In this document: positions 1 through 64,000 of the stretch, in pieces | How positions within the stretch are numbered: position 1 is the stretch's first letter | Layout: every line of letters begins with the position of its first letter | Origin: Chlorella sorokiniana | Taxonomy: Eukaryota > Chlorophyta > Trebouxiophyceae > Chlorellales > Chlorellaceae | Length of the DNA: 64,000 nucleotides | NCBI GenBank assembly: GCA_025917655.1 | Contig: CP084615.1 | Coordinates: forward strand, 124,001 to 188,000 | Direction: 5' to 3' | Made by a program: the position numbers and the translations under genes | Notes under the pieces: generated by a model | Databases searched by the model: none | Told to the model about the DNA's origin: nothing | The model's input: only the letters and a program-made list of their open reading frames with translations

Positions 1-46
1 CACTGCCCCACTGAGCCCCGCTGCCCATCCTCACCCCCCGTTTCAG

Positions 47-2706
47 ATTTGGGACGCCTTTGTGGAGTCCATCGAACCGTTTGCCCGCCACACACCCTAC
101 ATGGTGCGGACCCTGGCTGCAGGGCGCCGCCATCCCACGCGTGCTTGCTTGCTTGCTTGAGACCCCAGGGAGAGGAGTGCGGCTGGCTGGCGACCCACGA
201 GCCCCATCAAGTGCTCACAGCATGGTTTCCCGCTCTCCCCTGCTCCCAGGTGGCCACCGGCAACCACGAGTACGATTACGAGCGCGGCCGCGGCCTGGGC
301 GGTGGCGACCCCGACGGCGACGCTGCGCCGGAGGTGGGCAGGGCGGCGGCGCCCGACGCGTCTGGCGAGGAGCAGCCTTACAATCCAGACTGGGGTGAGC
401 CGCCGTCGGGGTCGGCTCCGGCCGCAGAAACGACCTCGGAGGGTCAGCAGCTGGCGCGCTTGCGTGGCTTCCCGGGGCCGCTGCTGGGCCTGTGGGGCGG
501 CCCTGCACGCGTGCTGCTTGAGCTGCCTGCTGTCCACTCTCCAGCCCCACGCTTCTGCCGACCGCCTCGTCCTCTGACCCCTGCCGCTCCTGCCGCCATC
601 CGCCCCCTCCCAGGCAACTATGGCAACGATTCGGGCGGCGAGTGTGGTGTGCAGATCAGCCGCCGCTTCGTGATGCCAGATGTGGCCGAGCACGGCTACT
701 GGACCAGCCGCCTCAGCCTGGCTGGCAGCAACAGCGGCAACGCCAGCAGCAGCGCCGCCTCAGGCGGCGGCAGCGACGGCGGCAACCCCACGCTGGGCCC
801 CGGCGCCGCGGCGCGGCTGGCGGCGGCCCCCTGCAGCAGCAGCAGCATGGCGGTCCCGGGCGGCGCCTGACCGCTCGCCAGCCTGGCGCTGGTGGCGCTT
901 TGCACGCAGGCGCAAACATGGATGAGGCGGGTCCAGAAACGCCGCCCGGCGCGGCGCCCCACTCGCCCCGCTCCAACCCGCCCTTCTGGTACAGCTTCAG
1001 CTACGGCAGCGTGCACTTCGTGGTGCTGTCCACGGAGCACAACCTGGCGCCGGGATCAAAGCAGTACAGGGTGAGGGGGCGGTGCCGCACGTACTGTCGA
1101 CTGGGCTGGCGGTATCGCTTGAGCCTGCGTGTGCGTCTGCAGCTTGGTGCACACGACTGAGCCCTTCCTCTTTTCTTGCAACAGCCCTTCCTCTGGTTCT
1201 TCACATGCTCCCCTTCCTCCGTCTGCTGCTTTTGTATATCTTCTCTAAGTTCTTCCCTTCCTTCTCCTGCTTCTTCCTCATCCCCAGTGGCTGGAGGCGG
1301 ACCTGCAGCTGGTGGACCGCTGCGCCACGCCCTGGGTGGTGCTGGCGGCGCACCGCCCGCTGTACGTGGTGTACCCTCACAAGAGCAACCGCGTGGTGGG
1401 GGACCACCTCAGGTGGGCCTGGACAGCGGCAGCCCGGGGCCACCCCGGGCGGGGAGGGGACCACCGGGGATGGTGAAGGCGGCCCGACCTGCTTGTGCCC
1501 ACCGCCGCCCCGCCCCCGTTCTTTCTTCCCGCAGGCGCCAGCTGGAGCCGCTGCTGGACCGGTACCAGGTGGACCTGGTGGTGTCGGGACACGTGCACTC
1601 GTACAGGTGCGCTGCCGGATGTACGGTACCGCCGCCGCTGCCACTGCCGCCGCACACGGTAGTGGCAGTGCCCTCACCCACATGAGGTGTAGGCCTGCCA
1701 TGGCCCCCCTCCTGCCATTCTGCACCCGCTGGCGCGCTGCTCTCAAGCAAGCTGTTAGGCACATGCATGCTGCCCCGCATTTTAATTCCCCTCCCGGCTC
1801 CTCCCACATATCTGCCCGCAGCCGCACCTGCAACGTGCTGGACGAGCGCTGCGTGCCCGCCGACCGTGGCGGCATGACACACATCACGGTGAGCCCGGGG
1901 CCTAGCCGCGGCTCTGCTCTGCAGCTCTCAGCTCTGCTGTGCGGGGCATCCTGGCACGGCGTGTGACCAGGCCCCATTCCCCGCCATCAAATCAACTAAT
2001 GAAAAATGAACCAAAATGAACACACTTACGGGACACTCCCCACCCTCACCACCCTTGCCACGGGCTTGCTTCCCCCCCCCCGCAGGTGGGCTGCGCGGGG
2101 CACCGCCTCACCGACGTGGCGCACGGGCAGGAGGAGTGGCTGGAGTACGCTGCGGTACGCCACGGCTTCGGCCGCGTCACCGTCAACTCCGGCTTCTCGC
2201 TGCTCTTCGAGCTCGTCGGCGACGGTGGGGAGCTAGCTGCCCGCCGACGCTCATTTCGTCAAGCACCTGCCTGCCGCTCAGCGCTGCCCCCGCACGCTTG
2301 CCTGCCTACCTGCATGCCCCCACAGGACGGCGGCTTGCGCCTCCTTGCGCCGCTCCCCTGCTGCTTGCTTAGCTGGCTGCCGATTTCGATAGAGGTTGGG
2401 TGCTGGGGTTCGCGCTGGGAGAAGATGGTGGGCTGTGGAGGCTGCACCTCAGCATGACCTCCCTGCTCAGCGGCTGTTTCTGTCGGCTGGCCTCTCCCTG
2501 CAGATGGTGTTGTGCACGACTCCGTGAAGCTGCACAACAGCCGAGCCAACATGCGCGGCTGCGGGTACGCGCCAGGCGAGGCCGCGGCGGTGGCGGCGGC
2601 AGCCTCAGCGGCAGCCGGCGGAGCCGCCTGCACCGGCTACAGCGCCGCTGGCTGCACGCCTAGCGTGCTCATCGCACCCACGAGCGCCGCTGCGGTCCAG
2701 GCGTAA
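47..2706 (+). CDS. purple acid phosphatase, 3' part (5' end outside window)
   Basis: A metallophosphoesterase of the purple acid phosphatase family, which hydrolyses phosphate monoesters, usually in the secretory pathway or outside the cell. Exons read from splice sites are about 47-103, 250-394, 614-1070, 1288-1412, 1535-1606, 1822-1888, 2085-2224 and 2504-2706. Seen motifs are the GNHEYDY metal-binding block, YGNDSGGECGV, WYSFSYGSVHFVVLSTEH, AAHRPLY (the VxxH block) and SGHVHSY (GHxH), followed by RTCNVLDERC. The upstream DxG and GDxxY blocks are not in the window, so the gene starts further left. In the third exon the frame changes by one base around 825-870, inside an Ala/Ser/Gly-rich insert, although both sides read well; this looks like a one-base length error. 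Family assignment is firm; the substrate cannot be told. Confidence 0.93.
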
Positions 2707-3308
2707 ACTGAAAGAGGTTGGGGCCCTGCCCAGCCTCAAGCTGTACACTACTGCTAGCCTCCCCCTTTTCCATGCCCCATGGCTTCAAGGGCCGTGCTGA
2801 ACTGTCCATGTTGATCAGTGCTTCGCTTAACTAGGCCTTCCTGTTGCACCCTTGTTTTTTCTTTCTTTCTTGCATTTCTTTTATCTCGTAGCGCCCCAAT
2901 TTAGTGCCATGCATGCTCCTTTAGTGCTGCAAACTGCCATTCGTGTCGGCTGTGGCCGGTGCAAGCCCTCTCCAGTCAACTCATCCAGCTCTCTGCTTAC
3001 CTTTGGTGAATGAAATTTGAAAGAATCTTTGGTTCGTGCAATTCTTAGTAATGTGGCTGAATGTGCCGGTTTGCACATGAGGCTTATGTGAACGTGGTAG
3101 CAGAGTAGCAAAGGAGACGCCGGCCTGCATGGTGGACGAAGTGGCGGTGGCGCCGCTGCATTGTGCCACTCATGGCTTGGACTGATTGCAGGCCTCTGCT
3201 GCTTATCCATCCCCCTGATAGCGTAAGCATAGCCCGCAAGCCCTATTCCTCGAGCTCGTTGCCCTCCTATCCCAGCCTTCAGCCTTCCCCGTCACGTTGG
3301 CTCGTGTG
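2707..3308. other. intergenic region after phosphatase
   Basis: About 600 bases between the phosphatase stop and the next start codon. It is less GC-rich than the flanking exons and has short T-rich tracts near 2855-2885. I see no conserved coding exon on either strand. It probably holds the phosphatase 3' UTR and the promoter of the next gene. Confidence 0.5.
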
Positions 3309-4122
3309 ATGCATAGACTTGCTGCACGCAGTAGCTGCAGTTGCCAAGCCTTCAGATCCACAGCGGTTCGGCGCGCCTTGCCGCAGGCGCTCGTTTGCCA
3401 GCCCCGGAACAACAGCCACCCGCTCGCCCATCAGCAACGCATCCCCGCTGGCGGATCATCGCCAGCAGCAGCGCCGCGCGCCATGTCGTCAGCGGCAGTA
3501 GCAGGGGCCAGCGGCGGCTCCGACCTTGCAGCCGTCCAGCCCGCCGCCGCAAGCAGCAGCAGCCCAGATGACCCACTCCTGCAGTACGTCGTGCTGCGGC
3601 GAGACCTCTGGGCGGAGCTGGGCTGGCCCCTGGGCAGCGTGGTGGCCCAGGGGTGCCACGCCGCCACGGCGGCGCTGTGGGAGAGCCGCGAGGCGGCGGC
3701 AACGCTGGAGTACTGCGCGCCGCACAACCTTGACCACATGCACAAGGCAAGGAACGCGGTTGACCCTCACCCTCAAGGTGCAGGCTCCTGTTCAGTCCGT
3801 TTGCCGAGTATGGCACAGAACCACCTGCGTCTCCAAGCAGCATGTTTATTGGATGACCAGCAGCCCGCCCTGTCAACCACAAGTGTACCTCTACTCACTT
3901 TGCTGCCTCCTCCGCCGCGTTTTTCTGCTGCAGGTGGTGCTGGAGGTGAAGGGAGAGGCGCAGCTGCGGGGCCTGGCTGCCAAGCTGGCGGAGGCTGGCG
4001 TGCCGCACAAGCTGTGGGTGGAGCAGCCAGAGGATTTTGCCACCTGCCTGGCCACCGCCCCCAACCGCAAGTCGGCCGTGGCGCCGCTGGTCAAGAAGCT
4101 CAAGCTGTGCAAGGGAACGTGA
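3309..4122 (+). CDS. PTRHD1: PTRHD1-like peptidyl-tRNA hydrolase domain protein
   Basis: A PTH2-fold protein of the PTRHD1 type, predicted to act on peptidyl-tRNA or a related substrate. Exon 1 is 3309-3746 and exon 2 is 3934-4122. Exon 1 contains LQYVVLRRDLWAELGWPLG, then AQGCHAATAALW and the block NLDHMHK; exon 2 continues VVLEVKGEAQLRGLA and KLWVEQPEDFATC, ending in KLCKGT. MHK joined to VVLEV is the order seen in animal and plant PTRHD1, which supports the join. The first ATG in frame is at 3309; the first ~60 residues are Arg/Ser/Ala-rich with few acids, as in organelle-targeting peptides. A second in-frame ATG lies at 3483. The intron has a GC donor (see separate entry). The catalytic role of this subfamily is less certain than for canonical PTH2. 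Confidence 0.85.
3747..3933 (+). other. GC-AG intron in PTRHD1-like gene
   Basis: The exon ends ...CACAAG and the intron begins gcaagg, with acceptor ctgctgcag. The join is phase 0 and keeps the conserved MHK|VVLEV order. No GT donor near the end of the conserved exon gives the same protein. GC-AG introns with the AG|GCAAG consensus are an established minor class of U2 introns. Confidence 0.8.
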
Positions 4123-4423
4123 GCGCTGCTATTCATCGCTGAGGCATTTCATTCGCATTGCAATTACCTTTCAAATTCAGTCTGCGATTTACATGGCCAT
4201 GAAGTGGCCTGCACCGGGGCAAGGCCTGCCGCGCAAAATTCAGAGATGGCTTGATTACTGTGCCCTGGCATGCGCGCACCCATTGTCCATGGCTGGATTC
4301 CTCTTTCACCTCAGAAGCACTGCAAGCAGGTAGAACAATGAAGGGCAGAACCAGGTACAAGAAGCAAGCGTATGGGAGCCGCATGCCCCAGCTCACAAAT
4401 AATAGACTGACTTTCAGAAACGT

Positions 4424-5051
4424 TCACATGGTCTTCTTGGCTGCAGCGGGCGTGTCTGAGTCTTCGCCGCTCAGCAGGTAGCCCCAGGGCGCGCAGTACA
4501 GCAGGAGGGGCAGGTATGCCATGAACACAGCGGTGTTGGCGTCGAGGACGGCGGACCAGCGGCCTGCCGCCGCCAGCGGGGCGATGGCGACGGAGAGGAA
4601 GGCGAGCTTGTAGATAATCTGAAGCAGTATGACGGGGCTGCACAAAGGATGGGGGGAGGAGGGTGTGTGCCGACTGTTGGTGGGCAAAGCGGCAAACATG
4701 CAGCAACAAGTCAGCGTCACGTGCAAGCGCCGGCGCAAGCGCGCGCGCGCGCCGCGCCCCCTTACCCCCACCCACCCCCACCCACCACCCCACACACAAC
4801 CTCCCCCGCAAAAAGAATACTCACACACATATACCTGTATTTCAGAGGGCTGCGCAGGCCCAGCACAGACAGCGCGGCAATGCCAGCCCAGAGGGCCCCC
4901 AGCATGGGCAGGGCCGTGGCGAGGCGGGTGCACCGTTCCAGACAAGGGCGGCGGCACGGCGGGGCGCCGCAAGGTGCAGCAGGCCCATCGAGCCGGGCAG
5001 GAGGATGTTCAGGCAGTAGAGAAGGCGCAAGCGGGCCGCCAGGGAAACCAT
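4424..5051 (-). CDS. small multi-pass membrane protein, family not recognised
   Basis: The conceptual protein is about 150 residues with four hydrophobic stretches: RLRLLYCLNILLPGSMGLL, then LPMLGALWAGIAALSVLGL, then YKLAFLSVAIAPL, then FMAYLPLLLYCAPWGYLL. The start is taken as the ATG at 5049-5051 (MVSLAARL) and the stop is at 4424. An intron lies between about 4847 and 4622. A one-base frame change is needed near 4915-4945 to join the first hydrophobic block to the second, and the intron phase is also off by one; I read these as length errors or a misjudged splice site. The C-terminus is short and polar. I do not recognise the family. Its 3' end converges on the PTRHD1-like gene, about 300 bases away. 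Confidence 0.5.
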
Positions 5052-5530
5052 TGCGGAGGGTTGGTGGCGAAAGCTCTCGCAGGAGGTATATGGGTCGAAT
5101 TTCGCCGATGCAAGCACAGGGGATGAGAGAGGGCGGGTTGAAATGGGGGTCCAAGGTGAGAGGAGTCGAGGAGGTCACCCAGCTGGGGTGGATGACTGAC
5201 GCCTGCGTCACCCTCTGCCCCAGCGATACCCATTTTAGCAATAAAGCTGGAACCAGGGCTGCCTGGAGCAGATCCACTTTTGGTCACAAAGCATGCAGCG
5301 CCACAGGTCGGCAGCCACAACTGGGTTGGTAAAGCCAGGCCGGGCAGGGGGCGGGAGTCGTGCCGCCCTCGCCCCAGTCACTGGAGAGCCTGCCCTGTTT
5401 TGCTGGTGCCCAAGCTTGCTTGGATTACACCACAATGAACTTTGATGTTCTAAGCACCAACATCAGCGGCGGGCGCAGCAGCGGCGAGCAAAGGGGACAG
5501 CATGGGCTTGTCGAACCGGCTGTTGCCGGA
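5052..5530. other. intergenic or unassigned region
   Basis: Between the small membrane protein and the stop of the CoA-binding gene. A minus-strand open stretch near 5235-5340 (reading NPVVAADLWRCMLCDQKW) might be a stray or unannotated exon, but it has no clear splice partners. Nothing else is recognisable. Confidence 0.35.
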
Positions 5531-6969
5531 TCACAGTGCCGCGCGGCCGCCCGCCGCCGCACGGTCCACTTTGAGGCAGCGGGAGGGCACCACCTTGATG
5601 CCCGCCGCTGCTAGCCGCTCCTCCACCTCGGGGTGGCTGCGGGCAGAGGAAAGGCGGGTCACAAGGTGGAGCAGGGGTGTTTGCAAGCTGACCGATGGGG
5701 CGCCAGGCAGGGCAGGGACGCGGGCAAGCCAAGCAGGGCGCGGGGAGCTCAGCAGCGGCGGCAAAGCGCAGAACCCGTAGGGAAAGAAGCACCTGATGCC
5801 GCTCTGCAGCCACACGCAGGCCGGCTTCAGCGCCAGGATGTCGTCCAGGTGCTGCAGCCGGGGGGGCGGGCAACAAAGGGCGTTGCAGAAGACGTCGAGC
5901 ATTGCTTCATGTGTTGGCTAATGCACTGGCAGCAGCTGGCACCGGGAGGGCTGCTGCATCCGGCCCGTCTACACGCGCAGCGGCCGCATGCGGCCGGGAT
6001 GCCCAGCCAGTGGCGTCCGCCGCCCATGGGCCTTCTGCCACCATGCTCTCACCGCCCGCTGTCTGCCCTTCCTCCCCTGCGCCCCACACGGGCGATGCCT
6101 CCACATCCCTGCCTCCTGCCCGCCCAGCCTCACTCAAGCATGTTGCTCCAACAGGCAGATTGCATGCACCCACGGCAAGGCTTGCCTGCGGCAAGTCCTG
6201 CGGGCGGCGGAACACGTCCAGGATGTCCACCTGCCCCTGCACCGCTCGCAGGTCCCGCACCACCGGCTGCCCCAAGATCTGCTTCACCTCAGGGTAGTAC
6301 ACTGCGGTACAGGTGGCAGGACCATGCAGATACGGTCGCCTGGTATGCACATTGCGTGTGCATGTGGATGAACACGTTTGCACGTGCGCGTGTGTGTCCG
6401 TGTTCAACGAATACTCCAGGCGCGGGCGGCAGTGCTGGCTGGATCCGCGGGGTGGGCAGCGCGTGGGTGCTGCGGCGGGGCCGCCTGCCCGCATGCCTTG
6501 CAGCAGCGCGGTGTGGCTGTGGCCCCAGTGGGCTCCCGCCCAATGCCGCAGCAGCAGGGTGCTCCGCAACAGCAAGCGGCCCACCTGGGACGGGGATGAT
6601 TTCTACTCCAACCGACTGCAGATACTCGGGCACAAAGAAGGCGGGCTGGCTCGCCTGGGCCTCAGTCTTGATGCCCAGCACTGCCACCCGCTTAGCGGAG
6701 ATGGCAATCTGCAGCAAGAAGTGCAGGAGCATGGTGCTCACAAGCGGGGGAGGAGCAGTCGAGCGAAGCGGCGGCCACGGTTGGCCGGCGCCGCATGGCT
6801 TGCGGCGCCCGCTGCGCCTCCCAACCTTTTGCGCCTCCTCCGCCGACGTGATGATGTTGCTATGTGACGCCATGCTGCAGACTGCCACGGGTGCAAGGGG
6901 CGGAACAAGGCGTCGCCGCGCCGGTTTGCAGGTCAAAAGCGCTGCACTTCTTTGCACCAGCGCTGCCAT
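5531..6969 (-). CDS. CoA-binding domain protein (YccU-like)
   Basis: A Rossmann-like CoA-binding domain of the CoA_binding_2/YccU type. Four or five exons are read: 6969 to ~6829 (MAALVQRSAALL...ITSAEEAQK), ~6703 to ~6586 (ISAKRVAVLGIKTEAQAS ... GVEIIPVP), ~6304 to 6186 (VYYPEVKQILGQPVVRDL ... VDILDVFRRPQDLPQ), 5851 to ~5794 (HLDDILALKPACVWLQSGI), then a last exon ending at 5531 (HPEVEERLAAAGIKVVPSRCLKVD). VAVLGIK is the nucleotide-binding strand-loop, and VDIVDVFRR followed by a VWxQxGI block is the family signature. The N-terminus before ~residue 45 is basic and may target an organelle. An in-frame stop precedes the ATG at 6969. The intron between exons 3 and 4 starts with GC. The cellular function of this family is poorly known. 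Its start lies 187 bases from the divergent TPR-like gene. Confidence 0.85.
5852..6185 (-). other. GC-AG intron in CoA-binding gene
   Basis: On the minus strand the exon ends ...TTGCCGCAG and the intron begins gcaagc; the acceptor is ggctgcag. The phase-0 join gives RRPQDLPQ|HLDDILALKP, matching the order in bacterial YccU proteins. This is the second GC-AG intron within 3 kb. Confidence 0.8.
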
Positions 6970-7156
6970 GCGCTAATCTAGCAATAGGACGTACCGATGA
7001 GCCCGCAGTGCACTCCTTCGGCCCCTATGCTCTCGTTTCGAGAGTCTAGCTGGCTCCAGGTCACGGTGCGGAGGCAGCAAGCAGGGCGCCACCCGACCTG
7101 TTAACGTGCACCAGATCGCATCAGCAGAACAGTCCGACAAGGTTGCGCCAGGCAAC
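6970..7156. promoter_or_regulatory. probable shared divergent promoter
   Basis: Only 187 bases separate the start codons of the CoA-binding gene (minus) and the TPR-like gene (plus). Both promoters and 5' UTRs must lie here or overlap the other gene. No TATA box or known motif is obvious. Confidence 0.5.
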
Positions 7157-9518
7157 ATGGCGCAGGCCCTCGTCAGGCTTCAGGCTTTCGGCGGCCTGGC
7201 GAGGCAGTTGCGCTGCTTCTCGGCTGCCGCCTCCGAGGATGTTGTTGGTGAGAGGACGCCCACAATGCCGCATGCTGTCGCCTCATCCGTCCGCTGCTGC
7301 TCTGGTGGGCGGCAGCATCACCGCCGCTGTCAGTCGACACAAAAGCGAGGGTGAGGAAGCCCTGCTGTTGCGTGCCTGTTGCAGGTGAAATGATATCTTA
7401 CGCCCGGAAGAACTTCCAGGTGGGAACTGGGATCATAGGGCTGTGCTGCACAGGCAGTGCAGGCTGTTTGCAGCAGCCAGGCGGCCGCGCTTCGCTGGCT
7501 GTGGTGCATCCCGCCTGCCGCCAGCATGCTGCCCGTGGCTCACCGCGGCTTGAGGGTGCTGCATTTCTATTACTATTTCTGCAGGTCCACCGCGAGCAGG
7601 CCATAGACGTGCTCAAGTCTGGGCTGCAGTACAAGACCACGGGCCCCGATGCCGGCCGGCTGATCCTGGCGCAGGCGGAGGCGGAGGCTGACGCCGGCCG
7701 CTGGGTGCGCTGCAGGCGGCGGCAACCCGTCCTCACGCGTACCCCTGCTTTGCTGCCTGCCTGCCGCAGCACCCGCCCGCGAAGCAGGCGTGCGGGGGCT
7801 TCGCTGGGTGCTGACGCTAGGGCCGCCGCTGGCGCAGTGTGTTCCTCCTCCATCCCCACCCATGCGTGCGTTTGTCATCCCCCCCCACCCGCCCCCCTCC
7901 TGCTGCCCAGCCGGAGGTCGCCGACTTGGCGCGCCGAGCAGCAGCGTCCGCTTCAGACGCGGAGCCCACTTCCGCGGCCGAGGCCCTTGTGATAGCTGAG
8001 GTGGAGTTGCTGGCGGGATGCGTGGCTGCGCGGGCAGCGCTGGCTCAGGGGCGCGACGCCGAGGGCTTCAAGGCCGCGCAGCTGGTGGGTGGTGTGGGCA
8101 CATCATTGTGGTGGTGGTCTGGCGTCAAGTTTGGGTTGGGCGGGTGGCTGATGTTTGTTGTGTGTGTGTATGTGTGGGGTGTGAGGTGGGTGGGTGGGTG
8201 GGAGGTGGGGGCGCGGCAGCGACAGTTTGCGCGCGCCAGCGCGCGTTCTCTGCAGCGACGTGCTGCCGCCTGCTGTTGGCTCGCTGATCCAGGGCTGCTT
8301 GTTATGAAGGCTGGCTGCGGCATGGACGTTGGGTTATTGCATTGAGGAGCAACTGGAGTCTTGCAGTGCTGACCATGTACCGTGCAACTGAATCCCTGTG
8401 TCGCAGTGCATGGAGGTTGCCCGCAAGTCATTCACCGCCATGGGCGCCGAGGACCGCCGCTGGCAGGGGCTGGTGCTCGCGTCGGCGGTGGCGGGCATGG
8501 TGCAGCACGCCGCCTCCGAGTTTGTGTCAGCCGGCGAGAACTTTGGGGCAGGTGTGTGTGTGTCGTTGTACGGCGGGTGGGAGGGTGCGAGTGTTTGGGT
8601 GGTGGGGCTGCAGTGCCGGGAAGCAGGAGTAACCGCTTCAACCCGGCACCCGTGACAGCGCGGGGCCCCCCCCTCCCCCTTGCAGTGCTGGCGCTGACGG
8701 GTCACGAGGACCGGCGGCAGGGGCCACCCCCGACCGGGACCACCTGGTGGGGAGGCCCTCAAGCAGGTGGGGCCAGCGGGGCCAGAAACGGTGTTAGCAA
8801 GCCCTGCAAACCTGCTGTGCCTGCTGTGCCGTCCGTCAGTGCGCACTGTTGAATGGCGCATCTCAAAGCCTGCGTGGCCTGCTGGGTAGCAGGGGCAGCC
8901 TGCAAGCATCCAGCGCTGCCTGCCTTGCTGGAATGCCGACAGCTGCAGCAAACCGTGCCCTGAAAGCGGAAGGTGTGAGCGCGTGTTTTGGTGGGCTCTC
9001 TGCCCTGTCGCAGGCCGCATCTTTCAGGCTGTCAGAGGGGCTGGCTGGCGAGGCGGCGGCGCTGGCCAAGCGTGCCGTGGCTGCCACCGAGACCGCGGCG
9101 GCCAGCGCCAAAGGCAGCACAGGTGTGGCGCTTCGGCCGTAAGCCCCCTGCTCTGCCTCATGTGGTACATGGCTGTGGCGCTGCCGCGGCGCCTTTGACC
9201 TGCAAAGAACCGTGCAGCGTGGTTTTCAGATTGTTTTGTGTTTTACCCCAGCACCCATCCACCCAGTTCACTGCCCATCGTGCCTCTAACATTGCCCTGC
9301 AACCCCCATCCCACCCCACCCCACACAGACGTGCTGCTGTCCCCGCTGTTCACTGGCGAGGCGGCGGCGGATGCGCGGCTGGCGGAGGCGCAGGCGCATA
9401 TGGCGGCACCTGACTGGGAGGCGGCCGAGCAGGCGCTGTCGCAGGTGTGGGCGTGGCCCTGGGGCTTCTTCCAGCCGGCCCTGTTGTGCAGGGAGCACCT
9501 TCGGGATGCTGCCCCCCC

Positions 9519-9563
<45 letters not shown>

Positions 9564-10751
9564 ACCCACCCACCCACCCACCCACCCACCCCCCCCTTTC
9601 ACCCGCCCCTCCCCATCTACTCACACAGGCCCTGGCGGCGGCAGAGGCGGTGGGCGGAGGGACAAACCCCGTGTGGCGCTTGTACTGCTGCTGACGGGGC
9701 ACCTGTATAGCCGCACCGGACGGGTCACCCTGGCGGAGGGGCTGTATCGGGAGGCCGCCAAGATGCTGCAGCTGCGGCCCGGCGCAGAAGGTGGGCGTTG
9801 CTGTCGTGTGTGTTTCTTGGTGGCAAGCTCAGCATGCGGGTGGCGCCGAGGGCAGCTCAGCGGAAGGCGCGGCTGCTGGCAGCATCAGGCGTGTGGAACA
9901 ACTGCCGAGCTTGCCGCCAAGTGCTGGCTGCTTGAGCCAAAAAGGAGTCACCATCCTTATGTTAGTCCAGGGTTTGTTCTACTTGTAGTAGAAATCCAGT
10001 CGCTGAATGCATACAACTGCGCTCCCCCTTCTTTCCAGCAGCAGGTGATGCGGCGCTGTCGGCGGTGCACCCCAGCGTCGGCGCCCTGCTGGCCTGGCGC
10101 CACGCGCAGCTGCTGACGGCGCTGCCCAAGCGATCCACAGGTGTGCGGCTTGCCTTGGCCAATCACCAGATCGGCGTAGCCCTTGACAGACAGGCCTGCC
10201 ATGTGCTCTCTGCGCCCACGCGTGCCTGTGGTTTTGAGTGCTTGCAAAGCAGTACTGTGCTGGGTGCGGCCTTGCACGTGGCGCTGCGGGTCCCCGCTGC
10301 TGCCCCCCCACACCCACCCACACACGCACCGCCCCCGCAAGCCCTCCATCCCCCCCTCGCCTCCACTCCCCTCCTGCAGAGGCTGCGGCCTGGGAGAAGC
10401 TGGCCAGGGCTCTTCATGAAGAGGCGCCAATCGGCGGCCTGGGCTCGGCGCCCGAAACCGTGTTTGGCACCCTGGACGCGCTGTCGGTGCGCTTGAGCTG
10501 TTTCTTTCCGCTCCCTTGCCAGCTGTGCCCACTGGCGCTACCAGGTGGCACCCGGCCGGCTTACCTGCAAGGTGCCGTCCCACCGGCGGCAGCCAAGGGG
10601 CGTCCGTAGAAATGCTAGCTTGCTTACTGCTGACCCTGCTCACCCCCCCCCACCCCCACCCCCCAATCCCCCTATGTAGGGCAAGGGCCAGGCAGGGCGC
10701 GGGGTGGTGGTGGACTTGATGTGCCGCCGAGTACTGCCCTGCCAGCTTTGA
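7157..10751 (+). CDS. TPR-like protein, probably organelle-targeted
   Basis: Many short exons give an Ala-rich helical protein. Start ATG at 7157 (MAQALVRLQAFGGLARQL) resembles a mitochondrial presequence. Further exons include GEMISYARKNFQ (~7385-7421), VHREQAIDVLKSGLQYK (~7585-7704), PEVADLARRAAA (~7912-8083), CMEVARKSFTAMGAEDRRW (~8407-8551), AASFRLSEGLAGEAAALAK (~9013-9122), DVLLSPLFTGEAAADARL (~9329-9444), a TPR-looking block VALVLLLTGHLYSRTG with LAEGLYREAAKML (~9629-9790), and a last exon ending MCRRVLPCQL at 10751. The LTGHLY...AEGLYREA pattern fits a tetratricopeptide hairpin; specific function is unknown. Two one-base frame problems are visible: near 8700-8770, and at the GGG run 9659-9661, where one more G would join AEAVGGG to DKPRVALV. 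Exon ends are approximate. Confidence 0.65.
9518..9596. repeat. (CA)n plus (CCCA)n microsatellite in an intron
   Basis: A CA dinucleotide run of roughly 40 bases is followed by CCCA units and a C run, inside an intron of the TPR-like gene close to its acceptor. It may vary in length between strains. Confidence 0.9.
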
Positions 10752-11134
10752 GCCTCCCGGCTCGGCAGAGCCGCCCGCGCTTGTGGGCAGTGGCAGCGGC
10801 ATGAGGCTGCTGTTCAAGCAAGAGCTGTTGGACAGTGCACAGTTTTCTTAAACATTTCATTGCCTCAAGTTTTGTTGTCAAGATGCAGGGCTGTCTGCGT
10901 GGCTGTGCCCTGCAAATGCAGCTGCCTGGTGCGGGCTGCGCCGCCTGCAAGGGGTTGCAATGGCAGGACATGAAGTGCGTCGGCGGCCAGTGCAAACCAA
11001 TTTTGTGTGGCTAACACTCCAAGTCAATCGGTGCGTGCCTCCGCTCGCCCCTGTCCCAGTCCTCGCACATCGGGTTGCTAAAGGTGTGGTGTCCACCCAC
11101 TGCCTTCTACCCGTATCATTCATACAAAGACTGA
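10752..11134. other. intergenic region
   Basis: The 3' flank of the TPR-like gene and upstream region of the next ORF. No conserved exon, RNA gene or repeat is seen. Confidence 0.4.
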
Positions 11135-12012
11135 ATGGAAGTCGACAGCGACGTCACGGTGCCCAGCAAACGCAGGCCCGAGGAGGGCGCCGAGACCGGT
11201 CCGCCAGGACAGCCGCCAAGCCGCCCTCAAGAGGTCGGTGCGCGCCCTGCAGATTCTGGCACATCGTCCGACAAGCGCCAGCGCACCGCCGAACAGCTGG
11301 CAGCCGGGGGCGGCGGCGGCGACGATGCCGCCAGCTCGCTCCTGCCGCTGCGCCCGCTGACCGAGCAAGCAGCTTCGCGCTTGCAGCGCCTGGGCTCCCC
11401 CGAGCTTGAACAGGAGGAAGAGGCCGAGGCGCTGACGGCATGGCTGCAGGCGCCGCTGCCCATCACGGCCAGGGAGCAGGAGCAGGAGGCAGCGCAGCAC
11501 CGCCTGGTCTGGGACTCTTCTGCCGCCGCCGAGGCCCTTGGCCCAGGCACCGCCGCTCGCCTGGCAGACCAGCTGTACGACCTGAACCTAGCCGCCGACG
11601 GCGTGGGCATTGGCGATGATGCAGGCGGCACGCCCATGGATGCCGACAGCGCCGCGGCGGCCGCCCCGTCGCCGGCCCGGGCTCGCCGCAGGCCGCCGCC
11701 GTCGCCGCGGCAGCCGGCAGCGGCGACCCCCGCAGCGGCAAGGCGAGGCGTCGGGAGCCCACGGCAGGCGCTGATCAGCAGGCTGGCTGAGGCTGACGCG
11801 GCGGCACCCATCCAGCTGCTGCCGCTGGAAGCGCTGGACAAGGAGCCCCTCCTGCACGAGTTCCAGCGGCAGCGGCGGCGGCTGCCCGCGCAGAGCAGAC
11901 AGCCAAGGCGGTGGCGGCGGCGGCGGCGCTGCGGGGGCGGCTGGCGGAGCTGGAGGGCATGGAGGCGGAGGAGGGGGAGGAGGACGAGGTGGTGTTCTTA
12001 CCAGGGCCGTGA
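11135..12012 (+). CDS. hypothetical protein with acidic C-terminus
   Basis: An ORF of about 290 codons starting at the ATG at 11135 (MEVDSDVTVPSKRRPEE). It has a basic patch, an Ala/Glu-rich helical middle (ELEQEEEAEALTAWLQ), an Arg/Pro/Ala-rich segment, then ISRLAEADAAAPIQLLPLE. Near 11865-11880 the frame that reads ...LLHEFQ turns into low-complexity Arg. The next frame gives a far better C-terminus: AEQTAKAVAAAAALRGRL, AELEGMEAEEGEEDEVVF and LPGP, with a stop at 12010. One missing base there would join them. The basic and acidic patches suggest a nuclear protein, possibly a histone- or kinetochore-associated one, but I recognise no domain. Confidence 0.5.
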
Positions 12013-12534
12013 GAAGGGCCGTCTGCCACCCTGCTGCCCGGCCCCCTTGGTCCCTCCACTCAATGGCGGCAGGTCACGGGAGCAACGCACGATGTTCACG
12101 CCTTGCAGACCCTAGCCAGATGCCCTCGATGCAACCTGACTTGACTAGCTGCACCGCGGGGCTTTGCACCGCCCTGCCTCTGTCTCCCGTTCGTCCCGCC
12201 CCTCCTTGCCGGCACCGCTGCCGCAACCCTCACCGCTGTTCATTTCATGCTGGTGCGACCTGCCGCAGCGCGGCGGCCTCTATTGCAACAGGCGGCGCTT
12301 CATGACGGCTTGGGTGGCACCACGGAGAGGTGCCGCAGGCGAGCACTCAGCCACCAGGGCCGCACAAAGCCTTCGCACAAGGGCTTCTGCTGGCAACTGC
12401 AAGCATCTGCTTGCACAGCAACAGCGGCTGGGCCAGGTGGCTTGGCATCCCTGCCAGCCTGACTGACAGAGCATGCGGGACAGCATGCGGGAAAGCAGCA
12501 CATGTGCTGTGCAGCCCGCTCTCGCCGCCGCCGC

Positions 12535-15500
12535 TCAGCGCAGTCCGGCCTTGCGGCAGCGCTCCAGCACCGCGGGGCGACCACATACGTGTGCAGCGGC
12601 TGGTCCAGCATGCTGAAAGGCTCCCACGTCGTGTCTTGGTAGCCAACCCACCTGCAGCGGCTCGAGAGTAATATATGGAGCTTGAGAGGGCGGGGAGGGA
12701 AGCGAGTGAGCCAGTTGGCAGGCTGCAATCGAGCAGCAACCAGCGCAAGAGACGGCGAGAAAGTGATCAGAGCTTGGGTGTGGCGACATGGGCGGCACAG
12801 CGCAGCGCAGCGCAGCAGGAGAGGGCAGGCAGGCTGGCGGCCTGGCAACGGCGGCCCCCGCACTTGATCTCCACATCAGGCTGCGGCCGCTGCCCTTCAT
12901 GCCCACAATGCTCTCCACATCATAGACCTCCTCCTCTTCCTCCTGCGGTACGCAGGTGGGCAGTACAGGCAACCAGTCATTCAGTCCGAGGCCTGCCAGC
13001 AGCCCCGGAAAAAGGAAGGGGGGTGGGAGAGGCCATGCGGCCCGCTGATGCACCTGCGGCATAGCCTACCTCGAGCGGCTGGCACTGCTGCTGCAGCGTG
13101 GCTGACTGCCGCTGCCGAGCTTGCTTGACAGACTGCTTGGGGGCCCTGGCAGCCGCTGCAGACGCCTTCTTGGCAGCAGCAGCAACAGCCTTCTCCTGCA
13201 CAGCTTGCCCCAGACTTGCTGCACTCCGCTGACGCCGCTTCCGCAGCCCCGCCGCTGCATCGCTGCCCGCTGCCGGCTTGCCGCCCGTCCCCGACCCCGC
13301 GTGGACCGCTAACTGCGCCGCTGCCGGTGAGCCGGCAGGAACGCGCCCCTCTGCTGCCGCTGCAGACAGGTGTTTGCAGGCATGCCACGGCCTCAGCATG
13401 GCAGCAAAGCTGCACTGGCACACGGCAGCAAGAAGCCGTACGGTACAGCATGGCCCGCTGCATGGCACACGCAGCACCATCACCTACTGCCCGCTGCCTG
13501 GTCCCACCTTGGCCGCCCGCTCGCCGCCAGACAGCACCGCCTGCCGTCGCCGCTTTGCGCCGCTTTGAGACTGGTCCCCAGCCTCTTGGCTGGCCACCTT
13601 CTTGGCTTCCGGCTCGGCTTCTGAAAGGCCAGCCAGGGCCTCTTGTGCTGCGGGGGCCGCCGCCGCCCAAGCTGCTGCACCGGCTGCTGCCCAGCCTCCT
13701 CCCACTCTGCCCCTGGCGTCGGGCCGGCTGCTTCACTGCTGCCCCGTGCAAGTTCCCCTGAACCGCCGCCCGCCGCCCTCTCCTCCGCAGCTTCAGCAGC
13801 CGCAGCCTGCTGAGGCTCGTCCGCCTCCTCCGCCACCGCCTGCTCCCCGGTTCCAGCAGCCTGCTGAGGGTCGCCGCCCTCTGCCGCCGCAGCCTGCTCC
13901 CTCTCAGCCGTGGCCTCCCGCGCTGCCTCCAGCTGCTGCAGGCGGGCCTGCCTGGCACCCTCCGTCTCATAATCAAGTGCCCTGCCCGAGGGGGCATCAG
14001 GCATGAGAGGGTGGGTGACATGATGTGCGTTTGCAGGTAGAGGTGGGGTGGGGTCGGACGGCAAGCGGTCTGTGTAGAGTAGTGGTGATGGTTGGGAAGG
14101 CAAAAGGCCAGAGCGCCAGGCTCGGGACGCGCATCCCTCCTGCCTCACCACCTCGTGGCACCCCAGGGCAGCCCGCTTCAGCCCCTTGGTGCAAGGCGCC
14201 TCAGACCCCAATCCAACGCGCCTTGCCTTGACCTCGCGCCTCCAAACCCTCCCGCCCACCACCCCCACAGCCAGAGAGGGGCGCCCTCCTGGCCCACCTG
14301 AACACGTGCATGACGATGCTGAAACGCACGCCGGGCACGCTGTGCCAGCCTGGCCGCGTCTCCACCACCACAACGTCTCCTGGGAAGAGCTCCTGCGGCA
14401 TGGGCAGTGCAGTGAGCCGGCCCTCATTTCCTCCCTTTATCTCCTTCTTTCTTTCGATGTCAGGCTTGGGGTTGAAAAAGAGCGGAAGAACCGCACACTG
14501 CCGGCGCAGGGCCACCCAGGGGCGCCGGGAGCGGCATGTGCGGCGACGAGCCAAAAGGTCTCCGCAGCACGGGTCTGCATGCGCCATCCGGCCAAGCAGG
14601 CACAGGAGGTAAGCAGGCCGCAGCGTGCAAAGTGTGCACAGCAGGCCTCACGTGGTCGAGCGCGAAGCCGCGCCAGCCGCCGCTGAAGCCGGCGCCGCTC
14701 TTGCGCGGCAGCCACACCATGGGCCACCACTGCAGGCGGCGGGAGGGGCGCCACCCTTCAGCCACGTACGCAGTCAACCCAGCAGGCCTGCCCCATCGAC
14801 GTTAAGCGCTGCCGCAGCTTTGAGTTTGCTGCCGCAGCGCATCCAGGCTGATAACGGCGCCCAAAGAGACAAAGGCAGAAAAGCACAGGCCTGTGCCACG
14901 TTCCCCCACACCCCCACCCAGCTGCACCCCAAGGGGCCCACCGTGCCGCCGCTGTCGTGCTGCTGAGCATACTCTGCCTCGGGCGGCGCCTGCTGCCCCT
15001 CAGGGATGAAGGCTGCAATATTGCACCTGTCATCCACCCCGACCGCCCTGCAGGGGGTGAGGGAGGCATCAGGCAAGCCGGGCAGCATGAGGGCAGCGCT
15101 GTCGTTTGGCGCGAGCCCCGACGGCGAGCCGCGCTGGCAGGGGGCTGCTAGGTGGCCAGGGCTGGCACGCGCCCCACACAGGGAGGCCAGCGCAGGACGC
15201 TCACTCGCGCAGCCCCGCGGCTGCTCCATCCAAAACCCGCCGCTGACCATGGAAGATGAGAGCACCTGCGTGGGCAGGAGCGAGAGGGGATGGGCGGCAG
15301 GCAGCCACACAAGCGGCAGGCCGGGGCAGGGCCGGCACAGGTCCAGGAAGACTGGTTCGCCGCAACTAGAAGCTTGGCCGACCTTGCAGAAAGCCGGGTT
15401 TGGTAGCCCCTCGGCATGCTCCTCCGCTGCTTCCAGGCACCGCTCGCACGCCGCATGGCCCGCCATGCCTTGATCCGGGCGCCAGCCGGCTTTGCGGCTG

Positions 15501-16069
15501 ACATACGCCCTGCCTGTGGCTTGTTCGTGTTTGATGCGGCGCACAATCACGATCCTGCAAAGATTCGCAGCTGGGATGAGCGTCTTGGGCCTGCACGCTC
15601 AGCCTGCGAACCTCGCGCTGGCAGGAAGGGCAGTGCCGAGGAAGGAGCGGCGCTGCGCCTCTGACCTCGACTTGGCCTCTGCCCTTGCCAGCGCCTCCTC
15701 CGCCTTGAAGATGTCCCGCTCGTTGTAGTTGACTTCTTTCTTACCCTCCCTGCGGCACAGTCGCAGCTCAGGCACAGCGCCTGCAGAGCTGCGCCCCGCT
15801 CAGCACCAAGCGGCAAGGCAGGAGCGCCGGCGGAACGACAGGCCCCTGCGCCAGAGTGCTTCTCACCGATTGGAGCGCCTCAATTCTACTTCCACGACCT
15901 CACGGGCACGCTTCTTGCGGGGGAACTGCTGCGAGACCCGCAACAAGGTGCTTGCCTGTTGCTGCACCTCCTTGGCGGCGTCAAGCACACCCAATTCGCG
16001 CATCCGCTTGGCATTCTCGGCAATCCTCATTAGCCGGTCCTGCTCGTACTGACTGAGCGGCTGCGACAT
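12535..16069 (-). CDS. B3 DNA-binding protein with C-terminal chromodomain
   Basis: Exon 1 (15867-16069) reads MSQPLSQYEQDRLMRIAENA, the N-terminal helix typical of plant At5g42700/At3g19184-type B3 proteins. Exon 2 (15666-15749) adds NYNERDIFKAEEALARAEAK. Later exons give YVSRKAGW, then a full B3 domain: NPAFCKVLSSSMVSGGFW, MEQPRGC, MVWLPRKSGAGFSGGWRGF, ALDH, ELFPGDVVVVET and VRFSIVMHVF. A Glu/Ala/Gln-rich probable coiled coil follows (~14000-13490), then a basic segment (RKRRQRSAASLGQ). The final exons hold a chromodomain, EEVYDVESIVGMK and, after an intron, EIKWVGYQDTTWEP. Phases connect the B3 exons to the coiled coil and on to the chromodomain. Three single-base frame breaks need allowance: near 13640-13700, near 12880, and at the G run 12574-12577, where one extra base gives the ending VLERCRKAGLR and a stop at 12535. 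It is predicted to be a nuclear chromatin or transcription factor. Confidence 0.75.
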
Positions 16070-16431
16070 GGCAGCTATTTATCGAGAGGGAAACCGAGTG
16101 CCGAATGCTCACGCAATCTATAGCACGTCTGCCGAACGGTTTTCAACGCCCAGCGAGTGCTGCAAGCTCAGCGCTGGCTGCGTTCGACAAGGCTGCTTTC
16201 TTCCTAAGTTTGAATTTGCTGATAGGGGCCTTCAGCCCTGCTCTGCCCTCCATGCTCGCCACGACACTCATGTGCCCACATGGGCACTTTATCAGCATCC
16301 AGCCTTCTCTTCTACAACATTTGGGTACCGGCATAGCAGGTGCCACAGGCGCTTTGATGCATTCCGTCAGTTCAATATACAGTCAAGGGTTCTGCCGTCA
16401 CACGCCATGCCTGAGTGGCAGCGGCCGCTGC

Positions 16432-19400
16432 TCATGTCTCCATGCCATTTGTGGTGCCGCTGAACTTGAGGCGGACCTTCATGGCTGCAACACGCGGGCA
16501 GAGCACACAGCAGCTTGGCCCCCAACATGCCGTGTAACACGCACAATGGTTGGAAGTGGGGGCAGGAAGCAGGGTGTACGGCAGCCGCACTGCGTCGGTC
16601 TGCAGAGGAGCAGCGCTGGCGCCATCAATTGCACGGCGCGTCAGGCTGCACACGGCGCGTCAAAGGGCGTGCGCTGCCCAACCCACCCGCCACCAGCTTC
16701 CTGTCATTCACGTGGATGATGCTGCCGTCGCCCTCCACCAACTCCGAGATGGGCTGCACCAGTAAGGGAGGATGGGAGCGTGCGTGAAAGTCAGGGCCAT
16801 TGGAGCTGGACAAGGCGTTGCTCGAAGTGCAGTGCAGAGGATGGCACTCGCCCGTCAACCCGCACAAGCAGCGCCAGCGCACGGGTCGGCTGCAAGCTGC
16901 ACCGGTGCCGCTCCTGCGCTGTTAGTGCACCATTGCCGCCCGCCCCACACAGCCCCGGCCGCCGACGCCGACGCACCTTGCTCAGGTTTGGCCGCGTCTG
17001 CGCCTCCAGCGCCCCCGCATGAAGAGGTTGGTGCTGCCATAGCTCACGCTGGCGCGCTGCGCAATGAGAGGAGGAAGCCGAGTATGTGTAAAGCCCAATG
17101 TCCCATGTGGGCGTGGAGTTGGGACGGTACGCATTGTGGGTAGCAGGGAAGGAGGTGGGCTGAGGGTTGTGGCGCAAAGTGCAGGCAGGGCAATGTTGAA
17201 GGCACTAGATGAGCGGGGGCCAGGGCCGCGCGGCGTCTGCGCATGCGCTGACAAAGCGACAGCGGCACGGGGGCCGAATGCAGCAGAAAGGCAGGGGCTG
17301 GCGAACAGGAACACCTTGTGCCGCTCCCGGGCGGCTGGACGCAGCAAAGGCGCACCTGAGGTGCTTGCCCAGGGCCGGGTCAGCCACCAGCTGGTCTATC
17401 AACTGTGCCAAGGGGTGGGGCAGTCATGGAGGCGGTGAGAGCAGGTGTGGCGCGCTGTGGCAAACGGCAGCACACTTTGCGGACCTTCCTGACCAACCTC
17501 TATCAGACTCTTGCCCAAGCCAAGCCCAGGATTGATGCTACAACCCTATCCCCACCCACCCAAACGCTTGAGAAGGCGGCCAACCCTCGGCTGCCGGCTT
17601 TCCCGAGGCCCAGTTGACCCCCGGTTCTGGGGGCCAGCCCACCTGCTGCAGGCTGGCCGAGGGGTCCACCTCCAGCAGCACCCCGGCGAGCAGATGGGGC
17701 ACTGCTCGTCGCGCTCGTAAGGGGTGGTCAGCGTGTAGACGCCGTGGGTGCCCACGTACCTGCGGCAAAAACAGAAGAACGTGTTGACAAAGCATGCAAG
17801 TGCCAATGCAACGGAGGGCACCCCCACCTGCTGCACCCCCACCCAAAAACGCAAAAGCTCCCTTGACCCAGTCTCCTCAACTCCCCAGCCCGCCGGCCTC
17901 TCCCACCCACCCACCCCAATTCCCCAACTTCTCACATCATGTAGTTGTTCAGGCCGGAGGAGCACATGGTGACCATCTTCAGGGCCTCCAGCGCGCACTG
18001 GGCAGCCACTGCGGGCGCATGGGGGCAAGGTGGCAGCCGGGTTGCGCATCAGGGAAGGCGGGGGCAGCAACAAACCGCAGAGGTGGCGGCACGGGGCAGG
18101 CGGCGGTGGAGGGGATGAAGAGGGGTTTGAGAGGGCAGCCCAGCAGCAGGAAGCAAAGAAGATTGCGGCGGAACCGCAGCGGTCGAATTGCAGGCCCACC
18201 GATGGCGTTGGTGGATGCAATGGCGGGGATGATGTTCTTCACAACGCCCTGCGTCAGCTGGTACGTCACGCCCTGCATGGCGGCGGGGGCAGGGGACAGG
18301 TGAGGCTGTCAGCTGGGCGGCAGGGGTACCAGGGGGCTGCGGCAGGGCAAGTTGGACGGTGCGGTGCATGACGGCAGGGCTGTGTCGGTGTAAAAACACA
18401 GGCGCAGCTGGCTGCCAGCTAAGGAAGCCGCCCTCCATGCGCTGAGCCACCTGGCAGCACAGCGACGTGCGCGGCGCCGCCCTGCAGGGTGCCTCACCTG
18501 GATGCCGAACTCGGTTGCCCGGGCCAGAGCCTTGTCATGCACCCACCGCATGTGCTCTTCGCAGTCTGCAGTGGCAGCGGGTGCTGAGGCAGTGAACAGG
18601 GAGTACAACATGTACTGGCAGGCGGCATTGCGAGCAGGCAAATGAAGAGGCAAATGCAACAGGCGGCACAGGCAGGGCGGCGACCAGCGCTGCGTTTGGC
18701 AGCGACAGCGCTGCCATGCAGCAACCCCTGCACCCCCTCCCCACCCACCCACCTGCGTCAAAGGTGTCGTCTAGGCGCTCCTTGGGCCAAAGGATTATTT
18801 TGGCATACTCGATGCAGTGGGCAGGAGAGCTGCAGGGGTGGGTGGGCCGCGGATGCGGAGGGCAGGGAATCAAACCAGCGGAAAGGGACACTGCACACAC
18901 CTGAATGATGAGGCAGAAGCTGGGGCATCCCACGCATGATGAAAGATGGGGGCAGTAACAAGTTACACAAAGGAAGAGAAGAGATGCCGGAGGCTGGGTG
19001 CTTATTAGTGAGAGAGGCGTGGGAGGCACACCCTGAAAGCGGGCGCCGCCGTTTGCAGGCACGGCTGCCAGCTCACCGGGGGTCTCAGCCAGCGTGCACA
19101 GTGGGAACTTTGTTTGGGGCGGGAACAGCCACAGTGTGCACTCGAAGCAGGGCGTGACGCCGGGGATCAGCACCCTGCGTGATCAGAAGCACAAGGGCAC
19201 ACACTGATGAGTGAAGTGTTGCTCCTGGCTGGGTGGGCTGCCACCCCTTCCCCAGGGTCCCTCCCAAGGCATAACATGCCTGCAACAGCCCAGCAGGGCA
19301 GCCGGGGCAGCCGTGTGGCCCCCATGCATTCACCCGCAGCTGGCGCCCAAGCAAGCGGCGACGGCTGCAGCCCTGTGAGGCCGTGGGGGCGGCCGGGCCA

Positions 19401-21204
19401 GGCAGCGTCCCGATCACCTGGCGTGTCCCTTGAAGCCCTCTGTGCCGCCGTCCACCATCGGCTTCACTGTCGACAGATCCGGCTGCCCATCCTCGTCGTA
19501 CTCTGCAGCACACCAAAACGACCTCACGGCAGGGCAGCGGGTCGGCGCCAGCAGGCAGGCCGGAAGGCAGCGGCCAGAAGGCGGCGCTGAGCGCGATCGC
19601 CCAGTGTTGCACCACTCGCTGCCCGCAGCCTGGTCCCCCTTCCCACTAACACCCTCTCCGCCCCCAAAGCATGGAGTCTGAACCGGGGCAGGAACCTTCT
19701 CGTGCTTACCCCCCCCACCCCCACACCCCACACACACACCCCACACACACACCCCACACACACACCCCACACAGACACACACACACACACACGCACGCAC
19801 GACACACACAGCCCACGCGCGCGGCCGCCCACCCAGGAAGGAGCAGGCCACGGAGTTCATGTAGCGGCGCGCCTCCAGGGAGTCCAGGCCCAGCACCACC
19901 ACGTGGAACTGCTCGTAAAAGTCGAGGGGCTTGTCCTGCGACAGATGGCAGTGAGGCGTGTGTGCGTGTGTTTGTGTGAGTGTGTGTTGAGGAGCGGAGC
20001 AGGGTGCTGGGCGGCTCTGGCTGGCCGGGAGCAAGCATGCGGGCCAGGCCTGCCTGGCAGCGGCGGCAGCGGCAGCGGCGCGCTTGGCCTGCTGCGGAGC
20101 ACAGCTGCAGCGCACCCCGTGTTCCCGGCTGCACTGTTGTTCACGCCCCACTCCAAACCCTGCCAGCTCACGCCACATCCACGCAGCAGCCAGGCATCAC
20201 CCCGCCATTGCCCCCTGTCCCACCGCAGCCTTGCACACAGCCCCGTCCCAGCATACCCCGCCAGCACTTCTGCCACTCAAGCCCAGCCCACCTGGATCAT
20301 GCAGTGGTGCGGCGTGACGGTGACGCCCGGGATACGTTCCATGATGCGCTTTGCTGCCACCTCCGCCTTGCTCTGCCCCACATCTTGCATCCTGCCGGGT
20401 GCCAGGGCCGGCACTGGGCTGGGTGAGAGCGATGCGAAGCCTGGCGGCTCGTGGCGGCACTGCCGCTGCATGCATGGCCACCCTGCATGTCCTGCAGCCC
20501 GGGGCTGCCGCTCGCCGCAGCACACACCCAGGCATCCGGCGGTTGGGCTGCACCATGACGGCAGCCGCAGGCACGCCAGCCTGAACAGCATCACCGTCGA
20601 GCCACAGGAACAAAAGACTGAGCCGACCTGAAGAGGAACTGGCGGTTCAAGTTCGACACGTCTATGATGTCCATGTCTATGACGTCGATGTGGCCAAAGC
20701 CGCTGAGGGCCAAGTCCTTGAGCAGCTCGCAGCCCAGCCCGCCAGCTCCCACCACCAGCACCCTGAGGCAGGGCAAGCGGGCGCGCGGCGGCCAACGTGG
20801 GCATGCGCAGGCGGCCGGCCAGCAGGCCCCAGCGCCGGTACGGCATGCGGGCTGCTGCGGCTGGCATGAGCGGGGCGAAGCACGAGCGCTGGGCACAGGG
20901 GGCGTTGGAAGCGGCGCAGGTGACGGCGGAGTGGGCGGCCCTGCCGCGGAGCCCAAGCTGCGACGCGGCAGGGACGCCCACCAGCTTCATACATTTCAGC
21001 AGTTCATCGCTACGGCTTCCAGCATTCCAAACGCCACGCACAGAGACAGCGGACGGCATGCGCCGAGTGATCAGGTGCTTACCGGCTGTCATCCTGCAAG
21101 AACTCCCTGATCTCTGGTCCCGGTTCAAAGCCCGGTCCCACCACGTTGCCTTCCCGGGTGAGCAGGTAGTCCAAATCCCGCCATCGCCCCTCCAAGTCGG
21201 CCAT
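16432..21204 (-). CDS. UBA3: NEDD8-activating enzyme E1 catalytic subunit
   Basis: UBA3/ECR1 adenylates NEDD8/RUB and passes it to its E2 together with the AXR1/NAE1 subunit. Exon 1 is 21083-21204 ([15 protein letters not shown]...[12 protein letters not shown]). The next exon, ~20632-20763, has the nucleotide-binding [20 protein letters not shown] and [19 protein letters not shown]. Further exons carry [76 protein letters not shown] (catalytic Cys), [26 protein letters not shown] and [16 protein letters not shown], a C-terminal ubiquitin-like part ([11 protein letters not shown]), then MKVRLKFSG to the stop at 16432. At the C run 17681-17684 the frame breaks by one base; one more base joins CPICSPG to [13 protein letters not shown]. 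About 14 exons. Assignment is firm. Confidence 0.93.
19700..19812. repeat. CA/CACCC-rich simple repeat in a UBA3 intron
   Basis: A run of CACA and CACACCC units inside the UBA3 intron just downstream (transcript sense) of the exon coding for [16 protein letters not shown]. It yields false long His/Thr ORFs. Confidence 0.85.
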
Positions 21205-21433
21205 GTCGCGTACAGGAGCGTCAATCAGGGGCCAAACGTTGTGCAGAAACACATACCAAGATGAAAGCGATGCCCGAGACGATCGCGACCAAGTAGTGGA
21301 GGTCTTGAGGTGGCGGGCTGCACCGCACTGCCCACCCTGGCAGGCAAGCATTAAAATTCACTTGTTGTCCATCCTCCTGACTGAGCCTGCCCAAAACAAT
21401 TTAAAAAGCGCCGCGGCCTTCGTTCCTGTGCAG

Positions 21434-21577
21434 GCTGAAGAGCCACGTGCTGCCATACAACTCTGGGCTGCTTGCGCGGGAGGCGCTATCGCACCCGTTT
21501 TCGGGCTGCCGGGCGTGCAGCATGCCGAGTTGCCGGCTGCGCTGAGCAAGGCCTTCCCTGCGCCGGAGGAGGCGTGA
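21434..21577 (+). pseudogene. detached copy of kinase A last exon
   Basis: A duplicate of the terminal coding exon found at 24772-24916 on the minus strand, with about 19 bases of the preceding intron including its cag acceptor. It ends with the same GVQHAELPAALSKAFPAPEEA tail (shown split: GVQHAELPAAL, SKAFPAPEEA) and stop. It is one base shorter than the intact copy, so its frame breaks before HPFF. No upstream kinase exons accompany it, so it is a fragment made by the inverted duplication. Confidence 0.85.
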
Positions 21578-21967
21578 GGGTGTTTGGGCACTGGCTGGCG
21601 GGCACTTGCTTTGTGGTGCGCGCTCGCCCAGCGGCTGTGTCGGGCAGCTGCAGCTTGAGAATGGCTACTGGAACTCAACAGCTGATGCGTTGGTGTATTA
21701 GGAGCATTGCGCCCCATGCATATCCATGCTTGTTTGTGTAACGCCTCGGTGTCGCGGCCGCAGTTTTGTGGGGCCACACTGCTAGGGGCGGCCTCCTTCC
21801 TCTGGTTGGTGGTCCACTGTCCCCGGGGACCTTGGTTGCGACATGAGCCCATGTGTATGTTTGGTTTTGCTTTCTGCTGATGGCGCAAGAGCAGCACAGC
21901 ATTGCGCATTTTTTTCGCTTCGAAAAACGTGTTTGAGTGATATATTTGTTGTAATTAGCTGAAGGGT

Positions 21968-22087
21968 ATGCTACGGTCATACCATCCAGAACACACCGGA
22001 TCCCATCAGAACTCCGAAGTTAAGCTGGATTGGGCTGGATTAGTACTGTGTTGAGGGATCACACGGGAATCCCCAGTGCCGTAGTGT
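21968..22087 (+). rRNA. 5S rRNA
   Basis: A 120-nt eukaryotic 5S rRNA. It has the conserved GGATCCCATCAGAACTCCGA and AGTTAAGC blocks, the TAGTACTG stretch, and ends that pair as a 9-bp helix I (ATGCTACGG with CCGTAGTGT, two wobble pairs). A T run follows directly. The internal Pol III promoter region looks intact. Confidence 0.95.
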
Positions 22088-22090
22088 TTT
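22087..22090 (+). terminator. Pol III T-run after 5S rRNA (left)
   Basis: TTTT immediately at the 3' end of the 5S gene, with a second TTTT a few bases on, as expected for RNA polymerase III. Confidence 0.75.
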
Positions 22091-22499
22091 GCTTTTGTAG
22101 TTATCATTGGAGCCGCCAGTTCATTTTATTATACTGTTTCTTCTTTTATTATACTGTATATTATTGTTTATAGGAGAAGGCTGAGGCCCAAGGCAAGGCA
22201 AGGCACGGTGGCGGTGGGGGGTGGCGGACGGTGAGGCGTGGAGGATGGCGGACGGGGTGAGGTGGTGGAGAGGGAGGGGGAGAGGATCGTGGCGCACTAA
22301 TAAGTCTATTAAGTATTAAGTTAAGGAGGGAATTGTTGCTGTGTGCCAGGGCGAGGGCAAGGAAACTGCATACAACCCCGCGCTACCCCCCACACGGCAG
22401 ACGGGGGCAGGTGGGCCGGCGGGGCCGGTCGGAGCAATGCCGGTGGGAATCAGTCGGGGGCCCGAGTGTGCCGCAACGACAGGGGAGTCTTGACATTTT

Positions 22500-22533
22500 G
22501 ACTTGACTTGACTTGACTTGACTTGACTTGACT
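22500..22533. repeat. (GACTT)n pentanucleotide tandem repeat
   Basis: Just under seven perfect copies of a 5-base unit between the two inverted arms. Its origin is unclear. Confidence 0.9.
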
Positions 22534-23725
22534 GTTATCTGCTGCTGCTCACGGTAGGGGCGGTCCGGCACAGATCGGAATAAGACCGCATAAAACAGCG
22601 GGCCAGTAGCGGCAGCTGCCTTTCGAACGTTGCTGCGTACTACTGTACTGCGGCGCTGCATGACGCCGCTCGCTGCTGCAGTGCCCACTAGCTCCGGTAC
22701 AACATCTAAGCATCGTAGGCGGGCGGGCGGGCAGGGTTGTAAGCACCGGCGCAAGCCGGGGATCGGGCGCAGAGGGCGGCAGGGGAGCGGAGGGCGCCTG
22801 GGAGCACACCCAAAGCGCCGCTAGCGAAGCAAGAGACACAGGAAGGCGGGGAGGCAGGGCGCCGGTTACACATGTGGGCACCATCGCACGCCACCGCAGG
22901 GCCGCCAAGACGGGTCAGAATGGGGATCGAAAGGGGAAGGCGGGGCCCCGCAGCAAGGCAGCAACAGGCCGCCGACAGACATGCGACGCAGCCCGCCCGG
23001 CACAGTAGCCGGGAGGCGGCCGGACAGGCGGGCGGAAACGACACAGGGCAGGCGGGGACACCGAAGCGCCACGCAGCGGGTCGGGCATGAGAGTAGCGAG
23101 AGGGGGCCAACCGGTAAGGAACGAGATGGGGACGAGGGGCGGGGCCGCCCGCATGCCCAGCAGGGCGGGCGGGGCACACAGGCCGGTGCCGGGCGCTAGG
23201 CATCATGGTGTGGGGGAGGCCGCAACTGCGGGCGGCCATTTTCTGTGAAAAAGAAAGGGTGTGTGGCGGGGATGCGGCCAAGCCAAGGGGCAGGCGCCAG
23301 GTCCAGGGCATGAAAATCAGCAAGGGGGACTAGAACGCACCGACCGCCGAGCGGCAGGCGGCGGGGAGGGGGCCTGTGGGGGCTGAGGCAGCGGCGCCGG
23401 GGCGCTGCCGGCTCGCGGGGCGGGGGGCTCCTGGCTGGCGGCGGCCGAAGCCGCCGCGCCAGGGGGCTCAGGAGGCTGGGGCTGCCGCAGGAAGCCGTCA
23501 AGCGAGCGCTGGACGAGGCGGGGCTGCTGCTGCTGAGGCTGCTGCTGCTCGCGCAGGCGCCGCAGCGCCGCCGCCGCCAGAGAACGCCGGCCACGGTCCA
23601 TGGCTTCGACAGCCGCCAGGCAGACCACCCCCACACCCCGGCGTTTTCGCCATTTTTTTTTTCATGGCGAAAAAGGGCGACATGTTACATATAATAATGT
23701 AAACTGCAGAATGGGCACATGTTGC
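22534..23725. other. GC-rich spacer between inverted arms; possible minus-strand ORF
   Basis: Very GC-rich DNA with no recognisable conserved gene. The best candidate is a minus-strand ORF at 23317-23601 starting MDRGRRSLAAAALRRLREQQ. It contains VQRSLDGFLRQ, which resembles a PCNA-interacting (PIP-box) motif with a weak last position, then Pro/Ala-rich sequence to the stop. No splice partners or homology are evident, so a real gene is only possible. Confidence 0.3.
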
Positions 23726-23797
23726 GACTCCATAGCTCAGTGGTAGAGCGTATGCTTAACACGCATAAGGCCGGAGGATCGAAACCTTCTGGAGTCA
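23726..23797 (+). tRNA. tRNA-Val (anticodon AAC)
   Basis: A 72-nt cloverleaf without intron. The acceptor stem is GACTCCA/TGGAGTC with discriminator A, and the D arm is GCTCAGTGGTAGAGC. The anticodon stem TATGC/GCATA encloses loop TTAACAC, giving anticodon AAC. The T arm GGAGG/CCTTC has loop ATCGAAA. Box A (TAGCTCAGTGG) and box B (GGATCGAAACC) fit Pol III consensus. Confidence 0.93.
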
Positions 23798-23800
23798 CGC

Positions 23801-23804
23801 TTTT
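23801..23804 (+). terminator. Pol III T-run after tRNA-Val
   Basis: TTTT starting three bases after the tRNA end. Confidence 0.7.
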
Positions 23805-23988
23805 GTATTTGACGGATCCATACGTGGTGCGAAGAAGAATGAACAGGCAGTATGAAGGGAAAGGGCGTGCCTGCTGCTGCCCTCCAAAGGTATGGTAGGG
23901 TTGCAACGACCCCATTGCTCCGACCAGCCCCGCATGCCGGCACTCATCCCCCTTCTTCGCAACCCCGTGTGGGGTTGCGAGGGGGTTG

Positions 23989-24935
23989 TGCCCTCGCCCT
24001 GGCACACAGCAACAATTCCCTCCTTAACTTAATACTTAATAGACTTATTAGTGCGCCACGATCCTCTCCCCCTCCCTCTCCACCACCTCACCCCGTCCGC
24101 CATCCTCCACGCCTCACCGTCCGCCACCCCCCCACCGCCACCGTGCCTTGCCTTGCCTTGGGCCTCAGCCTTCTCCTATAAACAATAATATACAGTATAA
24201 TAAAAGAAGAAACAGTATAATAAAATGAACTGGCGGCTCCAATGATAACTACAAAAGCAAAACACTACGGCACTGGGGATTCCCGTGTGATCCCTCAACA
24301 CAGTACTAATCCAGCCCAATCCAGCTTAACTTCGGAGTTCTGATGGGATCCGGTGTGTTCTGGATGGTATGACCGTAGCATACCCTTCAGCTAATTACAA
24401 CAAATATATCACTCAAACACGTTTTTCGAAGCGAAAAAAATGCGCAATGCTGTGCTGCTCTTGCGCCATCAGCAGAAAGCAAAACCAAACATACACATGG
24501 GCTCATGTCGCAACCAAGGTCCCCGGGGACAGTGGACCACCAACCAGAGGAAGGAGGCCGCCCCTAGCAGTGTGGCCCCACAAAACTGCGGCCGCGACAC
24601 CGAGGCGTTACACAAACAAGCATGGATATGCATGGGGCGCAATGCTCCTAATACACCAACGCATCAGCTGTTGAGTTCCAGTAGCCATTCTCAAGCTGCA
24701 GCTGCCCGACACAGCCGCTGGGCGAGCGCGCACCACAAAGCAAGTGCCCGCCAGCCAGTGCCCAAACACCCTCACGCCTCCTCCGGCGCAGGGAAGGCCT
24801 TGCTCAGCGCAGCCGGCAACTCGGCATGCTGCACGCCCGGCAGCCCGAAAAACGGGTGCGATAGCGCCTCCCGCGCAAGCAGCCCAGAGTTGTATGGCAG
24901 CACGTGGCTCTTCAGCCTGCACAGGAACGAAGGCC
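23989..24935 (-). repeat. right arm of ~0.95-kb inverted duplication
   Basis: Reverse complement of 21415-22359. This arm is probably the original, because its exon copy is intact and continuous with the rest of kinase A, while the left arm carries only the terminal exon. The break in homology at 24935 lies within the preceding kinase intron; the other break, at 23989, lies beyond the 5S 5' flanking DNA of the spacer side. Confidence 0.92.
24262..24381 (-). rRNA. 5S rRNA (second copy)
   Basis: The same 120-nt sequence as the copy at 21968-22087, on the opposite strand. A four-base T run (transcript sense) follows at 24259-24262. It lies downstream of the kinase A stop in the same orientation. 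Confidence 0.95.
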
Positions 24936-27900
24936 ATCGGGCTTGGTGAAACGTCATGGGCAAAAGGAACACGCGGGGGCCCAGCCAACTGCATGCTGAA
25001 AGTTGACCTTCCAGCTGCTGCCAGCCAAACCAAACAAGTCGCAGCCCAGGTTGCCTGATATGCCAGCGGCGGAACCAATGCTGCCATTTGCGCCGCCCAA
25101 ACGTCTTGTCGCCGGCCTCGCCCTCTGCCGTCCGCACGCGCAACTTGACGCCTGCAGTGGACGGCAGCGCCACTGTCTTATAAGCATGACAGCTGGTGGT
25201 GCGTGCTGGACTGCGTCCCGCTGCCGCCTGCCGACCATACAGCTGGGCAGCTACGAGGCAGCTACAAACGCAGCAAAGCGGGAGGCGTACCCGTCACATG
25301 GTGCACCAGGGAGCAGAAGGCAGCCACCAGGTCCTCGTCCTCCTCCGGCCAGCACCTGCGCCCAAGCGAATGTGGCGGCGGCAGTGACAGCAAGCAAAGC
25401 CGGCCGCGCCTAGCGCTTGGCCAGGCAGGGGCATTGGTGGCAGCGAGCAGATGCCGGGCAGCTGCCAGCCCCACCTGTCGTCCAGTGCCAGCGCCATGCC
25501 CAAGCACAGGTGGAACACGTCGCCCTTGCGGTGCCAGAAGTGCCTGCGTGAGGACGGCGGCAGCCGCTGGTGGCACGGCCGCACTTGGCAACCAGGATGC
25601 GGCTGCGGCAGCGCCACTGCCAGTCACGACAGTGCAACAACGCCTGTGGCTGGCCCGAGAGCTGCACAAAGCCCCAAGGCTTGCTGCAGCCCATGTGGCT
25701 GGCTGGAGAGCTGCACAGAGCCCGAGGCGCGCGGGTGCCCACCTGTACATCGTCTCAATGGGGCTCTTCTTCTTCCGCCGCCCCTTCTTCTTGGCTGCAG
25801 CACGGTGGGAGACAACGCATGCCAGCTGAGCGAGGAGCAGGCCCAGCAGCAGAGCTCCCAGCAGCAGGGCAGCCCGGCGAGCGCCAGCGCAGCAGCCGGC
25901 AGCGCAGCTCACGCAGCGCAGCTGCCCACCGCGCCGCTCCTCCGTCACCGCGATCTCGGCCTGCTTGTAGCCGGGCTCCTGGAAGGCGGTCAGGCGGATG
26001 GGCTGCCAGTCCGACCCCAGCGCCGCATCATCCTCGGCAGCAACGCCGCCAACGCTGGAGGAAGGGGCTGGCGAGGCACGGCCGCCAGGGCCGCCGCCAC
26101 GGCCGGCGGCGGAGGAGACGGCGGAGGTGAGCGCCTTGACGGGCTTCCAGGCGGGCTTCACAATCACAGTGATCTGCGGGCACACACAAGAAACGGCAGA
26201 TGGAGGGCAGCGAGCGGACGTCGGCAACGAGCGGCGATGGGCGCACGGCGGGGCGTGCACACACGGCACAAACAGCTTGGCAGCATGTTTTCCACTTCAG
26301 AGAGCGCAGCGCCCACTGCCATGCCGTTGCGGCACGCTCTGTTCCTCCTTTACGCACGCAACAAGGAACAAAACAAGCATCTGCCAACATCCACCAAGTG
26401 CCACCACCACCACCACCACCCCTTCCCGGCTCACCCGGCTCTTGCCGGGCAGGTTGAGCCACCTGCGCAGCTTGGACGTGCGGCTCTGGTCCTTGGTCAC
26501 GTCGCTGGGCTCAAACTCGATGCTGGCCGGCTGCAAGCGGGCACGGCGAAAGGGGGAGGGCGTAACCGTGCGCCTCAGCGGCGGCGGCAGGCGCAGAGGG
26601 GAGGGGAGCAGCCAGGGCGCCCCCTTCGGCCCCCCCCCACCCCTCCTGCCCGTGGCCCCCGCCCCGTGGCCCCCACCCCAGAGGCTCACGCTGTGGTCGT
26701 TGCCAAAGCGGATGCGCTCGCGCTGCCCAAACTTTTCCTGCAGCCGCTCCACCACCTCCTGCAGGGCGCCAGCGGGGCAGGCAACACAGGGACGCGAGGG
26801 TGGTCACACAGCTGCTGGACGCGGGGGCTGGCTGCGGGGCTCTCCGGTGCGACGCAGCGAGGGCCAGCACGGTCGCAGGGGCAGGGCGTGCCAGGGCAGC
26901 AGCGGCGGCGGCGGTCGAGCAGCAACAAAGCCTGTGCCGGGTGACGAGGCAGCAGCCGCTCGCACCTGCGCCTCGCTGCCGCCTGCAGCTGCGGCCAGCT
27001 TGGCGCTGAACTTGGCCACGCCAAAATCTATGATCTTGAACTGGGGCAAGGGCAGGAAAATCAAGGGGAGAGAGTGAGCTGGGCTGGATAGAGGCGAGTG
27101 AGGCATCAGGCGCGCTGTAGACACGAGCAATGGCCCTGCCCCCTCTCCCCCGCCTTAGTTCCTCACCTCCAGCTCAGGGCCCAGCGGCAGCCGCGATCCG
27201 TCGGCGTTGCAGCTGTACCCCTTGTACCTCAGCGCCTCCTCCTTCGCCTTCTCGCCCAGCTCCGGCGGCAGCCGCTCCCAAATCCTGCGTGGGGCGGTGG
27301 TGAGGCGGGACAGGGTGACTGGGAGGACGCGAACGGTGCCCCCTGCGCCCTCGCCCGCACAAAAGTGCGCACACGCGCTCACACCAAGGCAAGAGGCAAG
27401 ACAAGAGGCGGCCTGGCTCACCGCGGGTAGTGCTCCATGATGTTGCGCATGCCCAGGTCGGCGTGGTGGAAGCCGAGCTTGCGCTGGGATCGGTCCAGGG
27501 CGGAAAATACCTGGGACAGGGGAGGGACGAGGTTAGGGTGAGCGGTTGGTCTAGCGACCAGCGCAGGCAGCGGTGCCCCTGTTCTGCTCTCCCAGCACTC
27601 CCCACCCTGCCCACCTGGAACAGCATCTCCCGCACGTAGTGGATGTTGTGGAACTCGGGGGTGTCGATGCGCTTGTACACCTCCCAGCCTGGCAGCAAGG
27701 GAACGATTGGCAGGCAGCAAATCGTCAAGCGTCAGAGCCAGCAGGCCTGCCGTCGCCCCTACGAGTCCGTCAAGGCAGCGCGTAGCGGGCAGAGCCCTGC
27801 TCACGTTCCGGTGCGCTGTACGTCTCTAACAACCACTCAGCTGAGGGCAGGACACCCATGCACGGCAATCCCAAGCATGGCACCACCCGCCACTGTCATC

Positions 27901-29322
27901 ACCAGAACCCCGCGACCTCCACCCCCCGTGCAGCTCCTCCATCCCCATCCCGCTGAAAAGAAAGAAGAACGAAAAGAAAGAGAGCGAGAGAGGAGAAAGG
28001 AACCCACCGTGCAGCTCCTCCATCAGCATGCCGCTGAAGGCGCCCTGGGAGCCCTTGCGCGTCACCAGGCAGTCGCACACCTTCATGAACCCCGGCACCG
28101 CGCCGCCGGGCTCCTGCAGCGCGGCCCGTAGCTGCACCAGGGAAGGACGTGTGTGGATGTGAAGGGTGGGCTGGGGCGCACTTGCTAGTGCCACGGTTCC
28201 GCGGGTCAGAGCAACACTCAGCAACACGGTGAGAAGGTGCTGCTAGCTTCTCCACATGCCCTCGTTGGCAGATTGTATCAGCGGGCACTGGGTCCCACCT
28301 GGGTGCCAATCTCCCATTCGCGATCCATGCCAATCCACAGCTGGAAGGAGGGGGGGGGGGATGGCGGCGCGGGGCAAGCTTGCCAAATGCTTCTAAGCAA
28401 TGCATCAAAGGCCTGCCAAAAACCCATGTATCAAGGTGCCTGCCGGCCCCCGCCGCTGCCTGCGGCCCCTCATGCGCTTGCTGCCTCAGCTTGACAGGCT
28501 GGCACGGGACAGTGCACTCAGGACCCTTGCCCCCTCAGCAGCGGTTTCTCAGCGCCCTGCCCCACAACAACAACAACGAGGAGGCACAGGCAGATGGCCG
28601 GGATTGCGGGACGCACCACATTGTTGTTCAGCATCTTGCTGCCGAGGTCGCCGTGGTTGATCTTGATCACCTTGCCCGTGGGGGTACCATCATCTCGCGC
28701 CAGCTGGAACACCTTGGCCTGGCGGCAAGGGGCAGCACAGACACGCTGGTCTCCGAAACACGAGAGCAGCCGGCGTGACGTGACCCTGGAGATGCAGGCC
28801 GCCGTCTGGCGACGTTTGCGGCTGCGGGCCAGCACCCACCTGCACACCCGCTCCCAAGAACTTGCCCAGCCGCACGCCGGGCCACAGCTGCGCCCCCTCC
28901 TTCATCGTATACTCAGCCGGCATGAGCAGGGCGTAAACAGCTGTCTCATCCTCGTCCTCCAGGTGCTCAACCAGGGTCTTGTGATGGGCCGCTGCGGGGG
29001 TGCACGAGGCGCAGCAGCTCGGGAAAGCGGCGGCAGCGGCTCGGGCGGCACCGGCGGCGGCAGCTGGCACCAGCCATGCGGCCCTGGCGCCCGGTCGAGC
29101 GCCGAGATTGTTGTGATCACGGCGTGCATATGGAGAACAAAGGCAAAGAGCTGCCGAGTTGAGCTCTGGCAGTGCCTCCAAGACACAAAGGGGTTCTCCC
29201 TTGACAGCTTGCGGGGTGGTACAAACAGCCTCTTAATGTCAACCAAGCTTACCGCTGCTTGACGGAGACACTTTTGCGGTGCTGGGTGCCTCCAGCGCTG
29301 GTGGGGCTTCGACATCTGCCAT
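24772..29322 (-). CDS. atypical protein-kinase-like protein, paralog A
   Basis: Exon 1 (29322 to ~29252) is MADVEAPPALEAPSTAKVS. Exon 2 (~28991-28842) has LVEHLEDEDETAVYALLMP and a glycine loop LGKFLGAGVQ, continuing AKVFQLARDDGTPTGKVIKI, where K is the likely ATP lysine. Then come WIGMDREWEIGTQ, PGFMKVCDCLV, WEVYKRIDTPEFHNIHYV, and FHHADLGMRNIMEHYP (catalytic loop HxDLxxxN, Asp near residue 205, about 27513-27421). After these are CNADGSRLPLGPELE, KIIDFGVAKF (DFG, ~27042-26966), a C-lobe with SKLRRWLNLPGKSR, a Leu-rich hydrophobic stretch LLLGALLLGLLLAQLACVV, KKSPIETMYR, FWHRKGDVFHLCLGMALALD, VWPEEDEDLVAAF, and finally YNSGLLAREALSHPFF (subdomain XI) with the stop at 24772. About 15 exons. 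The kinase fold is well supported; the family is not one I can name. HADLG replaces the usual HRDLK, so it is non-RD and atypical. Confidence 0.75.
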
Positions 29323-30166
29323 CTCCGCGCTTGTGCTCTCTGGAGTGGTTTGAAACTACGTTCAGAAGGCACTGAACGAGATCTGGTCGTCTGAAAGCAT
29401 GCCCGTCGCTCGATGACGTCAACTGGCGGGGTGGTGTCTGTTGGCTCAGCCGCAGTGCTGGCATCATCCCTCCCCCTGAGCTATTTCCTCAAGCGTTGTG
29501 CGGAGGCCCAAGCTGCAGAATCTCGGCTGAGACACCGGAAGGTCAGGCGGCTGGGGGGTCCTGGTCCGCCGCCCTGCCTGGCGGCTACCAGCGGCTGTGC
29601 AGATGAATGGCAGCCCGGGTGGAAGCGCACTGTAGAGGGAGATTAGCGAAACAAAGCCATACATGGCATTAATCGTGGCCTGACCGACCCCAATCATGCT
29701 CCTCATCCTTCCCAGCGCTGTCCTACCATGGCTCTGCAGCCTGCACATCGGGCATGCGCATCGTCACGGATTCATGCCGCTTCTCACACGAAATTGAGTT
29801 TCATTTCAAGTTGACACTCGGCTGTTACCGCACATTACTTGATTGTGGAACTTCAACTCCATGGCCAATGAGGCCCTGTTACAGCCACCGTTATCTTACT
29901 GCCCCGGCCAGGCAGGCCTCCCCCGCCTGCCTGCGACGGCTGGGGCATCTGTGCCGTACATGAACCGTGCCAGCAATTGCTGCCTCTTTTGTTGACGCAT
30001 TAAGAGTTCCACGTCGTGATTTGCTGTGTGCAGTGGTCAAGGGAGGCCCGGGAAAGGCCGCTAGGGCGCGCAAGCTGGCGCGCCAGGCCCTCGCCCCGCT
30101 AATTTTGCGGGCTGATCCCGCCCTAAGAGGCTTTTAAACGGCTCAAAAATCGACTGAAACTCGGCA
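29323..30166. other. intergenic region with a possible small plus-strand exon
   Basis: An ATG-started ORF at 29413-29646 (MTSTGGVVSVGSAAVLASS, then LPLSYFLKRCAEAQAAESRL) has one hydrophobic segment and a potential donor (ccggaag|gtcagg) after RLRHRK. It lies 90 bases from the kinase A start, divergently, so a shared promoter is possible. No downstream exon could be fixed. The rest of the region is less GC-rich and shows nothing recognisable. Confidence 0.35.
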
Positions 30167-31301
30167 ATGGGGTGCAGCGGCAGGTGGGCAGCGGCTGCCT
30201 TCGCCGCCGCTCTGTGCTGCTCGCTGACGTCACCTGGTGAAGCGCCGCACACACGCGGACCCGCACTTCTTCTTTCCAACCCGCATCTCCTTGCCACTAT
30301 GTTGGTGCAGCCGCATTGCCGATGCGGACGCTCTTGCCAGTGGCGGCAGCTGCCCGGGCGCCAGCGCACTGCACTGGGCGGCGTGGCGGGGCGACGCCGC
30401 TCGGCTTTCGGTGCTGCTGGGCCCGGGCAGTGTTGATCCGGGACCGCTGAGTCCAAGGGACCACCTCGGCAGGACACCCCTGTGCCTTGCGGCGAGGGGA
30501 ACAAGCCTGGGGTGCTTGCAACTCCTCCTGGCGGCAGGAGCTGAGAGGGACACCTCTGACGGCGAGGGCCTGACGCCGCTGCACGCAGCGGCGTCCGCAG
30601 GCAGCGCGCGCTGCGTGGCAGCGCTGCTCCGCGCAGGCGCCCCTCTCGCCGCCGAAGACAAGCGTGGCCGCACGGCACTGCACCAGGCCGCCCTGCGGGG
30701 TCACGCCGCCTGCGTGGCAGAGCTGCTGGCCGCCGCTGCCCGTCGGCCAGACGACGGCAGCCTTGTGCACCGGCAGGATGCCGATGGCTTCAACCCGCTG
30801 CAGCTGGCAGAGCGGCACTTGCAGCGAGAGCGGCAGGCAGAGGAGCTGGCGCCCTACCAGCAGCCAGCTGGCCGGCTGCACGACGCGCAGCAGACGGTGC
30901 GCCTGCTCCGAGCTGCAGCAGCACACGCGGCAGCCCGCCTGCAGCAGCACACGCGGCAGCCCGCCTGCAGCCGCCTGCGAGCGGCGAAGCCTCTGCAGAT
31001 GGGATTGAAAAAGCGCCAACAGAGGCTGGGTGGCGCGAAATGCGCGCAGCAGCGGGCGCAGCACCAGCAGCAGCGAGGATTACGGCATTGCAGCAGCGCG
31101 CAACCCGGGGGCCTTGCCTCGCGTGAGGGAAGGCAGCCCCAACGTCAGCAGCCGGCATGCGGCAGAGAAGCACCAACTCTGCACCGCAACGCAGGCTGTG
31201 GAGTGTGCCTTGCTGGCGTGGCAGCGAAGCGCCTGAACCCGCGGGCAGCAGCACGGCGCTGTGTTTACAACGGACCACAGCGCGCCGTGCAGCTGCGCTA
31301 G
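30167..31301 (+). CDS. ankyrin-repeat protein
   Basis: About four ankyrin repeats are visible: ASALHWAAWRGDAARLSVLL, GRTPLCLAARGTSLGCLQLL, GLTPLHAAASAGSARCVAAL, GRTALHQAALRGHAACVAEL, and a degenerate FNPLQLAERHL. A first exon at 30167 (MGCSGRWAAAAFAAALCC) could be joined by an intron ending near 30312, but the phase does not fit the best donor, so the 5' end is uncertain. A 26-base exact tandem duplication at 30915-30966 sits in the coding region. Past it the open frame runs to 31301. Reading as if the unit were single gives a more protein-like tail (SGEASADGIEKAPTEAGW) ending at 31126. Partner and function are unknown. Confidence 0.65.
30915..30966 (+). repeat. 26-bp tandem duplication in ankyrin ORF
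   Basis: Two exact adjacent copies of a 26-base unit. Because 26 is not a multiple of three, it changes the reading frame after the ankyrin repeats. Confidence 0.9.
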
Positions 31302-31834
31302 GAAAGGTCCAGCTCACATATGTTGAAAAGTGCAACAGCTTCTTGATAAAAAATGGACAGGGATTGTTCTCTCGTGAAGAACCGCAGCTAGCCGCAGAAA
31401 CTTCTTGCGCCACTTGCAAGGCAGTGGTTGGAGGTGCGTACAGAGGGGCAGGCGCAGGCAGGCGGAGCAGCCGCGCTGCAGTCAGAGAAGGGGACAGCGG
31501 TCAAGGCAGGTGGGGTTTGCTGGGAACACGTTTCTGAGGGGCGAGCGGCATGAAATTTTTTTGCAGCGGCGTAGGCGTCGGGAACGGCCGCTTTATCGAT
31601 GGGAACAAGGGTGAAGGAGCAAGTATCAGACGTGCTATTGAAAAGCAAAAGGAGGAGTTGAGTTTGCAGACAGGGTCTGCCAGGCCGGGCGGCGCTGCGG
31701 CGCTTCAACTGCGCAAAAGACTGCAGGCGCTACTTCAGAGCAAGCAATGGACGGGGAGCAGCGCCAGGGTCGCCTGCTGTCGCCAACACTGAGGGGCGCA
31801 CCGCTGCCATGGCGGTTTAGTGGGGCTGCCGCCG
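31302..31834. other. intergenic region
   Basis: Between the convergent 3' ends of the ankyrin gene and kinase B. No conserved exon is seen; it probably holds both 3' UTRs. Confidence 0.4.
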
Positions 31835-34800
31835 TCACTGCGACGCACGCTTCGCTGGCGTTGAGGCGGAGGACGCGCTGGCGCCGTCTGCTGCTGGGAA
31901 CATGGCGCTGAGTGCTGCGGGCACTGTGGCGTGGCGCACTGCGCGTACCCCCTGATCGTGGAAGAAAGGGTGCACGAGCGCCTCCCGGCAAGCAGGCCGC
32001 TGTTGAAAGGGGAGGTGTGGCCCTTGATCCTGCAAGGGGGCGCGCAGCACACTCAGCATGAGCGCTTTGAGGTGCCTGAGGCGCGGCAGCAACAGCGCAG
32101 CCCGCGACGGCGCTAGCGCTTTCTGTTGTAACAATAACAGTGCCGTGGTGCATGGCACAGGAACCGGCAGCAAGGCGGTGCGACAGCAGTGCGCCTCCTT
32201 TGCGCTGCCCAGTGCTCGGAAGCCCCCCTTCCCACGTGCAGGTGCTGCCCCACCTGAACCAGTGCCGCTTGAACCAATGGCCGAAGCCGCGCCACTTGCC
32301 GCGCCGCCCAAACTCGTCGCTGCTGACGCTGCTGCTGCTGCTGCCGCGGGACAAGCTGCCGGCGCCGGCGCTGGGTGGGTCGCTGCAGGCAGGGGGGGGC
32401 GGGGTTGAGCTGCTGCCTCAATCCGTGATGCAAAACGACAGCAGCCACACACAGCCAAATGCTTTTAAAGAAACGCAGCTGCCACACAGCTGCCACACAT
32501 GCGGAGAAAATTTATTCTCGCACCCGGCCACCCGCGGTACCCCGAAGCAGCTGAGGCCGCCCACCCAGCCCGCCGTGCCGCGCTGCTGGCCCGCCCGGCG
32601 TCCGCGTAGCTGGCTGTGAGGCGGATGCCTGCACCATGCACAATTGGGAGGCAGGCGTTAACGCGCGCATGAGCGGACAGTCCCAGCCAGCCAGAGCTGG
32701 CTGCAGCGCAGAGGGACCACGCAGCGCGGTGGCATGGAGCTGGCGGCAACCACAGCGTGCGCAGCGTGGCGCACCGGTGACGTGGCGGATGAGGGAGATC
32801 AGGTCCTCCACCTCGTCCTCATCCTCCAGGGGCCACACCCTGCAGCCAAACACAAGAAGCCGAGCAGGCGTTTGACAGCGTGCGCAGCGCCTGCAGGCCA
32901 CCCCACACTGTGCGGGCCTAGCTGACGGGGCGGAGGCAGGGGCAGGAGGCTCGCGCGCATCGGACATGGGTGAAGCTGTCGGGAAGCTGTCGGGAAGCTG
33001 CCCACCTGTTGTCCAGCACCAGGGCCAGGTTGAGCAGCAGGTGGAAAACGTCGCCCTTGCGGTGCCAGAAGTGGCGGTACACGAACTCAATGGGGCTCTT
33101 CTTGCGCTTGCGCAGCGCGCGCTGCAACCGCTTGGCTGCACAAGGGCGGGGGCGGGGGCGGGGGAGGGGGCGGCGGCGGCAGCAGGGTGAGCGGGGGCAG
33201 CGGGCTGCAGGGCTGGCGGCCGCAGCGGCTGCAGACAGCGCGCGCATCCCGCGGGCGGCCGGCTGGTGGGGATGCCCAGGCGCGGCGGCATCCCCAGCCC
33301 AGCAACATCCGCAGAGCTGGCACCCACCAGTCACGATCTCTTCCGGTGTGGGCCCCTTGGCAGCAAAGCGCTCTGGCCGCCGGATCTCCTCGTCGGAGTC
33401 GGCGTCTGAGCTGGCGCCAGACACGCGCGCCATCGGGCTGCTGCCGCCGCTGCCGCCGCTGGCGCCGCCTTGCCGGCCAGCGGACAGCCCGCCGAAGCAG
33501 GCCATGCGGACCTTGATCTGCGGGGAAGCAGCGGGGTGGTGCATGTGCGCGTGTGTCAGAATGGCAAGGATATCGGATGCAAGCGCTCTTTTGGCAGGCA
33601 CGGCATTGTAAGCAAACTGCCAGTTGAGGGTCGTAGGACGCATCAGATCCAGCCCGGCCAACAAATCTGGGAAACCACCAACCAAAGAACGGCAAACTCA
33701 CGTCTGGGGAGGTGGTCTCGCGGCGCAGGCGCAGGCGCTGCCGCAGGGGGCTGCCCCGAGGGCTTTCCCGGGCCCCACCCGCGACTCCATCTCGATGCTG
33801 GCTTTCTGCAAGGCAGCACGGGAAGGAGGGGGGAACGAGGTTGGGGTGGAGATAGGCTGGACAGGGCGGCAAGGGAAGAGTCGAGGCACAGCGCCGACGG
33901 TGCTGGGTGCAAGCTGCTGCAAGCGGGCAGGGATGCGCAGCGGGCAGCCGAGAAACAACCGAGAAACCAGGCGGCAGGAAGGCCCAGGCAGCACCTTCTC
34001 CTCGTGCGAGAACAGCAGCCGCTTGCCGCGCCCAAACATCTCGTGCACGCGAGCCATCGTCTCCTGCAGGGCACCCGGCGGCGGCAGCGAGGCGGTCGGC
34101 AGTCAGCTGAGCAGCCAGCCAGCGCTGCTCCGCCAACACTGGCAGGAATCCGCACTGGACAACGCAGCAGCATGGCCCGGCACGATCGTCCGCCGAGGCT
34201 GGGGGCAAGGCACTTGGGAGGCAAGGGAGCAGCAGCGGGGGGCACACACCAGCGACTCGCGGCCGCCTGCCGCTCGCGCCAGCGTCTCGCTCAGCTTGGC
34301 GATGCCAAAGTCGATGATTTTGAACTGCGTTGGAGATGGAAAGCACAGCAAAAGCAGACTGGTACAGCAGAGGCTAGAATGGCTGGGTGCCCTGCCATGC
34401 CCCGACACACGCCCCCGGTCCAGCCACCACCTCAACACAGACAAGCAAACTACCACGATCCAACCCATAGAAGCCCAGCCCTCCCACCTCCACATCCGGC
34501 CCAAGCGGCAGCCGCGAGCCGTCGGCGTTGCAGGTGTAGCCAGGCGCTGATGGCAGCGCGGCAGCGGCGGCCTCTCCCCCGGGCACCTGCTCCCAGGTCC
34601 TGTTCATGGCAGGGACAGGAGACGAGGGGAGGGAGCGTCAGAACAACGGGGTTACAGGGCGGCCCACGTGTAGCGGTGCACAATTATCGTGAGGGCAGCA
34701 GGGGAGGAGCAGCAGTGCAGCAGCAAGGCATAGAAGGCAGTGCAGGCGGTGCTTCTCACCGCGGGTAGTGCTCCATGATGTTGCGCATGCCCAGGTCGGC

Positions 34801-36169
34801 GTGTTGGAAACCGAGCTTGCGCTGGGCCCGGTCCAGGGCGGAAAACACCTGGGGAAAGGGGGGGGCAAGAGGGTGAGCGTTTGGTCTTGTCACCAGTGCA
34901 GGCTGAAGGGGCCCTCCTTTCCCCGCCCACCCTGCCAACCGCCTCCCCACCCTTCCCACCTGGAACAGCATCTCTCGCACATAGTGGATGTTGTGGAACT
35001 CGGGGGTGTTGATACGCTTGTACACCTCCCAGCCTGCAGGCGGGCGGGGGCGGCAGCGGTTACAAATGTCTTACCGCCACAGTTTCTACCAAGTTTCGAT
35101 AGGCCCTTGCCGCCCCTGCACTGCCCCGCAGCCACGGGCTCAAGCGCAAGCCACCCAAGCGTTAAGACATTCTGCCTGCGACTGGCCGGGCTGCTCCCCG
35201 CCTTGCTCACCCCGCAGCTCTCCCATCACCATGCCGCCGAAGCGGGCGCGGGAGGAGGGCGAGTCATCCTTGCGCAGCACGCAGTCTGCCACCAGCATGA
35301 ATCCTGGCACCGACCCGTCGGCTTCCTGCAGCGCTGCTCGAAGCTGCGACAGGGAGGGTAACAAAGTGTGTGTGTGACTATGTCAGCGCGGGGGGGGGGG
35401 GGAGGGCTCAGCAGCAGGCTGCAGGCCGCTCGGCAGCGGCGAGGGGGCAAGGCTGGGACCCCAGCAGTGGGCACAAACTCCGCCTTGTGACAGCCTGCGC
35501 CAGCCCGCTTCAACCAGCGCTTTGGGCGGGCCGTTGGAAGCGGCTGCGTGCCTCCGCAGCTCCCAGGCGGCTGCCGGGGCGGCGACGGCTGGGCTCACCT
35601 GCGTGCCGGTACGCCACTCGCGGTGCATGCCGATCCAGACGACGTCGTTGTTCAGCATCTTGGAGCCGAGGTCGTCGTGGTTCACCTTGATCACCTTGCC
35701 CGTGGGGGTGCCGTCCTCGCGCACCAGACGGAACACTTTGGCCTGCAAGGGGGACACAAGGGGGGCGCACGATGTGTGTGTATGGGGGCAGAGCAGGGAA
35801 TGTGAGCAGGAGCCCGCCCCTGGCCACCTTCCCAGGTTCCCCCAGCAACGGCGTGAGTAGCGTGAGCCGCAACACGACAGGAAGGCGCAGCTGCTGGGCT
35901 CTGCGCTGCTGCCAGCAGGCGCCCACCTGCATGCCCGCTCCCAGCAGCCGCCCGATGCGGGCGCCGCCCCACAGCTCCGCCCCCTCCCGCACGCGGAAGC
36001 CGGGCGGCAGCAGGATGGCGCTCAGCGTGGAGCCATCGTCGGACTCGAGGTGCTCCACCAGGGAGTCGCGGCGCTCTGTGCGGGGAAAGCAGCGCGGGGG
36101 GCGGGGTGAGCGGCGGCGGGTGGGGGAAGGCGGAAGCAGCCGCTTGCACCCGATGGTGGAAGCGTTCAT
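31835..36169 (-). CDS. atypical protein-kinase-like protein, paralog B
   Basis: Same architecture as paralog A: SLVEHLESDDGSTLSAILLP, IGRLLGAGMQ with AKVFRLVREDGTPTGKVIKV, VVWIGMHREW, PGFMLVADCVL, WEVYKRINTPEFHNIHYV, FQHADLGMRNIMEHYP (~34857-34763), CNADGSRLPLGPDVE, KIIDFGIAKL (~34322-34260), MARVHEMFGRGKRLLFS, KRKKSPIEFVYRHFW, HRKGDVFHLLLNLALVLDN, VWPLEDEDEVEDLISL and HWFKRHWFRWG. The last exon reads FNSGLLAG then EALVHPFF, and stops at 31835. A one-base break sits at the CCC run 31984-31986, where paralogs A and C stay in frame. The start is uncertain: the open frame into exon 2 has an ATG at 36169, but the first exon seen in A and C was not found. Function is unknown; the active-site Lys, HADL and DFG are all kept. 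Confidence 0.7.
35390..35402. repeat. 13-base poly-G run
   Basis: An uninterrupted G run inside an intron of kinase B, next to a short TG repeat. Confidence 0.85.
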
Positions 36170-36290
36170 GTTGATGCGACCAAAAGTCCCCTATAGGAGC
36201 GGGAAGCCAAATTCCGACAGCCGTCGAGCCGAAGCGCGAGAGGGTGACGTCATGGTGGGCGGACTCCCAGACTCCAAACTTGGTTGGCAT

Positions 36291-37619
36291 CCACGCCCCT
36301 CACCCGTTGCCCAGCAAAGCCATCCTCACCTATTTGAAGGTCATGGGGTGCCGGAAGGCCGGCTGGGCATTCTACGCCCTGGCTTGAAGGCGGCATCCAG
36401 TTGTCGGCAGCTGCAAGCACTCACGGTGTTGTGAAAGATGTAGCGCACTGATGGTAGGCGAATTCAACGATCGCAGGTGATATGATATGAAAGGCGAGAA
36501 TGTTGTGGAGCGCTTGGGTGATCCGCTTGACTATCAGTGGCCGCCAGCCTGGCGGTGACACATGCGTCAGCAGAAGGTGGCAGAAGGGGGTTAGCAGCCG
36601 CCGGCAGCTGGGTGACTGCCCGCCTGAAGAATCAAGTTTTCTGTCAGTCAGGGTTGTGCATGGCGACCTGGACACACGGAACAGGTGCAAGATGTCCAGC
36701 TTGCACAGGGCGCCCAGGCCACCACCCCGCGGCCGATGCGACCACCCAGCTGGTCGCAGCCTCCAAAGCATGCATGCTGCTCCGGGTGAGTAACCTTCGG
36801 CGTTGCAGGATAGAGAGTTACAGGCTAGACTGTCATTTAAAAAAGGCAAGGTGGGGTCACGCATACAGCCAAAATCAGGCACAAGGAGTCACAAGGGAGT
36901 GATGGCACCGGTGCCAATCAGTTGGGTGGGCGTCGGGGCAGGTCACGGGGGGGGATGTGTGGGGCGGCCAGGGTTGAGGCTGCGGGCGCAAGCTTGAAAG
37001 GGGTTCTGGCCTGGTGTGGCGTGAGTGGAAGGGCGAGAGTGCGGTTAGGCAAGGCCAACCGAGGCAGCATCACGAGAGGGCTGCGGAGGGCGGCGATTTA
37101 ACAGGAGAGGTAATAATGCGTGCAACAGCCGCGCGGACAGGGGGTCTGGAAGGAAATCAAAGGATGGGAAACGTGTGAGTGGGTGGTGCGTGTGGTGATC
37201 GGGGGGAGGGTGGGCGCGGGGCGACGGGGGGCGGCACATGCAGCGAATGCTTGGGCCGCGGAATGGTGCAATGAGGGGTGGGGTAGGGTCCGGGTTGAAT
37301 CTCAGGCATGGGTTGTGGGGCAGTCACTGTGCCCTGAGAGAGAAACAATTACGACTGAGTAGCAAAAACGCAGTTCAGCCGCTGCGGCTGGGCGGCGGCG
37401 CCTCACGCGCGCGCAGCCCAGTGCAGGGCTCTGAGAGCGGGCCGGCGGCCAGGTCATGCGTCAAAGGCTAGGCCCAGCGCCAGCATGCATGTTGCAGCAA
37501 GCTGGGGGCGCGGTATAACGGGCGTGTGGTAGAGGTAGGGGCAGTGTGGTAGAGGCAGGATGTGTGCATGTAAAGGGCCGAGGGTGACTCCACTTGTCGG
37601 CGCAGCATGAGGGGGGCCT
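36291..37619. other. long intergenic region
   Basis: About 1.3 kb between kinase B and the stop of the next minus-strand gene. It holds open stretches on both strands but nothing with conserved residues, plausible exon structure or RNA features. Much of it could be 3' UTR of the gene ending at 37620 and the promoter of kinase B. Confidence 0.4.
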
Positions 37620-38859
37620 TCAAGGGGGCGGCGCCGCGGCGGGCAGGCCAATCGAGACGCGGCCCTCGTCCCAAGCCATGAACAGGGCAGCCAGGTCGGA
37701 GCTGACGGAAGCGGGCCCAGCGCTGGCCATGATCGACAGGCCGCTGGGCAGGGACGCCACCTCCGTTCGCAGCGGCGCAGCGCGCCGGGCCCCTGGTGGG
37801 GAGGGGGTGCCGCGGGCGGCGCCGCCGTCAGCGCGGGCGCCGACGAGGGCGTCGAGGGGGCCGCGGGGCCGCGTACGGTGAGCGTGTGCCGGGTGGGGGC
37901 CCCCGTCAGCGCCTCCGCGGCAAAGGGGCTGGAGTGTGGCTGGCGCGGGCCGCATGCCGTGCTGAGGTCGCAGGTCGCATGGGCCAGCCTGGCGCCGCCG
38001 CTCGTGCCCCCACGCCGCTCGAGTGCTGCGCCGAGGCCAGCGGCGCCTCGGTCGCCACACTGGCGGGGGACTGCTGCGCAAAGGCAGTCGCGCCGCTGGC
38101 GTGAGGGTGGGCCGCTGCGGCGGCGGGAGCCGCGCCTGCGGAGCGCGGCGGCGACGGGCGGCGGCGGCCGCCGCCGCCGCCTCGTAGTGCTGCCGCTTGA
38201 GCAGGAACTGCCGCTGCTGCTCCTCGTAAAGGTGGAGCAGGGAGGGCCCTGCCGCAAGCTGCTCGGCCGCCGCCTGCGCGGCGACGGCCGCCGCCGCCGC
38301 CTCCAGCTGCGCCTGCTGCCGCTGCAGCTGGGCCAGCAGCAGGCCGGCGCCGCCCTGCTGCTGCAGCGGCGGGAGGTGGGGGTGGGTGCTGGCGGCGGCG
38401 CCGCCCAGCCCGCGGCACCCAGCGGCGGCTGCCCCGCCTTCTGCAGCAGCAAGGCCTCGATCGGGGTCAGCGCCTGCTGCGCCGCCCACGCCGCCGCCTG
38501 CTGCTGCTGCTGCAAGGCAGGCTGCGGCAGCAGCGCCGCCGCGCCCAGCGCCTGCTGCCACTGGCTGGCGGGCGAAGCCGCCAGGGCGTGGCCCCAGCCG
38601 CGGCCGCCGGCGGAGGGCAGCGCGCTGCCGGCGCGAGAGAGGGCTGCGGGGGCCGCCGGCGACAGGGGGCTGCGCCCCACTGCTGCGCCGCCGCGGCCGC
38701 CAGCCCCTGCCCGGCTGCCGGCTGCCAGAGCAGGAGCGGCTGCGGTGTCGGCGAGGGCGCCAGGGCGGCCTCCGTGGGCGGAGCGAGGCCCAGCTGCACT
38801 GCCAGGTGCGGCGGCAGGGGCGGCACGCCCGCCACGTGCTGCTGCAGCAGGCGCAGCCG

Positions 38860-38896
<37 letters not shown>

Positions 38897-40447
38897 GCCA
38901 CCGCGTGCTCCGCAAGCGCCACATGCACGTGCTGTTGCAGCCAGGGCGGCAGGCTGGCCACGGCCGCGGCGTGAGGGCCCAGCAGCGCCGCCGGCGAGGC
39001 CGCTGGGGCCGGCGGCGACGGCATGCCGCCGCTCTCCTCCCCACCGCCGCTGTGCCCCCGCGCGCTTGCTGCCGGGCGCGTCGGCAGCGTCCGCCAGCGG
39101 AGGCTCACGCCTCTTCTTGGCGGCAGAGCGCCGCGTCGTGCGCTCTGCACTGTCGCTGCCCCGCTCGCCCGAAGACTCGGCCCCCTCATCTTCGCCTGCA
39201 ACCCAGCGCTGCGGCGCTGCCACCGCCGCCCGCCGCAGCGGGCGGCCGTGCTGGCCCAGCAGCGGCGGCGGCGAGGGCGGCTCCTGCTGCGGCTCGGGCG
39301 CGCGCCGCCTCGGCCTGCCGCTGCCGCCACTCGGGCTCCCACCGGCTCTCCAGCCCCACCGCCAACAGCAGCTTGCCGCGCATCCAACCTGCAGAGAGGA
39401 AATAGTGATGCGTGTGTGTGGGGGTGGGGGTGGGAGGGGGGGGTAAGAGTAGGGGAGCCGGCCGGCTTTGGGTTTGGGTGCGAGTACACGGGACAGCCAC
39501 TCAGTACCACGATGGCCCTTGCATCACGCCAAGGGGCAGCCAGCAAAGCCTGCCACGCGCACCACAGAACAGAGCACCCCCTCCCCCCTCGCGCAAGGCA
39601 GGGTGGGGCAGTGCTGCAGCGGCTGCCCCTCCAGGCTGCCCACAGCCAGCAGCGGCGGGTGGCCGCGCGGCACCAGCGGCGGCAGCGGCGGCACGCACGG
39701 TTGTTGCAGCTGACGGTGCGCGTCTTGTAGACCTTGATGAACAGCTCTCGCAGGTCTCGCTGCCTGCAAGGAGCGGAGGGCAGGGGTGGAGGCGGCTGTT
39801 AGAGATTTCCGAGGGCAAGTTGGGGAAGTCACCGCAGGGTTTGGCGCGCTGGTGCAGGCGGTGGCGAGACCCTTAAGCAGCTGCACATCAGCTTCTCGGC
39901 GTCCTCGCGCCGCCGCCCCCTCCCGTCCTCCCGCTCACTGAAGCTCCCAGATCGCGTGCCCGGCCTCCTGGGCGCTCAAACCAGCGAAGTGCTCGCGGGC
40001 TGTCTGCCTGGCGTCCTCGGTCAGCTCGTAGCGCAGGAGGTGGTGTTTTCGATTGGTTGATCCCTCTATCTGAACCTGTTCTTCAGTTGGAGCTTCCTGC
40101 AGGGGATTGCAAGGACGCAGCCGCCTTCAAAGCTGCAAGCAGATACAAAACCGGCCTCCCGTCCACTTGCAGGCCTGGCTGGCCCGTGCATGCATTATGA
40201 CGCCTCAATCGGTAGCAAATGAGCGGCTCAGCGGCGGCAGCTTGCGAACGGTGGCATGTCGGCTGCAATCCCCGTCCCGGCGGCTCGCGCCCATTCGGTC
40301 GCAATCTTCGATTCTCGGCCTGCACACCTGATCAGAAAGAGACTGGGTCGTATGCCGCTCGCCCTCTGCGGCCGCATGGCTAACGCGCTCAGCCATTGGC
40401 CGCTTCGGGTCTTCACCTCCCGCCTCTTCGAAAGGATACAGGGCCAT
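37620..40447 (-). CDS. Gln/Ala-rich putative nuclear protein with NNRWMRGKL motif
   Basis: Exon 1 (40447 to ~40330) reads MALYPFEEAGGEDPKRPMA and ends SLSDQ. Exon 2 (~40096 to ~39938) continues EAPTEEQVQIEG, HLLRYELTEDARQTAREHF and SAQEAGHAIWELQ. The next exon reads QRDLRELFIKVYKTRTVSCN and then NRWMRGKLLLAVGLESRWEP; phases join cleanly. The long final exon is low complexity: a Ser/Arg/Glu-rich charged stretch (EDEGAESSGERGSDSAERT), then Ala/Pro/Gln-rich sequence with an 11-Gln run near 38870-38900, ending EVASLPSGLSIMASAGPA...VSIGLPAAAPPP at 37620. At least three frame changes of one base (near 39030, 38690 and 38395) are needed to keep sensible composition. The FxxVY...T.S.NNRW.R.KL pattern looks like a short helical DNA- or protein-binding module, but I cannot name the family. 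Confidence 0.55.
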
Positions 40448-41021
40448 CGATATGTTTAGGTTTTGCTCGCGTTTCTCCAGAGGTCCTCTGCCCACTCCTG
40501 TCATCCACCTGCTGAGAGACTGTCAGCGTGGCGCCAACGGGGCCGTAGAGGACCCTTCCACCCCGTTTTGCTTGGGGGCCCCTGGGGGCCCAAGGCGGAG
40601 ATGCGCCCTTCTTGGCAGCTTGCTTGGAGATTCTGCTTGCCGGTGTGGCCTGGAGGGCACAGTCCAAGGACGTGAGCCGAGTGGCGGCAGGAGCAGCCCG
40701 GCAGGAGCAGCCCACCCGAGGCCCCCCATCAATAGCTTCCGACCCCAAAGAGCGGCTTCCCTGAGCAGGGAAGCCAGCACTGGCTCCGCCGCTGCGCCTG
40801 CCTCTCAAGCTACTGCACTAGGGCGCTACCTAGCCACAGGCAAGCTGGGGCCTGTAAGTCAGAGCTTCAAAGCGGGAGGCTGGCAGGGCCAGCTGGCAAG
40901 GGACGAGAGGCCACCGGGGGCGCCGGGGCTGGGCCCAGTTGCTACCGTCCCGCATGCAACAGGAAAGTCATGGCTAGGACAGGACACCTGCTCACGCGGC
41001 TGCTTCCTCGTGGCCGGCGGC
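40448..41021. other. short intergenic region
   Basis: Lies between the start of the NNRW gene and the stop of kinase C. A plus-strand ORF begins at an ATG at 40452 (MFRFCSRFSRGPLPTP) only five bases from the divergent start and runs antisense into kinase C to 41384. Its composition is not convincing and it is not called as a gene. Confidence 0.35.
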
Positions 41022-44000
41022 TCACGCCCCGCTGCGAGGGAACACCTGCTCCGCACACACCGGCAGCTTGGCGTGCGACACGCGGGCGGCGCCGAAGAAG
41101 GGCGCACACAGAGCCTCTCCCGCCAGCAGCCCGCTGTTGAAGGGCTTCAGGTGCGCGGCCGCCCTGCGCACGACAGCGGTCGCGGCAGGCAGGCAGGCAG
41201 GCAGGGGGGGGTCAGGGCCAGAGCAGAGTGCAATGCCTGCAGAGTTGGGGCAGGGCGAAGGCGAGGGGCGCCGTTCTGCCCTGGCAGCGGCAGCAGCGGG
41301 GGCCCCGTCCCCATCTCGCCCTCCCCTCCTCCCCTCCACCCCGACCCTTCCCCTCACCGGATGTGCATTCGCCTGAACCAGTGATGCCACTTCCCCCAGC
41401 GCCCAAACTCTCTGGCCCTGCTTCTCAGGTCCTCCCTGCTTTCAGGGCATTAGCAAGCGAAAAAAGAGAGGCGATGGGCGTTCGGCAACAACACCGACCG
41501 CTGGCAGCATTAAGGGAGGGCAGAGGCACAGCCGCCGCGCCGGGCAGCGGCAACGATCGGCCGGGTGGCGGCGGCAGCGGGCGGCGGCAACGCACCCCTT
41601 GACGCGTGGCGCTCCGCCGCAGGCCAGCCGGCCAAACAGGCCCTGCCCAGCAACCTCGCCCTCCAGAGCGAAGCTGGCCCGCATGCGCACGCCTGCCAGG
41701 GGCAGGGCGGAAGGGGATGAATCGCAAGGTTTGGGTGGGTTGGCTTTGTCGGGGGCCGGTCGCCGTGGGTTTGGCAGGAAGGGGGCAGGGGGCCTGTGCA
41801 CAAGCCACAGCGGCTCCATGCCCTTGCAGAACAGGCAGACAGCAGCGCAGCCTCGGCAGCGACAGGGTCGGTGGTTGCAATTGCACAGCGGTACGGCGGC
41901 GGCAGGCAGAGCAGTACCGCGGCACCTGTGACGTGGTGCACCAGGGAGATGAAGAGCTGCACGTCCCGCTCGTCCTCCTTGGGCCACACCCTGCGGTACA
42001 ACAGGCAGTACATCCGCCCGACTCGAGAGCTCCCAACGTGCGGTGCTGCAGGCGGGCAGGGCTGGCGATGCAGGGAGATGATGGCCCCGAACGGCCCTGC
42101 TGCGACGCCATTGGGTGCTCTTGCCTGCCGCGGCTCTGCCCAGCAGCACCCCCAGCACATGATGATACTGTTGTCACCCGTGGGCCGGCAGCTGCCCACC
42201 TGTCGTCCAGCACCAGGGCCATGTTGAGCAGCAGGTGGAAGACGTCGCCCTTGCGCTGCCAGAACCGCCTGCGGGAGGGGCGTGTGGAAGCAGCGGCGTG
42301 ATGAAGGGCTTGGAGGGGGAGGGGGAGGGGGAGGGGGCTGTGCTAAAACGGCGGCCAGCGCCCCAGGCGGGCATGCAAGCCAGCCTCATGCCCAGCTTGG
42401 TGGCCATGTTTCCCCGCAGCAAGGCATGCCATGCTCGCAGCAGCTTCTGCCGACCCCATCATACAGCCAGACCTGTACATCTTTTCGATCGGCGACTGCT
42501 TCACAGGCGGGGGCATGGTGGCGGCGCGTTGGGGGTTGGGGTGTACGGCGCCGCCGCCTGCAGGGCTCAGCAGAAGCAAGGCTGAGCCCCTCTGCAGCGC
42601 CCGACGGAGTGCTGTGCTGGCAGCAATTGGGCGCTGGGCATGCTGCCTGCAAGCAGGGTGCGAATGCCCGGCGCAGCGCGCTGCTGAGCCCCGCACCTGC
42701 AGGCTGCTGCTGGCCGCCGCCGCTCTGCCGCATCAGCTCCGCCGCCCGAGCCATGCCCTCCCCTGGCCGCCGCAGCAGGGTGGCAGAGCGCAGGCGCTGC
42801 GGCCGCTCCTCCCTACCGCCGATGCGCGCCTCGGCCACTGGTGCCAGCTGCGCCGCCGCTGCCGCCGCTTCCAAGGGCAGCCCAGCAGCCTGCAGCGAGG
42901 CCGCGCTCTGCACCGGAACCGCGCCTGCCGGGGTCTGACGCACACGGAACTGCAGCAAGCGCGGCGGCGGGGGCATGTGGGGGGGATGGGAGGGGGCAAC
43001 GTCAGAGGCAGGCCTTGGCGCTGGGAGGGGCAGCGGCACTGCTGGGGGGCAGTGGCGGGGTGGAGCCGGGGCGGGAGTGAGCAGGGCCTGCAGCACAGCT
43101 GCAAATCGTGCCCGCCCAGCGGCAAGGCGGCAGCCGCGACAGAAGGACAGGGTGCTGCTTCCCCTGCTGCAGACACCTCCCGGCTGGGGAGGCTGGCAGC
43201 CTCCTCTCACAAGGCAGCGCAGCACGACGCTGGCAGGAGGGAAGTGGGGAGGGAGGGGCAGCGAGGTCGCAAGGGACGCCCACCCCGGGCGCAGCTCTCA
43301 CCCTGTTCTTCATCCCGGTGGGCAGCAGGTGCCAGCTCTTCTTCTTCGTGTCTGTGGTCATCATCTCGATGCTGCGATGCTGCACAAACATGCCAAGCCA
43401 GCAAGACTTTCAAGTTTAAAAACTGAAACAAAATAGATGATGCGACATGGGTGCAAGACGAAAAACAATAGATGATGCGACATGGGTGCGGAGCTGTGCA
43501 AGCGCAGAGGGGGCGGAGGGCACTGGCGGTGCGTCGCTGCTCACCGAGCTGCCAAAGGTGATGTGGCGGGCGGCGAAGACTTCCGACAAGCGCTGCATCA
43601 CCTCCTGCCAACACGGCACACATGGAGCGGGTGAAAGAGGTGGACAGGGTGGAATGGGACTCACTCATCAGGGGAGCAGGGTGCCGCTTGCCAGCCAGGC
43701 TGCATGCAGCCCGCGGTGGGCAGCTGCCTGGGAGCAGCGCGTGCAGCGCATGGGCGGGGTGTGCCCGTCAGCGACGCCGCTGCACTCACCTCCGATTCGT
43801 ACCCTCCGGCCGCCTGCGCCAGCAGCTGATCAAACACAGCCACGCCAAAGTCGATAATTTTGAACTGCGGCCATGTGAGACAGGTGCTGGTTAGCAAGAA
43901 AGGAGGGCGAGGCGCATGGGGCGTGTGAGGGCCGCAGCAGCTGGGCGCAAGCTGACGACAGCCGCCAAAGATAGCTGCCTCCGTCGGTCCCCTGTGGCAG

Positions 44001-46538
44001 CAGCAGCGCCGGGCTGCGGCCGGGCTGGATGAAGGTTCTTGGCCGAGGTTTTCGCTGGCGCCCGGGCAGCTCACCTCTACGTGCGGTCCCAGCGGCAGCC
44101 GCGAACCGTCTGCGTTGCAGCTGAACCCGGCCTTGGGCAGCACCATGCCGCAGCTGGCGCCCCCCGCTGGCGTGCTGCCGCCAGCTGGGCTCTGTTGCGC
44201 TCCCAGTCGACAGCTGGCGGCCGTTGGCAGTGAAATGGGCGCGCTCCGCACTCACCCTGGGCCGCGGTTCCCCCTGCTGCTGCCGAGGCTGCTCCTGCGG
44301 CTGCTGCTGGCAGGCGAAGCAGCCACCGGCGCTGTCCGCTGGGTGCGCAGCATGCGTCTGCTCGCCGTTGGGCTGCGTGATTGCGGCCACAGGCACGCCG
44401 GTTGCCTGGCGGGAGGCCTCCTCTGGCAGCGCCCGGGCGCGGCTTCGTAGCGATTTGCAGCGCGCCCAGCGTGCACAGCGGGGGCGCCGCCTTCCAGCGC
44501 CCCGCCTGCGCCGCGCGGTTCTTGGCCGCCTGCGCCTCCCCACCTCGTCCCACAGCCTGCAGCAGCAGGGGACGCATTTCGCCGCAGTCGGGTCGCGAAG
44601 GCGTGCGCAGCTGCAAACGGGGCGCCAGCGCCCGCCGCCCTGCCGACAGAGCGGCAGCGGTTGATAAAAGCGGTGCGGCAGCAGCACAGAGGGCTCACCG
44701 CGGGTAGTGCTCCATGATGTTGCGCATGCCCAGGTCCGCGTGATGAAAGCCCAGCTTGCGCTGGGCGCGGTCCAGGGCGGAAAATACCTGGGAAAAGCGT
44801 GGGGGTTGGAGGAGATCAAGGGTGAGCGGTTGGTCTTATCACCGGCGCCGGAAGCGGTGGCCCTCCTCTTCCGCCCTCCCCACCCTTCCCACCTGGAACA
44901 GCATCTCCCGCACGTAGTGGATGTTGTGGAACTCGGGGGTGTCGATGCGCTTGTACACCTCCCAGCCTGCGGGCGGGGGGGCGGGTGTGGTGGCGGGTGT
45001 GGGGGTTGGGGAGGGTTGGGGGCGGGTGGCTGGCTTTCAGCCAGCTGCTCCTGCTGCCAGCCTCGCACGCTGATTTGCCTCGGCCACATCACAGCAGGGC
45101 TGTGAAGTGCTGCATGCCGCAGCCCGCGCGCAGCCTGCGCTCTATACGCACACTCACAAGCGCGCGCATATCGCCCCCACCCAGCCAGCAGCCCACCCAC
45201 CGTTGATTTTCTCCATCACCATGCCACTGAAGGCAGCCCTGCTGCCGCCGCCCTCCTCGCCTTCGTCGCCGCGCACCAGGCAGTCGCACACGCGCATGAA
45301 GCCAGGCAGCTGCCCGCTGGGCTCCTGCAGGGCAGCCCGCAGCTGAGGGGAGGGACGCACAGACAGGGAATGTTCCATCGATGGCTTGACGCTGGGGAGA
45401 ATCAGGTGGGCGTCGGCGAGGGCTCAGAGATCAAGGAGAGCAGGTGGGGGCAGGACGAGGTAAACCATGCCGGGAGCGGAAAGTTCGCCGGGCGCCGCGG
45501 CACGCGGGCTGGGCGGCAGTGCTGCTGGCGGTGGCGGCCGCCAGCAGCACTGAGGGTGCCGGGCGCTGCAGCTTGCCTGCGTGCCAATCTCCCACTCCCT
45601 CTCCATCCCGATCCAGATGACGGGGTTGTTCAGCAGCTTGTGGCCCAGATCTTCAGGTCGGGAATGCAGCGGGGCGGGGTGGATAGGGGTGGGTGGGTGG
45701 GACGTGCGCGATGACCAAGAGCTCGCCCAAGAATGGTGGCGGCGCAGTGCTGGCAGGGTGGAAAACTGGGTGCAGGGCAGAACAGCGATGCCTGAAGCAA
45801 CGCCAGCTGCCTTTCCTCCCCTTCCAGACCCGCGCAGCAGCTGCAGCGGCCTGCAGTGACACGCGACGGTGCAGGGAAAGGGGACCGCCCACAGCGACGA
45901 CAACGCAGTGCCTCCGGCACCGCAGCGCCGCCCCCTGCACCCACCTGTGTGGCTGATCTTGAGCACCTTGCCGGTGGGGCGTCCATCATTGTAAGCCAGC
46001 TCAAACACCTTGGCCTGCGGGAAAACACAAACGACTGATGCGGGAGGGTGCAGGGTGTAGGTTGAGGGCAAAGCTGCCGCAGCGCACCCTGCTCGGCAGG
46101 CTGGCGGCAGCAGGGCTACCATCCCGCCTTGACGATTTGCGCGCTGCATTGTTGAGCTCGCTCTCACGCCTGCGCCCACCTGTACGCCAGCTCCCAGCAG
46201 CCGCCCCAGCTTGACGCCGCCCCACAGCGGCCCGCCCTCCCTCACTTCATACTGCCGTGGCAGCAGTATGGCGCATGTTGCGAGAGGGTCAGAGTCCTGT
46301 AAGTCGGCGAGGTTGCCGCTGGCGCTGCGCTGTGAGGTGGGGGTGCCTGCAGGCGCGGAACAGTGACCCAGGTGAGCCGACAGCCGCAGCGATGCAGCGG
46401 ATGCGGAAGCTGCCCGGCGGGCGGCGGGAGAAGAATGGCTGGCGGCCTTGGCAGCGCTGCCGGGGCCCTCGGCGCCTCACCCGGGAGATCGTCGTAACTG
46501 GGCTCTGTCGGCCCAGCACCGATATCGGCGCCCGACAT
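41022..46538 (-). CDS. atypical protein-kinase-like protein, paralog C
   Basis: Exon 1 (46538 to ~46481) is MSGADIGAGPTEPSYDDLPG; exon 2 (~46371-46192) has SASGNLADLQDSDPLATCAI, LLPRQYEVREGGPLWGG and LGRLLGAGVQ. Then AKVFELAYNDGRPTGKVLKI, LGHKLLNNPVIWIGMEREW, PGFMRVCDCLVRGDEGEE, WEVYKRIDTPEFHNIHYV, FHHADLGMRNIMEHYP (~44790-44700), CNADGSRLPLGPHVE, KIIDFGVAVFDQLL (~43865-43795), MQRLSEVFAARHITFGS, PPVKQSPIEKMYR, FWQRKGDVFHLLLNMALVLD, VWPKEDERDVQLFISLVHH, and FNSGLLAGEALCAPFF to the stop at 41022. Unlike A and B it has a long Gln/Ala/Pro-rich insert between the catalytic-loop exon and the CNADGSRLPLGP exon (~44690-44130). All three kinase signature residues are present. Confidence 0.75.
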
Positions 46539-47057
46539 GCAGGCGCGCTGCCCAGTCTCTATATCTGCGACGGCCGGGCTGAACAATGTTCTGGCAGCAC
46601 ATGCGCTGTCTCGATACCAAGGGAAACCCACTGCAGGTGCCCTGAAATGACGTTGTGTATATCGTGCTGGCTGAGCTGGCGCTCCGAAAACCTTGCCGGT
46701 TTCATCGTTCGTCGCTGTGAGGTACACGCTCTTCACGCAATCGAACCTTGGAGCGTGGAGGCAGTCGGGTGCCCACTCTTCTCCGACCATGTCACTATGG
46801 GGGTGAGCTTGGCGGCCTGGTCGGGGCTACGAGGCACCCAGGACACTCTGCAACGTTTTAGAAAGACCTCGAAACGCGCTGGGCAGCCACAGAAGCGCGG
46901 GCATGGGCGAAAGCGGCGGCGGCCCCGAACTGCTGCGGCTGTCTGCCACTGGGCCCGGCCTGCTTGAACCCCTCCCCGCGCCATCCTGCTCTGCCGGTGC
47001 AGGCGAGCCCGTGGCCCGCATGAGGTGCCAGCAGACAGTCCCGACCTCGCGTACGTG
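46539..47057. other. divergent intergenic region
   Basis: About 500 bases between the starts of kinase C (minus) and the TMEM14-like gene (plus). No conserved exon is seen; it probably carries both promoters. Confidence 0.4.
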
Positions 47058-48163
47058 ATGAGCTTCGTGACAAGCATTGGCGGCCTGTCTGGTGCGCCGG
47101 CGGCGCAACCGCCGGCTATGGAGTGCTTCAGCCGGGCACGGGTGCAGGTGCTGCCCAGCCACCAAGCCTCTCGTCCTGTCAAAGCAACCCCTAACATGAT
47201 TGCCTGCCTGCAGCTTATTGGACGCGGCGGAGCAGCTTGGGCCTGGCGGCGGGGCTTGGCGTGGGCGCCACCTTTGCACTGGGCGGCTGGTGGATCCAGG
47301 CGGGTGCCATCGTATGAGCGTATCTGTTTGTGAAGGGGGAAAGCGGTGGTGTGTGTGGGGGCTGGGTCTGGGTGGGTGGGTGGGCGGGTGGAGGTGGAGG
47401 ATTACTGGAGGCTTGCCTGCAAGTGCATTCCTCCAAGCACCCGCAACCTTGTGATTCGCAACAAAGCATGAACCTCCTGTGCCTGACCTCCTGCCCATGC
47501 ATAGACCAGCAGCCCTGACAAGCACGAGATGGCTCACCAGCTCTGCCTCATCGCCTCTGTGCTGTTTGGCGGCGCCATGGGCTACCGAGCGGGGTCAAAC
47601 CCTTATGTGAGAGCCCGTCGGACTGCTGCTGGGTGACAGGTGGCGGTGGTGTGTGTGCGTGTGTGTATGTGGCAGGAGGTGCAGGAAAACGCAGGGATGA
47701 GGGCTTCAATTTAGAATGTGTGCTTTGCAGCTTGACCGCACAGACGCAGGAGAGCCCCCGCCAAGCTAGCGTGCGAGCGGTCGGAGCAAAGCCACGCTGC
47801 CTTGTGTGCGATTTGTGGGTCCACGCGTGTGTGCTGCCATGCCCCCACCCGGCAGGTGGGCCCCGGCGGCAGCATGCTGGCGCGCTGGGCGGCGTGAGCT
47901 CAGCCTACCACTGCAAGAAGATGTTTGAGTGGCGCGCGTACGAGCAGAGCCGGGTGCATGCGGCCGAGCGCCTCCTGAGGGATTACCAGCGCAAGCACCC
48001 AGATGACCAGGCGGTGCCAGCCCTGCCGCTAGGCACGGACCCCCGCGGGCGCAGCGGCGGTCCACCGGATGGCGGCCGCGGCCATGGGCCGCCACGCCAT
48101 CCCGGTGCGCCGCCGCCGCATCACTTGGACCGCCGCTCGCCGGTGCCGCCGGGCGGCTTCTGA
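47058..48163 (+). CDS. TMEM14/FAX-like small membrane protein
   Basis: Exon 1 starts at an ATG at 47058 (MSFVTSIGGLSGAPAA). A second exon reads YWTRRSSLGLAAGLGVGATF then ALGGWWIQ; a third reads DKHEMAHQLCLIASVLFGGA then MGYRAGSNPY; the last reads VGPGGSML and, after a one-base frame change near 47880, GVSSAYHCKKMFEWRAYE, followed by a Pro/Gly-rich tail to 48163. The SLxAGLxxGA, S...GxMGxR and P.G......SxxxxxxyhxxK pattern resembles TMEM14 proteins, which in plants include the FAX fatty-acid exporters. The phase between exons 1 and 2 does not fit well, so the N-terminus is doubtful. Likely an organelle membrane protein; the family call is an inference. Confidence 0.45.
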
Positions 48164-48702
48164 GTATGGAAATTTATGCACAGCTGTTCCCAAACCTTGA
48201 TCTGGAGCCAAAGTCTTGCACATAAGCCGCAGCAGTGAGGCCTGCACGAAAAGTCGCAACAGGTGCAGATGGTCAGCAGGACAACAGCAGGTAGAGCGGC
48301 GGCTGCAGAAAGTAGGCAGGCGAATGCTGCTATGATTGATTTGTTCTATATATTGGCAACTCTTGAACAATTGACGGGTGCCGACAACCTGAGCGACACA
48401 GAACTAGACAGGACCTCCGTTCGTGGGAAGGCTTGTGAGGTATTTGTTTCCTTAATGCGTTCTTACTGGTCTTCAATTCATGAAAGGCGCGCTGGAATAC
48501 ATATCAAGCCTTGCGGACCACTTTTTCAGTTGGCAGCGTCCAGCCAGAGGCACGTGAACCCCTCTCTCATGCAGAATGGGTCTTCGTGACCATTAAGAAA
48601 GATTTAGCTTGCCATCATCGCAACAGAGCTGGCGCGCCGACTGCCGCTGTGCAGGCTCCGCCTGCCTCGCGTGGTGCCGCCGCAGCCGGCGGCGCGGGTG
48701 CC
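48164..48702. other. intergenic region
   Basis: Between the TMEM14-like gene and the fluoride exporter. Locally AT-richer near 48320-48530. No gene is recognised. Confidence 0.4.
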
Positions 48703-51700
48703 ATGCTGCGCAAGCACGAGAGCTCGGCGCTGCGGCTGGCAGTGACGCTGATCCATCTGGCGCTGTGGGCTCAGCTGGGCGTCGTCACCCGCGCTTTCCT
48801 CGGCGAGTTCTTCCTGCTGGGCTGCGACGGCGGCTGGGGCCCCTGCCTGCAAGGTGTGCGGCTGCTCAGCCTCAACAGCATGTGCGTGTTCGGGCGGCTC
48901 AAAACAGAAGGAGGTATTGGCAGATTTCCTGCACCGAAGGCTCCCCAGCGCGGCCCTGGTGGCGCCCGCCCAACAGCGCTGCCAGCAGCGCTGCCCCGCC
49001 TCGCCCCCCTCCCGCCTGGTCGCCAGCGCCGGCAGCCAGCAGGCGGCCGCTCGCGTGGCTGCTGTACTGCCTGTACCGCTCTGTACTGCAGGCAGCCTGT
49101 ACTTCAAGGACCTCCCCGCCAACATGCTCGGCTCCTTTATCATCGGCCTCTTTGCCGCCTCCTCCACCGTCGGCCTGTCAGTTGACAAGCCTCTGGCCCT
49201 GCTGCCCAAGGGGCACCCCTGGCAGAGCAACTTTGAGCTGCAGATAGGTGCGGCGTCGGGCCGCGGTGCGTGAGCCTGCCTGGCCCAGCCCTCTGGCCGC
49301 GATCGCAGGGCAGCATGCCAGCCTCGCTGCGCGCTCAGCCAGCGCGGTGAGCGCCCTCCCGTGTCCCCCGCCTCCCACGGTTGTTTGTTCTTTCGGGGTG
49401 CCGGTACCGCAGGAATCAGGACCGGGTACTGTGGCTCCCTCACAACCTTTGCCTCGTGGTTCCTGGAGCTGATGGTGCCCGCCATACAGCAGAACCTGGT
49501 GGGTGGCGCTGTGCAGCGGTGGCGCCAGCGCCCAGACGGCCGCCACGTGGCAGCCAGGCCGCCAGCCTCCCTCCAAGAACGCAGTGCCCATCCCGTCTGG
49601 CACGCCGTGTTTGCCGGCGTGGTGGCGCCACCAGCACAAACTCTTTCAGTTGTGCAGTTTTTAAGCCCCTCTCGCCGTCGCGGCTCCACAGCTCAAGCAT
49701 GCCTACCCCCCCACCCCCACCCCCCTTCCCCATCTTTTCTTTGCGCATGATGCACAGTGGGTGGAGGCGGCCGCAGGCCTGCTCGTGGGGCTGGTTGCCG
49801 CAGTCGGCAGCTACTCTGCCGGCCTGCACGCCGCGCTGGCGGCAGACAGGTGGGCGCAACGCCGCAGGGCTGCTGCATCGGTGGCTTGGCAGCGGCGCCC
49901 GGGGCCAGGCCTGCTCCTGCTTGCCCTGCGTTGGCACGCAGGCATGCTGCACGTAGAGGGGTGGCTGCCCTTGCGGTGAGGCGTCGGAAATCGTTCAGCG
50001 CCGCTGCATGATGCTTGCCCGTGCTGCGCAGGTGGCTGGTGGGGAGAAGGATGTGCTGCAGCAGCTGGAACGGTACCGCTCGTCCCAGATACTGCGGCTG
50101 GAGGGGCGGCAGGCGGACATCGAGGAGTCGCCAGCGGAGCGGTTGCTGGTGCAGGTGGGAAGCTGCCCTGAAGTTGCCCTGGACCATCTGCCATGGCCTG
50201 CCCGACACCCGCTCAGCCTGCCTGGCGGTCGCAGTGCGCGGCCGCGGCGGCAGCAACGCCTGCGGTGGCCCTGCAGCAGCAGGCTGCCCGGCCGCCCGGC
50301 TGCCCGGCCGCAGCTCTGCCATTATAGCTCAAAGAGGTTGATGGTTGCGCCTCTCTGGTTGCTCTTCACCCCCGCATTCCTTGCATTATTTTCGTTTTGT
50401 TGGCCCTCAGGCGGAACCCGACCTCCCCAGAGTGGTGGCCCACCCTCCATCGATCTCCCTGAGCGAGGTTGGAGAGCTCGACGGCACAGCTTCCGCCGAA
50501 GCCGGCCACGGCAGCAGCGGGGACGCCGCGGCGGCCGGCGGCGCAGCAGGCCCCACCGCGCTGCAGGGCTCGCACGAGCAGCAGCTGCAGCCGCACCGAC
50601 GGCGGCAGCAGCCAGGGGAGCGGCAGTCACAAAAGGAGCGGGGTGGCGGCGTGATGGCGGCGGCGGCGCCGCCCCGCCAGACCGCGCGCTCAGTATCCGC
50701 GGCTTTGGGGCCAGCCTGCGGGGGTACCGCACAGACGCAGCGGCCCTGGCCCTGCTGCTGTGCTGCACCGCGGCGGCGGCGGCGGGCGTGGGGCTGGAAA
50801 CACGGCACACCTGGCTGAGAACCATCTGGGCCGCCGTGCTGCTGGGCCCCGCCGGGTGAGCCCCGCTGCATCGCCTGGCTGACTCTCCGCCCCTGATGCC
50901 GGCCAGCACAGGCCCTGCCCCTGCCCCGCCAACCCCTCCCCTCAAACACACACACATGTACAAACGTGCCGTCAGCGAGCTGCTGCTGGCCTCCCGTTTA
51001 TGCCCACGTGCGGCTGCCGCTGCCTGCAGGTGTGTACTGCGGTGGTACCTCAGCCGGTACAACTACAAGCTCCGCGGCAGCTGGGACTGGTTTCCGGCTG
51101 GCACTTACGCCGCCAACATGCTCGGCGTCGCCATCGACTTTTCGCTCCAGGTGCGGCGTTTCTGTGGGGTGTGAGGGTCAACGGGGTGTGCTGCAGGCTG
51201 GCTGACTGCTGGCGCGTGCTTCTGTCTCTTTTGCTGGCTTTGTGTAACCACAAATGTGTGCCGCCCAAGCTTTTCAGCATGTCTGCTTGCGGCACGGCAA
51301 GTGCGCGGGCGCCTGAAGCAGCGTTTCTTCCGCAATCTGCCACGCGCGTCCCCCCCCAACACCACATAACCCCCCACACACACACACACCATCCCCATCC
51401 CACATACACACCCCCTGCCGCCCGAGCAGTGCGTGCTGCAGCGGCGCGGCAGCGCCGTGGGCTATTGGGGGACCCTGGCGATTCAGGCGGTGGAGACGGG
51501 CTTCTGCGGCTGCCTCACCACCGTCTCCACGTTTGTGGCTGAGGTGCGCGCCCGGTGTGACCGGCTGCCCTGCGGCAGCTACAGGGGGGCTGCCAAGCGC
51601 CGTGACGGTGCTGCCGCACGTGCCGACACATACGCTGCCGTGCGCTGCTGAGTGCGGCCGTAGGCAGTGGTGTATGCACACACCCGGTGCACCATCTTCC

Positions 51701-51888
51701 TTCCACCCTCTGCCGCCGCCGTTGCCACCTCCTCACACCGGCGCGTGCCCGCTGCTGCCGCCGCAGTTGGTCAAGTTTGCCGAGGCGGTACCGGAGAACT
51801 ACCGTGCGTACCTCTACGCCGGCATGTCGCTGGGGGCGGCGTGCTGGCGGCGCTGGTCCTCTTCGGCTGGAGCGTGTGGGCCTATTAG
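48703..51888 (+). CDS. FEX: fluoride export channel, two-domain eukaryotic FEX type
   Basis: A FLUC/CrcB-family fluoride exporter with the two homologous halves on one chain, as in fungal and plant FEX, exporting F- across the plasma membrane. First half: MLRKHESSALRLAVTLIHLA (exon from 48703), LYFKDLPANMLGSFIIGLF, then RTGYCGSLTTFASWFLELM (signature), then WVEAAAGLLVGLVAAVGSYS. A cytosolic linker follows (EKDVLQQLERYRSSQILRL and a long Ala/Gln-rich insert). Second half: LSIRGFGASLRGYRTDAAAL, LRWYLSRYNYKLRGSWDWF, AGTYAANMLGVAIDFSLQ, VETGFCGCLTTVSTFVAEV (second signature), FAEAVPENYRAYLYAGMSLG, then VLAALVLFGWSVWAY and the stop at 51886. One-base breaks at the C run 50672-50675 and the G run 51832-51836 are each restored on paper by one more base. 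The start is the first in-frame ATG. Confidence 0.9.
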
Positions 51889-52443
51889 AGCCGCCAGAGC
51901 AGGTTCTTGGCACTGGTGCAGCGAGCTGAGCAGCGGCATGGAAATGTGGAGTGCAGGAGGCCAGAGCCGGGGCATCTTTTAATGCGACGCTCGGCCGCCG
52001 CCATGGGGCTGGTTGCCTGCCACCCGCCTCCACCCTGCCCTCTCGCCCCCATGTGCTGGTGCTAGCAGTCAACGACCCGCCCACTCTCCCTCTTCCTTCC
52101 TCTTCCCCTGCGCCTCTGCCGATTGAGGGTGGATGCCTGCCCTGTGCCCGCTGAGAAGGATTGCACGGTGTAGAAGGCTGCTGTACACAAACATGCGAGT
52201 GAGAATGGCGGCCGCAAATGGAACAAGGGCGAGTGCAGGCCAGGAGGCAGCAGCCGATGCTCGTTGCTGCAGCCAGACCTTGCCTGGCGTGGCGCCGGCC
52301 GCCACGCCTCCCAGCCCTCTAGCGCCGGCACGTGGCTGCCTGCCAACCGGAAGCCGTGACGGCGCGGAAGGGCTGTGCCGCCAGCAGCCTCGCGTCTAGC
52401 TCTGCCTGCAACTACCAGTCGTGGCATCTCTCACTGGTTGCTC
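51889..52443. other. convergent intergenic region
   Basis: The 3' ends of the fluoride exporter and the CHD gene face each other across about 550 bases. No gene is seen. Confidence 0.5.
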
Positions 52444-63605
<11,162 letters not shown>

Positions 63606-64000
63606 TTTAAATCATCTGCATTTGTACAAACATGATCAAGTCTCGACGCCGTTGAACGCCGCAGGAGGCAATTGCGCTGCTCCCAACCGTGCCTAGGCAG
63701 CCGTGTGCCTGACAAATTTCCGTTCGTCACGCAGAGTTCAAAGCATCTAGCCTGATAGGCAGCCTTCAGACCGGCTCCTGGGCAAGCCACACCGGCGCCC
63801 CTGCATGAGGCTCATGCAGCGTCCCAAGCTCGGCCAAAACTCAAGCTCTTGGCTGGCTGGCAGCCTCGTCCGACCCACCCTGCGAGCCTAGAACATCATT
63901 GGGAGATGAATAATCGGCTGATTTGCAGAGCAGGTGTGTTGGTCACGTGCGACAAGTGCCGTGGAACACCGCTTGTGCGGCGCACTGGTGTATGGGCGCA
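63606..64000. other. upstream region of CHD gene
   Basis: The 5' flank of the CHD gene to the window end. It is less GC-rich than the coding DNA and presumably contains the promoter. No other gene, repeat or RNA is recognised. Confidence 0.4.

Follow-up and report, generated by a model that had tools for sequence, protein, structure and literature searches.

A candidate Chlorella sorokiniana gene combining a B3 domain with a C-terminal chromodomain

The locus and its gene model

The window, a 64,000-nucleotide stretch of DNA from Chlorella sorokiniana (C5:124001-188000), belongs to a eukaryotic assembly of 38.8 Mb in 15 contigs, and its G+C content, taken in 2-kb steps, ranges from 61 to 76%. 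Positions given below without a contig label are those of the window. Three-frame translation of the minus strand yields a gene model that runs from an ATG at 16069 to a TGA at 12537-12535 and consists of 11 exons (Table 1), all ten introns of which begin with GT and end with AG. The exons total 1712 nt; with four missing bases added, they come to 1716 nt, corresponding to 572 codons and 571 residues.

The gene is situated between UBA3 and a convergent gene, with about 4 kb free between these neighbours. UBA3, the catalytic subunit of the NEDD8-activating E1, is encoded upstream on the minus strand at about 16680-20760, and its joined exons match 1tt5_B at E 1.3e-117. A single copy of UBA3 was found in the genome, where three other matches are 36, 51, and 56% identical. 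The convergent gene lies on the plus strand, from an ATG at 11135 to its end at 12012.

The sequence-only reading of this stretch had described exons for a B3 domain and for a chromodomain on one strand, separated by a region rich in Glu, Ala, and Gln. Both observations hold. The exons of the B3 domain lie at 15554-14298 and are followed, in order and on the same strand, by the chromodomain at 12942-12864 and 12651-12535, and between the two domains Glu, Ala, and Gln account for 58% of residues 1-106 of exon 8. Basic clusters were recognized by eye in exons 1, 8, and 9. A start of exon 9 at 13362 was replaced by 13312, the acceptor of which ranks 7th of 146 AG sites and is phase-compatible without a fifth frame break.

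Table 1. Exons of the candidate B3/chromodomain gene, in window positions
Feature	Position	Strand	Content and evidence
Exon 1	15867..16069	-	Start codon, N-terminal helix motif YEQDRLMRIAENAKRMRELG, basic cluster PRKKRAR; helix motif also in another gene of the genome
Exon 2	15666..15749	-	Gene model
Exon 3	15383..15554	-	B3 domain begins at exon end (NPAFCK); Pfam
Exon 4	15205..15265	-	B3 domain; lacks one base relative to the exon 5 frame
Exon 5	14942..15047	-	B3 domain; Pfam
Exon 6	14652..14729	-	B3 domain, SGGWRGFALDH; Pfam, solved chains
Exon 7	14298..14392	-	B3 domain, ELFPGDVVVVE; Pfam, solved chains
Exon 8	13508..13981	-	Glu/Ala/Gln-rich linker and basic cluster; frame break at about 13690-13640; codon scores, donor 13507
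Exon 9 (least certain)	13070..13312	-	Ala/Lys/Arg-rich linker and basic cluster; fits the phase, no codon support
Exon 10	12864..12942	-	First half of chromodomain (VYDVESIV ... DVEIK), frame break between these motifs; Pfam, PDB, codon scores
Exon 11	12535..12651	-	Second half of chromodomain (WVGYQDTTWEP), frame break at about 12577, TGA at 12537-12535; acceptor 12652

The B3 domain and the chromodomain

Against PF02362, the B3 piece scores 27.9 bits (E 2.3e-6; curated cut-off, 30.1), over positions 1-84 of the 101 in the profile. Among solved chains, VRN1 (4i1k) is the only B3 protein matched at E values up to 1 (E 0.015 and 0.011); two CD8 chains that also matched the piece (E 0.66 and 0.79) were regarded as chance. 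Although it scores below the Pfam cut-off, the B3 domain of the minus-strand gene is very probably real.

The N-terminal helix encoded by exon 1 presumably resembles that of particular land-plant B3 proteins. The same helix (YE..R..RIAEN) recurs at C5:413694, in a plus-strand gene that begins at about position 2207 of C5:411500-419500. There it is followed by an FYR-like region, the FYRN match of which is weak (E 0.082, below the cut-off). Because the helix precedes an FYR-like region in that gene, it is not specific to B3 proteins in this genome. The gene at C5:413694 was rejected as a paralogue, as it has only the N-terminal helix in common with the B3 gene.

Against PF00385, the chromodomain piece reaches 19.1 bits (E 0.0012; curated cut-off, 25.1; profile positions 1-40 of 53), and its best match in the PDB is Drosophila HP1 (E 4.8e-5). 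A chromodomain profile built from nine segments, five of them from PDB matches and four from this genome, gave 33.6 bits for the whole piece, 30.4 for the core, and 27.7 when residues flanking the exon-10 break were masked, against a best score of 12.6 bits for shuffled versions of the core (20,000 shuffles, 16,756 of them reported). Each half is weak when taken alone. When the same profile was run over all six frames of the window (2808 overlapping segments), each half scored 10.1 bits (E of about 0.08), ranking directly behind the two matches of a CHD-type gene (29.1 and 12.3 bits, at about 62.5-62.8 kb); combined only with DVEIK, exon 11 was not matched in a Pfam scan. As with the B3 domain, the chromodomain is very probably real, although below the Pfam cut-off.

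Aromatic residues occupy all three cage positions, since the Tyr in VYDVES is aligned with HP1, as are the Trp and the Tyr in KWVGY; we take these Tyr, Trp, and Tyr positions to be the ones that form the methyl-lysine cage in HP1. Compared with HP1, the loop preceding TWEP lacks two residues, and the C-terminal helix is unmatched in both Pfam and the PDB. By length alone, without alignment, this short loop presumably equals that of cpSRP43, chains of which are among the weaker PDB matches of the chromodomain piece (E 0.026-0.1). These two features would fit a single protein in which the chromodomain serves protein-protein contact, like that of cpSRP43, and does not read histones. Such a role is improbable, however, given that HP1 is the best match, that the three cage positions are kept, and that ankyrin repeats, a feature of cpSRP43, had no match when the gene was scanned with Pfam.

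Frame breaks and the join between the domains

Exons 4, 8, 10, and 11 each contain a frame break that amounts to one missing base. The junction of exons 4 and 5 is out of phase as sequenced, and since the joined exons are out of frame from exon 5 on, the break was placed in exon 4. Its position within the exon is not fixed, because the addition of one base at the single placement tried lowered the Pfam score of the B3 domain from 27.9 to 25.1 bits. In exon 10 the break spans too short a distance to be an intron; as sequenced, the two halves of the chromodomain occupy different frames. Without the donor at 13507, exon 8 would stay open until it met a TGA (13482-13480) or, in the later of its frames, a TAG (13486-13484). 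Each part, taken in its own frame, is free of internal stops throughout the exon model. The sequence-only reading, which had claimed compatible splice phases, had overlooked the four one-base breaks, of which two fall within the chromodomain, and the misfit at the 4-5 junction.

Both domains can be part of one protein only if all four breaks are assembly errors. UBA3 carries two breaks of the same sign, one missing base each, at about 17690 and 17015, and the convergent gene has one apparent missing base at about 11830-11890, bringing the same-sign breaks within 11.8-17.7 kb to about seven. Elsewhere in the genome, 63 HSP70 and 64 Cpn60 matches were inspected by eye; one clear break (C3:1270967) was seen, as well as three internal stops in two of the Cpn60 matches. 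That sole clear break among the 127 chaperone matches lies in an HSP70-family exon at C3:1270819-1271083, in which the profile match shifts frame over a few bases.

Local assembly error is favoured as the source of the breaks because UBA3, a single-copy gene expected to be functional, carries breaks of the same sign. A locally poor consensus is thus likely, though not certain, to be the cause in preference to gene decay. Were the four breaks real, the gene would be decaying and no full protein would be made. The density of breaks, four in 1.7 kb of exons compared with one clear break in 127 chaperone matches, speaks for such decay, but the same-sign breaks in UBA3 and in the convergent gene, the stop-free exons, and the preserved coding signal make it rather improbable. 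The poor quality of the stretch also raises the possibility that a misassembly joined the chromodomain exons to a B3 gene. Phases, spacing, and strand all fit a continuous gene, however, and no second place with the chromodomain exons was found in the genome, so that a chimera of this kind is very improbable.

Codon scores were obtained with a model whose training set comprised 73 of the 127 chaperone matches, exons 1-7 of the B3 gene, and ten pieces of UBA3 exons, the 3' part of the B3 gene being left out. This model replaced an earlier one, self-trained on the window, that was too weak. For each segment, 2000 overlapping draws from 3470 nt of introns served as the null. Four of the five downstream segments scored are coding-like, each in the expected minus frame: no intron draw reached the score of 13981-13660 or that of 12942-12863, 0.6% reached that of 13660-13503, and 2% that of 12650-12535. 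The remaining segment, 13362-13066 (exon 9), is without codon support, 21% of the intron draws being as good.

The training set for the splice scores, 17 donors plus 16 acceptors from the B3/chromodomain gene and UBA3, contains no donor below 6.5 bits and no acceptor below 5.9 bits. The donor at 13507 has 9.1 bits (2nd of 65 GT sites), the acceptor at 12652 has 11.1 bits (1st of 146 AG sites), and the acceptor at 12943, which opens exon 10, has 6.2 bits (4th). On the other hand, three of the six downstream sites, namely donor 13069 (5.9 bits), acceptor 13313 (4.8 bits), and donor 12863 (3.9 bits), score below all training sites. The TGTAA polyadenylation signal does not occur on the minus strand between 17000 and 10000 and is hence uninformative.

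The sequence-only reading had also stated that no start codon intervenes between the domains. As worded, this is incorrect, since ATG codons are present at 13480, 13399, and 13062, the last of them in the frame of exon 10. With these starts, the locus could be divided into a B3 gene that ends at about 13.48 kb, where the frames of exon 8 meet the two stops noted above, and a small, separate chromodomain gene, likewise on the minus strand, with its start between 13.48 and 13.06 kb, for example at ATG 13062. ATG 13062, the lack of codon support for exon 9, and the low-scoring splice sites make two genes likelier and one gene less likely. Several features argue against the division: the strong donor at 13507 lies just ahead of the exon 8 stops; exon 10 is opened by the acceptor at 12943, and the codon score of 13065-12943, between ATG 13062 and this exon, is at intron level; and no more than about 540 bases would be available for the 3' end of one gene and the promoter and leader of the next. 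Two genes are accordingly unlikely, and the model in Table 1 is a candidate structure for the transcript of what is probably a single gene carrying both domains. The earlier proposal of one protein with both domains is therefore retained in part: exon 8 has coding signal along its length, and exons 10 and 11 have it as well, but the proposal is weakened by the four breaks, by exon 9, and by half of the downstream splice sites.

Relatives, proposed function, and known systems

No second gene with both domains was found in the genome itself, and searches of the genome with the B3 exons and the N-terminal exons revealed no second copy of either. Two further B3-like genes are located at C6:259050 (E 0.017) and C4:183200 (E 0.090). 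When extra pieces of these genes were searched, one gene matched B3 at E 0.049 and the other matched nothing. No chromodomain was detected near them, in 8.5 kb at C6:259050 and 9.0 kb at C4:183200 (best scores, 7.2 and 4.0 bits). Weak genome matches also occur at C2:628851, C3:2793611, and C5:588766; a fragment at C7:273316, which sits in long coiled-coil-like frames, was regarded as chance. The genome has 13 chromodomain matches, 12 of which were inspected by eye; we take these to be CHD-type, retroelement-like, eEF3-like, cpSRP43-like, or too short to name. Within the window, the minus strand at about 62118-63262 encodes two CHD-type chromodomains with a PHD-like Cys/His pattern ahead of them, and this gene presumably resembles a CHD3/PICKLE remodeller.

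In viral contigs, the B3 piece gave 7 pattern matches and the chromodomain piece 15, and in contigs of prokaryote genomes the B3 piece gave 27; none was confirmed, and algae are not expected in either collection. In the literature searched, which largely consists of sources outside subscription journals and was available in part, no protein with both a B3 domain and a chromodomain was found, and the word chromodomain is absent from the available text of a survey of B3 proteins (PMC2688026). Bona fide B3 domains are reported, in the available part of another study, from Viridiplantae only (PMC11685440). The combination had been called unusual from the outset. This description suits the B3/chromodomain pair in the literature covered, but it is less apt for the general arrangement, as VAL/HSI2 is described in the accessible text as already pairing B3 with a zf-CW domain (PMC6599366).

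The explanation that we prefer, to which a probability of roughly 0.58 is assigned, is that of a one-gene B3 factor with an HP1-type reader. One minus-strand gene would encode a nuclear protein composed of the helix motif, the B3 domain, a linker that is first Glu/Ala/Gln-rich and then basic, and a C-terminal HP1-type chromodomain. The B3 domain would place the protein at a DNA sequence, and the chromodomain would keep it bound to nucleosomes that carry methylation at a histone lysine, H3K9 and H3K27 being the most likely candidates. Binding would be best where DNA sequence and histone mark coincide, and the protein may help to keep such loci silent. Sequence specificity and the reading of histone methylation are both putative activities of the algal protein, proposed from its domains. 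If one protein does have both domains, it would offer a directly testable example of a plant-type transcription factor whose target sites are selected jointly by DNA sequence and histone mark. A more tentative and at present doubtful extension is that the gene represents an undescribed green-algal class of B3 factors, in which a C-terminal HP1-type chromodomain ties DNA sequence to histone methylation in a lineage where no LHP1 has been found.

Among known systems, REM/VRN1-type B3 proteins share the B3 signature with the algal gene, VRN1 being the sole solved B3 that it matched, whereas the algal gene adds a chromodomain. Chlorophyte sequences have been placed in a REM clade, according to the available part of PMC11685440. 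Auxin response factors (ARFs) are similar in that they combine B3 with Royal-family (Tudor/chromodomain-like) folds. In the same partly available source, the ARF B3 domain is described as lying inside a Tudor-like fold for which histone binding is no longer the role (PMC11685440). In contrast, the chromodomain of the algal gene is separate and C-terminal, and neither ARF-specific nor PB1 domains were matched in the Pfam scan of the gene. The likeness to HP1 and LHP1 consists in the best PDB match, HP1, and in the preserved cage positions; the algal chromodomain has a shorter loop, and the Pfam scan gave no match to a chromo shadow domain. LHP1 is said, in the available text of PMC6599366, not to have been found among chlorophytes, and the algal gene, if it makes one protein with both domains, would bear on how these organisms read repressive histone methylation.

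The VAL/HSI2 repressors would resemble the algal protein in their working principle, in that B3 and a histone reader are present in one protein. VAL proteins contain zf-CW and often PHD, are without a chromodomain, and have been reported from alga to angiosperm (PMC6599366, available part). Pfam scanning of pieces that cover all 11 exons of the algal gene gave no match to CW or PHD, and the gene is most likely analogous to VAL/HSI2 and not a member of that family. If the one-gene explanation is true, the algal protein would bear on the joining of B3 families to chromatin readers, alongside VAL with zf-CW and ARF with Tudor-like folds.
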